Shown piece after piece: positions 1-64,000 of a DNA stretch of 64,000 bases. The notes beneath the pieces are model-generated. The model made no database searches and had not been told where the DNA came from. It saw only the letters and a list, made by a program, of their open reading frames with translations. How positions within the stretch are numbered: the first letter of the stretch is position 1; every line of letters starts with the position of its first letter. The stretch is from Oscillospiraceae bacterium (lineage in GTDB: Bacteria; Bacillota; Clostridia; Oscillospirales; Ruminococcaceae), in assembly GCA_022835495.1 (NCBI GenBank), contig BQOK01000001.1, positions 3,100,001 to 3,164,000 of the forward strand. The letters are read 5' to 3'. The position numbers and the translations under genes are program-made.

Positions 1-1
1 C

Positions 2-517
2 AAAACCGGCAAAGCAGAATTTCTTTTGATCCCCCATGTGCTGTATTTTTACCAGCAGCGCTCCGGCAACCTCACCACCAGCTATTTCCCCGAAAAGCTG
101 GAGTGTGAATTTGCCGCCCTTCCCCCTCTGCTGGAGCTGTTTCAAACGCTCTGCGGCACCGACCCAGTTCTTTTGGCCCCTTTCTGCCGCCATGAACTCT
201 TCGTGCTGCTCGGCCGCCTTTCCGATTGTGTGCGCTTTGAAACCGAGCTTTCTCCCCGGGCACGCCGCAAAAAGGCTCGCGCCTGTCTGGCGCTGCCCTG
301 TATGCAAAATTTTCTTGTACTCTGTCAAAGCTGCCGGGTGTGGCCTGCCATGACATTTTGCGCGCGGCACGATTTTGTGCGCTTGTGCGTATTTTTCAGC
401 ACAAACTGTTACAAGCGTTGGTATACCAAAACCATCCGCGGCTGGCTTTGGGTCAAACACAAATTCTATTGGGGCTGGCAGGCAATCAAGGGCCTGTTTG
501 CCCGCGGAAAGGGTTGA
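2..517 (+). CDS. Family 2 glycosyltransferase, C-terminal part (5' end outside window)
   Basis: The frame is open from the first bases and ends at a TGA at 515-517, so only the last 171 residues are present and the catalytic GT-A core lies upstream of the window. The visible part matches, residue for residue in many places, the C-terminal half of the next gene: IPHVLYFYQQRSGN against IPHVLYRYEQQRPGN, and a shared ending with WVKHKFYWG against WIKNKFYWG. On that paralogy it is called a GT2 enzyme of the surface polysaccharide locus. It lies 6 nt before the next gene and is probably cotranscribed with it. The acceptor and donor sugars cannot be told from the sequence. Confidence 0.85.
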   Translation, partial: KTGKAEFLLIPHVLYFYQQRSGNLTTSYFPEKLECEFAALPPLLELFQTLCGTDPVLLAPFCRHELFVLLGRLSDCVRFETELSPRARRKKARACLALPCMQNFLVLCQSCRVWPAMTFCARHDFVRLCVFFSTNCYKRWYTKTIRGWLWVKHKFYWGWQAIKGLFARGKG

Positions 518-523
518 AGCCGG

Positions 524-1621
524 ATGTCCTCCCCCCTCGTGTCGATCATTGTTCCCGTCTATAATGTGGAAGCCTATTTGTCCCGCTGCCTTGAGAGCAT
601 TGCCGCACAAACCTTCCGTGATTTTGAGTGCATCCTGGTGGACGACGGTTCCACCGATTCCTCGCCCGCGCTTTGTGACGAGTGGGCACAGCGCGATCCG
701 CGTTTCCGGGTCCTGCACCAAAAAAACGGCGGCATTTCCGCCGCCCGCAACAGCGGTATGGATGCTGCGCAGGGGCAGTATCTGGTGTTCAGCGACGACG
801 ACGATACCCTTCATCCACAGCTTTTGTCGTCGGCGCTGGCTGCACAGGCCGAATCCCCGCCCCCCGCCCTTGTATGCTGGAAGTACGGTCCCGAATTTCC
901 CGTTTCCCTGCCGCTTCAGCCGCATCCGGTGCCCCAGTCGGTGGACGGACTTTTCCTGGGCAGCGATTTTGCCAACGTGTGGGGCAAGCTGTGGAGTCGG
1001 GAATTGGTGAATGGCTTTTCCATCCGTTTTGACGAATCCCTCCGCTGGTGCGAAGACCTCGATTTTGTGACCCGCTACCTTCTCGCACTGTATCAGCAGA
1101 ACGGGGCCCTTACTTTCCTGCTGATCCCCCACGTGCTGTATCGCTATGAACAGCAGCGCCCCGGCAATGTGACCAGCCGATATTCGCCCGACAAGCTCAT
1201 CTATGAACAAAAAACCCTGCCCGAAGTCCTGGACCTCTTCGAAACGCAGCTGCAGCAGGATGCCGGCCGCTGGGGCCCCTTTTGCCAGGCGCAGCTCTTT
1301 GCGCTGATCGGCCGCCTCACGGATCTTTACCGCTTCGAAACAAGCCTCTCCCCCGCCCGGCGCCGCCGGGCGATCCGGGGCTATCTCGCCTCGCCCGCCA
1401 CCCGGCGGCTCCTGGCCCTCTGCGGGCAATATCGCGTCTGGCCCTCCATGCGTTTTTGTGCGGAGCACGGTCTTGTGCGCGCTGTGTTCTTTCTGGCGCG
1501 CAATTGCTACAAGCCCTGGTACAAAGCCCTCGTCCGCATCCAGCTTTGGATCAAAAACAAATTCTATTGGGGCTTCCGGGCGCTCCGGCGCCTGCCGCCT
1601 CAAGGAAAGGAGGAACCGTAA
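524..1621 (+). CDS. Family 2 glycosyltransferase (365 aa)
   Basis: This is a cytoplasmic GT-A fold transferase that adds a sugar from a nucleotide-sugar donor during surface polysaccharide assembly. The N-terminus reads VSIIVPVYNVEAYL, followed by the nucleotide-binding acidic pair at D40-D41 and a metal-binding DxD-type run at 91-94. A CED motif at 176-178 is the usual position of the catalytic base. The C-terminal 150 residues are shared with the flanking paralogues but are not a named domain known to me. The ATG at 524 is 6 nt after the previous stop, and the next gene starts 1 nt after this stop, so the genes are tightly coupled. Donor and acceptor are unknown. Confidence 0.9.
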   Translation: MSSPLVSIIVPVYNVEAYLSRCLESIAAQTFRDFECILVDDGSTDSSPALCDEWAQRDPRFRVLHQKNGGISAARNSGMDAAQGQYLVFSDDDDTLHPQLLSSALAAQAESPPPALVCWKYGPEFPVSLPLQPHPVPQSVDGLFLGSDFANVWGKLWSRELVNGFSIRFDESLRWCEDLDFVTRYLLALYQQNGALTFLLIPHVLYRYEQQRPGNVTSRYSPDKLIYEQKTLPEVLDLFETQLQQDAGRWGPFCQAQLFALIGRLTDLYRFETSLSPARRRRAIRGYLASPATRRLLALCGQYRVWPSMRFCAEHGLVRAVFFLARNCYKPWYKALVRIQLWIKNKFYWGFRALRRLPPQGKEEP

Positions 1622-1622
1622 C

Positions 1623-2678
1623 ATGCCCACCCCTCTTGTCACCATTGCGGTGCCCATCTACAACGTAAAAGAGTGTCTTCCGGCACTGTTCGCCTCCCTC
1701 GAGGCGCAAAGCTTTTCCAATTTCGAATGTATCTTGGTGGATGACGGCTCCTCAGACGGCTCAGGAGCCGTCTGCGACGAACAGGTTCGTCGCGATGCCC
1801 GGTTTTCGGTGATCCACCAAAAAAACGCGGGGGTGTGCAGCGCCCGCAACGCGGGCATCCGGGCCGCAAAAGGCCGGTTCGTCGTGCTGTGCGACCAGGA
1901 CGACCAACTGGCTCCGCGCACCCTTGAATGGGCGCTGGCCGAACAGCAGGCCCATCCCGATCAGCTGATCGTGTGGCCCTTTACCCGCAGTCCCGAAGCG
2001 TTCGCCGCCCAGCCCGGCTTCTACTCCACCACCTGCTTTGGCCGCGGCGAAACGCTGCGCTATTTCGCCAGCGATCTGTTCATCTATGTATGGAACAAGC
2101 TTCTGCCCACCGAGGTGCTGCGCGCCATGCCCGCCCTGTTCACCGAGGGCATGGTGGGCGGCGGCGAGGATTTCGACTTTATGGCCCGCTTTCTTCCCGC
2201 CTTTTTTGCCCTGCATCCGGGCGGCGGCGTGCGCCAGATCGAAGCCCCGCTGTATTACTGGAACCTGGAAAACGAGAAAAGCGTTTCCAAATGGCAGGGC
2301 AACCACGCACACTACTGTCAAAAGCAATTTGCTTTCTTCAACCGGGTAAAATCTGCTTTCGCCCCTTTCTACGAACAGGAACCCCGCCAGATCGCCCAAT
2401 GCATGAACCGCATCCTGCGGCCGGTGGTGTTCGGCCTCACTCTGGCAAAGCAGAACGGCGAGCCCGCCTCGGAATGCTGGCAGTCCCCCGAGCTGGCTGA
2501 AATGCTGGATTGGCTCCGCCAAAATCGCTGGTACACCGATTTTTACCTGCCCCTGCGGCTGCGCTGCGCTCCCCTGGCCCGGGCGATGCTGCGCTGGCAG
2601 GAGCAGCGCCCTGCCCTTTACTGGAAGTGCTATTGGCTGGGGTATTATCTGCTGGCCCGGGGCTGGCAGCGCCTGTGA
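1623..2678 (+). CDS. Family 2 glycosyltransferase (351 aa)
   Basis: Third member of the tandem GT2 array. It starts MPTPLVTIAVPIYNV, has the acidic pair D40-D41 and a DQDD metal-binding motif at 91-94. The ATG at 1623 is chosen because AAAGGAGG-like bases (around 1608-1614) precede it and because the GT2 fold begins right there; upstream in-frame starts would overlap the previous gene. It ends with the YWLGYYLLARG segment related to the other members. It is a probable sugar transferase of the polysaccharide locus, with unknown specificity. Divergence from its neighbours is strong outside the catalytic core, which fits different acceptors rather than simple redundancy. Confidence 0.9.
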   Translation: MPTPLVTIAVPIYNVKECLPALFASLEAQSFSNFECILVDDGSSDGSGAVCDEQVRRDARFSVIHQKNAGVCSARNAGIRAAKGRFVVLCDQDDQLAPRTLEWALAEQQAHPDQLIVWPFTRSPEAFAAQPGFYSTTCFGRGETLRYFASDLFIYVWNKLLPTEVLRAMPALFTEGMVGGGEDFDFMARFLPAFFALHPGGGVRQIEAPLYYWNLENEKSVSKWQGNHAHYCQKQFAFFNRVKSAFAPFYEQEPRQIAQCMNRILRPVVFGLTLAKQNGEPASECWQSPELAEMLDWLRQNRWYTDFYLPLRLRCAPLARAMLRWQEQRPALYWKCYWLGYYLLARGWQRL

Positions 2679-2705
2679 TCTCAACTCTTCGAAAGGAGCG
2701 CGCGG

Positions 2706-3800
2706 ATGGAAACACCCCCTTCCCCCACGGTCAGCGTGGTGGTGCCGGTCTACAAAGCCGAGGCCTGGCTGCCCCGCTGCGTGGAAAGCCTGCTGGCGCA
2801 GGCCTTCCCGGATTTTGAGCTTCTTCTGATCGACGACGGCAGCCCGGACGGCTGCGGCGCCCTGTGCGACGGCTTTGCCTGCCGCGACGGCCGGGTGCGC
2901 GCGCTGCACCAAACAAACGGCGGCGCCTCCAGCGCCCGCAACGCGGGCATCCGGGCGGCCCGGGGCCGCTATCTCACCTTTGTGGATTCCGACGATCTCG
3001 TTTCGCCCCATCTTCTGCAGGCCGCCGCCGAAGCCGCGGGGGCCTTTCCGGGCGATTTTGTATTCTGGGCCTATGCAGACGAACGCTCCCTTCTGCACAC
3101 CGGTCCGCTTACCAGTTCCCCCATCCCCTTTGCGCCCAGCGAGATCGGCCGGCTCTACATCAGCGCAAAGCTGGGCGCCGTTTGGGCCATGCTGTTCGAC
3201 ACGGCCCTTCTGCAGCAGGGCATCTTTTTTGATGAGAGCCTGGAGATGGGCGAGGATCTGGAATTCGTCTTCCGCTACGCCCGGGCGCTCTTCTCCGCCC
3301 GGCCCGGCAGCTGTTTTCGCTATCTGCCCGACCCGCTCTATTTCTACGACAACGACGGCAAGGCGGGCAGTCTGTCCCGCCGCTTCCCGCCGGACTTCTG
3401 CGCTTGCTGGAGCCGGGTATTCGAAGCGCTTTTAGCGCAAAACCGCGAATTCTTCCACATGCCGGAGCAGGATGAATACGCCATCCTGCACAATTATATG
3501 CGCACGGTGGGCGTGGGCCTTTATGCCCTGCTCACCCAGCCGGGCGTTTCCAATGCCCAGCGCCGCGCCGCGGCAAGGGGGGTTCTCCAAAGCCCCCCCA
3601 TCACCCGGCTCACCGCCCTCTTTTTTGAGCGGCGCTACTATTCGCCCTACGCCTGGCCCTTCCGGCTCAAATGGCTGTGGGCCATCCGCCGCATCGGCGC
3701 CTGGCAGGAGCGCGAGGGCATCAACGGCTACTATCGGCACTATTGGGTGGGCTACGCGATCCACCGCAGGCTGCATCCCGGCAGCCCCGCCCCCGTATAG
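2706..3800 (+). CDS. Family 2 glycosyltransferase (364 aa)
   Basis: Fourth tandem GT2 enzyme. VSVVVPVYKAEAWL is followed by the acidic pair D43-D44 and the metal-binding VDSDD at 93-97; a GEDLEF motif lies further on, where these enzymes carry the catalytic acid. A Shine-Dalgarno AAAGGAG sits at about 2692-2698, just ahead of the ATG at 2706. The gene is the last before a 126-nt gap that contains a fresh promoter, so the GT2 array and the exporter may be separate transcription units. Donor and acceptor are unknown. Confidence 0.9.
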   Translation: METPPSPTVSVVVPVYKAEAWLPRCVESLLAQAFPDFELLLIDDGSPDGCGALCDGFACRDGRVRALHQTNGGASSARNAGIRAARGRYLTFVDSDDLVSPHLLQAAAEAAGAFPGDFVFWAYADERSLLHTGPLTSSPIPFAPSEIGRLYISAKLGAVWAMLFDTALLQQGIFFDESLEMGEDLEFVFRYARALFSARPGSCFRYLPDPLYFYDNDGKAGSLSRRFPPDFCACWSRVFEALLAQNREFFHMPEQDEYAILHNYMRTVGVGLYALLTQPGVSNAQRRAAARGVLQSPPITRLTALFFERRYYSPYAWPFRLKWLWAIRRIGAWQEREGINGYYRHYWVGYAIHRRLHPGSPAPV

Positions 3801-3850
3801 CGGGCCGTCCGGGGCTTTGCGGCGCGCCTCTCTGGGCCGCCGCACCTATT

Positions 3851-3879
3851 TTGTCATTTCGCGCGTTATGTGCTATAAT
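3851..3879 (+). promoter_or_regulatory. Sigma-A type promoter ahead of the Wzm/Wzt genes
   Basis: TTGTCA at 3851-3856, a 17-nt spacer and TATAAT at 3874-3879, with TGC directly before the -10 (an extended -10). It lies 48 nt upstream of the permease start and gives the export and CMP-sugar genes their own transcription start. Confidence 0.8.
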
Positions 3880-3926
3880 AAGATGTTAAAAAACGCGGGC
3901 GCCGCCGCGCCTAAAGGAGTGTCCCC

Positions 3927-4799
3927 ATGGGCAAAACAAGGCAATCCACCGAATGGACTACCGTCATCCGCCCCCGCAGCGGCTGGTTTGATATCGACTT
4001 CAGGGATCTGTGGCATTATCGCGACCTGGTGCTTCTGTTTGTCAAGCGCAATTTCACCGTGATGTACAAGCAGACCATCCTGGGGCCGCTGTGGATCCTG
4101 CTCAATCCGCTCATCACCACAATTTTATTCAATGTGATCTTCGGCACCATCGCCGGCCTGCCCACCGAGGGCGCGCCCAGCTTTTTGTTCATCATGGCGG
4201 GCAACACCCTCTGGGGCATGTTCGCCTCCTGCATCAACAACACGGCCAACACCTTTGTGGCCAACGCCGGCATGTTCGGCAAGGTCTATTTTCCGCGGCT
4301 GGTCACTCCCCTGTCGCAGGTGCTGTCGGCGCTGGTGAACTTTTTCATCCAGTTTGCCATGTTCCTGTGCTTCTGGCTGTACTTTTTCTTCCTGGATCCC
4401 GGCGCCGGCCGCATTGCCATGACTCCCTGGGCTCTTTACCTGCCCCTCCTGCTGGTGCAGGTCATGATGCTGGGCCTCGGCGTCGGCATCATCGTTTCCA
4501 GCCTCACCACCAAATACCGGGATCTCGCCATTGCGGTGGGCTTCGGCGTGCAGCTGTGGATGTACGCCACTCCCGTGGTCTATTCCATGGACAGCCTGTT
4601 CAACCAGCCCACCCTGCGCTTGATCGTGAACATCAATCCCATGACCGCGCCCGTGCAGGTGTTCCGCAAGGCCCTGCTGGGCTGCGGCACGGTAAACGTG
4701 GGCAGCCTGTGGTGGAGCCTGGGGCTCACCGTCCTGCTGCTGCTGGTGGGGGTCATCCTGTTCAGCCGCATTGAAAAAACCTTTATGGACACGGTATAA
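3927..4799 (+). CDS. wzm: Polysaccharide ABC exporter, permease (Wzm/TagG type)
   Basis: Membrane subunit of an ABC-2 type exporter that moves a completed, lipid-linked polysaccharide or teichoic-type polymer across the cytoplasmic membrane. At 290 aa it has the usual family length. The family signature YKQTILGPLW lies near 47-56, followed by about six hydrophobic helices (roughly 52-73, 85-105, 130-160, 168-192, 202-222 and 258-280). It is followed 19 nt later by the matching ATPase. The presence of this pair, and the absence of any Wzx or Wzy in the window, points to ABC-dependent export of a chain finished in the cytoplasm. Confidence 0.92.
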   Translation: MGKTRQSTEWTTVIRPRSGWFDIDFRDLWHYRDLVLLFVKRNFTVMYKQTILGPLWILLNPLITTILFNVIFGTIAGLPTEGAPSFLFIMAGNTLWGMFASCINNTANTFVANAGMFGKVYFPRLVTPLSQVLSALVNFFIQFAMFLCFWLYFFFLDPGAGRIAMTPWALYLPLLLVQVMMLGLGVGIIVSSLTTKYRDLAIAVGFGVQLWMYATPVVYSMDSLFNQPTLRLIVNINPMTAPVQVFRKALLGCGTVNVGSLWWSLGLTVLLLLVGVILFSRIEKTFMDTV

Positions 4800-4818
4800 A
4801 CCGGGAGGGTACAAAAAT

Positions 4819-6111
4819 ATGGCATTACAAAATACCACCCGGGAGCCTGTCATCCAGGTGACCGGCCTGAAAAAGCAGTATCGCCTCGGCCAGATCGGCG
4901 GCGGCACCCTCACCGCAGACTTGCAAAGCTGGTGGGCCCGCAAGCGCGGCAAAGAGGATCCCAACGTCAAGATCGGCACCGACACCCGCCTGTTCGGCCA
5001 AACCTTCATGGCCCTCAACGGCGTGGACCTGACCGTTTACAAGGGCGAGGCCCTGGGCATCATCGGCCGCAACGGGGCGGGCAAATCCACCCTTTTAAAG
5101 CTGCTCAGCCGCATCACCGCCCCCACGGAGGGCGAAATCCGGCTCAAGGGCCGCATTGCCAGCATGCTGGAGGTGGGCACCGGCTTCAACAACGAGATGA
5201 CCGGCCGCGAAAACATCTATATGAATGGCACCATCCTGGGCATGACCCGGGCCGAGGTGGATGCCAAGCTGGATCAGATCATTGAATTCTCCGAATGCGG
5301 CGATTTCATCGACACTCCGGTCAAGCGCTACTCCAGCGGCATGTTCGTCAAGCTGGCCTTCGCGGTGGCCGCCCATCTCGACTCCGAGATCATGGTCATG
5401 GACGAGGTCCTCGCGGTGGGCGACATGAAATTCCAGCAAAAGTGCCTGGGCAAAATGAGCGACGTGGCCGGCCAGGAGGGCCGCACAGTGCTCTATGTCA
5501 GCCACAACATGAGCACCATCCGCCAGCTGTGCACCCGCTGCATCGTGCTGAACCAGGGCAAGGTCATCTACGACGGCAACGTGGAGGACGCCATCGCCAT
5601 TTACATGGATACCACCGATGTGAATGTGACCCATTACGACCTGCGGGACTCGGGGCGCCTCACCCAGAACTCCGGGGTGCGCTTTTTCCTGGAAGAACTG
5701 AACTTCCCCGGCAAGGAGAGCAGCGTGTTCCGCACCACCGAGCCCGTCCGGGTGGAACTGAAATGGCATGTGAGCGAGCCCTTCTCGGGGGTCAACCTGA
5801 AGTTCAACCTGCACTTCCGCGACAGCAGCCCGGTGGGCATCACCCATCCGGTGGATCTCGGCCCCTGCGAGCCCGGCCGCACCTACACCACCACTGTCAC
5901 TTTTGACCCGGCCATCCTGGGCGAGGGGCAGTACCATTTTTTTGTGGACGTCTTCGAAAAAACCCTGGCCAGCTCGGTCTGTCTGGATAAACCCAATCAG
6001 GAATTCGCCTTCGAGGTGGTAAACACCGACCTCACCATTCCCGAGTGGTCGGCGGGCTGGGGCCGCATCCATTTCCCCCCCCTCACCATCGAGAGCCGGC
6101 AGGAGTCCTGA
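4819..6111 (+). CDS. wzt: Polysaccharide ABC exporter, ATPase with C-terminal Wzt domain
   Basis: ATPase partner of the preceding permease. Walker A GRNGAGKST is at 83-91, the ABC signature YSSGM at 171-175, Walker B IMVMDE at 191-196 and the switch histidine at 229. Residues about 275-430 form an extra beta-rich domain of the Wzt C-terminal type, which in characterised O-antigen exporters recognises the end of the finished glycan. The ATG at 4819 is preferred to an upstream in-frame start inside the permease gene, because GGGAGG lies at 4803-4808. The extra domain makes a capped, chain-terminated polymer more likely than a plain teichoic acid; that is inference. Confidence 0.92.
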   Translation: MALQNTTREPVIQVTGLKKQYRLGQIGGGTLTADLQSWWARKRGKEDPNVKIGTDTRLFGQTFMALNGVDLTVYKGEALGIIGRNGAGKSTLLKLLSRITAPTEGEIRLKGRIASMLEVGTGFNNEMTGRENIYMNGTILGMTRAEVDAKLDQIIEFSECGDFIDTPVKRYSSGMFVKLAFAVAAHLDSEIMVMDEVLAVGDMKFQQKCLGKMSDVAGQEGRTVLYVSHNMSTIRQLCTRCIVLNQGKVIYDGNVEDAIAIYMDTTDVNVTHYDLRDSGRLTQNSGVRFFLEELNFPGKESSVFRTTEPVRVELKWHVSEPFSGVNLKFNLHFRDSSPVGITHPVDLGPCEPGRTYTTTVTFDPAILGEGQYHFFVDVFEKTLASSVCLDKPNQEFAFEVVNTDLTIPEWSAGWGRIHFPPLTIESRQES

Positions 6112-6113
6112 AG

Positions 6114-7106
6114 ATGGGGCGCGAATTGTATCTCTGCCATACCCCTTATCAGGTGCTGGTGGAACTGTGCCGCGCCATGCACGCCGCACAAAAGCCCGAT
6201 CTGATCCTGAGCTGTTCGGTGCCCGGCGCCCAGGCCCTGGCCGAACGGCTCTCCGCCACCGGCCTGTTTGGCTCGGTGCGCTGCTTCGACGAGGAAAAAT
6301 GCGGCAGCGCTCTCCAACGGGGCGTCCTGCGCACCCTGCTTTTGCAGCGCTTTCTCGGCCGCCGCAACGTGGAAAAGCATTACGGCTTTTCCATCGACCC
6401 CGCGCTCTACGACAAGGTTTATATCCACAACGACTGGAGCGTACTGGGGCGCTATCTCCAGGATAAGCACATCCCCTACATCCTCTGCGAGGATACCTTC
6501 GCCAGCACCTGCCGGCCCTCCCATCCTCTCATTGACCAGCAGCGGGCGGCGCCCTGGTTCCGCCTGCGGCAGGCGATCGGCTATGGATACCTCTACTGGG
6601 GCGACTGGAAAGGCGTCGCCGCCGTAGAAACCGAGTGCGCCCGCCGCACCCCCCTGTTTGCGGAAAAGCTGGCCGAACACTCCAAGGCGGCTCTCTTCCA
6701 CTCCCTCACCGGCCCGCAGAAAGCGCTGATCCGCCAGGTGTTCCTCACCCAGCCCCTGCCCGAAACAGCCGAGGGCGCGGTGCTGTTTTTGCCCCGGGAT
6801 TTCGCGGCCGAAGGCCTTCTGGACGTCGACACCCAAAAGCGTATGTTCCTGGCTGTGGCCGGGGAATACTGCAAGGGTGGGCCCCTCTTTGTCAAGGCCC
6901 ACCCCCGCGACGCCACCGATTACGGGGCCCTCTTCCCGGGCGCCGTCATCCTGGAGCGCACTATGCCCAGCGAGGTGCTCAATTTTGCGCTTCCCTTCCG
7001 CTTTGCCCGCGCCGTCACGGTGGAGTCCACCGTGCTCAAAAGCCTGGAAGTGGCGGACGAAGCCCTGGAACTCACCCTGTGCCAGGCGCTGGCCCTCTTA
7101 ACCTGA
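6114..7106 (+). CDS. GT52/polysialyltransferase-like glycosyltransferase, likely CMP-sugar dependent
   Basis: 330 residues. The start ELYLCHTPYQVL matches the N-terminal signature of family 52 sialyltransferases. The three motifs shared by bacterial sialyl- and polysialyltransferases can be seen in order: an acidic pair (E126-D127), an HP motif (H263-P264, in KAHPRD) and a Ser-Thr pair (S305-T306). The third position of the first motif is Thr rather than the usual Gly. The gene starts 2 nt after wzt and is followed by a cytidylyltransferase gene, so donor use of a CMP-sugar made next door is the natural reading. The start at 6114 follows the wzt stop; a longer N-terminus would overlap wzt. 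Substrate is inferred only. Confidence 0.72.
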   Translation: MGRELYLCHTPYQVLVELCRAMHAAQKPDLILSCSVPGAQALAERLSATGLFGSVRCFDEEKCGSALQRGVLRTLLLQRFLGRRNVEKHYGFSIDPALYDKVYIHNDWSVLGRYLQDKHIPYILCEDTFASTCRPSHPLIDQQRAAPWFRLRQAIGYGYLYWGDWKGVAAVETECARRTPLFAEKLAEHSKAALFHSLTGPQKALIRQVFLTQPLPETAEGAVLFLPRDFAAEGLLDVDTQKRMFLAVAGEYCKGGPLFVKAHPRDATDYGALFPGAVILERTMPSEVLNFALPFRFARAVTVESTVLKSLEVADEALELTLCQALALLT

Positions 7107-7187
7107 ATTTCCTCCTTTTTTCTGTCTTTTTTGAAAAATTCCACGCCGCCGCCCCGTTGTATGGGCAGCGGGGCAAGGAGGCCCTTT

Positions 7188-7922
7188 ATGAAGATTCTCG
7201 GCGTGATCCCCGCTCGCTATCAGTCCAGCCGGCTGCCGGGCAAGCCCCTGGCGGACATTCTCGGCAAGCCCATGCTCTGGTGGGTCTACCGGGCCGCCAG
7301 CCGCTGTGCGCGCCTCGACGGCCTGGTCGTCGCCACCGACGACGAGCGCATTTTAAAGGTGTGCGCCGGGCTCGGTCTGCAGGCGGTCATGACCAGCCCC
7401 GACCACGATACCCCCACCGCCCGCATCCACGAGGTCAGCACCCGCCTAAACGCCGATCTTTATCTGCAGATCATGGGGGACGAGCCTCTCATCGACCCGC
7501 GGGCGCTCGATCTGATCCTGCCGGCCGAGCTGCCCGCCGACCCATTCTATGTGGCGGGTGTGACCAACCGCATGGACCACCCGGCGGATGTGATCGACTT
7601 CTCCAACCAAAAAGTGGCCTGCAACGCCCGGCGCGAGATCCTGATGATCAGCCGCAGCCCCATCCCCTACCCCAAGGGCACGCTGGATTTCGAATACGAA
7701 AAGATCACCGGCATCCAGCTGTTCTCAAAGCAGGCCCTGGCCTTTTACGCCGCCAGCCCCAAAAGCGCGCTGGAAAAGGCCGAGGAAAACGATCTGATGC
7801 GCTTTATCGAAAACGGTCACACGGTGCACGCGGTGCTCTCGCCCTACAAGACCGTTTCGGTAGACACCCCCAAGGACCTGGATGTGGTGTGCAACATTTT
7901 GAAAGAACGCGGGGCGGTGTGA
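7188..7922 (+). CDS. CMP-ketosugar synthetase, KdsB-like cytidylyltransferase
   Basis: 244 aa, the usual length of KdsB, the enzyme that joins CMP to 2-keto-3-deoxy-octonate. The CTP-binding motif IPARYQSSRLPGKPL is at 7-21, TDD at 50-52 and GDEPLI at 97-102. The stretch that in true KdsB reads as an SGTDR-type motif is instead HDTPTARIHEV at about 73-83, so the sugar-binding side is altered. GCAAGGAGG precedes the ATG at 7188. KDO is not expected in a Gram-positive envelope, so I call the activity CMP-transfer to a KDO-like ulosonic acid. The gene sits between a CMP-sugar-type transferase and an aldolase. Function of the fold is secure; the substrate is not. Confidence 0.8.
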   Translation: MKILGVIPARYQSSRLPGKPLADILGKPMLWWVYRAASRCARLDGLVVATDDERILKVCAGLGLQAVMTSPDHDTPTARIHEVSTRLNADLYLQIMGDEPLIDPRALDLILPAELPADPFYVAGVTNRMDHPADVIDFSNQKVACNARREILMISRSPIPYPKGTLDFEYEKITGIQLFSKQALAFYAASPKSALEKAEENDLMRFIENGHTVHAVLSPYKTVSVDTPKDLDVVCNILKERGAV

Positions 7923-8004
7923 CCCCGCTTTCCCCTTTTGCGGTATAACCCTTCCCGGCGGCGCTGCGGGCCGCCCCTTGCCATTCGGCAGAAAGGACAA
8001 CGCT

Positions 8005-9558
8005 ATGCAAAACATCCGTTTGCTGGACTGCACCCTGCGGGACGGCGGCTATATCAACGACTGGAACTTCGGCTTTGAAAACATCCGCGACATCGTATCC
8101 AGCCTCACCCGCGCCGGGGTGGACATCGTGGAAGTGGGCTTTCTGCGCAATGTGGACTACGATCCCGACCGCACCCGCTGGAATACCGTCAAGGAACTCA
8201 AAAGCATCCTGCCCGCCGACCGGCGCAATGTGCTCTTCAGCGGCATGGCCCTGCACAACTTTTACGATATTGACAAGCTCGAACCCTGGGACGGCACCGG
8301 CATCGACCTGATCCGGGTCACCTTCCACGACTACGACATCACCGAGGGCCTCGAGTTCTGCCGCAAGGCCCAGGAAAAGGGCTATAAGATCAGCTGCAAC
8401 CCCATCAACATCATGGGCTATTCAGACGAGGGCGTGCTCTGGCTGGTGGAGCAGGTGAATAAGCTCCACCCCTTTGCCTTCTCCATCGTCGATACCTTCG
8501 GCAGCATGCACCAGCAGGACCTGGACCGCATCGTCAGCCTGGTGGACAACAACCTCGCCAAGGACATTTCCCTCGGCCTGCACCTGCACGAGAACATGGC
8601 CCAGAGCTTCAGCCTGGCCCAGAGCTTTTTGAACAAGCACCTGGTGGGCCGGGACGTCACGGTGGACGCCAGCCTTCTGGGCATGGGCCGCACCCCCGGC
8701 AACCTGTGCATCGAGCTCATGGCCGATTATTTGAATCTGAACTTCGGCAAGCAGTATGACATCGACTGTATGCTGGACGCCATCCAGGACCACATCCTGC
8801 CCATCCGGGAAAAAGAACCCTGGGGCTACTCGCCCCCCTATTTTCTGTCGGCCCGTTACAACCTGCACCGCAATTACGCCGAGCACTTCCTCTCCAAGGG
8901 CGATCTCTCCAACCGGGACATCAACCATCTGCTCAGCCGCATCGCGCCCGAAAAAAAGACCGCGTTCGACGCCTCCTATGCAGACGAGCTGTACGCGGCC
9001 TACAAGGACCACCGGATCAACGACGCTGCCGCCCGCGCCTCTCTGCAAAAAAAGCTGGCGGGCCGCACCGTGCTCTGCCTTGCTCCCGGCGCCTCGCTCA
9101 GCACCCACAAGGCCCAGATCGAGGCCTACATCGCCGCCGAGCGGCCGCTGGTGATCGCGGCCAACTTTATCCCCGCGGATTTTTCCGCCGACTATGCCTT
9201 TTTCACCAGCGGCAAGCGGTTTGAAAAGCTCGCCGCCCGGCCCTGCCCGGTGCTCGCCACCTCCAACATCGCCGGCAAGGCGGACTATGTCCTCGACTAT
9301 AACAGCCTGGCGGGCGCTTTCCAGCTCGGCAGCAACAGCCTGGTCATGCTGCTGCACCTTCTGGCGGATCTCGGCGTCCGGGAGGCGGCCCTCGCGGGCG
9401 CCGACGGCTACGGCCCCGACGGCGAAAACTATGCCGACAAGCGCATGAAGAACCACACTCCCCGCGGGTCCGAGTACAACGCCGCCATGGCAAAGGCCAT
9501 CCGCGCGCAGGGCCTCGCCGTGCGCTTTGTCACCCCCAGCCATTACGAAAAGGAGTGA
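8005..9558 (+). CDS. DRE-TIM metallo-aldolase (HMGL-like) with an additional C-terminal domain
   Basis: 517 aa, longer than single-domain aldolases of this superfamily. Residues about 1-300 are a TIM barrel of the 4-hydroxy-2-oxovalerate aldolase/HMG-CoA lyase group: DCTLRDGG at 8-15 with R12 and metal-binding D13, the metal-ligand pair H193/H195 in GLHLHEN, and GMGRTPGN at 226-233. Such enzymes join or split pyruvate and an aldehyde. Residues about 354-517 form a separate domain (TVLCLAPGAS near 355-364, AGADGYG near 464-470) that resembles the Rossmann-like domains of DUF115/Maf proteins; that likeness is tentative. GAAAGGA precedes the ATG at 8005. Lying between a KdsB-like and a KdsC-like gene, it may build a 2-keto-3-deoxy sugar acid in place of KdsA. 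Confidence 0.75.
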   Translation: MQNIRLLDCTLRDGGYINDWNFGFENIRDIVSSLTRAGVDIVEVGFLRNVDYDPDRTRWNTVKELKSILPADRRNVLFSGMALHNFYDIDKLEPWDGTGIDLIRVTFHDYDITEGLEFCRKAQEKGYKISCNPINIMGYSDEGVLWLVEQVNKLHPFAFSIVDTFGSMHQQDLDRIVSLVDNNLAKDISLGLHLHENMAQSFSLAQSFLNKHLVGRDVTVDASLLGMGRTPGNLCIELMADYLNLNFGKQYDIDCMLDAIQDHILPIREKEPWGYSPPYFLSARYNLHRNYAEHFLSKGDLSNRDINHLLSRIAPEKKTAFDASYADELYAAYKDHRINDAAARASLQKKLAGRTVLCLAPGASLSTHKAQIEAYIAAERPLVIAANFIPADFSADYAFFTSGKRFEKLAARPCPVLATSNIAGKADYVLDYNSLAGAFQLGSNSLVMLLHLLADLGVREAALAGADGYGPDGENYADKRMKNHTPRGSEYNAAMAKAIRAQGLAVRFVTPSHYEKE

Positions 9559-9563
9559 GCCGG

Positions 9564-10088
9564 ATGCTGCCCATCAAGCTGCTGGTGCTGGACGTGGACG
9601 GTACCCTGACCGACGGCGGGCTTTACCTGGATTCCACCGGGAACGAAATGAAAAAGTTCTCGGTGCGGGACGGCGCCGGCCTTATGCTGGCGCGCGCCGC
9701 AGGCATCCGGGTCATGATCCTCACCGGCCGCGAGAGCGAGCCGGTGCGCCGCCGGGCCGCCGAGCTGCACCTGGATTGGTGCGTACAGAACTGCAAGGAT
9801 AAGCGCGCCTACCTGGCGGCCTTTCTGGCAGAGCAGGGCCTCTCCAAAGAGCAGGCCGCCTATGTGGGCGACGACTGGAACGACCTGGCCGCCATGCAGC
9901 TGTGCGGCTTTGTGGCCTGCCCGGCCAACGCCGCCCCCGAAGTGGCGGCCCTGGCCGATTACGTGTGCCCCCAAAAGGGGGGCGAGGGCGCGGTGCGGGG
10001 CGCGGTGGAATATCTGCTGCGGGGCGCCGGCCTGTTCGAAACCACCTTAAAAGCCGCCTTCGGCGCGGAGGTACCCTCCCATGTATGA
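9564..10088 (+). CDS. KdsC-like HAD phosphatase
   Basis: 174 aa, the usual length of 3-deoxy-octulosonate-8-phosphate phosphatase. The HAD nucleophile pair is D10/D12 in LDVDGT. The KdsC-typical FSVRDGAG follows at 32-39, motif III/IV GDDWND is at 102-107, and GGEGAVR near 139-145 is the C-terminal KdsC signature. The ATG at 9564 is chosen because AAGGAG (9549-9554) is 9 nt away; a GTG at 9555 overlaps the aldolase stop but has no room for the Shine-Dalgarno. It would remove phosphate from a ketosugar-acid phosphate before CMP activation. Overlap of 8 nt with the next gene shows translational coupling. Confidence 0.82.
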   Translation: MLPIKLLVLDVDGTLTDGGLYLDSTGNEMKKFSVRDGAGLMLARAAGIRVMILTGRESEPVRRRAAELHLDWCVQNCKDKRAYLAAFLAEQGLSKEQAAYVGDDWNDLAAMQLCGFVACPANAAPEVAALADYVCPQKGGEGAVRGAVEYLLRGAGLFETTLKAAFGAEVPSHV

Positions 10089-10761
10089 AGCTCTGAAACA
10101 GGCCGTGTTCGAGGCGAACCTCGCGCTGCCCAAGGCAAACCTCTGCCTGGCCACCTGGGGCAATGCCAGCCAGGCGGACCGCGAAGCCGGGGTGTTCGCC
10201 ATCAAGCCCTCAGGGGTGGATTATCAGGCCCTCACCCCCGCCGATCTGGTGGTCCTGCGCCTTGCGGACGGCGCAGTGGTGGAAGGCGCGCTGCGCCCCT
10301 CGTCCGACACCGCCACCCATCTGGAGCTCTATCGCGCCTTTCCCGAGGCGTGCGGCGTGGTGCACACCCACAGCCGGTGGGCCACCATCTTTGCGCAGGC
10401 CGGGCGCAGCATCCCGGCTCTCGGCACCACCCACGCCGATACCTTTTACGGCCCGGTGCCCTGCGTCCGCCCCCTCACAAAAGAGGAGGTCGAAGCCGGG
10501 TACGAGCGCAATACCGGCCTTGTGCTGGCGGCCGGCTGCCCGGCGCACGCCGCGATCCCTGCCGGCCTTGTAAAAGGGCACGGCCCTTTCACCTGGGGCA
10601 AAAGCGCAGCGGCGGCGGTCCAGCATGCGATCATTCTCGAGGAGGTTGCCATGATGGCATACCACACCCTCGCGCTGGGCGGCGCCCCGGTGGACCAATA
10701 TCTGCTGGATAAGCACTACCTCCGCAAGCACGGTCCCGGCGCGTATTACGGCCAGGGCTGA
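10081..10761 (+). CDS. L-ribulose-5-phosphate 4-epimerase (AraD/UlaF-like class II aldolase fold)
   Basis: 226 aa. The zinc ligands H95 and H97 (HTHS) and H167 (KGHG), the phosphate-site D76 (SSDT), D120 in TTHAD and the C-terminal RKHGPGAYYG match the AraD family closely. D120 and the late tyrosines are epimerase features, so it is called an epimerase rather than an aldolase. It interconverts L-ribulose-5-phosphate and D-xylulose-5-phosphate in known members. No arabinose, ascorbate or xylulose catabolic genes lie nearby; instead it overlaps the KdsC-like gene by 8 nt inside the polysaccharide locus. It probably supplies or shapes a pentose-phosphate precursor for the neighbouring aldolase (inference). 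Confidence 0.8.
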   Translation: MYEALKQAVFEANLALPKANLCLATWGNASQADREAGVFAIKPSGVDYQALTPADLVVLRLADGAVVEGALRPSSDTATHLELYRAFPEACGVVHTHSRWATIFAQAGRSIPALGTTHADTFYGPVPCVRPLTKEEVEAGYERNTGLVLAAGCPAHAAIPAGLVKGHGPFTWGKSAAAAVQHAIILEEVAMMAYHTLALGGAPVDQYLLDKHYLRKHGPGAYYGQG

Positions 10762-10827
10762 ACCTCCCCCGTTTTGGAAAATCATTTTGCGCGAAAACAA
10801 AACTGCGGAAAGGTTTTTATACACTTT

Positions 10828-12978
10828 ATGAAACAGTTTATCGCACAGCTCAAACAGCACCGGCGCATCCTTCTGTGCGTTCTCGCCTGCCTCGCGGCGT
10901 TTTCCGTGTTTGCCCTCATCTGGCTCACCAACATCCGGGGCCAGGGCGAGAAGAGCTCGGGCTGGGCCATCAACGATCAGTTCCACAGCTATGTGCCGGT
11001 GGAACAGCAGCTGGTGCAGGAGTTCACCTGTGACCGCGATCTGTATGCCCTCAGCTTTGTGCTCGCCGCCCAGGATGTGCAAACGCCCCCCGAGGGCGCC
11101 CTGGACCTTGTGCTGGAAGACGTGGACACCGGCGAGGTGCTGGCCCGCTCCCAGGGTGAGCTGCGCTACATTTACAACGGCTGGGACGCCTATTACACCA
11201 CCCTTGGGCTCGCCCCCCCGGTGGAACTGCCCAGCGCCGGGCAGCGGCATTACCGGGTCACCCTCACCCCCCATTACACCGGCGAGGGCCGCCTTGTGGC
11301 CGGCTACGAAGAGGGGGGGGCGCCGGCCGGCATCTCCCTCACGGCGGACGGCAAACCGGTAAACGGCACCCTGGCCCTCAAAGGCACGCAGGCGCGGGTG
11401 GGCGGTTTTCTCACCGCCTTTTATTGGTTCATCGCCCTGGGCTGCATCGCCCTTCTCGGGGCCGCCACCTGGTTCGTTGCGGGCAAAAAGCTGCCGCTGC
11501 ACCGGCTGGTGTTCCTGCTCATCCTGGGGCTGGGGCTTCTCTACAACCTGGTTCTTCCTCCCTATGCCGCGCCGGACGAGATGTTTCATATCAACCAGAG
11601 CTTCAGCCTGGCAAGCTCGGCCTACAACCCCTATCTGCCGGTGGGTAAGGTCCCCCTGCACGAATCCCTGCACCGCCCCTCAGACCAGGATCCCCTTCTG
11701 CAGGACGGCTATACCACCGTGTTCACCTGGCAGCGCATGGCAAAGCTTGCGGGCGAGCGCAACACCGACGCCTGGGGCGTGACCCCCAACCGCAATTCCC
11801 CCCAGGCCGACAACAGCTACACCCTGTATCTTGTCAGTTCCGCGGCGGTGCTGCTCTGCTTTTACCTGCGGGTCGGGTTTGTGGGGGCCCTCTTCGCCGG
11901 GCGGCTGGCAAATCTGTTGTTTTTTGCTTTTCTTGCTGCCTGGGCGGTCAAGCGAACGCCGGTGGCAAAACCCGTGTTCGCCCTCTCCGCCCTTCTGCCC
12001 ATGACCCTGCATCTGGCGGCCTCCTTCAGCCGGGATTCCAACCTTTTGGCCCTGTGCTTTCTGTTTTCCGCGGTCATGCTGGATCTGGCCTTCGGCCCGC
12101 GCGAGCGCCTGGGCTGGGAGCAGCTGCTCCTCCCGGCCGTGCTGGGCGTGGTCATCGCCCCCAGCAAGCTCGTGTATCTGCCGCTCATCGCGCTGGTGTT
12201 CCTCATCCCCGCCGCGCGGCTGGGGCGGTACTCCAGGCTGCTCAAGGCCGGCTTCGTGGTGCTGTGCCTCGCGGCATTTTTGTCCGGGCGCGGGGTCGGG
12301 CTCACCTTGGGCGGCTTCACCCAGGGCAGCGGCCAGGCCGCTGAAGGCGCGGTGAGCAGCCAGGCGGCAGAGGGCCTGGCCGGCGGCCAAACCGCCAGCC
12401 AGGCACAGCAGGCTGAGCCATCGGAGCCCTTTCCCTCTGAGGCCCCCGGCGGCGAGGCCGCCCCCTCCCTTCCCGAGCAGGACCTGGTGTGTTATACCCT
12501 CCCCTATATTCTCTCCCACCCGCTGGACACTTTGCAGCTGTGTGTCCGTTCCCTTGTCGAGCTGGGCGACCATTACGTCAAAACTCTGGTGGGGGGCACC
12601 CTGAGCTACTTCAACACCAGCAAAGATTTAAACATTGCCTGGACCTTCGTGGCGGCACTGTACCTCCTCCTGGCTCTCGCGTGGCTCTCCCCGGGCCAGA
12701 TCGTTCTGCCCGGGCGCGCCAAAGCCCTCTGCCTTTTCTCTGCGCTTGTCTGCTGCGGCCTTGCCGTGGTGGGCTGCATTTCCTGGACTCCCACCTATTA
12801 CACCGTTATCTATGGCTTCCAGGGCCGTTATCTCCTTCCGGTGCTGCCCCTGCTGCTCTCGGTGCGGCCAAAGCGCCTCACCCTCACGGCAGACTGCAGC
12901 TACGGCCTTGTGTACGCCGCGGTCCTGGTGGGCCTCGGCGTGCTGCTCAACGCATTCCTGGCCGTCGTGGCCCGCTAA
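10828..12978 (+). CDS. DUF2142 polytopic membrane protein, probable GT-C type transferase
   Basis: 716 aa with one N-terminal transmembrane helix (about 17-35), a long extracytoplasmic stretch, and about ten further hydrophobic segments. The PPYAAPDEMFH motif is the DUF2142 signature and carries the acidic residue expected of GT-C enzymes using polyprenyl-phosphate sugars. A low-complexity, Ala/Gln/Glu/Ser-rich loop of about 60 residues is encoded around 12330-12480. The start at 10828 (MKQFIAQL) is used because a helix follows directly and GGAAAGG lies at 10807-10813, although the 14-nt spacing is long; a TTG at 10774 is possible. Its polyprenyl-linked donor could be made by the following GT2-GtrA protein. 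Confidence 0.78.
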   Translation: MKQFIAQLKQHRRILLCVLACLAAFSVFALIWLTNIRGQGEKSSGWAINDQFHSYVPVEQQLVQEFTCDRDLYALSFVLAAQDVQTPPEGALDLVLEDVDTGEVLARSQGELRYIYNGWDAYYTTLGLAPPVELPSAGQRHYRVTLTPHYTGEGRLVAGYEEGGAPAGISLTADGKPVNGTLALKGTQARVGGFLTAFYWFIALGCIALLGAATWFVAGKKLPLHRLVFLLILGLGLLYNLVLPPYAAPDEMFHINQSFSLASSAYNPYLPVGKVPLHESLHRPSDQDPLLQDGYTTVFTWQRMAKLAGERNTDAWGVTPNRNSPQADNSYTLYLVSSAAVLLCFYLRVGFVGALFAGRLANLLFFAFLAAWAVKRTPVAKPVFALSALLPMTLHLAASFSRDSNLLALCFLFSAVMLDLAFGPRERLGWEQLLLPAVLGVVIAPSKLVYLPLIALVFLIPAARLGRYSRLLKAGFVVLCLAAFLSGRGVGLTLGGFTQGSGQAAEGAVSSQAAEGLAGGQTASQAQQAEPSEPFPSEAPGGEAAPSLPEQDLVCYTLPYILSHPLDTLQLCVRSLVELGDHYVKTLVGGTLSYFNTSKDLNIAWTFVAALYLLLALAWLSPGQIVLPGRAKALCLFSALVCCGLAVVGCISWTPTYYTVIYGFQGRYLLPVLPLLLSVRPKRLTLTADCSYGLVYAAVLVGLGVLLNAFLAVVAR

Positions 12979-12997
12979 CAGAAAGGGATTTTTGTCC

Positions 12998-14065
12998 ATG
13001 CAAGATTACAAACAAGTGCCGCTCATCATCCCCAGCCTCGAGCCGGACGAAAAGCTGCCCCGCCTGCTGGAGCAGCTCAAGGCCGCGGGCATCCAAAACA
13101 TCGTCCTGGTGGACGACGGCAGCGGCCCCGAATACGCCCCTTTTTTTGCAGACGCCGCCAGCCGTCACGGCTGCGTGGTGCTGCGCCATGCGGTCAACCT
13201 GGGCAAGGGGCGCGCGCTCAAAACCGCCTTCAATTACTGCCTCAACACCTGGCCAAACGCAGTGGGCTGCGTCACCGCCGACTCGGACGGCCAGCACACC
13301 CCCGCCTGCATCCTGCGGGTCATGGAGGCTTTGTGCCAGCACCCGGGCTCCCTTGTTCTGGGCGTGCGGGATTTTTCCGGCAAGGACGTGCCCGCCCGCT
13401 CCAGCTTCGGCAACCGGATCACCTGCGGGGTCTTCCGCTTCCTGGTGGGCCTGACCATCAGCGACACCCAGACCGGCCTGCGGGCCGTGCCCACGGGCTA
13501 TATGCGCGCGCTGCTTCAAAGCAAGGGCGAGCGTTTTGAGTTCGAGAGCAACATGCTCATCGACACCAAGGAAAACGAGGTTCCCATTCTGGAAGTCCCC
13601 ATCGAAACCGTCTACATCGAGGAAAACCGCACCAGCCATTTCCATCCCCTGCGCGATTCTGCCCGCATCTACGCTGTGTTCGGAAAATTCCTCTTCTCCT
13701 CGCTGTCCTCCAGTGTGGTCGACATCTGCCTGTTTACCCTGTTCTGCGCCTTGCTGGGCGGCATGCTGCCCGCGTCATTGTACATCACCGTGCCCACCGT
13801 GCTGGCCCGGATCATCTCGGCCACCTACAATTATCTGCTGAACTACAGGGTGGTCTTCAAAAGCAAAGAGGGGCACGGCATGGCCGCCGCAAAGTACGTT
13901 GCGCTGGCCGTGGTGCAGATGGCCTGTTCCGCCCTGCTTGTGAGCGTATTATACCACTGGGCCGCCGGCGGCGAGGTGCTCATCAAGATCTGTGTGGACG
14001 TATTTCTGTTTTTCATCAGCTTCCAAATCCAGCGGGAATTCGTCTACAAACACAAAAAGACCTGA
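12998..14065 (+). CDS. GT2 glycosyltransferase fused to a GtrA-like membrane domain
   Basis: 355 aa. Residues 1 to about 215 are a dolichol-phosphate-mannose-synthase-like GT2 domain with the acidic pair D39-D40 and the metal site ADSDGQH at 94-100. Residues about 225-355 contain four hydrophobic helices of the GtrA type, starting near GKFLFSSL. Such fusions make a polyprenyl-phosphate-linked sugar and help flip it outward. The ATG at 12998 follows AGAAAGGG. It lies 19 nt after the DUF2142 gene, the likely user of the lipid-linked sugar. Confidence 0.88.
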   Translation: MQDYKQVPLIIPSLEPDEKLPRLLEQLKAAGIQNIVLVDDGSGPEYAPFFADAASRHGCVVLRHAVNLGKGRALKTAFNYCLNTWPNAVGCVTADSDGQHTPACILRVMEALCQHPGSLVLGVRDFSGKDVPARSSFGNRITCGVFRFLVGLTISDTQTGLRAVPTGYMRALLQSKGERFEFESNMLIDTKENEVPILEVPIETVYIEENRTSHFHPLRDSARIYAVFGKFLFSSLSSSVVDICLFTLFCALLGGMLPASLYITVPTVLARIISATYNYLLNYRVVFKSKEGHGMAAAKYVALAVVQMACSALLVSVLYHWAAGGEVLIKICVDVFLFFISFQIQREFVYKHKKT

Positions 14066-14154
14066 CGCGCAGCCCTCCCCGGCGCTGCTGCGCGCTTTTG
14101 GGCCGCGCCCGCCCGGCGCGGCCTTTCAGTCTATTGGAAAGGAGCGGGCCGCCT

Positions 14155-15321
14155 GTGACCATCTGCTTTTTCTCCGCCCAATACCTGCCCACCGTGGGCG
14201 GGGTCGAGCGCTATACCTATAACCTGGCACGTCGGCTGGCGGCAGCCGGTCACAAAGCGCTTGTGGTCACCAGCGCCCTTCCCGGCCTGCCCCAGCGGGA
14301 AACAGTGCCGGAGGGGATCGAGGTGTTCCGCCTGCCCGTGTGGCAGCTCATGCAGGGGCGCTTTCCGGTCCTCAAGCCCGGCAAAGCCCTCAAAGCTGCC
14401 GCCGCGCCGGTCTGGGCGCAGGAAATTGACCTGTGCATTATCAACACCAGGTTTTATGTCTTGAGTTTATACGCTGCGTATCAATGCGACAGGCGCGGTA
14501 TCCCGCATCTTGTAGTGGATCATTCCACCGGCCACCTCCCCATGGGCAGCGCCCTGCTGAACGCGGCCGGCTCTGCGTACGAACATCTGGCGGCCGCCTT
14601 TTTAAAGCGCCACTGCCGTCGCTTTTTCGGGGTGAGCCAGGCGGTATGCGGGTGGCTGGGGCATTTTGGCATCCAGGCTGAAGGCCAGCTCTACAACGCG
14701 GTGGACCCGGCCGAGGTCCGCCGGCTTGCCGCCGCGCCGGGCGCGGTGGACTGGCGGGCGCGCCTCGGGCTCAGCCCCGGCTGCCGCCTGGTGGTTTCTC
14801 TGGGCCGCCTCATCCCGGAAAAGGGGGTGCCCGAACTCATCGAGGCCTTCCGCCGCGCCGCGCCCCCGAATGCCGCCCTGGTGGTGGCAGGCGACGGGCC
14901 GCTGCTGGCAAAGCTGCAGCAGGCGCCTCTCCCCGGCGTATACCTGGTGGGGTCGGTCCCCTATGCCCAGGCAATGCAGCTGCTGGCCCAAAGCCAGCTC
15001 TATTGTCTGCCCACCTATTATGCCGAGGGCTTTCCCACCACCTTTCTCGAGGCGGCGGCCTGCGGCTGTCCCATCCTCACCACCCGAACCGGCGGCAGCA
15101 GCGAGCTTTTGCCGGACGAAAGCTACGGCATTCAATTGGACGGGCCGGACCCCGGCCCGCTCTCCCAGGCACTCGCCGGCGCCCTTGCCCGCGAGGGGTG
15201 GCGTCTTGCCGCCGCCCAAAAAACGGCCGCGCGCCTGGAAGCACTCTTTACCTGGGACGCAGTGGCCGCCCAGGTGGAACAACTTGCCCGCACCGCGTGC
15301 GAACAACAAAAAAAAGGATGA
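14155..15321 (+). CDS. Family 4 glycosyltransferase
   Basis: 388 aa GT-B fold enzyme. The N-terminal domain holds the GGVERYTYNLARRL acceptor-side motif; the C-terminal domain contains the donor-binding SLGRLIPEKGVPELIEAF and the EGFPTTFLEAAACGCP segment, whose glutamates bind the nucleotide sugar. The start is GTG at 14155, chosen because GGAAAGGAG (14136-14144) is 10 nt away and the fold begins at TICFFSAQYLP. A GC-rich hairpin (14101-14123) lies in the gap before it, but with only a weak T-run. Donor sugar unknown. Confidence 0.88.
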   Translation: MTICFFSAQYLPTVGGVERYTYNLARRLAAAGHKALVVTSALPGLPQRETVPEGIEVFRLPVWQLMQGRFPVLKPGKALKAAAAPVWAQEIDLCIINTRFYVLSLYAAYQCDRRGIPHLVVDHSTGHLPMGSALLNAAGSAYEHLAAAFLKRHCRRFFGVSQAVCGWLGHFGIQAEGQLYNAVDPAEVRRLAAAPGAVDWRARLGLSPGCRLVVSLGRLIPEKGVPELIEAFRRAAPPNAALVVAGDGPLLAKLQQAPLPGVYLVGSVPYAQAMQLLAQSQLYCLPTYYAEGFPTTFLEAAACGCPILTTRTGGSSELLPDESYGIQLDGPDPGPLSQALAGALAREGWRLAAAQKTAARLEALFTWDAVAAQVEQLARTACEQQKKG

Positions 15322-15329
15322 CGTCGCTC

Positions 15330-16049
15330 ATGGCAAAATTGCTCATTGTGATCCCCGCCTACAACGAGGAAGAAAACATCGTTCAGGTGGTCGGGCAGCT
15401 GGCCGCTGTCTGCCCCCAATACGATTATGTGGTGGTCAACGACGGCAGCCGGGACCGCACGGCGGCGCTCTGCCGCCAGCACGGCTTCCGGCTCATTGAT
15501 CTGCCCATCAATCTGGGGCTTGCCGGCGCATTCCAGACCGGCCTGCGCTACGCGGCAGAAAACGGTTACGACTGCGCCCTCCAGTTCGACGCAGACGGCC
15601 AGCACTGTCCCGAGTATATCCAGCCCATGCTGGATCTGCTGGAGCAAGGGGCCGACATTGTGATCGGCAGCCGTTTTGTCACGGTCAAAAAGCCCCGCAA
15701 TCTGCGCATGGTGGGCAGTTATCTCATCAGCTGGGCCATCCGGCTGACCACCCGCAGGGCCATCTGCGACCCCACCAGCGGCATGCGCATGTTCAACCGC
15801 GCCATGGTGGAGGAATTTGCCGAAAATCTGAATTACGGCCCCGAGCCGGACACCATCAGCTATCTCATCAAAAACGGCGCGGTGGTCAAGGAGCTCCAGG
15901 TCGAAATGCGCGAGCGCACCGCGGGCTCCAGTTACCTGAATTTTGCCCGCAGCGTGGAATATATGTGTAAAATGGGGCTCTCCATCCTGCTCATCCAATG
16001 GTTCCGCAAGCGCGACACCGTGACCCCCTATCCGGAAAGGAGCCTGTAA
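15330..16049 (+). CDS. DPM-synthase-like family 2 glycosyltransferase
   Basis: 239 aa. IPAYNEEENI is followed by VVNDGSRDRT with its acidic pair and the metal site DADGQH, the pattern of dolichyl/undecaprenyl-phosphate sugar transferases. There is no C-terminal membrane domain, but the adjacent DUF2304 protein supplies one and the two genes are 1 nt apart, a pairing common in Firmicutes surface loci. Two starts are possible: ATG 15318, overlapping the previous stop, and ATG 15330, which is preferred because AAAGGA ends 11 nt upstream of it. Confidence 0.87.
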   Translation: MAKLLIVIPAYNEEENIVQVVGQLAAVCPQYDYVVVNDGSRDRTAALCRQHGFRLIDLPINLGLAGAFQTGLRYAAENGYDCALQFDADGQHCPEYIQPMLDLLEQGADIVIGSRFVTVKKPRNLRMVGSYLISWAIRLTTRRAICDPTSGMRMFNRAMVEEFAENLNYGPEPDTISYLIKNGAVVKELQVEMRERTAGSSYLNFARSVEYMCKMGLSILLIQWFRKRDTVTPYPERSL

Positions 16050-16050
16050 T

Positions 16051-16428
16051 ATGCCGTTTGATATGTCGGTCATTTATCCCTGGTTTTTCCGGCTGCTGCT
16101 GATCGCGGGCAGCCTGTGCACCGTGCTGTTCATTCTCAGGCGCATCCGCCATGCCAAGATCCAAATCGAGGACTCGATCTTTTGGTTCGCCTTCTCCGGC
16201 CTGCTGCTGCTGCTGAGCCTTTTCCCCCAGATCGCTTACTGGGTGGCCGCGCGCCTCGGCTTTATCAGCCCCATCAACGCCGTTTACCTGGCGATCATCT
16301 TCTTGCTGCTCATCAAACAGTTTTTCATGAGCGTGCGGCTCAGCCAGATGGATTCCAAGCTCAAGGCGCTGGCCCAAAAGGTGGCCCTGAACGAAGAAAA
16401 AATCGAGCGGGACCGGCGGGACGACTGA
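16051..16428 (+). CDS. DUF2304 small membrane protein
   Basis: 125 aa with three hydrophobic segments (roughly 10-28, 41-62 and 70-88) followed by a charged helix at 93-125 rich in Lys, Glu and Arg, likely a coiled coil on the cytoplasmic side. Length and pattern match DUF2304. A GGAAAGGAG Shine-Dalgarno lies at 16034-16042. It probably anchors the preceding GT2 at the membrane; this is inferred from gene pairing. Confidence 0.8.
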   Translation: MPFDMSVIYPWFFRLLLIAGSLCTVLFILRRIRHAKIQIEDSIFWFAFSGLLLLLSLFPQIAYWVAARLGFISPINAVYLAIIFLLLIKQFFMSVRLSQMDSKLKALAQKVALNEEKIERDRRDD

Positions 16429-16460
16429 CCTGCTTTTTCCCCGGTTAGGAGCATGAAAAA

Positions 16461-18254
16461 ATGCAGATACCAGATACCGCCCGCAAGTGGCTTTTGCAAA
16501 ACCGGCGGTTCATCCCCCCCGCTCTGGCCTGCGCCGCAGGCGGTGCGGTGAGCTGGGCTTTTTGGGCCTGCAAGGTCTATCGGCCCGCGGCCTTTGTTCT
16601 CTTGTTTCTGGCCTGTTTTGCCCTTTCCCTCCACGGTTTCGGTCAAAAACCCGGGCGCGGGGCGCTGATGCTGTGCGCCGGGTTCAGCCTGGCCGTGTGG
16701 CTTATCCTTCTAGGGCTTCATGTTACAGGTTCGGGGCTTGTGCGCTTCGGTTTCCCATTTCTGCTGCTGTGGCTGGCGGCTGCGGCTCTGTGGCTCCCAA
16801 TATTCTGGGGCTTGTGCCGTTTTTTGCGCGATCTGCGCCTCCCCTGCGCCGTCCCCTCCCGCCGCCGTCCGCTTTTGGAATTTCTGCCCTGCTGGCTGGT
16901 GATCCTGGCGGCTTGGTTTCCGGTGTACCTGTGTTGGGGGCCGGTGCGCCTGGATGTGGACTCCGTATCCCTTTTGCAGCAGGCTTTGGGCGGTGGCCTC
17001 AACGATGCTCAGCCCGTTTTTTATACTCTGCTTTTACGCCTCGTGCTGAAACCCTTTGCCGCGCTGGGCCTGGTGGAATTGGGCGCCTATCTCTTCGGTG
17101 CGTTCCAAATGGCCGTCGTGGCGGCCGCCCTGGCTGTGAGCCTGGTATGGATGCGCCGGCGCGGCTGCGGGCCATGGGGCCTGCTTGCTGGTCTTGCACT
17201 GTTCTGCCTCACCACCGCCTATGCCTTTCAAAGCCTGGTGGTCTGGAAAGATCCCCTGTTCAATGCCGCCCTGCTGCTCTACTGCCTCATGCTCTACGAT
17301 CTTGCGGCCAGTCGCGGCGAGTTGCTCTCCACCCGCGGCGTGGGGGTGCGTTTTCTGCTGCTCACGCTTGCCATATGCCTTTTGCGGGGCAATGGCTGGC
17401 TCATTGCACTGGGCGCCGGGCTTGCGCTGCTGGTTTTTCCCGGCGCCCGCCGCTGGCTGCTCGTCCATCTGCTTCCTCTGCTGCTGGCTGTAAAACTCCT
17501 TACCGGTCCGGTGTACGATTTGTTGGGGATCGGCAGTCAGCTCACGGCCGAAGCCTGGTCCCTCCCTCTCCAGCAGGTGGGCTATGTTCTGCAGAATGGA
17601 GGCCAGCTCACCGAAACGCAGGCGCAGCGCCTGGGCCGCATCATCCCACCCGATACCCTGGCCGAACTATATGACCCAATCGTGGTGGATCCCATCAAAC
17701 GCAGCAGCGACTTCAATGGTACCTACTTCGGTACCTGGCAAGGGAAAAGGGACCTGCTGGTGGTCTGGCTGCAGCTTGCACCCCGGCATATGGCCGGGTA
17801 TTTCAACGCCTGGCTGGCAGTGACGCGCGGTTACGTGGATCCACGCTACGATGCGGGCGTCTACTCTTTCCCCTATGATGAACAAAACGGCAGCTATGGC
17901 GTTGTATACCATGACCTGGTGGGCAGCCTGACAGGCTGGCGCGGCCTGCGCGGCGAGCTGGAGATCCGCGCTACCTTTTTTGCGCCGGGGCTCCTGGCCT
18001 TCGGGTTGTTATTCTGCTGTATCGTATTGTGGGCCAAGGGTGCCGGACGTTATATCCTGGGCTTTTTGCCCATGCTTTTGGTCTGGGCCGGGCTTTTGAT
18101 CGGCTCCCCAAGTTATTTCCAGTTCCGCTATATGCTGGTGTATGCCTACGCTGTGCCCGCCGCGATCTTCATGACCCTGGCCGCGCCGTCCACAACGCGT
18201 TTCAGCGCCGATCCCTCCCAGCTTTCTTGTAATGCAGTTCCCAGTGTGCTATAA
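16461..18254 (+). CDS. DUF6020-type polytopic membrane protein, probable GT-C transferase
   Basis: 597 aa, with about twelve hydrophobic helices and an extracytoplasmic region at roughly 350-490. RLDVDS near 160-165 sits in the first loop, where GT-C enzymes keep their catalytic acid, and PVFYTLLLR follows. These features match the DUF6020 proteins found at the ends of Gram-positive polysaccharide loci. It is the last gene of the locus; its 3' end contains the promoter of the next gene. Substrate unknown. Confidence 0.7.
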   Translation: MQIPDTARKWLLQNRRFIPPALACAAGGAVSWAFWACKVYRPAAFVLLFLACFALSLHGFGQKPGRGALMLCAGFSLAVWLILLGLHVTGSGLVRFGFPFLLLWLAAAALWLPIFWGLCRFLRDLRLPCAVPSRRRPLLEFLPCWLVILAAWFPVYLCWGPVRLDVDSVSLLQQALGGGLNDAQPVFYTLLLRLVLKPFAALGLVELGAYLFGAFQMAVVAAALAVSLVWMRRRGCGPWGLLAGLALFCLTTAYAFQSLVVWKDPLFNAALLLYCLMLYDLAASRGELLSTRGVGVRFLLLTLAICLLRGNGWLIALGAGLALLVFPGARRWLLVHLLPLLLAVKLLTGPVYDLLGIGSQLTAEAWSLPLQQVGYVLQNGGQLTETQAQRLGRIIPPDTLAELYDPIVVDPIKRSSDFNGTYFGTWQGKRDLLVVWLQLAPRHMAGYFNAWLAVTRGYVDPRYDAGVYSFPYDEQNGSYGVVYHDLVGSLTGWRGLRGELEIRATFFAPGLLAFGLLFCCIVLWAKGAGRYILGFLPMLLVWAGLLIGSPSYFQFRYMLVYAYAVPAAIFMTLAAPSTTRFSADPSQLSCNAVPSVL

Positions 18255-18255
18255 T
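18227..18255 (+). promoter_or_regulatory. Sigma-A promoter inside the 3' end of the preceding gene
   Basis: TTGTAA at 18227-18232, a 17-nt spacer and a perfect TATAAT at 18250-18255, 38 nt before the start of the small gene at 18293. The -35 and most of the spacer are within the coding sequence of the membrane protein upstream. Confidence 0.75.
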
Positions 18256-18292
18256 AAATTATGTATTGATTTAGATGGGAGGGTTCATAACC

Positions 18293-18592
18293 ATGGCATT
18301 CACCCCAAAACTGACCTACAAGGGCAAGCCGCTGGTGCGCTGTGGCCGCGAGATCTACTACGGCGACCTGGCCGACCCGTTCGTAATTTTCATGCAGGTG
18401 CTCACCACAAAAGAAGAGGGCGGCGCCCAGGTGGCCGACAAACTGCATGTAATGCTCATGAGCACCGACGCCTCCAGGCCTTTGCCGGAGCGCGTGGTCA
18501 AACAAAGCAGCAAATCCGGCCTGTACACCGCGCTGGAGATCGGCAGCATGTGGTTGGAGCGCGCGCTGCGGGAAACAGCCCCCGCAAAGTAA
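18293..18592 (+). CDS. Small conserved-looking protein of unknown function (99 aa)
   Basis: I do not recognise this protein. It is 99 aa, soluble, starts MAFTPKLTYKGKPLVR, is balanced in charge and has no Cys-pairs, membrane helix or signal peptide. GGGAGGG at 18277-18283 ends 9 nt before the ATG at 18293. Its own strong promoter and a perfect-palindrome terminator show that it is a single-gene transcription unit, not part of the polysaccharide locus. The compact, regularly coding sequence supports a real gene. Confidence 0.75.
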   Translation: MAFTPKLTYKGKPLVRCGREIYYGDLADPFVIFMQVLTTKEEGGAQVADKLHVMLMSTDASRPLPERVVKQSSKSGLYTALEIGSMWLERALRETAPAK

Positions 18593-18613
18593 GGCAATTC
18601 CCCTGAAAAGAAC

Positions 18614-18649
18614 CAAAAGCCCCCGGGACCATGGTCCCGGGGGCTTTTG
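18614..18649 (+). terminator. Perfect 36-nt palindrome, bidirectional terminator
   Basis: An 18-nt arm (18614-18631) is exactly mirrored by 18632-18649. The stem is GC-rich in its core and ends in AAAA/TTTT on both strands, so it can stop transcription of the convergent genes on either side (18293+ and 18676-). Confidence 0.85.
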
Positions 18650-18675
18650 CGCGCCTCTTTTTGCAGGCGGAAGGC

Positions 18676-19134
18676 TTACTCTTTGTCCTCGCTCTCAGGC
18701 CCGGCGCAGCCGGCACAGCCCTCGCAGTCCTCGTCGTCGCACTCGGTGAATTCAATTTCAAACTCGGCGCCGCAGTTGCCGCAGCACACCTGCTCGTTCA
18801 GCAGGGTGTCCTCGTCCACCACGGTCACAGCGCCGCAGTTGGGGCAGGTCAGCTCGTACTCCACCTCGGCGTCCTCGTCCTCTTCGTCTTCTTCTTCGTC
18901 CTCTTCAAGGTCGTCGCCGTAAACATACTCTTCCAGCTCGTCCATATCCTCGTCCATGGCGTCCAGCTCGTCATAGGCCTGGTCCAGATCAGCGTCCAGG
19001 TCGGTCACGGTGTCGCACAGCTGGGCCAGCAGCTCGTACATAGCCTTCAGCACCTTGCCCTCTTTCTTGCCCTCGTCGATCTCCAGCCCGTCCATCAGGC
19101 CCTTCAGGTATGCAGCTCTCTCGTTCAAATCCAT
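18676..19134 (-). CDS. Acidic zinc-ribbon protein, CD1247-like
   Basis: 152 aa. Residues 1-55 form a helical domain (MDLNERAAYLKGLMDGL). The middle, about 50-90, is almost all Asp and Glu. The end holds two Cys pairs (CPNCG near 96-100 and CGNCG near 118-122) that can bind one zinc, followed by a Cys-rich, acidic tail. The pattern matches the CD1247-type family of Clostridia, whose role is not known to me. AAAGGAGG precedes the ATG. It stands 120 nt downstream of efp on the same strand, separated by a hairpin. The acidic repeat may be tested as a histone- or RNA-polymerase-binding mimic, but nothing here shows it. Confidence 0.75.
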   Translation of the reverse strand: MDLNERAAYLKGLMDGLEIDEGKKEGKVLKAMYELLAQLCDTVTDLDADLDQAYDELDAMDEDMDELEEYVYGDDLEEDEEEDEEDEDAEVEYELTCPNCGAVTVVDEDTLLNEQVCCGNCGAEFEIEFTECDDEDCEGCAGCAGPESEDKE

Positions 19135-19197
19135 TGTGTTTTCCTCCTTTTGGGGGCGGGCGTGCGCCCTGGCCCCGAATTGTGGGATATGATAAAT

Positions 19198-19220
19198 GGG
19201 CGGCGGCTGTGCCGCCGCCC
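19198..19220 (-). terminator. Hairpin after efp
   Basis: A 10-bp GC stem (19198-19207 with 19211-19220) and a 3-nt loop, followed on the - strand by an AT-rich stretch that is only moderately T-rich. It probably ends the efp transcript. Confidence 0.55.
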
Positions 19221-19254
19221 AGCGGGTAGCAGTTCTACCGGGCGGCCAAAAAGC

Positions 19255-19812
19255 TCAGGCGCGCTCCATATACTCGCCGGTGCGGGTGTCGATGCGGATC
19301 TTGTCCCCCTCGTTGATAAACAGGGGCACGCGGATCTCGGCACCGGTCTCCAGCTTGGCGGGCTTCAGGGTGTTGGTGGCGGTGTTGCCCTTCACGCCGG
19401 GCTCGGTCTCCACCACCTCCAGCACCACAAAGTTCGGGGCCTCAATGCCGAACACGCTGCCCTTGTAGCTCAGCACCTTCACGATCTCGTTTTCCTTCAC
19501 AAAGCGGAAGGCGTCGCCCAGGTCCTTCTCGTTGATGGGCACCTGCTCGTAGGTCTCGTTGTCCATGAAATAGTACAGGTCGCCGTCGCTGTAGCTATAC
19601 TGCATCTCGCGCCGCTCAATGTAGGCCGAGGGGAACTTCGCGCTGGGGTTGTAGCTGGTCTCGGTCACTGCGCCCGTGATCACATTCTTGGTCTTGGTGC
19701 GCACGAACGCGGCGCCCTTACCGGGCTTCACGTGCTGGAACTCCACCACCTGGAGAACTTTGCCGTCCTCTTCAAAGGTAACGCCGTTGCGGAACTCGCC
19801 TGCTGAAATCAT
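19255..19812 (-). CDS. efp: Elongation factor P
   Basis: 185 aa, the usual length. EF-P binds between the P and E sites of the ribosome and helps it make difficult peptide bonds such as polyproline. The three beta-barrel domains are visible in order: KOW-like at about 1-62, the central OB domain at about 65-125 and the C-terminal OB domain with [13 protein letters not shown]. The tip lysine is K32 in KPGKGAAF, the residue modified in Bacillus-type EF-P. It has its own promoter and a structured leader. Confidence 0.97.
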
Positions 19813-19867
19813 AAAGGATCCTCCATGTTTTTATTGTCTCAAGAAATTCTTGACATATCCGTATGTT

Positions 19868-19896
19868 ATTTTACCGTAACGCGGCCTGTTTTTCAA
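19868..19896 (-). promoter_or_regulatory. efp promoter
   Basis: On the - strand: TTGAAA (19896-19891), a 17-nt spacer and TAAAAT (19873-19868). Between it and the gene lie two inverted repeats, at 19854-19867 and 19839-19853, in the leader. Confidence 0.75.
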
Positions 19897-19952
19897 GGGG
19901 TTTTGGGTGAAAAGAAAGCCAAAACCGGCTGTTTTGCGCCATTTCCGGCCGT

Positions 19953-20804
19953 TCAGCCCAGCTCCCGGTAATACCGCTTCATGGCGGCGGCGTCCTCGGC
20001 CTGCGTCCCCGCAGACTCGCAGATCACCACCGGCTCCAGCCCCCGCTCGTAAAACAGCTCCATCAGGGGCTCAAAGGCGGGGCCATACACCGTATCCGCA
20101 AAGGTCAGGTGCTGTTTCTCCCCGCCGGCGGTGTATTCGATCTTGCTGAAATGCACATGAAACCGGCGCGCCCGCTCGTCGCCCAGCGCCTCGCCGATGC
20201 GGTCCAGAATGGCCGCATAATCCGCCTTTGTGCGGATGCACCCCTGATCCCGCGCATTCAGGTGTCCAAAATCGATGCAGGGGGTGATGCGTTTGTCCAC
20301 CCGGCACAGCGCCAGCACCTCGTCCAGGGTCCCCAGCTGCCCCACCTTCCCCATGGTCTCGGGGCAAAGGGTAATCTCGCTGAACCCGGCCTCGTCCACC
20401 GCCGCCACCATGCGCCGCATGGTGTCCAGCGCCTTGGCAAGCGCCTGTTCCCGGCTCTGCTTGCCGCAGCTGCCGGAATGAAAAATAACCCGCGTGCCTC
20501 CCAGCGCGCGCACTGCGGCCGCGCTTTGCAGGATGTAGTTCAGGCTGTTCAGGCGCTTTTCCTCTTCCATGCTGCTCATGGAGATATAATAGGGCGCGTG
20601 CAGGCTGAAATAAATACCGTGCTTTTCCGCCTCGGCCGCAATGGCCTGCGCCTTTTCTTCCTTCAGCCGCACGCCCCGGCCGCACTGGTATTCAAAGGCG
20701 TCCAGCCCCATGCCCGCGGTATAGGCCGGCACCTCCAGGCTGGTCTTGTGCCCCGCGGCCCGAAAGCTCTCGCTCTCCCCCGCCGTGCCGAAAAAAACGC
20801 TCAC
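19953..20804 (-). CDS. Endonuclease IV-like TIM-barrel protein
   Basis: 283 aa. The residues that bind the metal cluster in endonuclease IV can be seen in place: H69 (SLHAPY), H109 (FHSGS), E149 (CPETMG), D178 and H181 (CIDFGH), H216/H218 (HVHFSK) and a glutamate in the final ICESAG. Classic Nfo reads HVND at the sixth site, so this belongs to the more divergent branch of the AP-endonuclease-2 family. It likely cuts DNA at abasic sites in base excision repair. The start overlaps the yqeG stop by 4 nt. A sugar isomerase of the same superfamily is the main alternative. Confidence 0.8.
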   Translation of the reverse strand: MSVFFGTAGESESFRAAGHKTSLEVPAYTAGMGLDAFEYQCGRGVRLKEEKAQAIAAEAEKHGIYFSLHAPYYISMSSMEEEKRLNSLNYILQSAAAVRALGGTRVIFHSGSCGKQSREQALAKALDTMRRMVAAVDEAGFSEITLCPETMGKVGQLGTLDEVLALCRVDKRITPCIDFGHLNARDQGCIRTKADYAAILDRIGEALGDERARRFHVHFSKIEYTAGGEKQHLTFADTVYGPAFEPLMELFYERGLEPVVICESAGTQAEDAAAMKRYYRELG

Positions 20805-21304
20805 AGCAGCTTTCCCCCTTTTTTATAATAGCGCCGCAAAAACGGCTGTTCCAGCCTGCGCTTGAACAAAATGCCCCGGTGGGTGTCCGGCGCGCGGGGC
20901 GTCACCACCAGTGCCGGAATGCCGTATAACGCCCCCGCCAGCCGGTCGGTGAACAGCTGGTCGCCCACAATGGCCATATGCGCCTTTTCAACCCCGAATT
21001 TTTTTTGCGCACGGGCAAGGCCGCCGGGCAGCGGCTTTGCGCTGCCCCCCACAAAATCCAGGCCCAGCCGGGCGGCAAACGGCGCCACCCGCTCCTCGCT
21101 GTTGTTGCTGGCGATCATCAGGCCCACGCCCGCCGCCCGCATGGCCTCCAGCCAGCCGGCCACCTCGGCGGGCAGCTCCTGGCTGCCGTGGGCGGTCAGG
21201 GTATTGTCCACATCCAGCACCAGGACGGCGATGCCCCGCTGTGCCAAAAACGCCGGGGTGATCGCCGCAACGCTGGAAAACAGATATTCGGGGGTAAACA
21301 GCAT
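20801..21304 (-). CDS. yqeG: YqeG-type HAD phosphatase
   Basis: 167 aa. The HAD motif LDVDNTL puts the nucleophile pair at D31 and D33, SNN near 66-68 is motif II, and GDQLFTD carries the motif III/IV acid. Length and motifs match the YqeG/HAD-IIIA family, related to phosphatidylglycerophosphate phosphatases. The ending with KRRLEQPFLRRYYKKGG is basic and may touch the membrane. It is coupled to the endonuclease IV-like gene by a 4-nt overlap. Confidence 0.85.
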   Translation of the reverse strand: MLFTPEYLFSSVAAITPAFLAQRGIAVLVLDVDNTLTAHGSQELPAEVAGWLEAMRAAGVGLMIASNNSEERVAPFAARLGLDFVGGSAKPLPGGLARAQKKFGVEKAHMAIVGDQLFTDRLAGALYGIPALVVTPRAPDTHRGILFKRRLEQPFLRRYYKKGGKLL

Positions 21305-21349
21305 GGGCCGATTCCTCCTTTAAACGCGCGGCCGGCCGCCGCAGAATGA

Positions 21350-21381
21350 AAATTGGGCGGGCCCTTTCGGACCCGCCCAAA
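21350..21381 (-). terminator. rpsU terminator
   Basis: A 9-bp stem (TTGGGCGGG with CCCGCCCAA) followed by a T-rich stretch on the - strand, 40 nt downstream of the rpsU stop. It separates rpsU from yqeG. Confidence 0.75.
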
Positions 21382-21419
21382 CGCATGCACGCTTTTCGCC
21401 TTTGTTCCGGCGCCGCAGT

Positions 21420-21596
21420 TTACTTGTACTTGCGCTTGCGAGCGGCCTCGGACTTCTTCTTGCGGCGCACAGAGGGCTTTTCATAAGCCTCACGCTTGCG
21501 AACTTCCGCCAACACGCCGCTGCGGGCGGTGGACCGCTTGAAGCGGCGCAGAGCGCTTTCCAGCGACTCGCCGTCTTTAACGCGAACTTCCGACAT
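21420..21596 (-). CDS. rpsU: 30S ribosomal protein S21
   Basis: 58 codons, read directly from the sequence: it begins [20 protein letters not shown] and ends with a Lys/Arg-rich tail ([13 protein letters not shown]), the whole S21 pattern and normal length. S21 sits on the small-subunit platform and helps start translation. A GGGAGGG Shine-Dalgarno precedes the ATG. It is monocistronic, with a near-consensus promoter and a terminator of its own. The gene is short enough to be missed by length-filtered gene calling. Confidence 0.96.
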
Positions 21597-21674
21597 CTTA
21601 CTTCCCTCCCTTGGACCTGAGGCAGGAGTCTCATTGTTCCCCCCTCTAAAAGAAGAAGGGTACCCAACATATCG

Positions 21675-21704
21675 ATTATACTATGCCTCAGGGCATTCTG
21701 TCAA
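21675..21704 (-). promoter_or_regulatory. rpsU promoter with a dyad in the spacer
   Basis: On the - strand: a perfect TTGACA (21704-21699), an 18-nt spacer and a perfect TATAAT (21680-21675). Inside the spacer lies ATGCC-CTGA-GGCAT (21696-21683), a 5-bp inverted repeat that could be an operator. Confidence 0.88.
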
Positions 21705-21707
21705 CTG

Positions 21708-21731
21708 AAAAAACAGCCGGCCGGCAGTTTT
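21708..21731 (-). terminator. Weak terminator after leuS
   Basis: An 11-nt arm with one mismatch (AAAACTGCCGG with CCGGCTGTTTT) and a T6 run on the - strand, 22 nt after the leuS stop. The loop is formed only by opening the central bases. Confidence 0.5.
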
Positions 21732-21752
21732 CACCGCCGTATTCACAAACTT

Positions 21753-24281
21753 TTAACCTTTCACCACCAGGTTGATCAGCTTGTTCGGCACGGCGATCTC
21801 CTTCACCAGGGTCTTCCCTTCCAGCGCCGCCGCCACCGCAGGGTCGGCCTTGGCGGCCGCCAGGGCCTCTTCCTTCGGCGCGTCCACCGGCAGGTTCAGG
21901 CGGGCCTTGGGCTTGCCGTTCACCTGCACCAGCACCTCCACGGTGCTCTCGGTGCACTTCGCCTCGTCGTATTCCGGCCAGCGGGCGTGGGCGATCTGCC
22001 CTTCGCCGCCCATCAGCTGCCACAGCTCTTCGGTAATGTGGGGTGCAAAGGGGTTCAGCAGCAGCAGCAGATCCGCAAATTCGTCCCGGGTGGCGCCGCC
22101 CGCCGCGTAAAGCTCGTTCACCAGGCTCATCAGGGCGGCAATGGCGGTGTTGTTTTTCAGCACATCGATGTCTTCCCCCACCTTTTTGATAGTGCGGTGC
22201 ATCGCGGTCTCCAGCTCCAGGCGGTATCCCTCGCCGGGCAGCAGCATCTCGGAAAGGCCCCACACCCGTTCCAAAAAGCGCTTGCAGCCCTTGATGGACT
22301 GGGTGGACCAGGGCGCGGCCTTTTCAAAGTCGCCGATGAACATCTCATACAGGCGCAGGGTGTCGGCGCCGTACTCGGCAATCACGTCATCCGGGTTGAT
22401 CACATTGCCCAGGCTCTTGGACATTTTCACCACAGGGTGCTCCGCCATCTCGCCGTACTTTTCCACCAGCGCGGCGCGGGCGGCCTTTTCGCTGCCCGTT
22501 TCGTCCACCAGCTTTTTCTGCTGGGCCGCGGGCAGGTTCTCAAAGGCATGGGGGTTCAGCCCCAGGATCATCCCGTGGGACGTGCGCTTTTTATAAGGCT
22601 CCGCGGTGGGCACCAGCCCGATGTCATAAAGGAACTTGTGCCAGAACCGGCTGTACAGCAAATGCAGGGTGGTGTGCTCCATGCCGCCGTTGTACCAATC
22701 CACCGGGCCCCAGTATTCCACCGCCTCCCTGCTCACGGGAGCCGTGTCGCAGTGGGGATCCATATAGCGCAAAAAGTACCAGCTGGAGCCCGCCCACTGG
22801 GGCATGGTGTCGGTTTCGCGCTTTGCCGGGCCGCCGCAGCACGGGCAGGTGGTGTTTACCCACTCGGCATGGCGGGCCAGGGGGCTTTCCCCGTCCGGGC
22901 CGGGCTCAAAGTCGGTGATCTCGGGCAGCACCAGGGGCAGCTCGCTCTCAGGCAGCGGCTGCCAGCCACAGGCCTCGCAGTGCACCATGGGAATGGGCTC
23001 GCCCCAGTACCGCTGGCGGCTGAACACCCAGTCCCGCAGCTTGAAGTTTACCTGGGCGTGTCCCTTGCCCTCCTGCTCCAGCCACTGGGTAATGGCCTTT
23101 TTTGCCTCCTCCACGGTCATGCCGGTCAAAAAGCCGCTGTTCACCATCACGCCGGCGGCGCAGTCGGTATAGGCCTCTTTTTCCACATCACCGCCGGCCA
23201 CCACCTCCACGATGGGCAGGCCGAACACCTTGGCGAACTCGTAGTCCCGGGTGTCGTGGGCGGGCACCGCCATAATGGCGCCGGTGCCGTAGCTGGCCAG
23301 CACATAGTCCGAGAGAAAGATGGGGATCTCCGCGCCGTTCACCGGGTTCACGGCGCGCACGCCCTCCAGCTTTACGCCGGTCTTTTCCTTGGCCAGCTCG
23401 GTTCGCTCAAAGTCGGACTTGCGGGCCGCGGCCTCCTGGTAAGCGCGCACCTCGGCCAGGTTTTCCAGCCGGTCCTCCCAGTCTTTCAAAATGGGGTGCT
23501 CCGGGGCCAGCACCATGTAAGTAGCCCCAAACAGGGTGTCGGGCCGGGTGGTATAAACCACCAGGTCGTCGCCGGTGGTGGCCTTAAAGGTCACCTCGGC
23601 GCCGTGGCTGCGCCCGATCCAGTTCTTCTGCTGGGTCACCACCCGGTCAATAAAATCCAGCCCGTCCAGATCGTCGATCAGCCGGTCGGCATAGGCGGTG
23701 ATTTTCAGCATCCACTGGCTCTTGACCTTGTGCACCACCTCGCCGCCGCAGCGCTCGCAGCAGCCGTTCACAACCTCCTCGTTGGCCAGCACCACCTTGC
23801 AGCTGGTGCACCAGTTCACATTCATTTCCTTTTTATAGGCAAGGCCGTGCTTGTAGAGCTGCAAAAAGATCCACTGGGTCCACTTGTAGTAAGCGGGATC
23901 GGTGGTGTTTACCTCCCGGTCCCAGTCGAACGAAAGGCCCAGGGCCTGCAGCTGGCTTTTGAACCGGGCCACGTTGTTCCTGGTCACAATCTCGGGGTTG
24001 ATGTGGTTTTTCAGCGCATAGTTCTCGGTGGGCAGGCCAAAGGCGTCCCAGCCCATGGGGTACAGCACATTGTACCCCGCCATGCGCTTTTTGCGCGCCA
24101 CAATGTCCAGCGCGGTGTAGCTGCGGGGGTGCCCCACGTGCAGCCCCGCGGCGCTGGGGTATGGAAACTCTACCAGCGCGTAGAATTTCGGCTTGGTGTG
24201 GTCGATCTGTGCCGCAAAGGTCTTTTCGTCTGCCCAGACTTTCTGCCACTTGTGTTCAATGGCCTTGAAATCGTATTTCAC
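21753..24281 (-). CDS. leuS: Leucine--tRNA ligase
   Basis: 842 aa class I synthetase that charges tRNA-Leu. The HIGH motif is HVGH at 48-51, the editing domain (about 225-420) holds the TTRPDT motif near 244-249 and AHDTRD near 341-346, and the KMSKS loop is exact at 619-623. A zinc-ribbon pair CTSC/CERC is at about 158-178 and another near 479-482. Anticodon-binding and C-terminal domains follow. It is the last gene of a series that includes rsfS. No T-box leader lies upstream. Confidence 0.98.
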
Positions 24282-24364
24282 CTGGTATCACTCCAACTTT
24301 TTTATCTTCCGGGCCGGGTACTCCCGGCCTGTCCATCCTTTTGGGCAAAGCGCCCGCGCGGGCA

Positions 24365-24401
24365 AAAAACAGCAGCGGCCAGCCCGGGCTGCCGGGCTGG
24401 C
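24365..24401 (-). terminator. Hairpin plus T-run between rsfS and leuS
   Basis: On the - strand a 9-bp stem (CCAGCCCGG, loop CAGC, CCGGGCTGG) is followed after 7 nt by TTTTTT. The distance from stem to T-run is long, so it may end only part of the transcripts from rsfS and let leuS be read at a lower level. Confidence 0.45.
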
Positions 24402-24416
24402 TCCTCGCGTTTCACT

Positions 24417-24791
24417 TCACTGCTGCGCCGCTTCGTCCCCGCCCGCTTCCAGGTCCACCTGGCACTCCTCGGCGTCGGCCCACAGGTGCTCCAAATCATA
24501 AAAATCCCGGGCCTCGGGGTAAAACACATGCACGATCACCGTGCCGTAGTCCAGCAGGATCCAGCTTTTGGAGTCATAGCCCTCGGTGCGCAGGGGCTTT
24601 ACCCCCTGCTGCTCCAGCTGGAATTCCGCCTCCTCTGCCAGAGCTTTCACCTGGGTCGAGGAGGAACCGCTGGCGATCACAAAGTAATCGGTCAGCACGG
24701 TCAGATCCCGCACCTTCAGCACCTTCACCTCTGTGGCTTTCTTCTTGTCCAGCACCTGGGCAAGGCGGGTCGCAAGCTGCAAACTATCCAT
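24417..24791 (-). CDS. rsfS: Ribosomal silencing factor RsfS
   Basis: 124 aa. RsfS binds ribosomal protein L14 and blocks subunit joining when nutrients fall. The family core is clear: VLKVRDLTVLTDYFVIASG, EGYDSKSWILLDYG and VIVHVFYPEARDFYDLEHLW, with a family-typical length. ATG 24791 is used; a TTG three nucleotides upstream has a slightly better distance from GAAAGGAG. Order yqeK-LCP-rsfS-leuS is common in Clostridia. Confidence 0.95.
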   Translation of the reverse strand: MDSLQLATRLAQVLDKKKATEVKVLKVRDLTVLTDYFVIASGSSSTQVKALAEEAEFQLEQQGVKPLRTEGYDSKSWILLDYGTVIVHVFYPEARDFYDLEHLWADAEECQVDLEAGGDEAAQQ

Positions 24792-24824
24792 CAAAAAATC
24801 GTTTCTCCTTTCAATTCCGGGCCC

Positions 24825-26117
24825 TCAGCCTTCCGGCTGGCCGCCCTCGGTCTGGGTGTCAAGCTGGCCCATATACTGCACGTTCGGGTCGGTCGAGGCG
24901 CCCACGGTGGTCAGGGTCGGCACATCCAGGCTCTCCACCGGGCCGCCGTAGGTGCGGAAATAATCGTTCAGCAGGGTGGTGGTCTTGCCCACGTCGCACA
25001 CCAGGATCGAGTACTGGTCATTGTACTTCTGGGCAGCGCCGAAGGTGGGCACCTTACACAGCATAATGTCCGCGCTGTCCACCTTCAAAAAGCTCACGCC
25101 GATGCTGATCAGCTCGTCGATGGGGATATCGGTGGTCACGTAGTTTAAGGCCACAGGCGCAAGCTTTGCCAAATCCCACACGGTGGCGGTGCGGATGCGC
25201 TTGAACAGGCCCTGGTAGAAATAGCGCTGCATGTCCAGCCGGGCAATATCGCCCTGGGCATAGCTCTTGCGGTTGCGCACAAAGAACTCGGCGGAAGCGC
25301 CGTCCAGGTTGCGCAGGCCCTGCTCCAGCTTGCTGCCGTTGTACTCGATGGTCTGGGGAATATAGACCTCAATGCCGCCGAACAGGTCCACGATCTCCTT
25401 CAGGCTCTGCATGTCGATGGTCACGTAATAGTCCACAGGCAGCTTGTACTGGTCGTAGATGAGCTGGGTCAGGCTTTCCATGCCGTTGTTTTTCAGAGCC
25501 ACCGCATTGATCTTGCCGGTGCCGCCGGTATTGTAATCGGTCCCCACGTAGACATCGCGGGGGATCTGCAGCATGTTCATCTTTTTGTTCTTCACGTCAA
25601 AGCTCACGTACATGATCATATCGGTCATGCCGTCGTTCGAGGACGCGTCGTTGGAGTAGGCGCGGCCCTCCTCGTAGTCAATGCCGCAGACAAGGATATT
25701 CACCACGTCGCCCTTGAATTCGTTCGGCGTGTTGATCAGCTGGTTGATGGTGGGCGCGCCGCCCTCCGGGCTGATGCTGTTCACCACCCACCTGTACAGG
25801 CCGAACAGGCCCACCGCCACCACCGCGAACAGGCACAAGAGCGACACCAGCACATTGCGCAGGGTGTGGTTCTTTTTTTTGCGGCGGGGCGCCGCGTGGC
25901 TTCCGCCCTGCGCGGGATGCCCGGCGGGGGCCGGGGCGCGGTAGGTTCCCCGGGGCGCCGTGCGCTGGCCCGGGGCGGCGCTTTGGGCCGGGCGCTGGGG
26001 CGCCGCGCCGCTGCGGTTGATCTTGCGCTGGCCGGCAGGGGCCGCGGGCCGCGGGGCGCTGCCGCTGTGATTCGCGGCCGAGGTATTCAGCCTTCTGGGC
26101 TGTTTGGGTTCATTCAT
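24825..26117 (-). CDS. LytR-CpsA-Psr (LCP) family protein
   Basis: 430 aa. A long cytoplasmic N-terminus rich in Pro, Ala and Arg (1-82) precedes one transmembrane helix (about 86-109) and an extracellular LCP domain with NILVCGIDYE, DMIM and IPRDVYVG, the phosphate-binding arginine and aspartates of this family. LCP enzymes move undecaprenyl-linked polymers (teichoic acid, capsule) onto peptidoglycan. It could attach the polymer made by the locus at the left of the window; the distance of 6 kb makes that only a suggestion. Start ATG is 8 nt after GGAGG and 3 nt after the yqeK stop. Confidence 0.92.
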   Translation of the reverse strand: MNEPKQPRRLNTSAANHSGSAPRPAAPAGQRKINRSGAAPQRPAQSAAPGQRTAPRGTYRAPAPAGHPAQGGSHAAPRRKKKNHTLRNVLVSLLCLFAVVAVGLFGLYRWVVNSISPEGGAPTINQLINTPNEFKGDVVNILVCGIDYEEGRAYSNDASSNDGMTDMIMYVSFDVKNKKMNMLQIPRDVYVGTDYNTGGTGKINAVALKNNGMESLTQLIYDQYKLPVDYYVTIDMQSLKEIVDLFGGIEVYIPQTIEYNGSKLEQGLRNLDGASAEFFVRNRKSYAQGDIARLDMQRYFYQGLFKRIRTATVWDLAKLAPVALNYVTTDIPIDELISIGVSFLKVDSADIMLCKVPTFGAAQKYNDQYSILVCDVGKTTTLLNDYFRTYGGPVESLDVPTLTTVGASTDPNVQYMGQLDTQTEGGQPEG

Positions 26118-26120
26118 TGG

Positions 26121-26708
26121 TCAGACCTCCGTATTCTTTTGGGCCTGGGCGCTGCGCTCCAGGTCTTCCAGCGCCTCGCGGGAGAGCGGGTCAATGGTCT
26201 TGCCGCACTCCTCCATCCAGCGTATATTGTATCGCACGGCCTGCAGCACCGCGGCGTCCAGGTTCTCCCCGGCAAGCGCGCGCAATTCGCCCACCTCCGG
26301 GTAATCCCGCTCGGCGCTGATCATGTCGGCCAGATACAGGATCTTGTCCATTTTCGTCATCCCGGCGCGGCCGGTGGTGTGATACCGGATTGCGTCCAGT
26401 ACCTCCGGGTCGTCCACTCCCCACTGCGTCTTTGCCAGAATGGCCGCACAGGGCCCGTGCCACACCGGCGCGGGGCTTTCGGCGGCATTCCCCGCTATTA
26501 TAGCATTCCCGCGCAGGATCTGCAACAGCTCGGCCTTGGGCCGCTCTTTCACCGCATCGTGCAGCAGGGCCGCCAGGGCCGCCTTTTCCGGGTCCGCCCC
26601 ATAGCGTTGGGCCAGCTCCACGGCGGCCTCCTTCACATTGCAGGTGTGGGCGTAGCGCTTTTTCGAAAGCGCGGCGCGCACCATGCGCTCTGCCTCGGAA
26701 TACTCCAT
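26121..26708 (-). CDS. yqeK: YqeK-type HD phosphohydrolase (Ap4A hydrolase)
   Basis: 195 aa. HD-domain metal ligands are visible as H21-type RYAHT, the LLHDAVKE pair, H in AIRYHTTG and the D in LADMIS. Known members split Ap4A symmetrically to two ADP. ATG 26708 is chosen over an ATG at 26723, because AAGGTGA lies 5-6 nt before it and the earlier ATG would overlap nadD. Genes nadD-yqeK adjoin, as in most Firmicutes. Confidence 0.93.
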   Translation of the reverse strand: MEYSEAERMVRAALSKKRYAHTCNVKEAAVELAQRYGADPEKAALAALLHDAVKERPKAELLQILRGNAIIAGNAAESPAPVWHGPCAAILAKTQWGVDDPEVLDAIRYHTTGRAGMTKMDKILYLADMISAERDYPEVGELRALAGENLDAAVLQAVRYNIRWMEECGKTIDPLSREALEDLERSAQAQKNTEV

Positions 26709-26712
26709 CGGT

Positions 26713-27297
26713 TCACCTTCCATATAAGTGATGCCTGCGGGCAGCTTCGGCCGCCAGGGGCGGCAGCGCCCCGTCCGGCAGGCGGCCGGCCCGCACGTCG
26801 CTGGAGGCCAGCTCCACCGCGGGCGCGCGGGTAAAGATCACCCGCCCCCCATAGGGCTCCAGCGCGCGGGCCGCCGCCTGCAGCTCCGGGTCGTCGCCCT
26901 CTGTGCGGCTCTGCACCACCAGTGCGGCGCTTTTTAAGATCGTTTGCCAATCCCGCCACTCGGTAAAGCTGGTCAGCATGTCGCTGCCCATGCACAAAAA
27001 CAGCTCTGCATCCGGGTATTCCCGCCGCAGCATGGCCAGTGTGTCCACCGTGTAGCTCTTGCCCGCCCTTTTTATCTCCCAGTCGCTCACCACAAGGTTC
27101 TCATGCAGCGGCAAAAAGCAGCGGCACATCTCCAGCCGCCACCGGGCCGGCGTTGCGCTGGCCGCCTTGTGTGGCGGCGTGCCGGCGGGCATCACTACCA
27201 CCCGGTCGGGCCGCACCGCGGCGATGGCGTTCTGCAAAAGGTGCACATGGCCGTTGTGGGGCGGGTCGAACGTGCCGCCGAACAGCAGCAGCTTCAT
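26713..27297 (-). CDS. nadD: Nicotinate-nucleotide adenylyltransferase
   Basis: 194 aa. It joins AMP to nicotinate mononucleotide in NAD synthesis. GGTFDPPHNGHVHL at 8-21 is the nucleotidyltransferase signature; the C-terminal ISSTXXR-type motif appears as ASSDVRAGR, with Ala in place of the usual Ile. Length is normal. A 106-nt gap with AT-rich sequence separates it from yhbY upstream. Confidence 0.95.
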   Translation of the reverse strand: MKLLLFGGTFDPPHNGHVHLLQNAIAAVRPDRVVVMPAGTPPHKAASATPARWRLEMCRCFLPLHENLVVSDWEIKRAGKSYTVDTLAMLRREYPDAELFLCMGSDMLTSFTEWRDWQTILKSAALVVQSRTEGDDPELQAAARALEPYGGRVIFTRAPAVELASSDVRAGRLPDGALPPLAAEAARRHHLYGR

Positions 27298-27403
27298 CCT
27301 TTTCCCCCCTCCACGCTAGTGTAAACGACTTTCCCTTTTCAATTATTTCAAAAAGGTTACAATTTTTCAAGCAGCAAACTGCAAATTTTTTGTTTCCGAG
27401 CTG

Positions 27404-27697
27404 TCACAACAGCCCGTCAAAGGCCGAATCCTTGCGCTTTTTCAAAAAAAGCACGAACTTCGAACCGATCACCTGCACCACGTCGGCGCCTGTTTTTTCC
27501 GCCAGCAGGGCGGCTGCCTCCCTGGCGGTGTACATGCTGGTTTCCAGAACTTTCATTTTGATCAGTTCCCGGGCGGCCAGGCAGTCGGCGGTGGATTTTA
27601 TCAGCGCCTCGTCGATCTCGCCCTTGCCCACCTGGAACACGGGGTCCAGGCCGTTGGCGGCCCTGCGCAGCGCGGCGCGCTGTTTGCTTGTAAGCAT
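27404..27697 (-). CDS. yhbY: YhbY-family CRM-domain RNA-binding protein
   Basis: 97 aa single CRM domain starting MLTSKQRAALRRAANGLDPVFQVGKG, the typical YhbY opening, with the GKG and the later KTGADVVQVIG. It binds the large ribosomal subunit during assembly. It follows rdgB by 41 nt with its own Shine-Dalgarno AAAAGGAG. Confidence 0.93.
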   Translation of the reverse strand: MLTSKQRAALRRAANGLDPVFQVGKGEIDEALIKSTADCLAARELIKMKVLETSMYTAREAAALLAEKTGADVVQVIGSKFVLFLKKRKDSAFDGLL

Positions 27698-27738
27698 AAA
27701 CTTGTTTCTCCTTTTTATCCTCTCAAACCCCGCGCTTT

Positions 27739-28497
27739 TCAGCGCAGGCTCCGGGTGAGTTTGTCCCCGTCGAATTTTTCGTCCCGTTCAAAGCCCAGGC
27801 TGTCATCGATCTCCACAATGGTGGCGCCCACGCTCCGCGCCAACACACAGGCTTCGGGCTCCTCCGGCCCGGCCAAAAAATCGGCCAGGCGCTGGTCCAA
27901 AAGGCGCATGGCGGCGCCCCTGTGGCTGATGGAGTCCTTTTCCCACGCTTCCAGCTCGGCATAGGTGCGGCCCTCGGTGTTCGGGCGCGCGCCGCCGCCC
28001 GCAAGGCCCACAAGCCGGGGCACAAACAGCGGGTCGTAACCAAAACCGTTTTCTCCCCGGCGCACAAAGCCCACCCGGCCCGGGCACTCGCCGTGAAAGG
28101 TGATATGCCTGCCGCCGGGCAGGTAAAAGCACACGGCGCTCACAAATTTGGCGTCCCGCCGCTCTGCGGGCACTTTTTCCAGCGCCGCCAGCAGCTTGTC
28201 GTTGTTGGCCTCGTCGTCGCCGTGCACCCCGCAGTAGCGGGCGCTGTAAACGCCCGGCGCGCCGTCCAGCGCCTCCACCGCAAGGCCCGAGTCGTCGGCC
28301 AGGGTGGGCAGGCCGCACGCCTCGCAGATGGCTCTTGCCTTGATCAGGGCGTTTTCGGCAAAGGTCGCGCCGGTTTCCTCCGGCTCCAGGGTAACGCCCA
28401 GCTCCTTCTGGCTTTTGACCGTATGGCCCTGGGCCTCCAAAATGCGCCGGATCTCCTTCAGCTTGCCGGCATTGCCGGTGGCGGCACAGATCAGCAT
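27739..28497 (-). CDS. rdgB: XTP/dITP diphosphatase with a C-terminal extension
   Basis: 252 aa, against about 200 for the family. Residues 1-209 are the Ham1/RdgB domain that removes deaminated purine nucleotides: CAATGNAGKLKEI near 4-16, DDSGLAVEAL near 68-77 and GFGYDPLFVP, followed by SHRGAAM. After LADFLAG about 42 residues remain (from PEEPEACVL on) that are not part of the usual domain. An insertion of about ten residues rich in Gly (VGLAGGGARPN) also lies before the TYAEL segment. The ATG at 28497 follows AAAAGGAG; an upstream start would add a Cys/Arg-rich stretch without support. Confidence 0.93.
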   Translation of the reverse strand: MLICAATGNAGKLKEIRRILEAQGHTVKSQKELGVTLEPEETGATFAENALIKARAICEACGLPTLADDSGLAVEALDGAPGVYSARYCGVHGDDEANNDKLLAALEKVPAERRDAKFVSAVCFYLPGGRHITFHGECPGRVGFVRRGENGFGYDPLFVPRLVGLAGGGARPNTEGRTYAELEAWEKDSISHRGAAMRLLDQRLADFLAGPEEPEACVLARSVGATIVEIDDSLGFERDEKFDGDKLTRSLR

Positions 28498-28534
28498 CGC
28501 GTATCTCCTTTTTGTCTCAAAACATGTCGTCCGG

Positions 28535-29452
28535 TCAGGCCTCGGCAAACAGCGCGTCTGCAAAATCCTCGGCGCTGAACTCCATCAGGTCGTCCATCCC
28601 CTCGCCCACGCCCACAAAGCGCACGGGCAGGCCCAGCTTCTGCTTCACGCTGATCACCGCGCCGCCCTTAGCGGTCCCGTCCAGCTTGGTCAGGATGATC
28701 CCGGTGGCCCCCGCCGCGCTGATGAACTGCGCGGCCTGGCTGATGGCGTTCTGCCCGGTGATGGCGTCCAGCACCAGCAGGGTTTCCACGCTGGCTTCGG
28801 GGCAGGCCTTGGTCACGCTGCGGCTGATCTTGGTCAGCTCGTTCATCAGGTTCTGCTTGTTGTGCAGGCGGCCCGCGGTGTCGCAGATCACAAGATCGTA
28901 TCCCCGCGCCGCGGCGGACTGCACGGCGTCGAACACCACCGCCGCGGGGTCAGCCCCCTCGCTGTGCTTCACAATGGGCACCTCCACCCGCTCCGCCCAG
29001 ATGGAAAGCTGCTCCGCCGCCGCCGCCCGGAAGGTGTCCCCCGCGGCCAGCAGCACCCGTTTGCCCTGCTCTTTATACAGCTTTGCCAGCTTTGCAATGC
29101 TGGTGGTCTTGCCCACGCCGTTCACGCCGATCACCAGGATCACCGCCGGCCGGCCCGCAAGGTCCAATGCCCCCTCCGGTTCCAGCTCGGCGCAGATGAT
29201 CTCCTTCAGCGCGGCGATCGCGTCGTCGGCTGTTTTGATGTGCCGGCGGCGCACCGCCTCCCGCAGGGCCTCCACCAGGCGCGCGGCCTCGTCGGCGCCG
29301 GTGTCGGCCAGGATCAGCTGTTCCTCCAGATCATCGTAAAAAGAATCGTCGATCTCGCCGGCGTTCATCATATCCAGGATCCCGGCAAAAAAGCCCTTGC
29401 GGGTCTTGGCCAGTCCCTCGTCCATCTTCTCTTTGCGGCTGAAAAGTCCCAT
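28535..29452 (-). CDS. ftsY: Signal recognition particle receptor FtsY
   Basis: 305 aa SRP GTPase that takes ribosomes with nascent membrane proteins to the membrane. A short helical N domain is followed by the G domain with GVNGVGKTT at 109-117, DTAGRL near 190-195 and TKLDGTAKGG further on. The long acidic A domain of the E. coli protein is missing, as is usual in Gram-positive bacteria. It lies directly after smc, an order kept in Firmicutes. Confidence 0.97.
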   Translation of the reverse strand: MGLFSRKEKMDEGLAKTRKGFFAGILDMMNAGEIDDSFYDDLEEQLILADTGADEAARLVEALREAVRRRHIKTADDAIAALKEIICAELEPEGALDLAGRPAVILVIGVNGVGKTTSIAKLAKLYKEQGKRVLLAAGDTFRAAAAEQLSIWAERVEVPIVKHSEGADPAAVVFDAVQSAAARGYDLVICDTAGRLHNKQNLMNELTKISRSVTKACPEASVETLLVLDAITGQNAISQAAQFISAAGATGIILTKLDGTAKGGAVISVKQKLGLPVRFVGVGEGMDDLMEFSAEDFADALFAEA

Positions 29453-29503
29453 GGCTTGTTACCTCATGTATCTCAATCTATCTCGGTCGTTTTTCGCGCC
29501 CGC

Positions 29504-32500
29504 TCACGATACCAGCGAAGCGTCCACCTGATCCAAATCAAGGCGCAGCAGCTTGGACACGCCGTCCTGCTGCATGGTCACGCCGTACAATACGTCCGCC
29601 GCTTCCATGGTGCCCCGTCGGTGGGTGATCACAATGAACTGGGTGTCGCCGGTGATGCGGCGCAGGTACTGGGCATAGCGCACCACGTTCACGTCGTCCA
29701 GCGCCGCCTCGATCTCGTCCAGGATGCAGAAGGGCGCCGGGTTCACGGCCAGAATGGCAAAGTAAATGCTGATGGCCACCAGCGCCTGTTCCCCGCCCGA
29801 AAGGGCGGACAGGTTCTTGATCACCTTGCCCGGGGGCGCCACCTGAATGTCGATGCCGCTCTCCAGCACGTTGTCCGGGTCCGAAAGGGAAAGGCTTGCG
29901 GTGCCCCCGCCGAACAGCTCGTGGAAGATCCGGCCAAAATGGCCGTTGATCTGCTTGAAGCTCTCGCCGAAGATGCTCTTCATCTCACCCGACAGCTCAT
30001 TGATCATGCGGGTCAGCTCGGCCTTGCTCTTTTCCACGTCCCGCACCTGGGCGGCCAGGAACCCGTACCGCTCGCTCACCTCTTTGTACTCCTCGATGGA
30101 GCCCACGTTCACGTTTCCAAGGCCCCGGATCTTGCCGCGCACCTCGCCCACCTGGCGGCGCAGCTCGGTCACGCTCTCAAACTCCACACACAGGGGCTGG
30201 GCGTCGCTCATGGTCAGCTGGTATTCCTCCCACAGCTTTGCAATGGTCTGGTCGTACTCCACCTCGGCGTTCGCCTTGCGCTCGGCCAGTCGGGCCATCT
30301 CCTGGCTCATCTTCTCGCGCTGGTCGGTGATGGTGCGCACCTTCTGGGTCTGCTGGCTGATGGACCCCTCCATCTGCATGCGGCGCCCGGTGGCCGCCGC
30401 GATCTCAGCCTCCTTGTCCCGGATACGCTGGGCGCTGCCCTCCTTGCGGGCGCGCACCTCCTCGATCTTTGCCGCGCTCCCGGCGTTCAGCTCCGCAAGC
30501 CTTGCAATGTTCTCTTCCAGCTGGCGGCGGCGCTCGCCCGCCTCACCGTGGCGGCTCTCCAGGCTTTCGATGCCCGCCAGATGCATATCCCGGTCCTTCT
30601 CGGCCGAAAGGCGCTGCATGCGCGCCTCGCCCAACTCGGCCGAAAGGCGGCTGCGGGTCGCCAAAAAGCTGTCGTCGCTGCCGGAAAGCTCGCTCAGTTC
30701 CGCTTCCAGCCGCCCGATCTCGGCGGCCAGGCGCTTTTCCTCGGCCGCCGCGGCAGCCCCCTCGTTCATGTTCTGCTCGATCTGCGCGTACAGGCCCTCC
30801 GCCTCGGCCGCCTGCAGCTGGGCCGCAGCCTGGGCCTGGCTCAGGGCGGTTTCAATGCGGTGCAGCTCCATCTCGGCGCGGATCTTGTCGCCCCCGGCGG
30901 TGATCGCCTCGCTGTTTGTGGCGGTCAGCTGCGCCGAAAGGGTGTCCACCTCCGCCTTCCACCTGTCGGTGTTCTCCTGGGCGGCGGCCTGCTTTTTTGC
31001 CAGGGTTTCAAGCTTTGCGCGCAGCTCCTCCATCTCCTGCTTGCGGCTGAACAGCCCCGCCGAGCGGGAAACGCTGCCGCCGGTGAACGAGCCGCCCGCA
31101 TTGATCACCTGCCCGTCCGCCGTGACCACCCGGTTGCGGTAGTCCAGCGCCCGCGCCACCCGCGAGGCCTCGTTGATGTCGTCCACCACAACGATGCGCC
31201 CCAGCAGATTCGCCACAATGTTGTCGTACTTTTTGTCGTACTTCACAAGGCCCGAGGCCACCCGCGCGCTGCCCGAAAGGCGCGCGGCGTCAAAGTGGGT
31301 GCCCTTCACCGTGTCCAGCGGCAAAAAGGTGGCCCGGCCGGCCTTTTCGTCCCGCAAAAAGGCGATGGCCGCCTTGGCCGCCGTCTCGCCCTCCACCACG
31401 ATGTTCTGCAGCGCAAAGCCCAGCGCGGTTTCAATGGCCATCTCGTACCCGGGCTCCACGGTCAGGATGCTGCTCACCGGGCCGATGATGCCCCGCAGCC
31501 GCCGGTTCTGCGCCGCGCGCATCACGGTCTTCACGCTCTGCTGGTACCCGTCCATGTTGCGTTCCAGGTCTCCCAGCACCTGCAGGCGCTGCTGGGCCGC
31601 TTCCAGCTGCCGGCTGGCCTGCTGCTCGGCGGCGTCTGCCTCGTCCAGCTGCTTTTTGCGGCTGGCCAGCTTCATTTCCAGGCCGTTCTTAATGTTTTCC
31701 AGCCGTGTCACATTTTCTTCCACCCCGGTCAGGTAGGTGCGGGTATCCGCCTGCTCCGCCGCAAGGCCCGCAAGGGTTCCGCCGCTCTTTTCCTGCTCGG
31801 CTTTCACCGCGGTCAGCCGCTCGGCCGCAGTGTCGGCGGCGCTCTTGCAGCCGGCCGCTTTCACCTTGGCGGCGGTCTGCCGCTCGGTCAGGCCGGCCAG
31901 CGCGCCGGTCACCGCCCCCCGGCGCTCGCCGGTGGCCTCGCTCTCCGCCTGGATCTTCTGCAAAAGCCCGTCCAACTCCGCCAGCCGGGCGTCCAGCCGG
32001 GCGATCTCCCTTTCCAGCCCGGCAATGGCCTCCTTGTGCTGGGCGATCTCCTGGTGCAGCTCTCTGCGCCCCAGGCTCGCCTGCTCGATCTGGCCGCTCA
32101 GGTCCGCCGCGGTCGCCTCGTTGTGGGCAATGTCGTTCTGCAGCACCGCGATCTGGCTGTCGGCGCCCGCCATCTCTTCCGTGATGGCGCGGATCTCGGC
32201 ATTGCAGCGCTCCACCTCCACGGTCAGGCGCTGCATCTGGGCGCGGATGTCCTCGGTCTCTGCGTCGATGCCCTCGATCTCCGCGGTCAGCCCATCGTAA
32301 TCCGCCTGGGCGGTCTCATAGCGGCGCTGCTGCTCGCGCACCGTGTCCTTGGCGCGGCGCACGCCGTCCACCCAAAGGGTCACCTCCAGCTCCTTGCGCC
32401 GGGCCGAAAGCTCCAAAAACTGCTCTGCCTTTTTGCTCTCCTTTTCCAGCGGCCCCACCCGGGCCTCCAGCTCGTCCAGGATGTCCCGCAGCCGGGCCAG

Positions 32501-33064
32501 GTTGTCCTCGGCCGAGGCCAGGCGCCGTTCCGCCTCATTTTTGCGGTAGCGGTACTTGGCAATGCCGCTGGCCTCCTCGAAAATTTCCCGGCGCTCATTG
32601 CTCTTTGCGCCCACGATCTCCGCAATGCGGCCCTGCCCGATGATCGAGTAACCGTCCCGCCCGAGGCCCGTGTCCAAAAACAGCTCGTAGATGTCCTTCA
32701 GGCGCACGTTCTGGCCGTTCACGGAATACTCGCTCTCGCCCGAGCGGTAGTATTTGCGGCCGATCACCACCTCGTCCGCGTCCACGTCGATGCGCCGGTC
32801 CGAGTTGTCCACCGTCAGGTTCACCGCGGCAAAGCCCATGGCGCCCCGCTGCTGGGTCCCGCCGAAGATCACGTCCTCCATCTTGCCCGCGCCCCGCAGC
32901 TGCTTCGAGCTGGTCTCGCCCAGCACCCAGCGGATGGCGTCGGAAATATTGCTCTTGCCCGAACCGTTGGGCCCCACCACCGCGGTGATGCCCTGGCCGA
33001 TCCTCACCTTGGTGCGGTCCGGGAAGCTCTTAAAGCCCTGTATTTCCAGTTCCTTTAATACCAT
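29504..33064 (-). CDS. smc: Chromosome segregation protein SMC
   Basis: 1186 aa, full length. Walker A GPNGSGKSN is at 31-39, the ABC signature LSGGEQ at 1088-1093 and Walker B with LDEIEAAL at about 1115-1122. Between them are two long coiled coils split by a hinge at about 510-680 (GIIGPVSSILTVEPGYE and the later GGSFTGGS). SMC forms the condensin-like ring with ScpA and ScpB, which are not in the window. It is 92 nt downstream of rnc. Confidence 0.98.
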   Translation of the reverse strand: MVLKELEIQGFKSFPDRTKVRIGQGITAVVGPNGSGKSNISDAIRWVLGETSSKQLRGAGKMEDVIFGGTQQRGAMGFAAVNLTVDNSDRRIDVDADEVVIGRKYYRSGESEYSVNGQNVRLKDIYELFLDTGLGRDGYSIIGQGRIAEIVGAKSNERREIFEEASGIAKYRYRKNEAERRLASAEDNLARLRDILDELEARVGPLEKESKKAEQFLELSARRKELEVTLWVDGVRRAKDTVREQQRRYETAQADYDGLTAEIEGIDAETEDIRAQMQRLTVEVERCNAEIRAITEEMAGADSQIAVLQNDIAHNEATAADLSGQIEQASLGRRELHQEIAQHKEAIAGLEREIARLDARLAELDGLLQKIQAESEATGERRGAVTGALAGLTERQTAAKVKAAGCKSAADTAAERLTAVKAEQEKSGGTLAGLAAEQADTRTYLTGVEENVTRLENIKNGLEMKLASRKKQLDEADAAEQQASRQLEAAQQRLQVLGDLERNMDGYQQSVKTVMRAAQNRRLRGIIGPVSSILTVEPGYEMAIETALGFALQNIVVEGETAAKAAIAFLRDEKAGRATFLPLDTVKGTHFDAARLSGSARVASGLVKYDKKYDNIVANLLGRIVVVDDINEASRVARALDYRNRVVTADGQVINAGGSFTGGSVSRSAGLFSRKQEMEELRAKLETLAKKQAAAQENTDRWKAEVDTLSAQLTATNSEAITAGGDKIRAEMELHRIETALSQAQAAAQLQAAEAEGLYAQIEQNMNEGAAAAAEEKRLAAEIGRLEAELSELSGSDDSFLATRSRLSAELGEARMQRLSAEKDRDMHLAGIESLESRHGEAGERRRQLEENIARLAELNAGSAAKIEEVRARKEGSAQRIRDKEAEIAAATGRRMQMEGSISQQTQKVRTITDQREKMSQEMARLAERKANAEVEYDQTIAKLWEEYQLTMSDAQPLCVEFESVTELRRQVGEVRGKIRGLGNVNVGSIEEYKEVSERYGFLAAQVRDVEKSKAELTRMINELSGEMKSIFGESFKQINGHFGRIFHELFGGGTASLSLSDPDNVLESGIDIQVAPPGKVIKNLSALSGGEQALVAISIYFAILAVNPAPFCILDEIEAALDDVNVVRYAQYLRRITGDTQFIVITHRRGTMEAADVLYGVTMQQDGVSKLLRLDLDQVDASLVS

Positions 33065-33156
33065 TGCCTAACTCCCATCAAACTTCTCCCTGTGGCGTGT
33101 GCGCAGGCGGCATGCCGCCGGGGCCTCCGGTGCCATGCCGCCCGGGCGCCCGCCCC

Positions 33157-33822
33157 TCACTCCACCAGGCCCATCAGGCGCAGCGCTTCCTTGGCGGCGG
33201 CCTGCTCGGCGGCCTTTTTGCTGTGGCCCTCGCCCCGGCCCATCAGGTTCGAGTTTAGGTACACGGCCATTTTGAAGTGCTTGTCGTGGTCCGGCCCTTC
33301 CTCGCCCTCCACCTCGTAGCGCAGGCGCTCCTCGGGGTTCTGCTGAATGACCTCCTGCAGCTGTGTTTTGTAGTCCGCCTCGGCGGTCTTGCCCTCGGTG
33401 ATAAAGGGCAGAATGAACGCCCGCGCCGTTTCTATGCCGCCGTCCAGGTACAAGGCGGCGATCAGCGCCTCAAACGCGTCCGACACAACGCTCGGCCGCG
33501 TGCGCCCGCCGCCCCGCTCCTCTCCCCGGCCCAGGCGCAGAAAGCGCCCCAGGTCGATCTCCTTGGCAAACTCGAACAGGGCGCTCTCGCACACCAGGCT
33601 GGCCCGCGCGCGGGTCAATTCGCCCTCCGGGCGGTCCTTCCACTGGTGGAACAGATGATCCGCCACCACAATGGAAAGCACGCTGTCGCCCAAAAACTCC
33701 AGCCGCTCGTTGTGGTGGATGGGCGTTTTCGACTCGTTGGCATAGCTGGTGTGGGTGAGGGCCGTTTCCAATAGCTTCGGGTCCTTAAAGGTATACCCGA
33801 TCACGGTCTCAAGCTGATGCAT
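33157..33822 (-). CDS. rnc: Ribonuclease III
   Basis: 221 aa. It cuts double-stranded RNA, including rRNA precursors. The signature NERLEFLGDSVL is at 38-49, with the second catalytic block SDAFEALIAALYLD near 113-126, and a dsRNA-binding domain at about 150-221 that ends KKAAEQAAAKEAL. ATG 33822 is preceded by GGGAGG at 7 nt. It stands between plsX and smc. Confidence 0.97.
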   Translation of the reverse strand: MHQLETVIGYTFKDPKLLETALTHTSYANESKTPIHHNERLEFLGDSVLSIVVADHLFHQWKDRPEGELTRARASLVCESALFEFAKEIDLGRFLRLGRGEERGGGRTRPSVVSDAFEALIAALYLDGGIETARAFILPFITEGKTAEADYKTQLQEVIQQNPEERLRYEVEGEEGPDHDKHFKMAVYLNSNLMGRGEGHSKKAAEQAAAKEALRLMGLVE

Positions 33823-33888
33823 GGGCTGCCTCCCGTAAAAGCCGCTCCCGCCGCGCCCCACAGCATGCGGGGCGCGGCGGCGCGGGTC

Positions 33889-34905
33889 TCAGTTTTCGTT
33901 CTCCGGCGCTGCCGCCAGGTTTTCGGCCATCACGCCGCACAGATCGCTCTTCACACACAGTACCGCCTGCCGGATAGCGTTCTGGATGGCCCGCGCGTTC
34001 GAGGAGCCGTGGGCCTTGATCACCGGCTTTGCCGCCCCCAAAAAGGGCGCGCCGCCGTACTCGTCGGCGTCCATGCTCTTTTTAAAGTCCGCCACGCCGC
34101 CCTTCACCAGCAGGTAGCCCAGCTTGGTGCCCACGCTCTTTTTGAACATGTCCTTCAGCTTGCCCGAAAAGAACTTCGCCAGCCCCTCGGTCAGCTTCAG
34201 CACCACATTGCCAGTAAAGCCGTCCGCCACCACCACATCCGCCGCGCCGGAGGGAATGTCCCGCGGCTCGATGTTGCCGATGAACCGGATGCGGGGGTTT
34301 GCCCTGAGCAGCCCGTGGGCCTCCACATAGGTGGGCGTCCCCTTGGACTCCTCGGCCCCGTTGTTCACCAGGGCCACCTTCGGCTCGGCCACGCCCATCA
34401 CTTTGTTCATGTACACGCTGCCCATCACGCCGAAGGCCTCCAGCATGGCGGGGCGGCACTCCACGTTGGCGCCGCAGTCCAGCAGCAAAAAGGGCTTCTG
34501 CCCGGGGATCACCGTGGCCAGCGCGGGCCGCTTGACCCCCTTCACCGTGCGCACCAAAAGGCTGGCGCCCACGTGCAGCGCGCCGGTGGACCCGGCCGAA
34601 ACAAAGGCGTCGCCCCTGCCCTCGGCCAAAAGCCGCAGGCCCACCACCATGCTGGAATCCTTTTTCTGGCGGATCGCCTTGGCCGGCTCGTCGCACATCT
34701 CAATGACCTCGCCGGCATGCACGATCTCAAAGTGCTCCGGGTCCAGCTTCAGGTTGTTCTCGGCGGCGCAGGCCCGGATCCTGGCCTCGTCGCCCACGGC
34801 AATGATGGCGAGCTCCGGCCAGTTCGCGGCCACGGCCGCGGCGGCCCCCTTCAGGATCTCAGCGGGGGCGTTGTCGCCCCCCATGGCGTCAAGGATGATC
34901 TTCAT
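33889..34905 (-). CDS. plsX: Phosphate acyltransferase PlsX
   Basis: 338 aa. It makes acyl-phosphate from acyl-ACP, the first step of phospholipid synthesis in most bacteria. The opening MKIILDAMGGDNAP is the exact family start, and SAGSTGALHVGA, DCGANVECRP and VADGFTGNVVLK follow as expected. ATG 34905 is chosen because the family begins there. The acpP gene that normally stands between plsX and rnc is absent. Confidence 0.97.
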   Translation of the reverse strand: MKIILDAMGGDNAPAEILKGAAAAVAANWPELAIIAVGDEARIRACAAENNLKLDPEHFEIVHAGEVIEMCDEPAKAIRQKKDSSMVVGLRLLAEGRGDAFVSAGSTGALHVGASLLVRTVKGVKRPALATVIPGQKPFLLLDCGANVECRPAMLEAFGVMGSVYMNKVMGVAEPKVALVNNGAEESKGTPTYVEAHGLLRANPRIRFIGNIEPRDIPSGAADVVVADGFTGNVVLKLTEGLAKFFSGKLKDMFKKSVGTKLGYLLVKGGVADFKKSMDADEYGGAPFLGAAKPVIKAHGSSNARAIQNAIRQAVLCVKSDLCGVMAENLAAAPENEN

Positions 34906-34961
34906 ACGTTCACCTGCTCCTTTTTTCTTCCGCCCGTGCCCCTTTGGCCGGGCAGGAATGC

Positions 34962-36272
34962 TCACTTTTCCGTCTGGGCCGCCCAGCGCTCCATGGCTCC
35001 CGTCGCCCGCTGGGCCAGGGCCAGGTAGCGCAGCCGCTTGTCCCGCACGGGCGCCTCCAGCGGGGGCAGCAGCCCCATGTTTGCGCCCATGGGCTGGAAG
35101 TTTTTGTTCTCGCTGGTGATGTAGCGCACCAACTGGCCCAGCATGGTCTCGGGCGGCGGCGCGCCCAGCGCCCCGCCCTGCAGTGCCGCGTAAATGCTGC
35201 GCGCCGCCAGCAGGCCGCAGGCGGCCGACTCCATATATCCCTCAAATCCGGTGATCTGCCCCGCAAACCACACGTTCGGGTGCTCCTTCAGGGCCAGGCC
35301 CGCGCCCAGCAGCTCGGGGCTGTTCAAAAAGGTGTTGCGGTGCATCACCCCATAGCGGGCAAACTCCGCCCCCTCCAGGCCCGGGATCATGGAGAACACG
35401 CGCTTTTGCTCCCCAAACTTCAAATTTGTCTGAAAGCCCACAAGGTTGTACAGCGTGCCCTCTGCGTTCTCGCGGCGCAGCTGCACGTTGGCCCAGGGCC
35501 GGTGGCCGGTGCGCGGGTCGGTCAGGCCCACCGGGCGCAGCGGCCCAAAGCGCATGGTGTCGGCCCCGCGGCCCGCCATCACCTCAATGGGCATGCAGCC
35601 CTCATACACGGTCAACTCCCCGTCGAATTCGTGCAGCTGGGCCCGCTCGGCGCCCGCCAGCGCGGCGTGGAACGCCTCGTACTCGGCCTTGTTGAAGGGG
35701 CAGTTCAGGTAGTCTGCCTCTCCTCTGCCGTACCGGCTGGCGGCGAATACCTTTTCCATGTCCAGGCTCGCCGCGGTCACAATGGGCGCCGCCGCATCGT
35801 AAAACGCCAGCCGCTTTTCTCCGGTCAGCCGGCCGATCTCATCGGCCAGCGCCCCCTCGGTCAGGGGGCCTGTGGCCACCAGTGTGGGCCGCCCTTCATC
35901 AATGGCCGCGGCCTCGCCGCGCACCACCCGGATATTGGGCTCGGCCTCCACCAGGCCCGTCACGGCGGCGCTGAATGCGTCCCGGTCCACCGCCAGCGCC
36001 CCGCCGGCCGCCACCCTTGTGGCCTCCGCGGCGGGCAGCAGGTGGCTGCCCAGCAGCTTCATCTCGGCCTTCAGCAGGCCGCTGGCGGAATCCAGCCGCT
36101 CCGCCTTCAGGCTGTTCGAGCACACCAGCTCGGCAAAATTTTCGCTCTTGTGGGCCGGGCTGAACACCGCGGGCTTTTGTTCCCACAGCTCCACCTGCAC
36201 CCCGCGCCGCGCCAGCCACAGGGCGGCCTCGCACCCCGCAAGGCCCGCGCCCAGAATGGTCACCCCGCTCAT
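34962..36272 (-). CDS. trmFO: tRNA m5U54 methyltransferase TrmFO
   Basis: 436 aa. This folate- and FAD-dependent enzyme methylates U54 in the T-loop of tRNA. The FAD-binding GAGLAGCEAA is at 8-17, CSNSLKAERLDSASGLLKAE-type sequence follows at about 50-70, and the central GCMPIEVMAGRGADTMRFGP and late GYMESAACGLLAA segments carry family residues. Its ATG overlaps the topA stop by 4 nt, so the two are translationally coupled, as in many Firmicutes. Confidence 0.97.
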   Translation of the reverse strand: MSGVTILGAGLAGCEAALWLARRGVQVELWEQKPAVFSPAHKSENFAELVCSNSLKAERLDSASGLLKAEMKLLGSHLLPAAEATRVAAGGALAVDRDAFSAAVTGLVEAEPNIRVVRGEAAAIDEGRPTLVATGPLTEGALADEIGRLTGEKRLAFYDAAAPIVTAASLDMEKVFAASRYGRGEADYLNCPFNKAEYEAFHAALAGAERAQLHEFDGELTVYEGCMPIEVMAGRGADTMRFGPLRPVGLTDPRTGHRPWANVQLRRENAEGTLYNLVGFQTNLKFGEQKRVFSMIPGLEGAEFARYGVMHRNTFLNSPELLGAGLALKEHPNVWFAGQITGFEGYMESAACGLLAARSIYAALQGGALGAPPPETMLGQLVRYITSENKNFQPMGANMGLLPPLEAPVRDKRLRYLALAQRATGAMERWAAQTEK

Positions 36273-38350
36273 TTGGCCACCTGCGTCTCAAAATCGCAGC
36301 CCTCTTTGGCGCAGTACAGGCGGCTGCCCTTTTTGAACAGGGTTGCCCCGCACTTTTCGCACTGCTGGGGCACCGGTTCGTCCCAGGTCATAAAATCGCA
36401 CTGGGGGTAGCCCTCGCACCCGTAATACACCCGGCCCTTGGCGCTGCGGCGCAGCAGCATCCGGCTGCCGCATTTGGGGCATTTGCCCCCCGTGTCCTTT
36501 ACCAGGCGCTTGGTGTTGGTGCACTCGGGGAAACCCGGGCAGGCCAAAAACTTGCCGTAACGGCCGGTCTTGATCACCATTTTGCGGCCGCACTTCTCGC
36601 AGACCTCGTCGGTCTCCTCGTCCGGCACCTTGACCTTTTTGCCCTCCATGTCCTTCTCGGCCTTCTGCAGGGCCGCGTCAAACCCCTTGTAAAAGGTGTC
36701 GATGGTGCTGCGCCAGTCCACCCTGCCGCTCTCTACCTGGTCCAGGTTCTTTTCCATGTCGGCCGAAAAGGTCACGTCCACAATGTCCGGGAACTCCTGC
36801 AGCATCAGGTCGTTGATGGTGCGGCCCAGCAGGGTCGGCTTCAGTTTTTTCTGCTCCCGCTCCACATAGCCCCGGTCGATGATGGTGGTAATGATGGGCG
36901 CATAGGTCGAAGGCCGGCCGATGCCGTTTTCCTCCAGGCCGCGGATCAGGGTCGCCTCGGTGTAGCGGGGGGGCGGCTGGGTGAACTTCTGCTCGCTGGT
37001 CAATTCCCGCAGCTTGAGCACCTGCCCCTCCTCCAGCGGCGGCAGCGAGGTCTCTTTTTTCTCCTTCTCGTCGGTGGCCTCCTCGTACAGGGCGGTAAAG
37101 CCCTCAAAGGTCACCACATAGCCGCTGGCCCGGAACTGGTAATCGCCCGCGGTCACCTGCACGGCCACCGTGTCCTGCTCGCAGTCGCTCATCTGGCTGG
37201 CAATGAACCGGCTCCAGATCAGGCGGTACAGCTTTGCAATATCCCCCGAAAGGCTCTTCTCCGCCTCCTCGGGCGTCAGGCCGGGCACGCTGGGCCGAAT
37301 GGCCTCGTGGGCGTCCTGTGCGGCGGTGGCGTTGCGGCTTTTGTAGGTGCGCTTGTAATTGCACACGTACTTTTCGCCGTACTGGCCGGCAATGTAGTCC
37401 TTCGCGCCGGCCACCGCCTCGTCCGACACCCGCAGGCTGTCGGTCCGCATGTAGGTGATCAGGCCCAGGGTGCCCCGGCCCGCAATGTCCACGCCTTCGT
37501 ACAGGGTCTGGGCCGCCCGCATGGTGCGGGTGGCGGTGAACCCCAGCCGGCGGCTGGCCTCCTGCTGCAGCGTGGAGGTGATGAAGGGGGGCGCGGGCAC
37601 CTTTTTGCGGCTGCCCCGGGTGAGCTTGGTCACCTGGTAGTCCCTGCCCTCCAGGGCCGCCTCAATGGCCCTGGCCTCGGCCTCGGTCTTGACCTCCAGC
37701 TTTTTGCCCGCGGCGGTGCCGTACAGCCGGGCGCTGAACTTCTTCTGGCTGGCCGGGGGCGAGAGCAGCGCGTCCAGGTTCCAGTACTCCTGGGGCTTAA
37801 AGGCCTCGATCTCCTTTTCCCGGTCCACGATCAGCCGCACGGCCACGCTCTGCACCCGCCCGGCCGAAAGGCCCCTGCGCACCTTGCGCCACAAAAACGG
37901 CGACAGCTTATATCCCACCAGCCGGTCCAGCACCCGGCGGGCCTGCTGCGCGTTGAACAGGTCCATGTCGATGGTGCGGGGGTGGGCCATGCCCTCGGTC
38001 ACGCCCTTTTTGGTGATCTCGCCAAAGGTCACCCGGTTGGGCTCCTCCACATCCAGGCCCAGGATGTGGGCCAGGTGCCAGCTGATGGCCTCGCCCTCCC
38101 GGTCCGGGTCGGTGGCAAGGTACACCTGGTCGGCCTTTTTGGCCTCGCTTTTCAGCTCCTTGATGATTTTTTCCTTGCCCTTGATGTTGATGTATTGGGG
38201 GGCGTATTCATGCTCCACGTCGATGCCCAGCTGGCTGGCGGGCAAATCGCGGATATGCCCCATGCTGGCGGTCACCTCGTAGCCGTCGCCCAGGTATTTT
38301 CGGATGGTCTTCGCCTTGGCAGGCGACTCCACGATCACAAGTTTTGACAT
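36269..38350 (-). CDS. topA: DNA topoisomerase I
   Basis: 693 aa type IA enzyme that relaxes negative supercoils. The TOPRIM domain has E9 and DPDRE at 81-85; the active tyrosine is Y300 in ITYMRTDS. Three C4 zinc ribbons close the protein (CEKCG..CPGFPEC, CPKCG..CEGYPQC, CEKCG..CAKEGC). ATG 38350 is the family start; an in-frame start 7 codons upstream is not supported. It is 17 nt after dprA. Confidence 0.98.
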   Translation of the reverse strand: MSKLVIVESPAKAKTIRKYLGDGYEVTASMGHIRDLPASQLGIDVEHEYAPQYINIKGKEKIIKELKSEAKKADQVYLATDPDREGEAISWHLAHILGLDVEEPNRVTFGEITKKGVTEGMAHPRTIDMDLFNAQQARRVLDRLVGYKLSPFLWRKVRRGLSAGRVQSVAVRLIVDREKEIEAFKPQEYWNLDALLSPPASQKKFSARLYGTAAGKKLEVKTEAEARAIEAALEGRDYQVTKLTRGSRKKVPAPPFITSTLQQEASRRLGFTATRTMRAAQTLYEGVDIAGRGTLGLITYMRTDSLRVSDEAVAGAKDYIAGQYGEKYVCNYKRTYKSRNATAAQDAHEAIRPSVPGLTPEEAEKSLSGDIAKLYRLIWSRFIASQMSDCEQDTVAVQVTAGDYQFRASGYVVTFEGFTALYEEATDEKEKKETSLPPLEEGQVLKLRELTSEQKFTQPPPRYTEATLIRGLEENGIGRPSTYAPIITTIIDRGYVEREQKKLKPTLLGRTINDLMLQEFPDIVDVTFSADMEKNLDQVESGRVDWRSTIDTFYKGFDAALQKAEKDMEGKKVKVPDEETDEVCEKCGRKMVIKTGRYGKFLACPGFPECTNTKRLVKDTGGKCPKCGSRMLLRRSAKGRVYYGCEGYPQCDFMTWDEPVPQQCEKCGATLFKKGSRLYCAKEGCDFETQVAK

Positions 38351-38367
38351 GCGTTTCTCCTTTGGGT

Positions 38368-39459
38368 TCATTTGCGGCGGTACTGCCCGCCGGCGCAGCT
38401 CTGCGCAAGGCCTGCCAGTTCAAGCTCCAGCAGGGCGGCCAGCGCCTCGCCCGCCTCGCAGCGGGCCTCGCCGGCCAATATTTCCAGGCCCTTTGGCTGC
38501 TGGCCAAGGTGCCGCAGCATCTCTTTCGCAGCCGGGCCGAGAGGCTCTGTTTGTGTCTGCCGCTTTTGGGTGTGCGCCGGGGCGGGCGCGGCAAGGCCCA
38601 GCCCCTCCAAAATCACTCCGGCGCCGCTGGCGGCCCGGGCGCGTCCCTCGGCCAGCAGGCGGTTGGTGCCGCCGCACAGCTCGCTGAAAATGCCTCCCGG
38701 CACCGCGTACACCGGCCTGCCGTACCGCTCTGCGTGGCCCACCGTGTTCATGGTGCCGCTCTTCTCCCGCGCCTCCACCACGCACACCGCGTCCGCCAGC
38801 GCGGCGATCAGCCGGTTGCGCAGCAAAAACGCGGCCGAGCGGGTCACATCGCCCGGGGCAAACTCGCTGATCACCGCCCCCACGCCCTCCACCTGGCGGC
38901 GCAGTGCCGTGTTGGCGGCCGGGTAGGTCTTGTCAATGGCGGTGCCCAGCACCCCCACCGTGGGCGCGCCGCAGCGCACCGCGGCCCGGTGGGCCTCGCT
39001 GTCCAGCCCGTCGGCCAGGCCGCTCACAAGGCACACGCCGGCTTCAGCCAGCTGCCCGCCGATGCACGCCGCGGCCTCCACCCCGTACGCGCTGGGGCGG
39101 CGGCTGCCGATCATGCCCACCGCGGGCGTGCGGTTCAGCGCCGCCGTATCCCCGGTGCAGAACAGCACCGGCGGCGCGTCCGGCACGCCCCGCAGCCGCG
39201 CGGGATATGCGGCCTCTGCCATTGTAACGATCTGCACGCCCATTTTTTCACAACTGCGGGCCAGCTTCTCAAAATTTTCGGGTTTTGCCTCCAGCCGCTC
39301 GGCCTGCGCCGGGGCCAGCAGTCCGGAAAGATCCTCGCGCCCCACCGCCTCCAGCAGCTCGCCGGGCGTGGGGTAAAGGGCCAGCACCCCGCCGCAGCCC
39401 CGCGCCCCGGGGCCCAGCACGTGGGCCAGCCACAGCCATTCCAGCGTCTGCCCCGTCAT
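38368..39459 (-). CDS. dprA: DNA-processing protein DprA
   Basis: 363 aa. DprA binds incoming single-stranded DNA and loads RecA in natural transformation. A helical N-terminal part (1-90) is followed by the Rossmann-like core with GMIGSRRPSAYG, SGLADGLDSEAH and EKSGTMNTVGHA, and a short winged-helix at the C-terminus. The start is placed at ATG 39459, where the family begins (MTGQTLEWLWL); it overlaps the stop of the upstream methyltransferase by 4 nt. The reading frame stays open further upstream, antisense-free but inside the methyltransferase gene, and that part is rejected. Confidence 0.94.
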   Translation of the reverse strand: MTGQTLEWLWLAHVLGPGARGCGGVLALYPTPGELLEAVGREDLSGLLAPAQAERLEAKPENFEKLARSCEKMGVQIVTMAEAAYPARLRGVPDAPPVLFCTGDTAALNRTPAVGMIGSRRPSAYGVEAAACIGGQLAEAGVCLVSGLADGLDSEAHRAAVRCGAPTVGVLGTAIDKTYPAANTALRRQVEGVGAVISEFAPGDVTRSAAFLLRNRLIAALADAVCVVEAREKSGTMNTVGHAERYGRPVYAVPGGIFSELCGGTNRLLAEGRARAASGAGVILEGLGLAAPAPAHTQKRQTQTEPLGPAAKEMLRHLGQQPKGLEILAGEARCEAGEALAALLELELAGLAQSCAGGQYRRK

Positions 39460-40238
39460 CGGCCCGCACCCCGGAAGTGCCACAGCAGCACCCCGCCCGC
39501 CACGCTGGCGTTCAGGCTCTCCACCCGGTCGGTAATGGGGATGCGCACCGCCTTCTGGCAGGCGGCCATGGCCGCAGCCGAAAGCCCCTGCCCCTCGCTG
39601 CCGATCACCAGGCACACGCCGCCCGGGCAGGCCGGGTCCACCTCGCCCAGGGGCAGGCTGTTTTCCAGCGCCGCCGCCAGGCACAGCACCCCGCGGCTCG
39701 CAAGCTCGGCCAGCGCGTCCGCAAGGTTCGGCGCCGCCACCAGCGGCATGCGCCCCGCGGCGCCCATGCTGGCCCGCAGCACCTTGGGGGCAAAGGGGTC
39801 GGCGCACCCCGGCGAAAGCAGCACCCCGTCAAAATCAAAGGCAGCGGCGCTGCGGATCAGCGCCCCCACGTTGCCGGGGTCCTGCACCCGCTCCAGCGCC
39901 AAAAAGCGCCCGCCGCGCGGCAGGTCCGCAAACCGGGCCGCCGGCCGCCCGAACACCCCGAACACCCCCTGCGGGCTCTCCACCCCGGCCAGCTTTTCGG
40001 CCACGTGGTCCTCCACCAGGTATTGTTCACAGGGCAGCGCCTGTAATGCAGGCCACTTATCCTGCGCGCGGCAGGTATAATATATTACCTTTAAAGGGCA
40101 GCCCTTTGCAAGCTCCAGGCAAAGCTTATAGCCCTCCGCGAGGAAAGCGTTTTCCCCGGCGCGGAAGGCTGCCGACTGGCCCAACTTGCAGGCGTATTTG
40201 ATTTTTGCATTTTCGCGGCTGGTGATGCATTCCGGCAT
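39456..40238 (-). CDS. SpoU-family RNA 2'-O-methyltransferase
   Basis: 260 aa. An N-terminal substrate-binding domain (SRENAKIKYACKL) is followed by the knotted SPOUT domain with ALERVQDPGNVGALIRSAAAF, VIGSEGQGLS and the closing IPITDRVESLNASVAGGVLL, which are motifs 1 to 3 of the TrmH/RlmB group. It methylates the ribose in an rRNA or tRNA; the exact site is not clear. ATG 40238 is used, since upstream sequence lacks family residues. Coupled to dprA by a 4-nt overlap. Confidence 0.92.
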   Translation of the reverse strand: MPECITSRENAKIKYACKLGQSAAFRAGENAFLAEGYKLCLELAKGCPLKVIYYTCRAQDKWPALQALPCEQYLVEDHVAEKLAGVESPQGVFGVFGRPAARFADLPRGGRFLALERVQDPGNVGALIRSAAAFDFDGVLLSPGCADPFAPKVLRASMGAAGRMPLVAAPNLADALAELASRGVLCLAAALENSLPLGEVDPACPGGVCLVIGSEGQGLSAAAMAACQKAVRIPITDRVESLNASVAGGVLLWHFRGAGR

Positions 40239-40365
40239 GGCAAAGCCCCTTTGAAAAACAGCCCGCGGCCCTTTTGCAGGCCCTGCGCCCCGCCCGCAAG
40301 GGGCAAAACGCGCGGCCGAATCTGTCCCTGGCCGCTGGGCGGCCAAAAATTGCGGCAAGATACAA

Positions 40366-40395
40366 AGCGACGCCCGTGCACGTGCGCGGGCGTTG
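40366..40395 (-). terminator. Terminator region of the infC-rpmI-rplT operon
   Basis: A 10-bp stem with one G-U pair (GCGACGCCCG with CGGGCGTTGC) 13 nt after the rplT stop. The T-run is strong on the + strand and weaker on the - strand, so termination on the - strand may be partial and let RNA polymerase reach the methyltransferase and dprA. Confidence 0.55.
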
Positions 40396-40407
40396 CTTTT
40401 TTAGGTA

Positions 40408-40761
40408 TTACAGCGCCTTCTTGGCAGTCTCCACCAGGGCGGCAAAGCCGGCCTCGTCATGAATGGCCATCTCGCTCAGCATCTTGCGGTTCAGCTCGAT
40501 GCCGGCCTTTTTCAGCCCGTTCATGAAGGAGGAGTAGTTCATCCCCAGGGGGCGAACGGCGTTGTTGATGCGGGTGATCCACAAATTGCGGAACTGGCGC
40601 TTTTTCAGCTTACGGCCAACGAAAGCGTAGTTGCCGCTCTTCATCACCTGCTGTTTCGCCATCTTAAAATGCTTGGATTTGCTGCCATAGTAGCCCTTGG
40701 CCAGCTTCAGGGTCTTTTTTCTGCGTTTGCGGGTCATCATCGCGCCTTTAATACGAGCCAT
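40408..40761 (-). CDS. rplT: 50S ribosomal protein L20
   Basis: 117 aa, full length. It starts [26 protein letters not shown], the conserved RNA-binding tail, and has [14 protein letters not shown]20 is needed for early large-subunit assembly and, in Firmicutes, also represses its own operon through the leader RNA upstream of infC. Confidence 0.98.
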
Positions 40762-40816
40762 TGTTTATTTCTCCTTTACAGTCACTGTCAATTTTAAATC
40801 TTGCCTGAAAAGACCC

Positions 40817-41020
40817 TTAGGCGTAGGGCAGCATGCTCTTGACAGCGGCTGCATTGGTCTTGTCGGCGTAGGCGTTCTTGCGGTAGCCCCGCTTGATCTT
40901 GGTGGTCTTGCCGTGGCCGTTGAGCAAGTGGCTGCGGTAAGCGTGGCCGCGTTTCACCTTGCCGTTTTTGGTGAGCTTAAAGCGCTTTTTCGCACCGGAG
41001 TGAGTTTTGATTTTAGGCAT
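40817..41020 (-). CDS. rpmI: 50S ribosomal protein L35
   Basis: 67 aa, starting [17 protein letters not shown], followed by the [13 protein letters not shown] segment. Length and motifs are the standard L35. It lies 28 nt after infC and 55 nt before rplT in the normal infC-rpmI-rplT order. Confidence 0.98.
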
Positions 41021-41048
41021 TTTATGTTCCTCCTAAGATTTTGTTTGC

Positions 41049-41585
41049 TTACTTTTGCTGCTGGCTGGGCTTCGGGCTCATGAACATCTGCATGCTGCGC
41101 CCTTCCAGCTTGGGGGCCTTATCCACCACCGCTATCTCGGCCAATACCTCGGCAAACCGCTTTTCCACCTCGAGGCCCAGGTTGGTATGGGCCATCTCGC
41201 GCCCGCGGAACCGGATGGATACCTTGAGCTTGTGGCCGGCCTTTACAAACTTGGCCGCCTGGCTGACCTTGGTGTTGAAGTCGTTCGTGTCGATGTTCAG
41301 CGAAAGCCGGATCTCCTTGACGTCGATGACCTTCTGATTCTTCTTGGCTTCCTTGTCTTTCTTCTGCTGTTCAAAGCGGAACTTGCCGTAGTCCATCAGC
41401 TTGCACACAGGCGGGGCCGCCTGCGGTGCGATCTTGACCAGGTCCAGCTCCTGCTCCTCCGCCATGCGCAGCGCGTCGCGGGTGGACACGATGCCCAGCT
41501 GGCTGCCGTCAGCGCCGATCAGTCGGATCTCTCTGTCGCGAATGCCTTCATTCAGCTCCAGGTCTTTTTTGCCGTTCGTAGCGAT
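41049..41585 (-). CDS. infC: Translation initiation factor IF-3, AUC start codon
   Basis: 178 aa when read from an ATC codon at 41585. The N-terminal segment IATNGKKDLELNEGIRDREI and then RLIGADGSQLG is conserved IF-3 sequence and must be included; it contains no ATG, GTG or TTG until residue 33. A strong GGAGGTG ends 7 nt before the ATC, which fixes the start. The C-terminal domain has the KEIRLS and GHKLKVSIRFRGRE motifs. IF-3 checks the initiator tRNA and disfavours non-AUG starts, so the rare start makes the gene limit its own translation, as the AUU start does in E. coli. Confidence 0.92.
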   Translation of the reverse strand: MATNGKKDLELNEGIRDREIRLIGADGSQLGIVSTRDALRMAEEQELDLVKIAPQAAPPVCKLMDYGKFRFEQQKKDKEAKKNQKVIDVKEIRLSLNIDTNDFNTKVSQAAKFVKAGHKLKVSIRFRGREMAHTNLGLEVEKRFAEVLAEIAVVDKAPKLEGRSMQMFMSPKPSQQQK

Positions 41586-41764
41586 TGGGACACACCTCCA
41601 TCTAAAACTTTCAGTTTTGAAAAAACGAACGCGGCCACCGTTCGGCAGCCGCGTTCAGCAAAACACACGCAAAGACGCCCCAAAGCGGGCGGCCTTTCAG
41701 TATGACCCGGGCCCTGTGGGCCGCAAGGTGAGCACGGCGGCTAGCCGGTTGCTGCTTTCTTTAC
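41586..41764 (-). promoter_or_regulatory. infC leader RNA (L20-leader type)
   Basis: About 180 nt of leader lie between the promoter and infC, with a terminator hairpin directly before the Shine-Dalgarno. This is the layout of the Firmicutes L20 leader, in which excess L20 favours the terminator. The fine secondary structure that binds L20 was not folded; the call rests on position and on the terminator. Confidence 0.65.
41620..41656 (-). terminator. Attenuator hairpin in the infC leader
   Basis: On the - strand: GAACGCGGC, a 12-nt loop, GCCGCGTTC and then TTTTTT. The 9-bp perfect stem and T6 make a full intrinsic terminator, 35 nt upstream of the infC start codon. Confidence 0.85.
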
Positions 41765-41770
41765 CAAGTT

Positions 41771-41799
41771 AGTATAGCATGCCCCGCCGCCGCCGTCAA
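41771..41799 (-). promoter_or_regulatory. infC operon promoter
   Basis: On the - strand: TTGACG (41799-41794), a 17-nt spacer and TATACT (41776-41771). Transcription would start near 41764, giving the leader described. Confidence 0.82.
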
Positions 41800-41808
41800 G
41801 CCGTGCGC

Positions 41809-41838
41809 AAAAATATTTTTGGAGTACCGGCTCCAAAA
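41809..41838 (-). terminator. addAB operon terminator
   Basis: On the - strand: TTTTGGAG, loop CCGGTA, CTCCAAAA, then an A/T stretch with TTTTT. It lies about 135 nt after the addA stop and just upstream of the infC promoter. The stretch 41839-41971 between them holds nothing else I can recognise. Confidence 0.7.
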
Positions 41839-41971
41839 TGCGTATCTGTTTTGGGGGCGCTGTTTTTCTGCTGAATGGGCGCAGCTTATTGCCACAGTGC
41901 TTTCCTCCAAGTCAGCGGATGGGGTGCCCGGTTTTCTATTAACAGTGCGCCCGGCCCTTTTTCTTCCCGCT

Positions 41972-44900
41972 TCACGCCAGATCCACCGCGATCTCCACGC
42001 CCAGGTCAAAGCTGTACAGCGAAAGCCTTGTCACCGGCTTTTTGAAGCGCCTGTCAATCGCCTCGGCATACATCAGCAGCTGCGGGCGGTAGGCCGCCAC
42101 AAACTGTTCGTGGGTCTTGCCCCGGTCGGTCTTGTAGTCCAAAATTTCCAGATGGTCGCTGAATTCCAGCACCAGGTCCGCCACGCCCTGCACCAGTGTG
42201 CGCGCGCCCAAAAGCTCGCCCTCCGCCTCGGGCGCGGCCTGTTCCGCAGGGATCGAGGTGATGAAATCATACTCCCGCAGCACCCGGTCGGCCGCCTTTA
42301 TGCGGGCGTAGGCGGGGCTTTGGAAAAACTCCTCCAGCTTTTCAAAATCCATCTTGTCATACAGTTCGGGCAAAAGCAGCCGCTTTTCCACCTGCCGCCG
42401 GGCCTCGGCCCGCACATCGGCGCTGGCGGCCTCAAAATCCGCGTACTGCAAAAAGGCGTGCAGCGCCGTGCCCTTTTCGGCGGCGGTCAGCCCCTCTTTA
42501 TAAAGGAACGAGGGCCGCTGCAGGGTGGCCTCCTCGGCCGAGTGCACCAGCGCGGTCACGCTCACCTTGGCCGGCACCCCTGCGAGCGCGGCCCGTGGGT
42601 AGGTCCAAGCAAGCCGCTCCTCCACCTGCTGCGCCAGCACCCGGTCGGGCGGGGCCTCGGGCAGGCCCGTGCGGGCTTCGGCCCGCTGGGCGGCGGGCGC
42701 ATCGCCCTCCACCGTCACCTCCAGCCATCCGGGCGCATCGCCCGGCGCGGGCCGCACCGGGGCGGCCACCGCCGCCCGCAAAGCGCCCGCAGCGGGGTGG
42801 GGCAGCGCGGCCAGCAGCACCCATTCCGCCGGGCTTTGGCAGCGCTGCAGCAGGTATTCCCGGGGGCGGCCCTCCTCGGGCAGCTGCGCCGCCAGCCGTT
42901 CCAGCAGCCGCGCCGGGTCCTTGGCGGCGGCGGTCAGGATCAGCCGGTCCTTGGCGCGGGTCAGCGCCACATACAGCACCCGCATCTCCTCGCTCAGGCC
43001 CTCGGCCCCAATGGCCGCCTGCACCGCCCGGTAGGGCGCGGTGGGGTAGGTGCCCCCCTGCCCCGCCCGCAGCGTCAGGCCAATGCCCAGCGCGGGGTGG
43101 AACACCGCGGCCGCCCGCAGGTCCTCCTTATTAAAGGTCTTTGCCAGCCCGCAGGCCAGCACCACCGGGAATTCCAGCCCCTTCGAGCGGTGCACCGTCA
43201 TAACGGTCACGCAGCCGGGCCGGCTCTGCCCCTGCTCAGGGCCGGGCACGCCGCCGGTTGCCAGGGCCGCGTCCATGGCGCGCACCACCCCGGCCAGGCC
43301 GTTTTTGCCGCAGCCTGCCGCAAACTGGGCGAACTGGCGCAGGTTTTCCCGCCGGGCCGGGCCCTCGGGCATGGCGCCCGCCGCGGCCAGGCACCCGGTG
43401 CGGATGAAGATCTCCTCCATCAGCCGGTCCACCGAAACAGTCTGCGCCAGCTGCCGCAGCCCCCGCAGCCGCTCGGCAAAGGCCAGGGTCTTTTCATCCT
43501 CGGCCGCCATCACCGCGCCGTAAAAGCTGCCCTTGGGGCGCTCGGCCCGCAGCCGCACCAGATCGTCCGGCTCAAAGCCGGAAAGGCCCAGCATCACCGC
43601 CGCCAGGTGCACGTCCTGGGCGGGGTTGTCCAGCACCCGCAAAAGGCTCGCCACCGGGCGCACCTCCGGCGCGTCCAGCAGGTTTTCCGCCCGGTCCACA
43701 TACGCCGGGATTCCCCGCGCCTCCAGCGCGTCGGCAAACACTTCAAAGCTGCCACGGCTGCGCAGCAAAATGCAAAAATCCTCGTAGCGCGCGGGCCGCG
43801 TGCCCCCCGCGCCGTCCCGCACGGCAAAGCCGCCGGCCGGGTCGGTCAACCCCGCAATGCGGCGGGCCGCATATTCGGCCTCCGCCTCGGGGCGGGTGCT
43901 CTCCACCAGGCGCACCTCGCAGCCTCCCATATATCCGCCGTAGCCCTCGGCCCCGCCAAAGCCCGGCGCCAGCCGCTCGCCGGGGCCATACTCCACCCCG
44001 CCCAGCGCCCGGCTCATCAGCGGGCCGAACACGGCGTTCACTCCCGCGATCACCCCCGGCGCGCTGCGGAAGTTCGCGTCCAAAAACAGCTTCTGCGCCC
44101 CGCCCTGCCCGTAGGGGGCAAAGCGCTCCAGCTTTGCCTGAAAAATACTGGGGTCCGCCTGGCGGAAGCGGTAAATGCTCTGCTTCAGATCCCCCACAAA
44201 GAACAGGTCCTCGCCCCCCGCCCTGGCAAGGCAGGCGTACAGCGCGTCCTGCAAAGCGTTCGTGTCCTGGTATTCGTCCACCATCACGGCAAAAAAACCG
44301 CCGCTCACCTGGCGCGCCAGCTCGGTGGGCTCGCCCTCCGGGGTCTGCAAAAGGCGCAGGGCAAGGTGCTCCACGTCGCTGAACTCCAGGGTCTTTTCTT
44401 CCTGCTTGGCGGCAAAGAACCGGTCCTGGAAATCCCGCTCGGCCCGCGCCAGGGCCCGCACCAAGGGCGCGGCGGCAGCCCGGTCCGCCTCAAATTCCGC
44501 CGTGCTACACACGAACACGTTCTCCTGCAAGCGCGCCAGCGTTTTTTTCAGCAGCTCCCGCCGGGCCTTTACCGGCTCCATGTGGCAGCCCTCGTACCCG
44601 CGCACCGCCCCCAGCCGCTCGTAGCAAAGCGCGCGGAACGCCGCCAGGATCTCGTCCCAGGGCGCGGTGGAGATCTGGCTCAGCAGGTGCTCCGCCGCCG
44701 CCAGGTCCGCCCGCAGGGCGGGCAGGTAGGGGGCAAGCCCCCCGTCCGCCTCGGCCTCCCGCAGGTTTTGCTGGGCCAGGGCCAGGGCGCACTCGGCCCC
44801 CCGCCGCCCCTCGGCCCGCAGCGCCTTGCCCCAGGCGGTATCGTCCAGCGGCCCGGCCTGCTCCCACGCCGCGCAAAAATCCTCCAGCGTGCGGGCCGGG

Positions 44901-45448
44901 TCGGGCATGCTGCTCAAAAAGTCGTGCAGCGCCTCCAGCACCCGTGCCGCCTGCCAGTCGCTTCGGCCCTTGCCGTACAGGTCGGCAAAGGCGCAGAAGT
45001 CCGGGTCGGTGTAAGCGGTTTCCAGCGCGTCCGCCAGGCTCTGCGCCCGCAGGGCGGCCAGCTGCGGCCCGTCCGCGGTGGAAAAGTCCGGCGGGATGTC
45101 CAGCCGGCTGAAATGGGCCTGCACCAGCTGCAAACAGTAAGCGTCGATGGTGCAGATGGGCGCGCGCTGCAAAAGCATGCGCTGGCGGCGCAGGTGCGGG
45201 CTGCCCGGCTTTTTGGCCAGCTCGCCCGCCAGCCGCTGCGCCAGCTTGCCCCGCAGGCTGGCCGCCGCCGCCCGCGTAAAGGTCACGATCAGCAGCTGGT
45301 CGGCGGGCACCGGGTCCTCTTCCCGGCACAAAAGCCGCACCGCCCGCTCCACCAGCACGGCGGTCTTGCCGCTGCCCGCGGCGGCGCTCACCAGCAGCGC
45401 CCCCTGCCCGTGCTGTATGGCCCTTGCCTGTTCCGGCGTAAACTCCAC
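41972..45448 (-). CDS. addA: Helicase-exonuclease AddAB, subunit A
   Basis: 1158 aa. AddAB is the Gram-positive RecBCD counterpart that resects double-strand breaks for RecA. Walker A SAAAGSGKT is at about 21-29; the UvrD-like helicase motifs follow, with VDEYQDTN (Walker B) near 390-397, DLKQSIYRFRQAD after it, and VMTVHRSKGLEFPVV further on. The C-terminal nuclease domain shows GVADLVLEF and LDYKTDRG, which hold the catalytic Asp and Lys. Lies 52 nt downstream of addB. Confidence 0.97.
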   Translation of the reverse strand: MEFTPEQARAIQHGQGALLVSAAAGSGKTAVLVERAVRLLCREEDPVPADQLLIVTFTRAAAASLRGKLAQRLAGELAKKPGSPHLRRQRMLLQRAPICTIDAYCLQLVQAHFSRLDIPPDFSTADGPQLAALRAQSLADALETAYTDPDFCAFADLYGKGRSDWQAARVLEALHDFLSSMPDPARTLEDFCAAWEQAGPLDDTAWGKALRAEGRRGAECALALAQQNLREAEADGGLAPYLPALRADLAAAEHLLSQISTAPWDEILAAFRALCYERLGAVRGYEGCHMEPVKARRELLKKTLARLQENVFVCSTAEFEADRAAAAPLVRALARAERDFQDRFFAAKQEEKTLEFSDVEHLALRLLQTPEGEPTELARQVSGGFFAVMVDEYQDTNALQDALYACLARAGGEDLFFVGDLKQSIYRFRQADPSIFQAKLERFAPYGQGGAQKLFLDANFRSAPGVIAGVNAVFGPLMSRALGGVEYGPGERLAPGFGGAEGYGGYMGGCEVRLVESTRPEAEAEYAARRIAGLTDPAGGFAVRDGAGGTRPARYEDFCILLRSRGSFEVFADALEARGIPAYVDRAENLLDAPEVRPVASLLRVLDNPAQDVHLAAVMLGLSGFEPDDLVRLRAERPKGSFYGAVMAAEDEKTLAFAERLRGLRQLAQTVSVDRLMEEIFIRTGCLAAAGAMPEGPARRENLRQFAQFAAGCGKNGLAGVVRAMDAALATGGVPGPEQGQSRPGCVTVMTVHRSKGLEFPVVLACGLAKTFNKEDLRAAAVFHPALGIGLTLRAGQGGTYPTAPYRAVQAAIGAEGLSEEMRVLYVALTRAKDRLILTAAAKDPARLLERLAAQLPEEGRPREYLLQRCQSPAEWVLLAALPHPAAGALRAAVAAPVRPAPGDAPGWLEVTVEGDAPAAQRAEARTGLPEAPPDRVLAQQVEERLAWTYPRAALAGVPAKVSVTALVHSAEEATLQRPSFLYKEGLTAAEKGTALHAFLQYADFEAASADVRAEARRQVEKRLLLPELYDKMDFEKLEEFFQSPAYARIKAADRVLREYDFITSIPAEQAAPEAEGELLGARTLVQGVADLVLEFSDHLEILDYKTDRGKTHEQFVAAYRPQLLMYAEAIDRRFKKPVTRLSLYSFDLGVEIAVDLA

Positions 45449-45500
45449 GGCTCCCCGCCTCCTTTCCCTTTTTGTTTTATCCCCGCCGCAAACGCGGCGG

Positions 45501-48500
45501 TCAGTCGTCCTGGCGGCGGCACACGCTGCGGTAGTCGCACCACTCGCAGTGGGTCTCGCCCCGCTTGCCCCGGGCCAGCGGCTCCACCGCGATCTCGCCC
45601 TCGTACAGGTTCTGGGCCATGCGCAGCACCAGGCTGTCCATCTCGTTCTGCAACTCCGCCAGGCCCGAAAGGCTGGCCAGCGCCTCGGTCAGCTTGGGGT
45701 GGCCCGCCTTGTCGAACTTCAGGGGCACGTACAGGCCGGTGGCGTCCCGGTCCATGGCCCGCAGCACCGCCTCGTCCTGCACCACCATGCCCTCCACCTG
45801 GTATTCCAGGCCCTTGGCTGCCTTTTCCCTGCTTTCCCGCGCCGGGGCCGGGTCGGCCATCAGGTATAACACGCCCGCCGGGGCCGGGTTTTCAAACCGC
45901 ACGTTCCCGTTGCGGGTCAGGGTGAACAGGTAAATCAGCATCTGGCAGTTCAGGCCGTTGCGCACGTCCTCCAGTAAAAACTCCTTGCTGCCGGTCTTGT
46001 AGTCCACCACCCGCAGCCAGGTCTTTCCGCCTTCCTTATAAGCGTCCACCCGGTCGATCTTGCCGACCATCCGCACGGTTTCGCCGCCCGCCGTGGTCAG
46101 GGTGACCGGCGGCACCTCGCCCTCTTTGCCGCCGATGCCCAGCTCAAAGGCCACCGGCACAAAGCTGCCCTGCCGCTGCTCGGCCTGGATGTAGCAAAGC
46201 AGGCTTGCCGCGCTCCGTTCCAGCCGCCGCACCAGGTAGCCGAACCGGGCCGCGCCGCCGGGCATGTTCTCCTTCACGTATTCCTCGGCCACCTCGGCCG
46301 CCAGCCGGGCCAGCTCGTCCTCGGTCAGATCCACAAAGCCCTCGCCCGCCCGGGCCAGGGCCTGTTCCAGCACATAGTGCACCAGGTTGCCGCTCTGGTC
46401 GGCGGTCAGCGCCGCCTGCCTGCGGGGCCGGGCATTCAGCACATACTCCATAAAATACGAGAACGGGCAGGAATAATACCGCTCCATCTTGCTGGGTGAA
46501 AGCCACAGGTCCCGCCCCAGCAGGCGGCGCATGGCCGCCTTGTCCCGCACCTTGTAGGGCTCGGCGCTGGCCGCGCGGCGCACCGGCGCAAGCTGTTCCG
46601 CGCCGCCGGGCGCGGCCTCCACCGCACCGTACAGCGCCGCCGTGGCGGGGCTCTCCGGGTCCCAGGTCTGGCCCAGCACATCCAGCGCCGCGGCGGGGGT
46701 GCCGGTCAAATCGGCAATACTCAGGTCAGGGCGCCCAGGGGCCAGCAGCTCCACCACCGGCGCCAGCGCGCTGGTCACCGGCAGGGCCCCCGGCCCGGCC
46801 GCCCAGCTCAGCCACAGCCCTTTCGAGGGCGCGGTGAGCGCTTTGTAAAAGCACACCTGCTCGCGCACCATCCGGTTTTCAAAGCAGTCGGGCATGTCCA
46901 CCCCCTGGCGGATCAGGCTGTCCCGCTCTGTATGGGTCAAAAGGCCGCTCTCGCCGGGCGCCTTGGGGAACTCCCCCTCCGCCAGGCCCAGCACAAAGCA
47001 GAATTCCGGGTTGTCCAGCCGCATGCGGCCCGCCGTGGTCAGGATCACCGCGTCCAGGCTCTGGGGGATGTGCCCCAGGTCGGTGGTGCGGGCCAGCAGC
47101 TCAAACAGCTCGCCGCACTCGGCGGCGGGCAGCGTTTCTTCCCCCAGCAGCAGGGCCATCTGGTCCAGCAGCTCGCTGGCCAGGTTCCACACCCGAATGG
47201 CCTCCTCGGCCGCGGGGATGCCCTCGGCCTGCTTCAGCCGCTCGGCCGCCGCGCCCGCCTGTTCTTCCCCGCCCAGCGCCTGCATGGTGCGGTAGGTCAG
47301 CGCGCACAGCGCCTCGGCGGGCTTTTCGCGCCCGGCCTTCGCGTACCGGTCCAGGATCGGCACCAGCCACGCCCTCGCCTCTTCGGCCAGCTCCAGCTGC
47401 CGGGCGTCCTCCGGGCGCAGCTCCGCCCCAAAGCCCGCGGGCGAAAGGGTAAAGGGCTCGCGCCACTGGGCGGCCGAAAGCTGCCAGGTGTAGGCGTAGT
47501 TTTCCAGTGCGCACAGCTGCTCCTCCGGCAGCTTTGTCAGGCCGGTCTTGGCCACCGCCAGCAGCCGCTCGCTGGAAAGCCCGCGGCGCACCAGGTCCAG
47601 CAGCGCCCGCACCAGCCGGATGGGGGCCGCGTGCTCGGCGGTGGTGGGCTCGTCGAAGAAAAACGGGATGCCCGCCAGCCGGAACTCATACCGCAGCGGC
47701 GCAAGGTACGCCTCGCTCTCGCGGCAGATCACCGCCATTTTCCCGTAGGCAACCCCCTGCCGCGCCAGCCGGTCAATGGCCGCGGCCACCCGCTTTGCCT
47801 CCCCCGCGCGGGTCTCGGCCTGGCTCAGGGTCAGCTGGGCCGGGCTGGCCGCGCCCGGCGCGGGGCTGCCGCCCTCCAGCAGCAGCGCCAGGCGGGCAAG
47901 GTCCGGCGCGCCGCTGTGCCGCCAGTCGGTGGTCAGCACCACGGGCGAAGCCACCGCCACCCCGTTCTTGCGGGCGGTCTGCCGCAAGGCCAGCGCCATC
48001 TTTTTTGCGCCGCTGAAAAGCCCCAGCCCCCCCTCTGCGTCGTCCAGCCCGTCGCAGCAAAGCGCCACAGTGGTCTCGGGGGCAAACTGCAGAACGCGCT
48101 CCAGCAAACGGCGCTTGGGCGCGTTGAAGGTGTCGAACTCGTCAATGAACACGGCCCGGCCCTCCAAAAAGCCCGGCTCCAACACCTCGACGGCGCTCAG
48201 CACCCGGTCCGAGGGATCCATGGCCGCACCCTCCAAAAGGGCCTCATAGGCGGCGAACACCCCCGCCAGCTCGGCCAGCTTTTCCCGGCCCGGCCCGGCG
48301 GCCCCGGCCAGCCGCTCCAGCTCGGCCGCGGTCAGGCCCGCGCTTTTCAATTCGTCCAAGGTCTCGGCGCACTTTTCGCAAAAGGCGGTGCTGCGCCGGT
48401 GCCGGCTGTAATACACCAGCCTGTCCCCCATGGCCTCCAGCGCCCGGCGCACCAGCACCGCGCGGCCCGCGTCGGTCAGGGTGCGCACCGCCGCGCCGCC

Positions 48501-48725
48501 ATAGGTGGCCAAAATCTTTTCCGCCAGGCTGGAAAAGCTGTAGCTGGCCGCAAAGCCGGACAGTTCATCCCCCAGCGTGTTGTAAATGCGGCTCTCGGTC
48601 GACGAGGTGAATTGCTCCGGCACCAGCACCAGGCTCTTTTCGCCCCGCGCGGCCCGCTCGCGCACCCGCTCGAACAGCCAGCTCGATTTCCCCGTGCCCG
48701 AAGGCCCCAACACCAGCTGCAGCAC
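45501..48725 (-). CDS. addB: Helicase-exonuclease AddAB, subunit B
   Basis: 1074 aa from a GTG start at 48725. Walker A GPSGTGKSS is at 7-15, which fixes the beginning; AAGGGGAG precedes the GTG by 7 nt. The C-terminal nuclease domain has KIDRVDAY, VVDYKTGSK and the iron-sulfur cysteines, one in YYSCPFSYF and three in CEWCDYRSVC at the end, as in characterised AddB. AddB has an inactive helicase core that reads Chi. First gene of the addBA unit; its upstream region is AT-rich and holds an orphan hairpin. Confidence 0.95.
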   Translation of the reverse strand: MLQLVLGPSGTGKSSWLFERVRERAARGEKSLVLVPEQFTSSTESRIYNTLGDELSGFAASYSFSSLAEKILATYGGAAVRTLTDAGRAVLVRRALEAMGDRLVYYSRHRRSTAFCEKCAETLDELKSAGLTAAELERLAGAAGPGREKLAELAGVFAAYEALLEGAAMDPSDRVLSAVEVLEPGFLEGRAVFIDEFDTFNAPKRRLLERVLQFAPETTVALCCDGLDDAEGGLGLFSGAKKMALALRQTARKNGVAVASPVVLTTDWRHSGAPDLARLALLLEGGSPAPGAASPAQLTLSQAETRAGEAKRVAAAIDRLARQGVAYGKMAVICRESEAYLAPLRYEFRLAGIPFFFDEPTTAEHAAPIRLVRALLDLVRRGLSSERLLAVAKTGLTKLPEEQLCALENYAYTWQLSAAQWREPFTLSPAGFGAELRPEDARQLELAEEARAWLVPILDRYAKAGREKPAEALCALTYRTMQALGGEEQAGAAAERLKQAEGIPAAEEAIRVWNLASELLDQMALLLGEETLPAAECGELFELLARTTDLGHIPQSLDAVILTTAGRMRLDNPEFCFVLGLAEGEFPKAPGESGLLTHTERDSLIRQGVDMPDCFENRMVREQVCFYKALTAPSKGLWLSWAAGPGALPVTSALAPVVELLAPGRPDLSIADLTGTPAAALDVLGQTWDPESPATAALYGAVEAAPGGAEQLAPVRRAASAEPYKVRDKAAMRRLLGRDLWLSPSKMERYYSCPFSYFMEYVLNARPRRQAALTADQSGNLVHYVLEQALARAGEGFVDLTEDELARLAAEVAEEYVKENMPGGAARFGYLVRRLERSAASLLCYIQAEQRQGSFVPVAFELGIGGKEGEVPPVTLTTAGGETVRMVGKIDRVDAYKEGGKTWLRVVDYKTGSKEFLLEDVRNGLNCQMLIYLFTLTRNGNVRFENPAPAGVLYLMADPAPARESREKAAKGLEYQVEGMVVQDEAVLRAMDRDATGLYVPLKFDKAGHPKLTEALASLSGLAELQNEMDSLVLRMAQNLYEGEIAVEPLARGKRGETHCEWCDYRSVCRRQDD

Positions 48726-48851
48726 AGCCCCGCTCCCCTTTCTGTTTTCCCTATGGCAGCATCGCACCCTGCGCCCGGCCGCCCCGCGTGTGGCGGGGCC
48801 GCGCGCTGCAGCGGCTGCAAAAAACATCTGAATCGTAACATTGCTATTATA

Positions 48852-49114
48852 TCATAAAAACTTCAAAAAACGCAGCGGGCCCTTTGTGGGCTTCTCCTTT
48901 TCAGCCGGCCCTCCCTCAAACAAAAATGACCGTGCCCCATCACAGGGCACGGTCATTTTTGTTGATCGCGTTCCATCGTTTCCCGAATCACAGAAAGCCA
49001 CAACAGCATTTTCTCTCAGGTTATATCTTTTTTCAACACACTCTATGCTATAAAAATTATTAAAAATTAAATCAATTTCTTCGTTTTTCGCAAATTTCTA
49101 TATATACCTATAGA
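48852..49114. other. AT-rich island between addB and the RHH gene
   Basis: The 512-nt gap 48726-49237 is far richer in A and T than the genes around it, most of all 49020-49190. On the - strand one frame stays open from 49097 to a TGA at 48852 (81 codons) but has no start codon in its first half. Opposite it, a + strand frame is also open. Neither has a Shine-Dalgarno. It may be a gene remnant, a dispersed element or a small RNA gene; on the - strand TTGAAA and TATATA (spacer about 16) near 49124-49100 could start such an RNA, ending at the hairpin 48922-48960. Confidence 0.4.
48922..48960 (-). terminator. Orphan bidirectional terminator hairpin
   Basis: A perfect 16-bp stem (48922-48937 with 48945-48960) and a 7-nt loop, with A5 and T5 at the outer ends. 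It lies between two divergent genes, where no known transcript should end, so it points to an unannotated transcript. Confidence 0.8.
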
Positions 49115-49142
49115 TTGCCATATTTCAAATCAACAATATAAT
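49115..49142 (+). promoter_or_regulatory. Promoter of the RHH gene
   Basis: TTGCCA at 49115-49120, a 16-nt spacer and TATAAT at 49137-49142. The leader to the ATG at 49238 is about 85 nt and pyrimidine-rich. Confidence 0.7.
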
Positions 49143-49237
49143 AAAAATAGGCTGATAACATTTCCTTTCATCCTATTTTTTCAGCTTCCCAACTCTTGCA
49201 CCACATCTTCTCATCTTTTACAAAAGGAGCCCTTCTC

Positions 49238-49420
49238 ATGGACGAACTGAAAATCTCCCGGCGCACCGAGCCCGTCATGTTCACCATCCGCATCGACCGC
49301 TCGGTCCTCGAATTTTACGACCGCCTTGCCCGGGCCACCAACCGCAGCCGCAACGAGCTGCTGGGCCTCGCGCTGGACTATGCAAAGGATAAATTTCTGG
49401 TCGAGGGCGGCCGCGTCTAG
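49238..49420 (+). CDS. Ribbon-helix-helix DNA-binding protein (60 aa)
   Basis: 60 aa with the Arc/CopG pattern: a short beta strand (EPVMFTIRID) followed by two helices (RSVLEFYDRLARATNRSRNELLGLALDYAKDKF). Such proteins bind DNA as dimers through the strand. AAAAGGAG lies 10-12 nt before the ATG at 49238. No toxin-like gene follows in the same unit; the next gene has its own promoter. A stand-alone transcription factor is the most likely reading; its target may be its own AT-rich upstream region. Confidence 0.8.
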   Translation: MDELKISRRTEPVMFTIRIDRSVLEFYDRLARATNRSRNELLGLALDYAKDKFLVEGGRV

Positions 49421-49505
49421 CCACCCCGCCGGTTTCCAAGCGGCCGCCCCCCCCCTTTGCCGCGCTTTGCCGCCCCCAATTGCGACAGCTGCCCCAAATC
49501 GTCTA

Positions 49506-49534
49506 TTGGCCCGCACCGCGCACTGGGGTATGCT
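49506..49534 (+). promoter_or_regulatory. Promoter of the 79-aa gene
   Basis: TTGGCC at 49506-49511, a 17-nt spacer and TATGCT at 49529-49534; the gene starts 39 nt later. Confidence 0.6.
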
Positions 49535-49573
49535 AAAGGGGAAGAACAACCTTCCCCAAAGGAGGCGCGCCCC

Positions 49574-49813
49574 ATGAAGCTTGAAGATCTCGCCAAACAG
49601 GCCGCACTGGAAGCGGCCGTCGCCCACAGCCTGCGGCGCGAGCGCCGCAACCCCGCCCGCGCGGCCCGCAACCTGGCGGACCTTGCCGCCGCGCTGCAGC
49701 ACGTCCCGCCCCCGCCCAAAGACTCCCCTTTTTTGCAGCAGCTCGCCGCCGCGCTCACCGGCAAAGACGAGGACGGCGCGCTCATTCTGCTCAAAGCTGA
49801 GTTCTGGCGATAG
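49574..49813 (+). CDS. Small helical protein of unknown function (79 aa)
   Basis: I do not recognise this protein. It is 79 aa, almost wholly predicted helix, rich in Ala, Leu and Arg, and starts MKLEDLAKQAALEAAVAHSL; a PPPPKDSP turn divides it in two. No membrane helix or cysteine is present. AAAGGAGG at 49558-49565 sets the ATG at 49574. It lies between the RHH gene and an HD-domain gene, all three on the + strand and each with its own promoter-like sequence. Confidence 0.65.
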   Translation: MKLEDLAKQAALEAAVAHSLRRERRNPARAARNLADLAAALQHVPPPPKDSPFLQQLAAALTGKDEDGALILLKAEFWR

Positions 49814-49833
49814 CTTTTTTGCTCCGGGCGCGC

Positions 49834-49839
49834 TATAAT
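49834..49839 (+). promoter_or_regulatory. -10 box ahead of the HD-domain gene
   Basis: A perfect TATAAT with no convincing -35 at the right distance. The HD-domain gene starts 31 nt downstream. Confidence 0.5.
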
Positions 49840-49870
49840 AAGGAAAAACGCCAGAAAAGAGGTTTTTTCC

Positions 49871-50440
49871 ATGCCCGGCCTTACCTTTGAACGTGCCAGC
49901 GAGCTGCTGCACACCACCACCACCGAGCCCCATCTGTTTGAACATGCCTTGGGCGTGAGCGCCGCCATGGGCGCCATGGCCCGCCACTTCGGCGCCGACG
50001 AAGCCTACTGGAAAGCCGTGGGCTACCTGCACGACTACGATTACCAGCAGTTCCCCGAGGAGCATCTGCGCCACACCGAGGCCCCCCTGCGCGAGGCCGG
50101 GGTCGACGAAGAGAGCATCCGCGCCATCCTGTCCCACGGGTGGGGCCTGTGCAGCGAGGTGGAGCCCCAAACCGATCTGGAAAAAAGCCTTTTTACGGTG
50201 GACGAGCTCACCGGCCTCATCGCCGCCAACGCCCGCATGCGGCCGGGCGGCCTGTCCGACCTGGAGCCCTCCAGCGTCAAGAAAAAGTTCAAGGATAAAA
50301 AGTTCGCCGCCAAGATCGACCGGTCGGTCATCCAAAAGGGCTGCGATCTGCTGGGGCTCGACCTCACCCAGGTCATCGCCCTGTGCATCGAGGGCATGCG
50401 CGAAGAAATGGCCGCCCTGGGCCTCGGCCCCAAAGCCTGA
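49871..50440 (+). CDS. HD-domain phosphohydrolase-like protein
   Basis: 189 aa. H22-type EPHLFEHALGV, the LHDYDY pair at about 54-57, H in RHTEAPLREAG and SHGWG, and the D in TVDELTGLI fit the HD metal-site order. Family members of this kind are listed as predicted hydrolases; the substrate is unknown. A second half (135-189) with KKKFKDKKFAAKIDR and a regular helix follows. Promoter-like TATAAT and a terminator frame it as a single-gene unit. Confidence 0.8.
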   Translation: MPGLTFERASELLHTTTTEPHLFEHALGVSAAMGAMARHFGADEAYWKAVGYLHDYDYQQFPEEHLRHTEAPLREAGVDEESIRAILSHGWGLCSEVEPQTDLEKSLFTVDELTGLIAANARMRPGGLSDLEPSSVKKKFKDKKFAAKIDRSVIQKGCDLLGLDLTQVIALCIEGMREEMAALGLGPKA

Positions 50441-50461
50441 CGCGCCGCCAAAACGCAAACG

Positions 50462-50494
50462 CGCCCGCCGCCGGAATACTTCCGGCGGCGGGCG
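50462..50494. terminator. Bidirectional terminator between convergent genes
   Basis: A perfect 15-bp GC-rich stem (50462-50476 with 50480-50494), 3-nt loop and TTTTT on the + strand. It lies between the HD gene (+) and the TetR gene (-). Confidence 0.85.
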
Positions 50495-50505
50495 TTTTTG
50501 TACAT

Positions 50506-51078
50506 TCATTTTTGCGGCTCGGTGGCCTCGGCCAGCCGTATGGCCGCCCGCTCGCTGTCCTTCGCAAGGCAGTAGATGTCCCGCGCAAGGGTATCGGGCG
50601 CAACGCGCATGCCGCCCTGGGCCCAGCGCACCACCACGGCGCAGCAGCCCAGCGCATAAAACGAGGCGCCGAATTTTCTGCGCTCCTCGCCCACGTCGTT
50701 TTCCTCGTCCAGCCGCTCGGTCACCTGCAAAAACAGCGCCTCCAAAATGCGGGACAAACTCTCGGAAAAATGTCCAGGCTGCGCCTTGATGGCCGCCACG
50801 TAAAATTTGCGCTCGTCGTACATCCGGTCCAGCATGGCCCGCAGCTTCATGGGCCAGTTCTGCAGGGTAATGCCCTCGCACAGGGGCGCGAAGGCGTCCT
50901 GATAATACACCCATTCCAGCAGCTCGAACTTGTCCTGAAAGTGGTAATAAAAGCTCTGGCGGCCCATTCCGCAGGCGCCCGTGATGTCCCCGACCGAAAC
51001 CTTGTCAAAACCCTTTTTCCGCACCAATTCCTTGAGCCCGTCGCCCAACGCCTTTTTGGTGATCTGCGAATCCGCCAA
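50506..51078 (-). CDS. TetR-family transcriptional regulator
   Basis: 190 aa. The N-terminal helix-turn-helix KKALGDGLKELVRKKGFDKVSVGDITGACGMGRQSFYYHFQ (quoted here in parts: KVSVGDI, GMGRQSFYYHF) is the TetR DNA-binding signature of the DhaS-like branch. The C-terminal half is the ligand-binding domain. The start is TTG at 51078, set by GGGGAGG 8 nt upstream. It follows a gene for a peptidoglycan-binding protein but has its own promoter, so it probably regulates itself or a distant target. Confidence 0.88.
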   Translation of the reverse strand: MADSQITKKALGDGLKELVRKKGFDKVSVGDITGACGMGRQSFYYHFQDKFELLEWVYYQDAFAPLCEGITLQNWPMKLRAMLDRMYDERKFYVAAIKAQPGHFSESLSRILEALFLQVTERLDEENDVGEERRKFGASFYALGCCAVVVRWAQGGMRVAPDTLARDIYCLAKDSERAAIRLAEATEPQK

Positions 51079-51110
51079 GCGCTTCGCCTCCCCGCCGCTT
51101 TTCTGCCCCC

Positions 51111-51139
51111 ATTATACTGTATTTTGCCGGGTCCTTCAA
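51111..51139 (-). promoter_or_regulatory. tetR-family gene promoter
   Basis: On the - strand: TTGAAG (51139-51134), a 17-nt spacer and TATAAT (51116-51111), 32 nt before the TTG start. Confidence 0.78.
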
Positions 51140-51150
51140 GCAAAACAAAA

Positions 51151-51181
51151 GGGCGCGGCGGGCAAAGCGCCCGCCGCGCCC
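51151..51181 (-). terminator. Terminator after the peptidoglycan-binding gene
   Basis: A 13-bp GC stem (51151-51163 with 51169-51181) followed on the - strand by TTTTGTTTTG. It separates the gene from the tetR promoter. Confidence 0.8.
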
Positions 51182-51202
51182 CCTCTGCAGGGGCCGGGTC
51201 TG

Positions 51203-52000
51203 TTACAGGGTCGCGTTGAAGGCGTCCACCAGGGCGCTCCAGGTGGCGGGGCCCACCTTGCCGTCCACCTTCAGGCCATGCTGTGCCTGGAACACGCTCA
51301 CCGCGTTCTGGGTGGCCGCGCCGAACTTGCCGTCGATGGTGAGCTTGGGGATGCTCCCGCCCAGGGCCGAAAGGTAGCTCTGCACAAAGCGCACCGGGTC
51401 GCCCGAAGACCCCCGCTGCAGCACGTAGCCCGGGTAGCGCGGGTCCACGTGCACGGGCTGCCTCGAGCCGATCCCCACGATCACATCTCTCAGCTTTTCA
51501 TACGTCGCGGGGCCCATGGCCGCATCGGCGGAAAGGCCGAACTGCGCCTGGAAGCGGCGCAGCGCCTCCGCCGTGCCGGAACCGAAAATGCCGTCGTTGG
51601 AAATGGATTGGATCGCGGGGTAAAGCTGCCGCAGCAGATTCAGTTTTTGCTGCAGGCTTTTCACCACCGCGCCCCGTGTGCCCTGCCGGGTCACCATGCC
51701 CGGGTAGATTTCGCCCGCGCCGTGCAGGGCCGCGTACTGGTTGTAGGCCATGTTCCAGGTATTGGCGCCGGCAACGCCGTCCACCGAAAGGCCGGTCAGG
51801 GTCTGGAACTCGGCCACCGCCCTGGCCGTGGCGCTGCCGTACCTGCCGTCCACCGTCAGGCTGGGCAGCTGGGGCCAGCGGCTGCGCACCCCATTCAGCC
51901 AGGTTTGCAACTGCGCCACGTCCGGGCCGCTGCTGCCACTTCTCAACGCCGTGCCGTAATAAGGGGGCAAGGCGGCTGCGATTACATCAATGGTTGCCAT
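51203..52000 (-). CDS. Protein of three peptidoglycan-binding repeats
   Basis: 265 aa made of three PG_binding_1 domains, at about 20-85, 105-170 and 188-262. Each holds the family pattern of GxxGxxVxxLQ, then DGxFGxxTxxAVxxFQ, then GLxxDGxxGxxTW. No catalytic domain and no clear signal peptide are present: the N-terminus MATIDVIAAALPPYYGTAL is only mildly hydrophobic. ATG 52000 is chosen over ATG 52009, since GGAGGG is too close to the latter. Such proteins occur in spore-formers, where they may bind spore cortex or be carried by a partner; that is inference. Confidence 0.85.
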   Translation of the reverse strand: MATIDVIAAALPPYYGTALRSGSSGPDVAQLQTWLNGVRSRWPQLPSLTVDGRYGSATARAVAEFQTLTGLSVDGVAGANTWNMAYNQYAALHGAGEIYPGMVTRQGTRGAVVKSLQQKLNLLRQLYPAIQSISNDGIFGSGTAEALRRFQAQFGLSADAAMGPATYEKLRDVIVGIGSRQPVHVDPRYPGYVLQRGSSGDPVRFVQSYLSALGGSIPKLTIDGKFGAATQNAVSVFQAQHGLKVDGKVGPATWSALVDAFNATL

Positions 52001-52067
52001 AAACAGCATCCCTCCTTGCCCCCAGTGTATGCGCCGCCCGCAGGGGGGGTGAAACCCCGCCCCTCTG

Positions 52068-52076
52068 TGGTATAAT
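52068..52076 (+). promoter_or_regulatory. Extended -10 promoter of the XRE gene
   Basis: TGG directly followed by TATAAT (52068-52076), an extended -10. No clear -35. The leader to 52212 is about 130 nt. The same AT-rich spot, read on the - strand, may serve the divergent peptidoglycan-binding gene. Confidence 0.6.
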
Positions 52077-52211
52077 ATCCATAAAGCCGCCCAAATTGCC
52101 GCTCCGCAACCCAAACGGGCGGCGTTTTTCTCAAAAAGCAACCCCAAATCGGTAGCGGGCGGCGGCGTGCCCCGGTAAAATAAAGGCACAAACTACCGGG
52201 AGGAACTGGAA

Positions 52212-53189
52212 ATGGATGAAACTGCAATGGCAAATCAAAACATGGGCGGCGCGCTGGCCCGCAATCTTCAATTCCTGCGCAAACAAAAAGACCTCAGCCA
52301 GGAGGCCCTGGCCGAACAGCTGGGCGTCAGCCGGCAAAGCATCAGCAAGTGGGAGAGCGGTGCCGCCTGGCCCGAAATGAATACCCTGCTCACCCTCTGC
52401 GAAGTGTTCGGCGTCAGCCTCGACACCCTGCTGCGGGGCAGCGCCGAGCGCTCTTTCGCCGCCGATACCGCCGGCTACGACGCCCATATGGACCGCTTTG
52501 CGCGGGCCATCGCCCTGGGGGTGGCCCTGGTGCTGGCCGGCGTGGCTTTCCTGATGGCCTTTGAGGGGCTGCGCCTGTATTTTCTGTGGGACAAAGCCAT
52601 GGAAGGCGTGGGGGTGGGCGGCTTTATGCTGTTCATCCTGCTGGCGGCCGTGATCTTTATCGTGCACGGCATCCAGCACGGAAATTTCTGCAAAAAACAC
52701 CCCAAGCTGGAGCCCTTCTACACCCAGCAGCAGATCGACCGCTACGACCAAAAGTTTGTCTGGCTCATCGCCGCGCCGGTGGCGCTCATCCTGGCGGATG
52801 TGATCCTTCTGCTGGTGGTCGGCTCTCTTCTCGAAAGCCGGGGCTTCGGGCTGAGCTATTCCTGCTGGCTGCTGGCCGTGTTTTTGCTGGTCCTGGGCGG
52901 CTGCGCGGCGGTTCTGGCCTGGGCGGGCATTCAAAAATCGAAATACGACCTGGAGGCCTACAACCGCGAAAATTCCCCTACCCCCGCCGAAAAAAAGCAG
53001 GAGGCGCTCATCGGCGCGGCCTGCGGCAGCATCATGCTGGTGGCCGCCGCGCTCTACGTGGGCCTCGCCGCCATGGACGGCAGCCGTTATGCCTGGCGGG
53101 AACTCTGGTGGCTGTTCCCGGTGGGCGGCATCGCCTGCGGCGCGGCCGTGCTGGTGATCAATGCCCTGTTCCAAAACCGCCGCAAATAG
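52212..53189 (+). CDS. XRE regulator fused to a membrane domain
   Basis: 325 aa. Residues about 15-70 are an XRE helix-turn-helix (LSQEALAEQLGVSRQSISKWE). The rest holds six or so hydrophobic helices (around 97-117, 135-155, 187-208, 218-240, 270-290 and 300-316). It is thus a membrane-bound one-component regulator, a form frequent in Clostridia. The ATG at 52212 follows GGGAGGAA by 7 nt. The regulated genes and the signal are not known; no transporter is next to it. Confidence 0.85.
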   Translation: MDETAMANQNMGGALARNLQFLRKQKDLSQEALAEQLGVSRQSISKWESGAAWPEMNTLLTLCEVFGVSLDTLLRGSAERSFAADTAGYDAHMDRFARAIALGVALVLAGVAFLMAFEGLRLYFLWDKAMEGVGVGGFMLFILLAAVIFIVHGIQHGNFCKKHPKLEPFYTQQQIDRYDQKFVWLIAAPVALILADVILLLVVGSLLESRGFGLSYSCWLLAVFLLVLGGCAAVLAWAGIQKSKYDLEAYNRENSPTPAEKKQEALIGAACGSIMLVAAALYVGLAAMDGSRYAWRELWWLFPVGGIACGAAVLVINALFQNRRK

Positions 53190-53220
53190 CCGGCCGCCCA
53201 AAGCGTTTAAGCAGTCTGCC

Positions 53221-53256
53221 AACAAGCCCCGCGCCGGAATCGGCGCGGGGCTTGTT
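53221..53256. terminator. Bidirectional terminator
   Basis: A perfect 16-bp stem (53221-53236 with 53241-53256), loop GAAT, then TTT on the + strand. It separates the XRE gene (+) from spoIIR (-). Confidence 0.85.
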
Positions 53257-53271
53257 TTTGCTGTTGCCGCC

Positions 53272-53895
53272 TCAATCGGCCTGTCCGCTCACCCGCTCCC
53301 ACCATTCCAGCGCCGCAAAGCGGATCTCATAGGGGCTGCCCTCCTGAATGAGCTGCTGCTCGGCGGCGGTGGGGTAGGCCGCCTCGCCCCCGGCGGCGGG
53401 CAGGCACAAGCCGGGGTATAACACGCAGAACCAATTTTTGCCCGCGTGCGCGCCCAGCTCCACCCGCACCGCATCGTACCGGCCCGCCGGCAGGGTAAAG
53501 TCCGCGTAGCCGGTGGTGTCAAAATACATGTTGGTCACATACACCCGCACCGGCAGGCTGCTGCCCGCCTCGGCCACCGCTTTTTCCGCCGCCATCTGGA
53601 TCTGGGGCAGGCTGGCCCGGGCCACTTCCAGCGCGGCCGCCTTGTCCGCCTCGCCGCCGAACAGCCGCCCCGCCGTTTCCAGCACCGCGTCCCGCACCCG
53701 GAATTTCAGCAGCTGGTCGTCCGGCCCGTTCGAGTTCGCCTGTACGTGCAGGCGCAGGGTGTCGGCACGCACGCTGGCGGCCACGGCCGCAAAGCTGGAA
53801 AAGCGGCAGGTAAGTAACACGGCAAGCAAAAGCCCCAGGCCCACGCTGGCCTCCAGCACCGCCCGGCGCGGGGGGGCAAATTTTTTCAAAAACAT
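53272..53895 (-). CDS. spoIIR: Stage II sporulation protein R
   Basis: 207 aa. SpoIIR is made in the forespore and passes the signal that lets SpoIIGA activate sigma-E in the mother cell. A signal-anchor helix lies at about 15-32. The family core LRLHVQANSNGPDDQLLKFRVRDAV (quoted in parts: LHVQANS, KFRVRDAVL) follows, with NMYFDT and the typical GKNWFCVLYPGLCL near the end. ATG 53895 is preferred because AGAGAGGA lies 10 nt upstream; ATG 53922 is an alternative. It implies that the organism carries a sporulation programme. A forespore-type promoter is seen upstream. Confidence 0.92.
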   Translation of the reverse strand: MFLKKFAPPRRAVLEASVGLGLLLAVLLTCRFSSFAAVAASVRADTLRLHVQANSNGPDDQLLKFRVRDAVLETAGRLFGGEADKAAALEVARASLPQIQMAAEKAVAEAGSSLPVRVYVTNMYFDTTGYADFTLPAGRYDAVRVELGAHAGKNWFCVLYPGLCLPAAGGEAAYPTAAEQQLIQEGSPYEIRFAALEWWERVSGQAD

Positions 53896-53949
53896 AAAAA
53901 GCACGTCCTCTCTTTTGGTCATCCGTTGCCACTGGTAACATCTGCCAAA

Positions 53950-53979
53950 AGTATAGGCGTGCTTTTTGGGTTTTATTCA
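53950..53979 (-). promoter_or_regulatory. Possible forespore-type (sigma-F/G) promoter of spoIIR
   Basis: On the - strand: TGAATA (53979-53974), a 17-nt spacer and CTATACT (53956-53950). TGAATA is the -35 of the sigma-G/F class and its TGA is the ispE stop codon. The -10 could also be read as a sigma-A box, so the class is not certain. Confidence 0.45.
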
Positions 53980-54864
53980 GGCTTTCGTTTTTCGGGGCGG
54001 ATGGATCACCCGCGCGCCGCCCCGGTCCGGCTGCGCCAGGTATACCTGGCGGTACTCCCTCCGCAGCGCCGCGGCGGCGGCAGCGGCGGCCTGCTGCCGG
54101 TCAAACACCCCGAACACCGCCGCGCCGCTGCCGGTCATCAGGCTGGCCAGGGCGCCGTGTTCGGTGAGCAGCTTTTTGATGTGGGGCGTTTCGGCGGCGC
54201 CGCTGCACTCCTCCAGCGCGTTGCCCATGGCGCCGCACAGGGCGCGCAGATCCCCCGCCGCCACCGCCGCCTCGGCGGCGTCCGCGCTGGGGTGCGCCGT
54301 GCTGCCCACCTCATCGTAAGCGGCAAAGGCCTCCGGGGTCGAAACCCCCACGCTGGGCATCACCGCCACAAACCAGCAGTCCGGGCAGGGGGGCAGGGGC
54401 TTCAGCATGTCCCCCTTGCCCTGCACCCGGCAGGTGCCGCCCAAAAGGGCGAAGGGCACGTCCGCCCCGATCGTTGCCCCCAGCGCGCACAGCTCGCTCA
54501 TGGAAAGCCGCGCCGCGTACAGTTCGTTCAGCCCCACCAGCACGGCCGCGGCGTCGGCCGAGCCGCCCGCCATGCCCGCCCGCACCGGGGTCGCCTTATG
54601 TACTTCCATATCCGCCCCGGCCAAAAGGCCCGTGTAATGAAAAAACGCCAGCGCCGCCTTGATGGCGGTGTTTTTGTCGTTCGGGGGCACGCGGCTGCCC
54701 GGCAGCCGCAGCAAAAGCCCCTGGCTTTTGCGCAGGATCACCCGCTCGTGCAGGGTGATGGTCTGCATCAGCATATCCAGCGCGTGGTAGCCGCCCGGCA
54801 AAAGGCCGGTCACGTCCAGGGTCAGGTTCAGCTTTGCCGGGGCCAGCACCGTGACCTGCTTCAT
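53977..54864 (-). CDS. ispE: 4-diphosphocytidyl-2-C-methyl-D-erythritol kinase
   Basis: 295 aa GHMP kinase of the non-mevalonate isoprenoid pathway, which feeds undecaprenyl-phosphate and hence wall and polysaccharide synthesis. APAKLNLTLDV near the start, the GHMP phosphate loop as PVRAGMAGGSADAAA (usual form with GLGGGS) and the late MTGSGAAVFGVF are all in order. ATG 54864 is set by the family start. It follows the DUF362 gene by 10 nt. Confidence 0.95.
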   Translation of the reverse strand: MKQVTVLAPAKLNLTLDVTGLLPGGYHALDMLMQTITLHERVILRKSQGLLLRLPGSRVPPNDKNTAIKAALAFFHYTGLLAGADMEVHKATPVRAGMAGGSADAAAVLVGLNELYAARLSMSELCALGATIGADVPFALLGGTCRVQGKGDMLKPLPPCPDCWFVAVMPSVGVSTPEAFAAYDEVGSTAHPSADAAEAAVAAGDLRALCGAMGNALEECSGAAETPHIKKLLTEHGALASLMTGSGAAVFGVFDRQQAAAAAAAALRREYRQVYLAQPDRGGARVIHPPRKTKA

Positions 54865-54874
54865 GCAAAACACC

Positions 54875-56026
54875 TCACAGTTTTTGAAAGATGAAAAAGC
54901 GCTTGGTGCCAATGGCCCCCACCGGGCAGATCTCGTGGCAGCAAAAGCACCGGATGCACCGCTTGGGCAGGATCCGCGCCCTGCCCTCCTCCAGCCGGAC
55001 GGTCTTCTGCGGGCAAATCGTGGCGCACTGGCCGCAGCCGATGCAGCCCGCTCTGTCGATCACCGGGCGGGGCGCGATGGCCCGCTGCACCGCAGGCACC
55101 GCCCAGCGGATGGGCCGGGGCGCGTTGTCCGCAAAATCCACGCTGCCCCAGCTGGAGGGCAGCTTAAACCCGTCGATCGGCGCAAACAGCTCTGCCTCGC
55201 CCGCCGCCTTGGCCGGGTCGAACCGCTCCGCGCACAGGCCCCGCCGCATGGCGGCGGAAAGATAGGGCACCTGGGCCGGCTGCAGCCCCACCATGGCGCA
55301 CAGGGCAAGATCCATCTGCAAAAGGTCCCCGGCCGCCGCCACAAACCCCACCGGGCGCGGCGTGCCGCCGCTGGGCCCGTCGCCCTCGTGGGCCACCACC
55401 GCGTCCAGCACCGCAAAGGCTGGCTTCACGGTTTCCAGAAGATCCACCAGCATCTCGCCAAAGCGCTCTTTCTCCGGCAGGCGCATGTGCCACTCGGCCT
55501 TCTGCAGGCCGGGGATGCACCCGAACAAATTTTTTGTGGCGGCCGAAAGGCCGGTCATCATGTGGGTCTTGAGCTTGGGCAGGTCGATCAGCACGTCCGC
55601 CTCCAGCACCGGGCGCAGCAGGGTGAATTCCTTGGCCGCGGCTCCCCCGGCGGCGGGCGCCGCAGCGCTCTCGCAGGCGGTGTACAGGGGCACCTGTTCC
55701 TCCTGGCATACCGCCGCCAGGCCGCTAACCTTATAAATGCTTTTCACCAGGGCCGGGGTGTAAGGCCCTCCGGGCGAGTCGGCCACCAGCAGATCGTCCG
55801 CCCCCCGGCGCTTCACCGCCCGGATCACCGCCCGCAGCACCTCCGGGTGGGTGGTCACGGCCTTGTCCGGGCCGTGCTTTGCCAAAAGGTTCGGCTTCAG
55901 CAGCACCTTTTGGCCCGGCCCAATGGCCGCGGCGGCGGGCAGCTGGCAAAACAGCCGCTCCACCGCCGCTTCCACCGCCGCCGGGTCATAGCTGCCGGCG
56001 GCGGCAAAATACACCTTGTCATCCAT
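54875..56026 (-). CDS. DUF362 protein with a two-cluster ferredoxin domain
   Basis: 383 aa. Residues about 1-300 are the DUF362 domain (VLLKPNLLAKHGPDKAVTTHPEV in parts: VLLKPNLL, TTHPEV; LPKLKTHMMTGLS; KNLFG). Two [4Fe-4S] motifs follow: CIGCGQCATICP and CIRCFCCHEICP near 320-372. It is likely an iron-sulfur electron-transfer protein of unknown partner. Start ATG 56026 lies within the last codons of the aminotransferase gene (8-nt overlap), so the two proteins are made together and may share a pathway. Confidence 0.88.
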   Translation of the reverse strand: MDDKVYFAAAGSYDPAAVEAAVERLFCQLPAAAAIGPGQKVLLKPNLLAKHGPDKAVTTHPEVLRAVIRAVKRRGADDLLVADSPGGPYTPALVKSIYKVSGLAAVCQEEQVPLYTACESAAAPAAGGAAAKEFTLLRPVLEADVLIDLPKLKTHMMTGLSAATKNLFGCIPGLQKAEWHMRLPEKERFGEMLVDLLETVKPAFAVLDAVVAHEGDGPSGGTPRPVGFVAAAGDLLQMDLALCAMVGLQPAQVPYLSAAMRRGLCAERFDPAKAAGEAELFAPIDGFKLPSSWGSVDFADNAPRPIRWAVPAVQRAIAPRPVIDRAGCIGCGQCATICPQKTVRLEEGRARILPKRCIRCFCCHEICPVGAIGTKRFFIFQKL

Positions 56027-57206
56027 GGGCGGCGCCTGCCTCCCGCTCCTGCAAAAACGCCTGGATGCGGTCCAGCGCCTCGGTCAAATGGTTCACCGAA
56101 TAGGCGTAGCTGATGCGCACAAACCCCTCGCCCGAATCGCCAAAGGCGGTGCCGGGCACCACCGCCACCTTCTGGGCGTACAGCAGCGCCTCGCAGAAGG
56201 CCTCGCTGGAAAGGCCGGTCGCCTGCACGCTGGGGAACACGTAAAACGCCCCCTTGGGCTCAAAGCAGGCAAGGCCCATTTCGTTCAGCCGTTTCACCAG
56301 CAGGCGGCGGCGCATGTCGTACTCGCGGCGCATGCGCTCGATCTCGTCGTCGCACTCCCGCATGGCCACCACCGCCGCGTACTGGCTGGTGGTGGGCGCG
56401 CACATGATGCAGTTCTGGTGCAGCTTTGTCATCACGCTGATGAGGGGCGCCGGGCCGCAGGCATAGCCCAGCCGCCAGCCGGTCATGGCAAACGCCTTGG
56501 AAAAGCCGTTCACCACCACCGTGCGCTCGGCCATGCCCGGCAGGCTGGCAATGCTCACGTGGCGCTTGTCGCCGTAGGTCAGCTCTGCGTAGATCTCGTC
56601 CGCCAGCACCACGATATCCGTGCCCCGCAGCACCTGGGCGATCTCCTCCAGATGCTCCTTTTCCATCACCGCGCCGGTGGGGTTGCAGGGGAAGGGCAGC
56701 ACCAGCAGCTTTGTGCGGGGGGTAATGGCCGCTTTCAGCTCGGCCGCGGTCAGCCGGAACTCGTTCTCGGCCTTCAGGGGCACCGGCACCGGCACGCCGC
56801 CGGTCAAGGTGGTAATGGGCTGGTAGCACACAAAACAGGGCTCGGGAATGATCACCTCGTCGCCGGGGGCCACCAGGCTGCGGATGCACATGTCAATGGC
56901 CTCGCTGCCGCCCACCGTCACCAGCACCTCTTTCAGCGGCTCGTAGCAAAGGCCGAACCGGCGCTGCATGTAGGCCGCGATCTCCTGCCGCAGCTCTTTC
57001 AGGCCCGCGTTGGCGGTGTAGGTGGTCTTTCCCTTTTCCAGGCTGCGGATGCCCGCGTCCCGGATGCGCCAGGGGGTTTTGAAGTCCGGCTCGCCCACGC
57101 CCAAGCTGATGCAGCCCTCCAGCTCGGCGGCAATGTCAAAAAATTTGCGGATGCCCGAGGGCCGCATGGCCGCGGCAGCAGGGGCAACAATGCGCTCGTA
57201 TTCCAT
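56019..57206 (-). CDS. Class I/II PLP-dependent aminotransferase
   Basis: 395 aa. PLP residues are visible: N175 (NPTG), D203 (ADEIY), and the Schiff-base K237 in NGFSKAFAMTGWRLGY. Length and pattern match the aspartate/aromatic-type fold-I group. ATG 57206 shares its A with the stop of the lrp gene, and a GTG at 57221 lacks room for the Shine-Dalgarno. The regulator gene directly upstream suggests amino-acid control. The substrate cannot be named. Confidence 0.92.
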   Translation of the reverse strand: MEYERIVAPAAAAMRPSGIRKFFDIAAELEGCISLGVGEPDFKTPWRIRDAGIRSLEKGKTTYTANAGLKELRQEIAAYMQRRFGLCYEPLKEVLVTVGGSEAIDMCIRSLVAPGDEVIIPEPCFVCYQPITTLTGGVPVPVPLKAENEFRLTAAELKAAITPRTKLLVLPFPCNPTGAVMEKEHLEEIAQVLRGTDIVVLADEIYAELTYGDKRHVSIASLPGMAERTVVVNGFSKAFAMTGWRLGYACGPAPLISVMTKLHQNCIMCAPTTSQYAAVVAMRECDDEIERMRREYDMRRRLLVKRLNEMGLACFEPKGAFYVFPSVQATGLSSEAFCEALLYAQKVAVVPGTAFGDSGEGFVRISYAYSVNHLTEALDRIQAFLQEREAGAAHG

Positions 57207-57685
57207 CACTGTGTGGCCCACTCCCTCTCATCCGGCTCCTCGCCGCCATACACGACGCCGTCCTTTTTATAGGTGCGCAGCACAAAGTGGGTCGCTGTCG
57301 AAAGCACATCGTCCAGCGGCGAAAGGCGCTTTGCCACAAACAGCGCGATCTCCTGGAAGCTGTGCCCGTTCACGATCAGCTGCAGGTCATACGCGCCGCT
57401 CATCAGCAGCACGCTCTGCACCTCTTCAAAACCCGCCACGGCCGCGGCGATCTCGTCGAACCCCATGCTCTTTTTGGGCCGCACCCGCAGCTCAATCACG
57501 GCCTGCACCAGGTCGGCCCCGGCCTTCTCCCAGTCCACCAGGGCCCTGTAGCCCCGGATCACGCCCTCCCGGGCATAGGCGTCCATCTGTGCGGCGGCCT
57601 CGGCGGGGGCGATATCCAGCATCGCGGCCAAGTCCTCCACCGGCAGGCGCGCGTTCTCTTCCAGCAGCTTGAGCAAACGTTCCAT
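57206..57685 (-). CDS. Lrp/AsnC-family regulator
   Basis: 159 aa. An N-terminal winged HTH (LLKLLEENARLPVEDLAAML) and a C-terminal RAM/ACT-like ligand domain (RVRPKKSMGFDEIA, SGAYDLQLIVNG) give the Lrp pattern. ATG 57685 follows AGAGGGA by 7 nt; an upstream in-frame start would add 21 residues without family likeness. It is first in the lrp-aminotransferase-DUF362-ispE run and probably senses the amino acid that the transaminase uses. Confidence 0.9.
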   Translation of the reverse strand: MERLLKLLEENARLPVEDLAAMLDIAPAEAAAQMDAYAREGVIRGYRALVDWEKAGADLVQAVIELRVRPKKSMGFDEIAAAVAGFEEVQSVLLMSGAYDLQLIVNGHSFQEIALFVAKRLSPLDDVLSTATHFVLRTYKKDGVVYGGEEPDEREWATQ

Positions 57686-57797
57686 AAAGCATCCCTCTTC
57701 ATCTGTGTGTTTGTGCCGGGCATGCCCGGCGCTGTAAAAGGCTTTCATCCATTATAAAAAAAAATGCGGGCAAAGTAAACAAAATACAGGCAAAATC

Positions 57798-57806
57798 TGT
57801 TATAAT
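57798..57806 (+). promoter_or_regulatory. Extended -10 promoter of the ACT/UPF0210 genes
   Basis: TGT directly before a perfect TATAAT (57801-57806), 38 nt before the ATG at 57844. The -35 is poor. The gap 57686-57797 is AT-rich. Confidence 0.68.
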
Positions 57807-57843
57807 GGCTCTAGTTTACTATGGGAAAGCGAGGAACTGTTTT

Positions 57844-58113
57844 ATGCGAGCTGTCATCACCGTGGTCGGGAAGGACACCGTTGGCGTGGTGGCCGGCGTG
57901 AGCCGGGTCTGCGCCGAGCTGAACATCAACATCCAGGATGTGAGCCAAAGCATCATGCAGGATATGTTCTGCATGATCATGCTGGTGGACCTGTCCGGCT
58001 GTGCCGAACCGGCCCAGACCGTGCGCACCAGGCTGGACGAAATTGCCGCCCAGATGAAGATGGAGCTGCACCTCACCCGCGAAGAAGTATTCGACGCGAT
58101 GCATCATATTTAA
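57844..58113 (+). CDS. ACT-domain protein (UPF0237 type)
   Basis: 89 aa, a single ACT domain starting [20 protein letters not shown], with the [25 protein letters not shown] strand-helix-strand (quoted in parts). ACT domains bind amino acids. GAGGAA precedes the ATG at 57844. The pairing with the next gene, 13 nt downstream, is conserved in Clostridia and other Firmicutes. A regulator of that protein is the likely role. Confidence 0.92.
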
Positions 58114-58126
58114 GGGGGCAGGCCGC

Positions 58127-59494
58127 ATGAGCATGATCAACACCCACGACATCATGGAAACCATCAACATGATGAACAGCGAAAGCCTGGACGTGCGCAC
58201 CGTCACCATGGGCATCAGCCTGCTGGACTGCGCCGATCCCGACCCCGCCAAAGCCTGCGAAAAAATTTATAACAAGATCACCTCCCGGGCCGCCCGCCTG
58301 GTGCCGGTGGTGGAAACAATCAGCACCGATTACGGGGTACCCATCATCAACAAGCGCATCAGCGTCACCCCCATCGCCATGCTGCTGGCCTCGGCCCCCT
58401 GCGCCGACCCGGTGCAGTACGCCAAAGCCCTGGACGCTGCGGCCAAGGCCGTGGGCGTCAACTTCATCGGCGGCTTCGGCGCGCTGGTGCACAAGGGCTT
58501 TTCCGCGGGCGACGAGCGCCTCATCGACGCCATCCCCCGCGCTTTGGCCGAAACCGATGTGGTGTGCAGCAGCGTGAACATCGGCTCCACCAAGACCGGC
58601 ATCAACATGGACGCCGTGGCCCGCATGGGCGAAGTGGTGCGCGCCGCGGCCGAGGCCACGGCCCACAACCAGTGCATGGGCGCCGCAAAACTGGTGGTGT
58701 TCTGCAACGCGCCCGAGGACAATCCCTTCATGGCGGGCGCTTTCCACGGCCCGGGCGAACCGGACTGTGTGGTGCATGTGGGCGTTTCCGGCCCGGGCGC
58801 GGTGCGCGCGGCGCTGGCAAAGCTGCCCAAGGACGCGCCTCTGGACCAGGTGGCCGAACTGGTCAAGCGCACCGCCTTCAAGATCACCCGCATGGGCCAG
58901 CTGGTGGGCAACCTGGCCGCCAAAGAGCTGGGCGTGCCCTTCGGCATCGTGGACCTCTCGCTTGCGCCCACCCCCGCCATCGGCGACAGCGTGGCCAACA
59001 TCCTGGAAGAAATGGGCCTCGAAAGCTGCGGCTGCTGCGGCACCACCGCGGCGCTGGCCCTGCTGAACGACGCGGTCAAAAAGGGCGGCGTCATGGCCTC
59101 GAACCACGTGGGCGGCCTCTCGGGCGCCTTCATCCCGGTCAGCGAGGACGACGGCATGATCCAGGCCGCCCGCTGCGGCAGCCTCACCCTGGAAAAGCTC
59201 GAGGCCATGACCGCGGTGTGCAGCGTTGGCATCGACATGGTGGTCATCCCCGGCGACACCCCGGCCCAGGTCATCAGCGCCCTCATTGCCGACGAAGCGG
59301 CCATCGGCATGGTCAACTCCAAGACCACCGCCGTGCGGGTCATCCCCGCCATCGGCCGCAAGGCGGGCGAAGAGCTGGACTTTGGGGGCCTTTTGGGCTA
59401 CGCGCCCATCATGCCCATCAGCACCTACAGCCCCTCGGTCTTCATCCGGCGGGGCGGGCGCATCCCCGCCCCCCTGCAGGCGCTGAAAAACTAA
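58127..59494 (+). CDS. UPF0210/DUF711 family protein
   Basis: 455 aa, starting [17 protein letters not shown] and matching the UPF0210 length. Conserved stretches include [21 protein letters not shown] and [15 protein letters not shown]. Members resemble glycyl-radical (PFL-like) fold enzymes but no glycine-radical loop is visible, and no function has been proved to my knowledge. AAGGGGGCAGG precedes the ATG. It stands between the ACT-domain gene and a YheO-type regulator. Confidence 0.9.
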
Positions 59495-59512
59495 CAAGGC
59501 GAGGTGCGTTTT

Positions 59513-60196
59513 ATGCATGACCCACAGGTTAGCTTCACCCCCGCCGACCGGGCCGTTCTCGAGTCGTACAAAACCCTGGTCGAGGGGCTGGCCGGCTATC
59601 TGGGCGACGGGTACGAGATCGTGCTCCACAGCCTCGAAAACCTGGAGCACTCGGCCGTCAAGGTGGCGAACGGCCACCACACCGGCCGCCGGGAGGGGGC
59701 TCCCATCACCGATCTCGCCCTCTCCATGCTCAGCCGCCTCACCGAAAAGAACAGCCCGGGCTATGTGTGCTACAATGCAAAGAACAAATTCGGTGCGCCG
59801 CTGCGCAGCACCACCATCTCCATCCAGGGCCAGGGGGGCAAGGTCATCGGCCTGCTGTGCATCAATTTTTATCTCGACACTCCCCTCTCCCACTGCCTCG
59901 AGGCGCTGGGCGTGCCGCTGGGCCCGGCTCCGGCCCCCACCTCTTACCCGGGCCTCCCCCCCGAAAATTTCGCGGGCAATACCCGCGAATTGGTCACCAA
60001 AGCGGTCGAGCAGGCGGACCAGCAGGTCAAAAGCGACCCCACCATCCGCCCCACCCTGCGCAACCGGGAGATCGTGGCCCTGCTGCACGCCCAGGGCATC
60101 TTCAATATGAAGGACGCGGTGCCCCTGGCGGCCGAGCTGCTGGGCATTTCGGTCAACACGGTCTACCTTCATCTGCGCCACAGTAAGGGGCAGTAA
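59513..60196 (+). CDS. YheO/DauR-type transcriptional regulator
   Basis: 227 aa. Residues about 15-130 form a PAS-like YheO domain (LGDGYEIVLHSLENLEHSAVKVANG in parts) and the last 60 hold an HTH with KDAVPLAAELLGISVNTVYLHL. DauR-like members control D-amino-acid use. ATG 59513 has GAGGTG at 59501-59506 in front; a GTG at 59504 is part of this Shine-Dalgarno. It is followed by a terminator, so ridA onward is a separate unit, likely its target. Confidence 0.85.
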   Translation: MHDPQVSFTPADRAVLESYKTLVEGLAGYLGDGYEIVLHSLENLEHSAVKVANGHHTGRREGAPITDLALSMLSRLTEKNSPGYVCYNAKNKFGAPLRSTTISIQGQGGKVIGLLCINFYLDTPLSHCLEALGVPLGPAPAPTSYPGLPPENFAGNTRELVTKAVEQADQQVKSDPTIRPTLRNREIVALLHAQGIFNMKDAVPLAAELLGISVNTVYLHLRHSKGQ

Positions 60197-60227
60197 AAGG
60201 CCCTGCGCCCCATTTTTATCCTTCTCC

Positions 60228-60265
60228 GGCAGGGTCCGGGCAGCATTTGCCGCCCGGACCCTGCC
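60228..60265 (+). terminator. Terminator of the ACT-UPF0210-yheO unit
   Basis: A perfect 14-bp stem (60228-60241 with 60252-60265), a 10-nt loop and TTTTA after it, 31 nt after the regulator stop. Confidence 0.85.
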
Positions 60266-60318
60266 TTTTATTGGGTTTGGATGCTTTTGCCATTCCCTTT
60301 GCCGCCCGTTTTGGATGA

Positions 60319-60350
60319 ATTGACTAAATAATAAAATTTATTTCATCAAT
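60319..60350 (+). promoter_or_regulatory. Palindromic operator candidate upstream of ridA
   Basis: A 32-nt imperfect dyad with arms ATTGA/TCAAT and AAATAA/TTATTT (11 of 16 positions match). A second dyad, AATAAAA with TTTTATT, lies at about 60362-60379. The region is strongly AT-rich. The regulator just upstream is the natural candidate to bind it. Confidence 0.5.
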
Positions 60351-60378
60351 ATTACGAATAGAATAAAATCTTTTTTAT

Positions 60379-60387
60379 TGCTATAAT
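60379..60387 (+). promoter_or_regulatory. Extended -10 promoter of the ridA unit
   Basis: TGC directly before TATAAT (60382-60387), 91 nt ahead of the ridA start. The -35 (TAGAAT) is weak, as expected if the promoter needs an activator. Confidence 0.65.
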
Positions 60388-60477
60388 GAAGCCAGAAAAT
60401 CGGCGCAGCCCCCGGGTTCCCCGGCAGGCCGCGCCCCGCACATCCTGAAAAGGCTTGAATGAAAGGGAGTTTTTGCT

Positions 60478-60855
60478 ATGCAGATCATACAGACCGACCG
60501 CGCGCCCGCGGCCATCGGGCCCTATTCCCAGGCAATTTGCACCGGGGGGATGGTGTATACCTCCGGCCAGATCCCGCTGGACCCCGCCACCGGCGCCGCG
60601 CCCGAGGGGGTCGAGGCGCAGAGCCGCCAGGCGCTGGAAAACCTGGCCGCGGTGCTCGCCGCCGCGGGCGCAGGCCTCGACCGGGTGGTCAAGACCACCT
60701 GCTTTCTGGCTGATATGGGCGATTTCGCCGTCTTCAACCAGGTCTATGCGGAATACTTCCGCGCACCCTGCCCGGCCCGCAGCTGTGTGGCAGTAAAGAC
60801 CCTGCCCAAGGGCCTGCTGGTGGAGGTCGAGGCCGTGGCCGCCCTCTCCGAATAA
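60478..60855 (+). CDS. ridA: RidA reactive-imine deaminase
   Basis: 125 aa, normal length. RidA removes the reactive imines released by PLP enzymes. AIGPYSQAI near 12-20, QIPLDP near 31-36 and the catalytic arginine R101 in PAR, with E116/E118 in LVEVEAVA, match active members. AAAGGGAG precedes the ATG. Followed 35 nt later by a PLP aminotransferase whose by-products it could detoxify. Confidence 0.95.
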   Translation: MQIIQTDRAPAAIGPYSQAICTGGMVYTSGQIPLDPATGAAPEGVEAQSRQALENLAAVLAAAGAGLDRVVKTTCFLADMGDFAVFNQVYAEYFRAPCPARSCVAVKTLPKGLLVEVEAVAALSE

Positions 60856-60890
60856 TATGCCGCATCTTTTAACATAAGGAGGTTTTCACT

Positions 60891-62114
60891 GTGGATATCA
60901 AGGCAAAAATGAACCGCAAATTCCGCGATCTCCAGGGCGGCCTGTTTCTCAGCGTCACCAAGGCCGACGTGGGCGAGGGCGCGGGCAACTTTCAAAAGGC
61001 CGGCGGCGACGTAATGGCCTGGGCCGACCCGTTCTTCCCGGACCCCTCCATCCCCGCCTCGGTGCAAAAGGCCATGCTGGATGCCGTTCAAAGCGGCCTG
61101 CCCTCCCACTACAGCATGCCCATCGGCGCCTACGAGCTGCGCGAGGCCCTGGCAAAGCGGGTTTCGGGGCGCATCGGCCGCACGCTGGATCCCAGCCGCA
61201 ACGTCATCGTCACCCCCGGCTCCGACAGCGGCCTGCTCTATGCCATGATGCCGTTTTTGTGCGAGGGCGACGAGGTGCTGGTGCCGGACCCCAGCTATCC
61301 CAGCAACTTTTTGAACCCCAAGCTGCTGGACGCAGTCACCGTGCCTGTTCCCCTGTATGCCGAGGACAACTGGCAGTTCCGCATCGAGGAATTTGAAAAG
61401 CGGCTCACCCCCCGCACCAAAATGGTGCTCATCAGCCACCCCAACAACCCCACCACCACCGTGTTCCGCCGCGAGAGCCTCGAGGCGCTGTGCCGCTTTA
61501 TCGTGCAGCACGACCTGATCCTGGTGTGCGACCAGGCCTTCGAGGACCACATTTTCGACGGCATCGAATTCGTGGCCCCCTGCACCCTGCCCGGCATGTG
61601 GGAGCGCACCCTCACCGTCTGCTCCATGTCCAAGGGCTACGGCCTCAGCGGCTTCCGCATCGGCTATATCTATGCCGACGACCACATCATGGACGTGCTG
61701 TACGGCGGCGCGGTGAATGTGCTGGGCGCGGCCTGCACCGTCACCACCCTGGGCGCGGTGGCCGCTTTGAACGACGACTCCATCCTGCCCGAATACCGCG
61801 AGCGGCTGGACCGCCGGCGCACCCTCGCCTACGACATCCTCAGCACCACCCCCGGCGTTTCCATGCGCAAAAGCGAGAGCGGCATCCTTTCCTGGCTGGA
61901 CGTGCATCGGCTGGGCACCTCGGAAGAGGTGGCGGATTACCTGATGCAGCACGCCAACGTCATGGTGAACCAGGGCGTGCCCTACGGCAGCCAGGGCGCC
62001 GGGTGGATCCGCATCGTCACCGCCTGCTTTGCCCGCGACGAGGACGCGGCCCTGCGTTTCGAGCGCATCAAGGCCGCCCTCACCGAGCTTGCCAAACAAA
62101 AGGGGATCGTTTGA
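60891..62114 (+). CDS. PLP-dependent aminotransferase (fold type I)
   Basis: 407 aa from a GTG start, set by AAGGAGG at 60877-60883. PLP residues: N185/N186 (HPNNPT), D214 (CDQAF) and K248 in SMSKGYGLSGFRIGY. It differs from the other aminotransferase of the window in its first 100 residues (ADPFFPDPS, GLPSHYSMP). The substrate cannot be told. Context (RidA, NhaC-type carrier, DauR-like regulator) suggests amino-acid degradation. Confidence 0.92.
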   Translation: MDIKAKMNRKFRDLQGGLFLSVTKADVGEGAGNFQKAGGDVMAWADPFFPDPSIPASVQKAMLDAVQSGLPSHYSMPIGAYELREALAKRVSGRIGRTLDPSRNVIVTPGSDSGLLYAMMPFLCEGDEVLVPDPSYPSNFLNPKLLDAVTVPVPLYAEDNWQFRIEEFEKRLTPRTKMVLISHPNNPTTTVFRRESLEALCRFIVQHDLILVCDQAFEDHIFDGIEFVAPCTLPGMWERTLTVCSMSKGYGLSGFRIGYIYADDHIMDVLYGGAVNVLGAACTVTTLGAVAALNDDSILPEYRERLDRRRTLAYDILSTTPGVSMRKSESGILSWLDVHRLGTSEEVADYLMQHANVMVNQGVPYGSQGAGWIRIVTACFARDEDAALRFERIKAALTELAKQKGIV

Positions 62115-62145
62115 CCCTTTGGTAACATAAGAGAGGAGAAATATC

Positions 62146-63567
62146 ATGGAAGACAAAAACCGCCTTACCTTCCGGGGCAGCATGTTCCTGTCCCTCATTC
62201 CCGTGGGCATCTTCTTCGGCTTCTGTATCGTTCTGTTCGTCGTGTTCAAGGCCTTCAACATGGAGGCGCTGGCGGCAGGCGGCTTCATCGCCCTGCTCAT
62301 CGGCGGCCTGTTCTGCAAAAGCTACTCCAAATTCTGGGATTCCGCCATCCGCGGCATCTCCTCGGTCACCTCGGTGAGCGTAATTGTGATCTTCTTTGTC
62401 ATCGGCATGTTTTCCGGCCTGATGAAGCAGAGCGGCCTGTCCGGCGGCTTTGTGTGGCTGGCCAACAGCGTGGGCCTCAAGGGCGGCGCGTTTGTGGCGT
62501 TCGTGTTCTTTGCCACCTGCGTGGTATCCACCGCCACCGGCTCCTCCATCGGCACCATGTTCACCGCCTTCCCCATCTTTTACCCGGCGGGCATCCTGCT
62601 GGGCTGCAGCCCCATGTTCCTGGCGGGTGCCATTGTGTCCGGCGCCATCTTCGGCGATAACCTCGCCCCCATCTCCGATACCACCATCGCCTCCGCCTCC
62701 ACCCAGCAGTTCCGCGACGGCCACGTGGCCGATATCGGCGGTGTTGTCAGCAGCCGGCTGAAATATTCGGCCGTGGCGGGCGCCATCTCGCTGGTGCTGT
62801 TCGCTGTTTTGGGCGGCATGGGCGGCGTCTACCAGGGCGGCGCCATCGAGGCCGCGGCGGACCCCAAGAGCCTTGTGATGCTCATCCCTGTGGCGGTCAT
62901 GCTCATTGTGGCCACCAAAACCCGCAACATCTTCCAGGGCATCCTGGTCGGCCTCGTGCTGGGCACGGCCACCGGCCTTGCGCTGGGCCTGTTCACCCCG
63001 GCGGACGTGTTCTCCAACGACGCCGCCAACAGCGTTGCCACCGGCTTTCTGGTCACGGGCGTGGCCAACATGCTGGGCACGGTGGGCCTGGTGATCTCGG
63101 TCTTCGGCATCATGGGCGTATTGGCCGACGCAGGCATGCTGGAATACCTGGTGGACCGCATCCTGGGCAGCCGCATGGCCCGCACCGCCCGCGGGGCCGA
63201 GCTTGCCTGCCTGCTGGGCGTGTCGGCCACCACGGTCATCTTCGGCGGCGTGACCAGCGCCTCCATCCTCACCTTCGGCCCGGTGCTCAACAAGATCGGC
63301 GCGGCCAAGGGCATCCACCCCTACCGCCGCGCCAATATCCTGGACGGCATTGCCAACAGCCTGCCGGCCATCGTTCCCTTCATGAGCGTGTTCGTGTTCA
63401 TCGGCGTGGCCTGCACCGGCCTGTCCCCCCTGGCGGTGGCGGGCGGCACCATCTATGCCTTCGCGCTGTTCGCCACCCTGCTGGTGTCCATCATCACCGG
63501 CTGGGGCCGCCGCTACGAGGGCCCCAAGGGCGAAGCCGAAAAAGAGGAACCCGCCCAGGCAAAATGA
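62146..63567 (+). CDS. NhaC-family Na+/H+ antiporter-like transporter
   Basis: 473 aa with about twelve hydrophobic helices. The segment SGAIFGDNLAPISDTTIASA (62-nt stretch near residues 165-184) is the NhaC-family signature. Although named for sodium-proton exchange, the family includes carriers of amino acids and organic acids, which suits the gene before it. GAGAGGAG lies 7 nt before the ATG at 62146. The C-terminus is charged and cytoplasmic. Confidence 0.87.
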   Translation: MEDKNRLTFRGSMFLSLIPVGIFFGFCIVLFVVFKAFNMEALAAGGFIALLIGGLFCKSYSKFWDSAIRGISSVTSVSVIVIFFVIGMFSGLMKQSGLSGGFVWLANSVGLKGGAFVAFVFFATCVVSTATGSSIGTMFTAFPIFYPAGILLGCSPMFLAGAIVSGAIFGDNLAPISDTTIASASTQQFRDGHVADIGGVVSSRLKYSAVAGAISLVLFAVLGGMGGVYQGGAIEAAADPKSLVMLIPVAVMLIVATKTRNIFQGILVGLVLGTATGLALGLFTPADVFSNDAANSVATGFLVTGVANMLGTVGLVISVFGIMGVLADAGMLEYLVDRILGSRMARTARGAELACLLGVSATTVIFGGVTSASILTFGPVLNKIGAAKGIHPYRRANILDGIANSLPAIVPFMSVFVFIGVACTGLSPLAVAGGTIYAFALFATLLVSIITGWGRRYEGPKGEAEKEEPAQAK

Positions 63568-63590
63568 TTTTTTCTTAAAAAACAGCAAAA

Positions 63591-63625
63591 AAGGGAGAGG
63601 GCGCCGCACCGGCGCCCTCTCCCTT
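63591..63625. terminator. Bidirectional terminator
   Basis: A perfect 15-bp stem (63591-63605 with 63611-63625), 5-nt loop, T5 after it on the + strand and A-rich before it. It serves the convergent NhaC-like (+) and ferredoxin (-) genes. Confidence 0.85.
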
Positions 63626-63639
63626 TTTCATGGGCTTTG

Positions 63640-63999
63640 TTATACCTTTTTCGGGCACGTATAGCGCGGCAGGCCCTGGCTGTGCTTGCCGTATTCAATC
63701 GCCTGTGCCGGGCAGCGGCACATGCACGCCATGCAGTGGGTGCATCGGTCGCCCCACACCGGCCTTCCATCCTTCAGCCGAACATTGTCCAGGGGGCAAA
63801 CGGCCGCGCATTTGCCGCAGGAGATACAGGCCCCGGTGGCGTAAAACTTCTTTGCGTGCACAAACAGCGGGTAAAAAACAGCATTCACGATTCCGCTGTT
63901 CAGCTTATCCCCCAGCGAAAGCTCCGGCTCCGGCAAGTGTTCCCCCCTTCCGATCATCTCCGCCGCACGGTCGATCACGCCTTCCGCCTGCCCAATGAT
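63640..63999 (-). CDS. EFR1-type ferredoxin protein, 5' part outside window
   Basis: The frame is open to the right edge, so only the C-terminal 119 codons are present. Two [4Fe-4S] motifs, CISCGKCAAVCP and CTHCMACMCRCP, are followed by YGKHSQGLPRYTCPKKV, as in EFR1 proteins, which also have an N-terminal flavodoxin domain that would lie outside. The likely role is electron transfer in an anaerobe. A GTG at 63978 is inside the gene and is not a start. Confidence 0.82.
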   Translation of the reverse strand: MIGQAEGVIDRAAEMIGRGEHLPEPELSLGDKLNSGIVNAVFYPLFVHAKKFYATGACISCGKCAAVCPLDNVRLKDGRPVWGDRCTHCMACMCRCPAQAIEYGKHSQGLPRYTCPKKV

Positions 64000-64000
64000 C

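Follow-up and report, generated by a model that had tools for sequence, protein, structure and literature searches.

In this study, we report that a gene cluster from an Oscillospiraceae bacterium probably encodes a route to a CMP-activated 2-keto-3-deoxy-ulosonic acid, likely not Kdo, in which the acid would be formed by a PEP-independent DRE-TIM aldolase. The cluster lies in a window of 64,000 nucleotides. CMP-ulosonic acids are usually read as a sign of KdsA or NeuB; if the aldolase replaces these enzymes in cells, bacteria without their genes may still carry such acidic surface sugars, which gene surveys would overlook. Family membership, gene association and the swapping of partner genes were read from sequence and genome content.

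Gene content of the cluster

An earlier sequence-only reading had proposed five adjacent genes, and all five were found to be real, closely spaced and on the plus strand. The genes and their neighbours in the window are:

3927..4799, + strand, Wzm-type ABC-2 polysaccharide export permease (Pfam ABC2_membrane 66.5 bits, above cut-off)
4771..6111, + strand, Wzt-type export ATPase with a C-terminal domain (ABC_tran 78.6 bits)
6114..7106, + strand, putative CMP-sugar glycosyltransferase, weakly GT52-like (PF07922 18.5 bits)
7188..7922, + strand, KdsB-like CMP-ulosonate cytidylyltransferase (CTP_transf_3 126.5 bits)
8005..9558, + strand, predicted DRE-TIM metal-dependent pyruvate aldolase with a C-terminal MptE/Maf/GT42-like domain (profile, fold and motifs)
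9564..10088, + strand, KdsC/KDN-9-phosphatase-like HAD phosphatase (TIGR01670 131 bits)
10081..10761, + strand, AraD-type L-ribulose-5-phosphate 4-epimerase, accessory (PRK08193 316 bits)
10774..12978, + strand, DUF2142 membrane protein, the next gene (PF09913 88 bits, above cut-off)

The glycosyltransferase starts at 6114, directly after the Wzt stop at 6111, and the AraD and KdsC reading frames overlap by 8 bases. The KdsB-like gene was started at the ATG at 7188, which is preceded by AAGGAGG; the longer frame from the TTG at 7131 is without a Shine-Dalgarno-like stretch. The aldolase was started at the ATG 3' of AGAAAGGA, and the KdsC-like gene at the ATG after AAAGGAG, the alternative being the GTG at 9555. 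The C-terminal domain of Wzt scored below the cut-off (Wzt_C 25.5 against 30.4 bits). Among the aldolase loci compared below, Wzm precedes Wzt-GT-KdsB-aldolase in identical order in L072, L073, L074, L075, L077 and L113, and a DUF2142 gene lies 3' of KdsC or AraD in these loci and in L078.

The glycosyltransferase had been read as a GT52-type enzyme, an assignment that was not upheld at the PF07922 cut-off of 26.1 bits. Its EDT and K-x-HPRD motifs were invariant in 8 sequences, that of the window among them, and no relative of it was found in the PDB. The AraD protein scored above PRK08193 (cut-off 257 bits) and below TIGR00760 (302 against 389 bits), with E. coli AraD as its best solved match (1jdi, E 2e-77). 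The genome encodes no second clear AraD, two further matches scoring 33-37 bits.

Catalytic domain of the aldolase

The catalytic part of the aldolase covers residues ~10-300 (numbered from the frame opened at 7978) and scored 61 bits against Pfam HMGL-like (cut-off 29). It was far below the cut-off of the HOA equivalog TIGR03217 (59.3 against 286 bits), and by sequence the family is an uncharacterised one neighbouring 4-hydroxy-2-oxovalerate aldolase. In a fold search 3dxi was nearest, followed by the HOA pyruvate aldolases (E ~1e-16), with Claisen-type synthases behind (1e-12 to 1e-11). The closest solved structure, 3dxi, is BVU_2661 of Bacteroides vulgatus, deposited as 'putative aldolase', and has the motifs LDCTLRDGGY, HxH and GMGR-x-x-GNL in common with the window aldolase; it was solved for the N-terminal domain only and the entry names no function. 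The reading proposed here, if true, would give this uncharacterised enzyme family with a solved structure a testable function.

Alignment and structure comparison were performed on the window aldolase and 56 of 77 long aldolases (n=57). The features of a DRE-TIM metallo-aldolase were all found, namely a TIM barrel, the Arg-Asp of TLRD and the HxH metal ligands, with R21, D22, H202, H204 and N206 invariant in 57/57. Asp22, His202 and His204 presumably hold a divalent metal with Arg21 alongside, these roles being transferred from HOA. The solved HOAs (DmpG; 1nvm, 4lrs, 8ih7) resemble the window aldolase in DRE-TIM fold and in the TLRDG and HxH motifs, and 1nvm and 8ih7 also in GMG-GN. They differ in carrying LRDG-S/M-H where the window aldolase has LRDGGY; its family has a CMP-transferase and a phosphatase as gene partners, and the window aldolase has an additional Rossmann-like C-terminal domain. 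At the position after LRDG-x, which we take to hold the catalytic His of HOA (His21 in DmpG), Tyr is found in the window protein and in 49 of the 57, His in 5 and Phe in 3; proton transfer must therefore differ from that of HOA.

The Tyr at this position would also suit a Claisen-type synthase, similar to isopropylmalate or homocitrate synthase, acting on an acyl-CoA and yielding a branched acid; such enzymes belong to the same DRE-TIM superfamily, and weak matches to IPMS models were obtained. However, 3dxi and the HOA type are nearest by both sequence and fold, the adjoining phosphatases suggest a phosphorylated sugar acid, and ErwE-type ThDP enzymes use 4-hydroxy-2-oxo acids (PMC12247030). 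A Claisen-type synthase is thus quite unlikely, and a pyruvate aldolase is the preferred reading. A plasmid search using the aldolase protein gave 94 records, none of which reached 80% coverage.

CMP-transferase and phosphatase

Of the KdsB models listed, the KdsB-like protein exceeded the cut-off of a single one, the NCBIfam subfamily model NF003952 (211 against 193 bits), and fell short of all the others. Its closest solved structure was 1gq9 (E 5.5e-43), which we take to be KpsU of E. coli K5. The CTP-loop and active-site residues R10, S13, R15, K19, R79 and D98 are all kept, S13, R79 and D98 being presumably the known KdsB active-site positions. On the acid side, Q96, H172, Y176, E201 and Q202 (1gq9 order) are common to KpsU and Vibrio KdsB and are assumed by us to contact Kdo; in the window group (n=9) they are replaced by M, I/V, Q, D and L/M. 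Roles for R10, R15 and K19, and binding of Kdo by the C-terminal domain of KdsB, are given in PMC3149649.

The KdsC-like phosphatase was above the TIGR01670 cut-off (106.95 bits). Its best E-value was to the KDN-9-phosphatase model (140 bits, below the cut-off of 180), and its closest solved structure was 3e81 (E 5e-33), deposited as an acylneuraminate cytidylyltransferase.

KdsA, KdsD and NeuB in the host genome and in module genomes

As the earlier reading had stated, the cluster is free of KdsA, KdsD and NeuB, no model match falling inside it in a whole-genome search. A search of the genome for these genes, suggested in that reading, gave a divided answer: kdsA and kdsD were not found above cut-off, and two neuB genes were. 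The best KdsA matches (112.6 and 108.7 against 314 bits) are read, from their sequences, as probable DAHP synthases, one lying between aroQ- and aroA-like genes; the best KdsD match (TIGR00393) reached 31.6 against 203.7 bits. One NeuB gene is at 938 kb and the other at 2461 kb (the window at 3100 kb), each in a NulO-like cluster with a CMP-transferase gene of its own.

Genome searches were extended to 50 genomes (completeness not stated) of the 64 CMP-type loci among the matches listed, leaving out 13 of the 63 listed CMP-type loci; L127 is on neither list. Among these matches, NeuB (>60 bits) was present in 24/50 genomes and not found in 26/50, and KdsA above cut-off occurred in 4/50, including 3 of the 26 without NeuB. 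Neither KdsA (cut-off) nor NeuB (>60 bits) was found in 23/50, and KdsD was above cut-off in 0/23 of these, which include isolates of Paenibacillus, Bacillus, Robinsoniella, Flavonifractor, Proteocatella and Mediterraneibacter. The best CTP_transf_3 gene was in the aldolase locus in 23/23 (coordinates matched by hand), directly upstream of the aldolase in 17 and within ~8.5 kb in 6; a second CTP_transf_3 gene >50 bits was not found in 21/23.

These data bear on two alternatives. The CMP-transferase could activate a nonulosonic acid made by a NeuB encoded elsewhere, with the aldolase unrelated to that acid, as the two NeuB genes of the host and the 24 NeuB-bearing genomes would allow. Against this, both host genes sit with separate CMP-transferase genes, and the aldolase/CMP-transferase pair is kept in the 23 genomes showing neither NeuB nor KdsA; we regard such a supply as unlikely. 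A kdsA or neuB gene elsewhere with a matching pattern had been named as evidence against the aldolase route, and this was half borne out: two neuB genes exist, but each has its own CMP-transferase gene, and in other genomes the presence of NeuB (24/50) does not follow that of the module.

The second alternative is an ordinary Kdo pathway whose KdsA and KdsD were missed or have diverged. It would account for the KdsB-like and KdsC-like genes in the cluster and for 1gq9 as the nearest solved KdsB, but the lack of KdsA and KdsD above cut-off in the host, the scarcity of KdsA in the 50 module genomes and the lack of KdsD above cut-off in the 23 genomes without KdsA and NeuB, together with the altered residues common to KpsU and Vibrio KdsB, make it highly improbable. 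Kdo itself was judged an unlikely product, because KdsA and KdsD were not found above cut-off and the conserved KdsB residues are changed. A non-Kdo acid made through the aldolase remains the favoured reading.

Partners of the aldolase in other loci

The loci compared were the best 80 matches among those listed, of which L098 was dropped because no aldolase ORF was called (n=79); being the best matches, they lean to window-like sequences. The aldolase family was found in Bacillota, with single loci in Melainabacteria, Bacteroidota, Fusobacteriota, Spirochaetota and Verrucomicrobiota. Among the matches listed, a CMP-transferase (KdsB- or NeuA-type) was present in 64/79 loci, directly upstream of the aldolase in 50, and a phosphatase (KdsC- or PGP-type) in 57/79, directly downstream in 44; no phosphatase was detected at the thresholds used in the other 22. 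With the 23 genomes described above, these associations point to an aldolase-based, PEP-independent entry, as had been proposed. In the 63 CMP-only loci among the matches listed, the phosphatase was KdsC-type in 35 and PGP-type in 11, and GT52-like and Wzm matches occurred in 21 and 16, respectively, so neither is core. A module neighbour in L151 scored 49.2 bits against the Pfam model of polysialyltransferase (cut-off 23.3), an enzyme that uses a CMP-sugar.

AraD had been placed as the first step of a complete route, and this was rejected as a core step, since a match was present in 3/79 loci among the matches listed (L073, L084 and L088). It adjoins KdsC in L073 and L084, lies one gene further on in L088, and may belong to one variant of the module. 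No recurring gene hinting at the aldehyde was recognised among the loci compared.

A NeuA/PseF-like transferase replaces KdsB in 21/79 loci among the matches listed. Partner swapping was measured as label changes on a tree of 80 aldolases and compared with shuffled labels. The KdsB label changed 13 times (10 or more of these changes forced by branches with good support; shuffles 26), the NeuA label 12 times (9 forced; shuffles 18.7) and the ThDP label 4 times (3 forced; shuffles 13.1). Partner types have been exchanged repeatedly across the aldolase tree. The KdsB or NeuA label is that of the best-scoring query, and both types belong to the same Pfam family (PF02348), as distant relatives and not as independent inventions.

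Some carriers originate from rumen, omasum or caecum, and the aldolase could accordingly serve in turnover, cleaving ulosonic acids of plant RG-II or Gram-negative LPS, with KdsB re-activating the salvaged acid. Salvage of a free acid, however, needs no dedicated phosphatase, and the module genes are placed among glycosyltransferases and exporters, which makes such a role very unlikely. Biosynthesis is the preferred reading.

Proposed pathway

We infer the direction of the reaction, the pyruvate donor, the phosphorylated aldehyde, the order of steps and the roles of the glycosyltransferase and exporter. The DRE-TIM aldolase would add a metal-held pyruvate enolate to an aldose phosphate at its aldehyde group and so stand in for the PEP-dependent KdsA/NeuB step. 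The product would be the phosphate of a 4-hydroxy-2-oxo (2-keto-3-deoxy) sugar acid. The KdsC-like phosphatase would release the free acid, the KdsB-like enzyme would couple it to CMP, the GT52-like enzyme would move it onto a glycan, and Wzm/Wzt would export the glycan.

The Kdo pathway (KdsD-KdsA-KdsC-KdsB) is alike in its phosphatase, its CMP-transferase and its logical order; it differs in forming the C-C bond by PEP-dependent KdsA, where the module would use a DRE-TIM aldolase and presumably pyruvate, in the KdsA and KdsD that the host genome lacks above cut-off, and in the acid-side residues of KdsB. Nonulosonic acid pathways (NeuB-NeuA; KDN with KDN-9-phosphatase) share a CMP-activated 3-deoxy-2-keto acid, predicted here, and have counterparts in the NeuA/PseF-like transferases and KDN-9-phosphatase-like HAD of the module, but the module locus is without NeuB. 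Sialic acid aldolase is a Schiff-base enzyme of another family. Used with CMP-sialic acid synthetase, it provides an established laboratory route of pyruvate addition followed by CMP activation (PMC7729866); in the module, by contrast, a DRE-TIM metalloenzyme is encoded alongside the CMP-transferase, and a natural counterpart with this other aldolase class would widen the bench route to other acids. In the open-access literature searched, PMC13171606 included, we found no report of an aldolase-based CMP-ulosonate route in nature, which is not proof of absence.

Loci with a ThDP enzyme

Among the matches listed, 15 loci are without a CMP-transferase, and 14 of these carry a ThDP enzyme, probably of the YerE kind as judged from sequence; L122 has neither. 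Among the best 20 matches in 291 genomes drawn evenly from the class, 8 had a CMP-transferase and 10 a ThDP enzyme, 1 of these having both, and 3 had neither. The ThDP enzyme of L032 was nearest to 8rph (E 2e-115, 390 bits), ahead of acetolactate synthase (1e-69, 239 bits), and was below every NCBIfam acetolactate synthase cut-off shown. The 8rph entry, titled only 'Thiamine pyrophosphate-binding protein', is in our understanding JanthE. Locus L039 encodes glucose-1-phosphate cytidylyltransferase, CDP-glucose 4,6-dehydratase and RfbH, all above cut-offs; clustering of the window ORFs at 1-21,500 found none related to the ThDP, RfbF or RfbH families.

Enzymes of the YerE/ErwE/JanthE branching type (yersiniose, erwiniose) probably mark a second gene context of the aldolase family, differing in the use of a CDP-3,6-dideoxy-4-ketohexose and the lack of CMP activation. 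For ErwE, an enzyme of the YerE kind, 4-hydroxy-2-oxo acids are the donors of choice (PMC12247030); such acids are the expected products of the aldolase. In these loci a similar keto acid would be the acyl donor with which a YerE-like enzyme branches the ketohexose, and the aldolase, if this is true, would be a likely source of the acids that ErwE-type enzymes need.

C-terminal domain of the aldolase

A separate domain, missed in the earlier reading, covers residues ~340-526 of the aldolase. Structure comparison gave MptE/HPPK 8sd5 (Z 12.3), the Maf glycosyltransferase 5mu5 (Z 11.4) and CstII 1ro8 (Z 10.8), with rmsd 3.1-3.6 over 153-164 aligned residues, then SteA (Z 10.8), thiamin pyrophosphokinase (6.6) and the remainder at ~4. 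Foldseek matches were weaker (SteA 6e-5, ST8SiaIII 3e-3, HPPK 8e-3). The modelled fold places the domain in the GT42/Maf/MptE superfamily by fold only, activity not being implied. A role as ulosonate transferase was not adopted, since the domain is retained in ThDP-type loci and absent from L096 and L097, whose gene set is identical to that of L083.

DRE-TIM pyruvate aldolases may form a third ulosonate-forming class, serving two surface-glycan pathways with non-Kdo products included, in which the sialyltransferase-like C-terminal domain acts on the cytidine-linked product or senses it; we hold this wider proposal to be evenly poised between right and wrong. If true, this metal-dependent class would join two PEP-dependent ones, KdsA/DAHP-synthase and NeuB, and its 2-keto-3-deoxy sugar acids would go into CMP-activated ulosonic acids as well as into branched sugars of the YerE type.

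Weak Pfam 'D-lyxose isomerase' matches in 8 of the 57 C-terminal domains were set aside as probable chance, because the predicted fold is Rossmann-like and D-lyxose isomerase is a cupin.

Locus and genome context

The aldolase locus is located in a genome of 3.76 Mb that is 99% complete, of which the window covers positions 3,100,001-3,164,000. The probable starts of its five genes were placed on the basis of Shine-Dalgarno-like stretches.

Features of the locus (window coordinates) and of the NeuB clusters (contig C1 of the same genome, read by eye)
Upstream of the five genes, + strand: Wzm/Wzt exporter
6114, + strand: putative GT52-like glycosyltransferase (GT)
7188, + strand: KdsB-like CMP-transferase
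8005-9558, + strand: aldolase
8995-9558, + strand: separate C-terminal domain of the aldolase (residues ~340-526; model pLDDT 92.9)
9564, + strand: KdsC-like phosphatase
10081, + strand: AraD
Downstream of the five genes, + strand: DUF2142 membrane protein
C1, 938-941 kb: NeuB, NeuC-like epimerase, CBS protein, CMP-transferase
C1, 2456-2464 kb: CMP-transferase, two oxidoreductase-like genes, NeuC-like epimerase, NeuB, CBS-type protein, LegC-like aminotransferase

Upstream of the exporter, three successive family-2-looking glycosyltransferases occupy window 524-3800, the Pfam check covering the third (2706-3800) alone.

The sequence-only reading had held that a neuB or kdsA gene elsewhere in the genome, if it shared the phylogenetic pattern of the module, would count against an aldolase-based route. 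A profile search of the whole genome did find two NeuB genes, each in a cluster (L068 and L069) with its own CMP-transferase gene; the KdsA-like matches read as two apparent DAHP synthases, one flanked by aroQ- and aroA-like genes. In total, the genome carries three CMP-sugar loci, namely the aldolase module and two nonulosonic-acid-like clusters.

Aldolase

By its sequence and an AlphaFold2 model (pLDDT 92.7, pTM 0.78), the catalytic part of the aldolase is DRE-TIM. At E 1.7e-24, its best PDB sequence match was the putative aldolase 3dxi from Bacteroides, followed by 4-hydroxy-2-oxovalerate aldolases (HOAs), and the structure ranking of the model agreed with this order (3dxi, 2.5e-17; HOAs, ~1e-16; Claisen-type synthases, 1e-12 to 1e-11). 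Among 57 aligned aldolases, the window's included, D17, C18, T19, L20, R21, D22, G23, H202, H204 and N206 were invariant. HOAs have a His after LRDG-x; the window aldolase has Tyr at this position, as have 49 of the 57 sequences overall. In the aldolase tree the window's aldolase belonged to a KdsB-partnered clade of 13 rows (support 100/99) that also holds Gemmiger relatives, further records from Clostridia and Bacillaceae and a single Akkermansia MAG; clade members show 52-59% identity to the window aldolase over best segments. Window-clade aldolases and those found beside a ThDP enzyme differ, for example at positions 117 (His/Lys), 118 (Asp/Lys), 205 (Glu/Asn) and 298 (Arg/Pro), as would be expected if their aldehydes differ. 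Upstream of its module, at a distance of a few kb, Mediterraneibacter glycyrrhizinilyticus carries a second, distant member of the aldolase family (L080:5650-6700, 346 aa). Gemmiger formicilis ATCC 27749 (L074) is another carrier of the module.

The C-terminal domain is predicted by the model to fold like MptE, like Maf glycosyltransferase and like the sialyltransferases of family GT42. It matched the folds of archaeal MptE/HPPK at Z 12.3, of Maf glycosyltransferase at 11.4, of CstII and SteA at 10.8 each and of mammalian sialyltransferases at about 9-10; a thiamin pyrophosphokinase came next at 6.6, with the remainder near 4. Foldseek matches were weaker, three chains falling at E < 0.001, all SteA, and Pfam matches were weak (MptE-like in 11/57, CST-I in 2/57); six residues were invariant across the 57 sequences. 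The domain does not seem to be needed for the core step, since the 345-aa aldolases of loci L096 and L097 lack it and keep the same gene set as L083. A 1066-aa protein (L048:6469-9666) reads as an aldolase catalytic domain with two tandem glycosyltransferase-2-like domains replacing the usual C-terminal domain. Just upstream of a KdsB-aldolase pair, L119:8000-9262 encodes an MptE-like domain (38.1 vs 34.6 bits) and a CDP-glycerol glycerophosphotransferase-like part, so that MptE-like domains recur in these loci.

Conservation and partner exchange

Loci were taken from the best 80 of 566 confirmed relatives in a scan of named genomes, a set in which window-like ones are over-represented; L098, with no aldolase frame called, was left out, giving 79. 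A CMP-transferase was present in 64/79 (50 directly upstream of the aldolase) and a phosphatase in 57/79 (44 directly downstream), whereas AraD was found in 3/79. The module is a conserved unit; on the question whether all five genes stay together, the counts speak for the CMP-transferase and the phosphatase and against AraD. A ThDP enzyme occurred in 15/79 loci, once alongside a CMP-transferase, and one locus had neither. In an even draw, 59/291 class genomes, the window's own counted, had an aldolase match (E <= 0.001); besides the window's own, the best 20 neighbourhoods held a CMP-transferase in 8, a ThDP enzyme in 10 (1 both) and neither in 3, two of these being contigs < 9 kb. The window's genome has three CTP_transf_3 genes per 3.76 Mb, or ~0.02 by chance per 20-kb stretch; adjacency is the better sign, because polysaccharide loci are richer than average.

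The CMP-transferases of the 79 loci are of two distant kinds inside PF02348, labelled by whichever query scored best: KdsB-like (43) and NeuA/PseF-like (21). On the aldolase tree of the best 80 of 566, the KdsB label required 13 changes (at least 10 forced by supported branches), the NeuA label 12 (at least 9) and the ThDP context 4 (at least 3). The phosphatases of the same set also alternate between two HAD subfamilies: among the 63 CMP-only loci, 35 have a KdsC-type and 11 a PGP-type enzyme, and among the 14 ThDP-only loci, 9 have a PGP-type and 1 a KdsC-type enzyme. That different enzymes of like chemistry were recruited repeatedly speaks for a single pathway logic behind the swapped partners. 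GT52-like and Wzm matches, in 21 and 16 of the 63, place GT and exporter outside the core. Here, the product would enter a surface glycan via the exporter and putative GT. A module neighbour in L151 exceeded the polysialyltransferase cut-off and may be another CMP-sugar user.

Genomes without KdsA and NeuB

The genomes of 50 of the 64 CMP-type loci from the best 80 of 566 were searched. The NeuB Pfam cut-off was passed in 46/50, with no match in 4. In 22 of the 46 the best match reached just 29.5-44 bits, often where a sub-threshold KdsA match sits, and such matches are read as probable DAHP synthases; the other 24 had >= 240 bits. With the line at 60 bits, 26/50 genomes were without NeuB. KdsA exceeded its cut-off in 4/50, three of them among these 26, leaving 23/50 with neither KdsA (cut-off) nor NeuB (60 bits), including Mediterraneibacter glycyrrhizinilyticus (L080) and several isolates, completeness not being stated. 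In all 23, by positions compared by hand, the best CTP_transf_3 match was the CMP-transferase of the aldolase locus, 17 directly upstream of the aldolase and 6 within ~8.5 kb (L083, L090, L091, L096, L097, L104); genomes G307 and G333 had additional matches > 50 bits. KdsD exceeded its cut-off in 0/23.

Acceptor and activated acid

Ribose 5-phosphate, erythrose 4-phosphate and glyceraldehyde 3-phosphate need no dedicated isomerase, and as candidate aldehydes they fit the absence of KdsD. AraD products are ketoses, which are not expected acceptors of a pyruvate aldolase; with its presence in 3/79 loci, its proposed role as the first step was abandoned. A close module relative in an Akkermansia MAG (L084:8033-11564) has AraD inside, in the order aldolase-KdsC-AraD-KdsB, and represents either inter-phylum transfer or a binning error.

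The nearest solved structure of the window KdsB-like enzyme was 1gq9, which we take to be the K5 capsule enzyme KpsU from E. coli. The CTP-binding residues are retained. Q96, H172, Y176, E201 and Q202 (1gq9 order; common to KpsU and a Vibrio KdsB), presumably contacting Kdo, are M, I/V, Q, D and L/M in nine window-group proteins, and H172 is kept in 22/35 other aldolase-linked KdsBs, which suggests that the acid activated here is other than Kdo and that acids vary among loci. In KdsB the N-terminal domain binds CTP and the C-terminal domain Kdo, according to PMC3149649.

The class of end product is already known, and CMP-sialic acids have been made at the bench with sialic acid aldolase and CMP-synthetase (PMC7729866). 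No description of a natural aldolase-based CMP-ulosonate route was found in the literature searched, of partial coverage.

ThDP context

The ThDP enzymes beside the aldolase are probably of the YerE kind. That of L032 was nearest to 8rph (E 2e-115), which we take to be JanthE, a YerE-like enzyme, acetolactate synthases following at 1e-69 and weaker. RfbF-, RfbG- and RfbH-type genes exceeded their cut-offs in L039, and at least one of these CDP-3,6-dideoxyhexose types matched strongly in 9/14 ThDP-only loci from the best 80 of 566, making the aldolase family a candidate source of 4-hydroxy-2-oxo acid donors for branched sugars. ErwE, a ThDP enzyme of that kind, favours 4-hydroxy-2-oxo acids among its donors (PMC12247030). 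Such acids are the product kind of pyruvate aldolases, and both contexts fit one chemistry, the acid serving as acyl donor or as CMP-sugar. The ThDP-side loci were L106, L117, L120, L121, L128, L134, L135, L137, L140, L144-L147 and L150.
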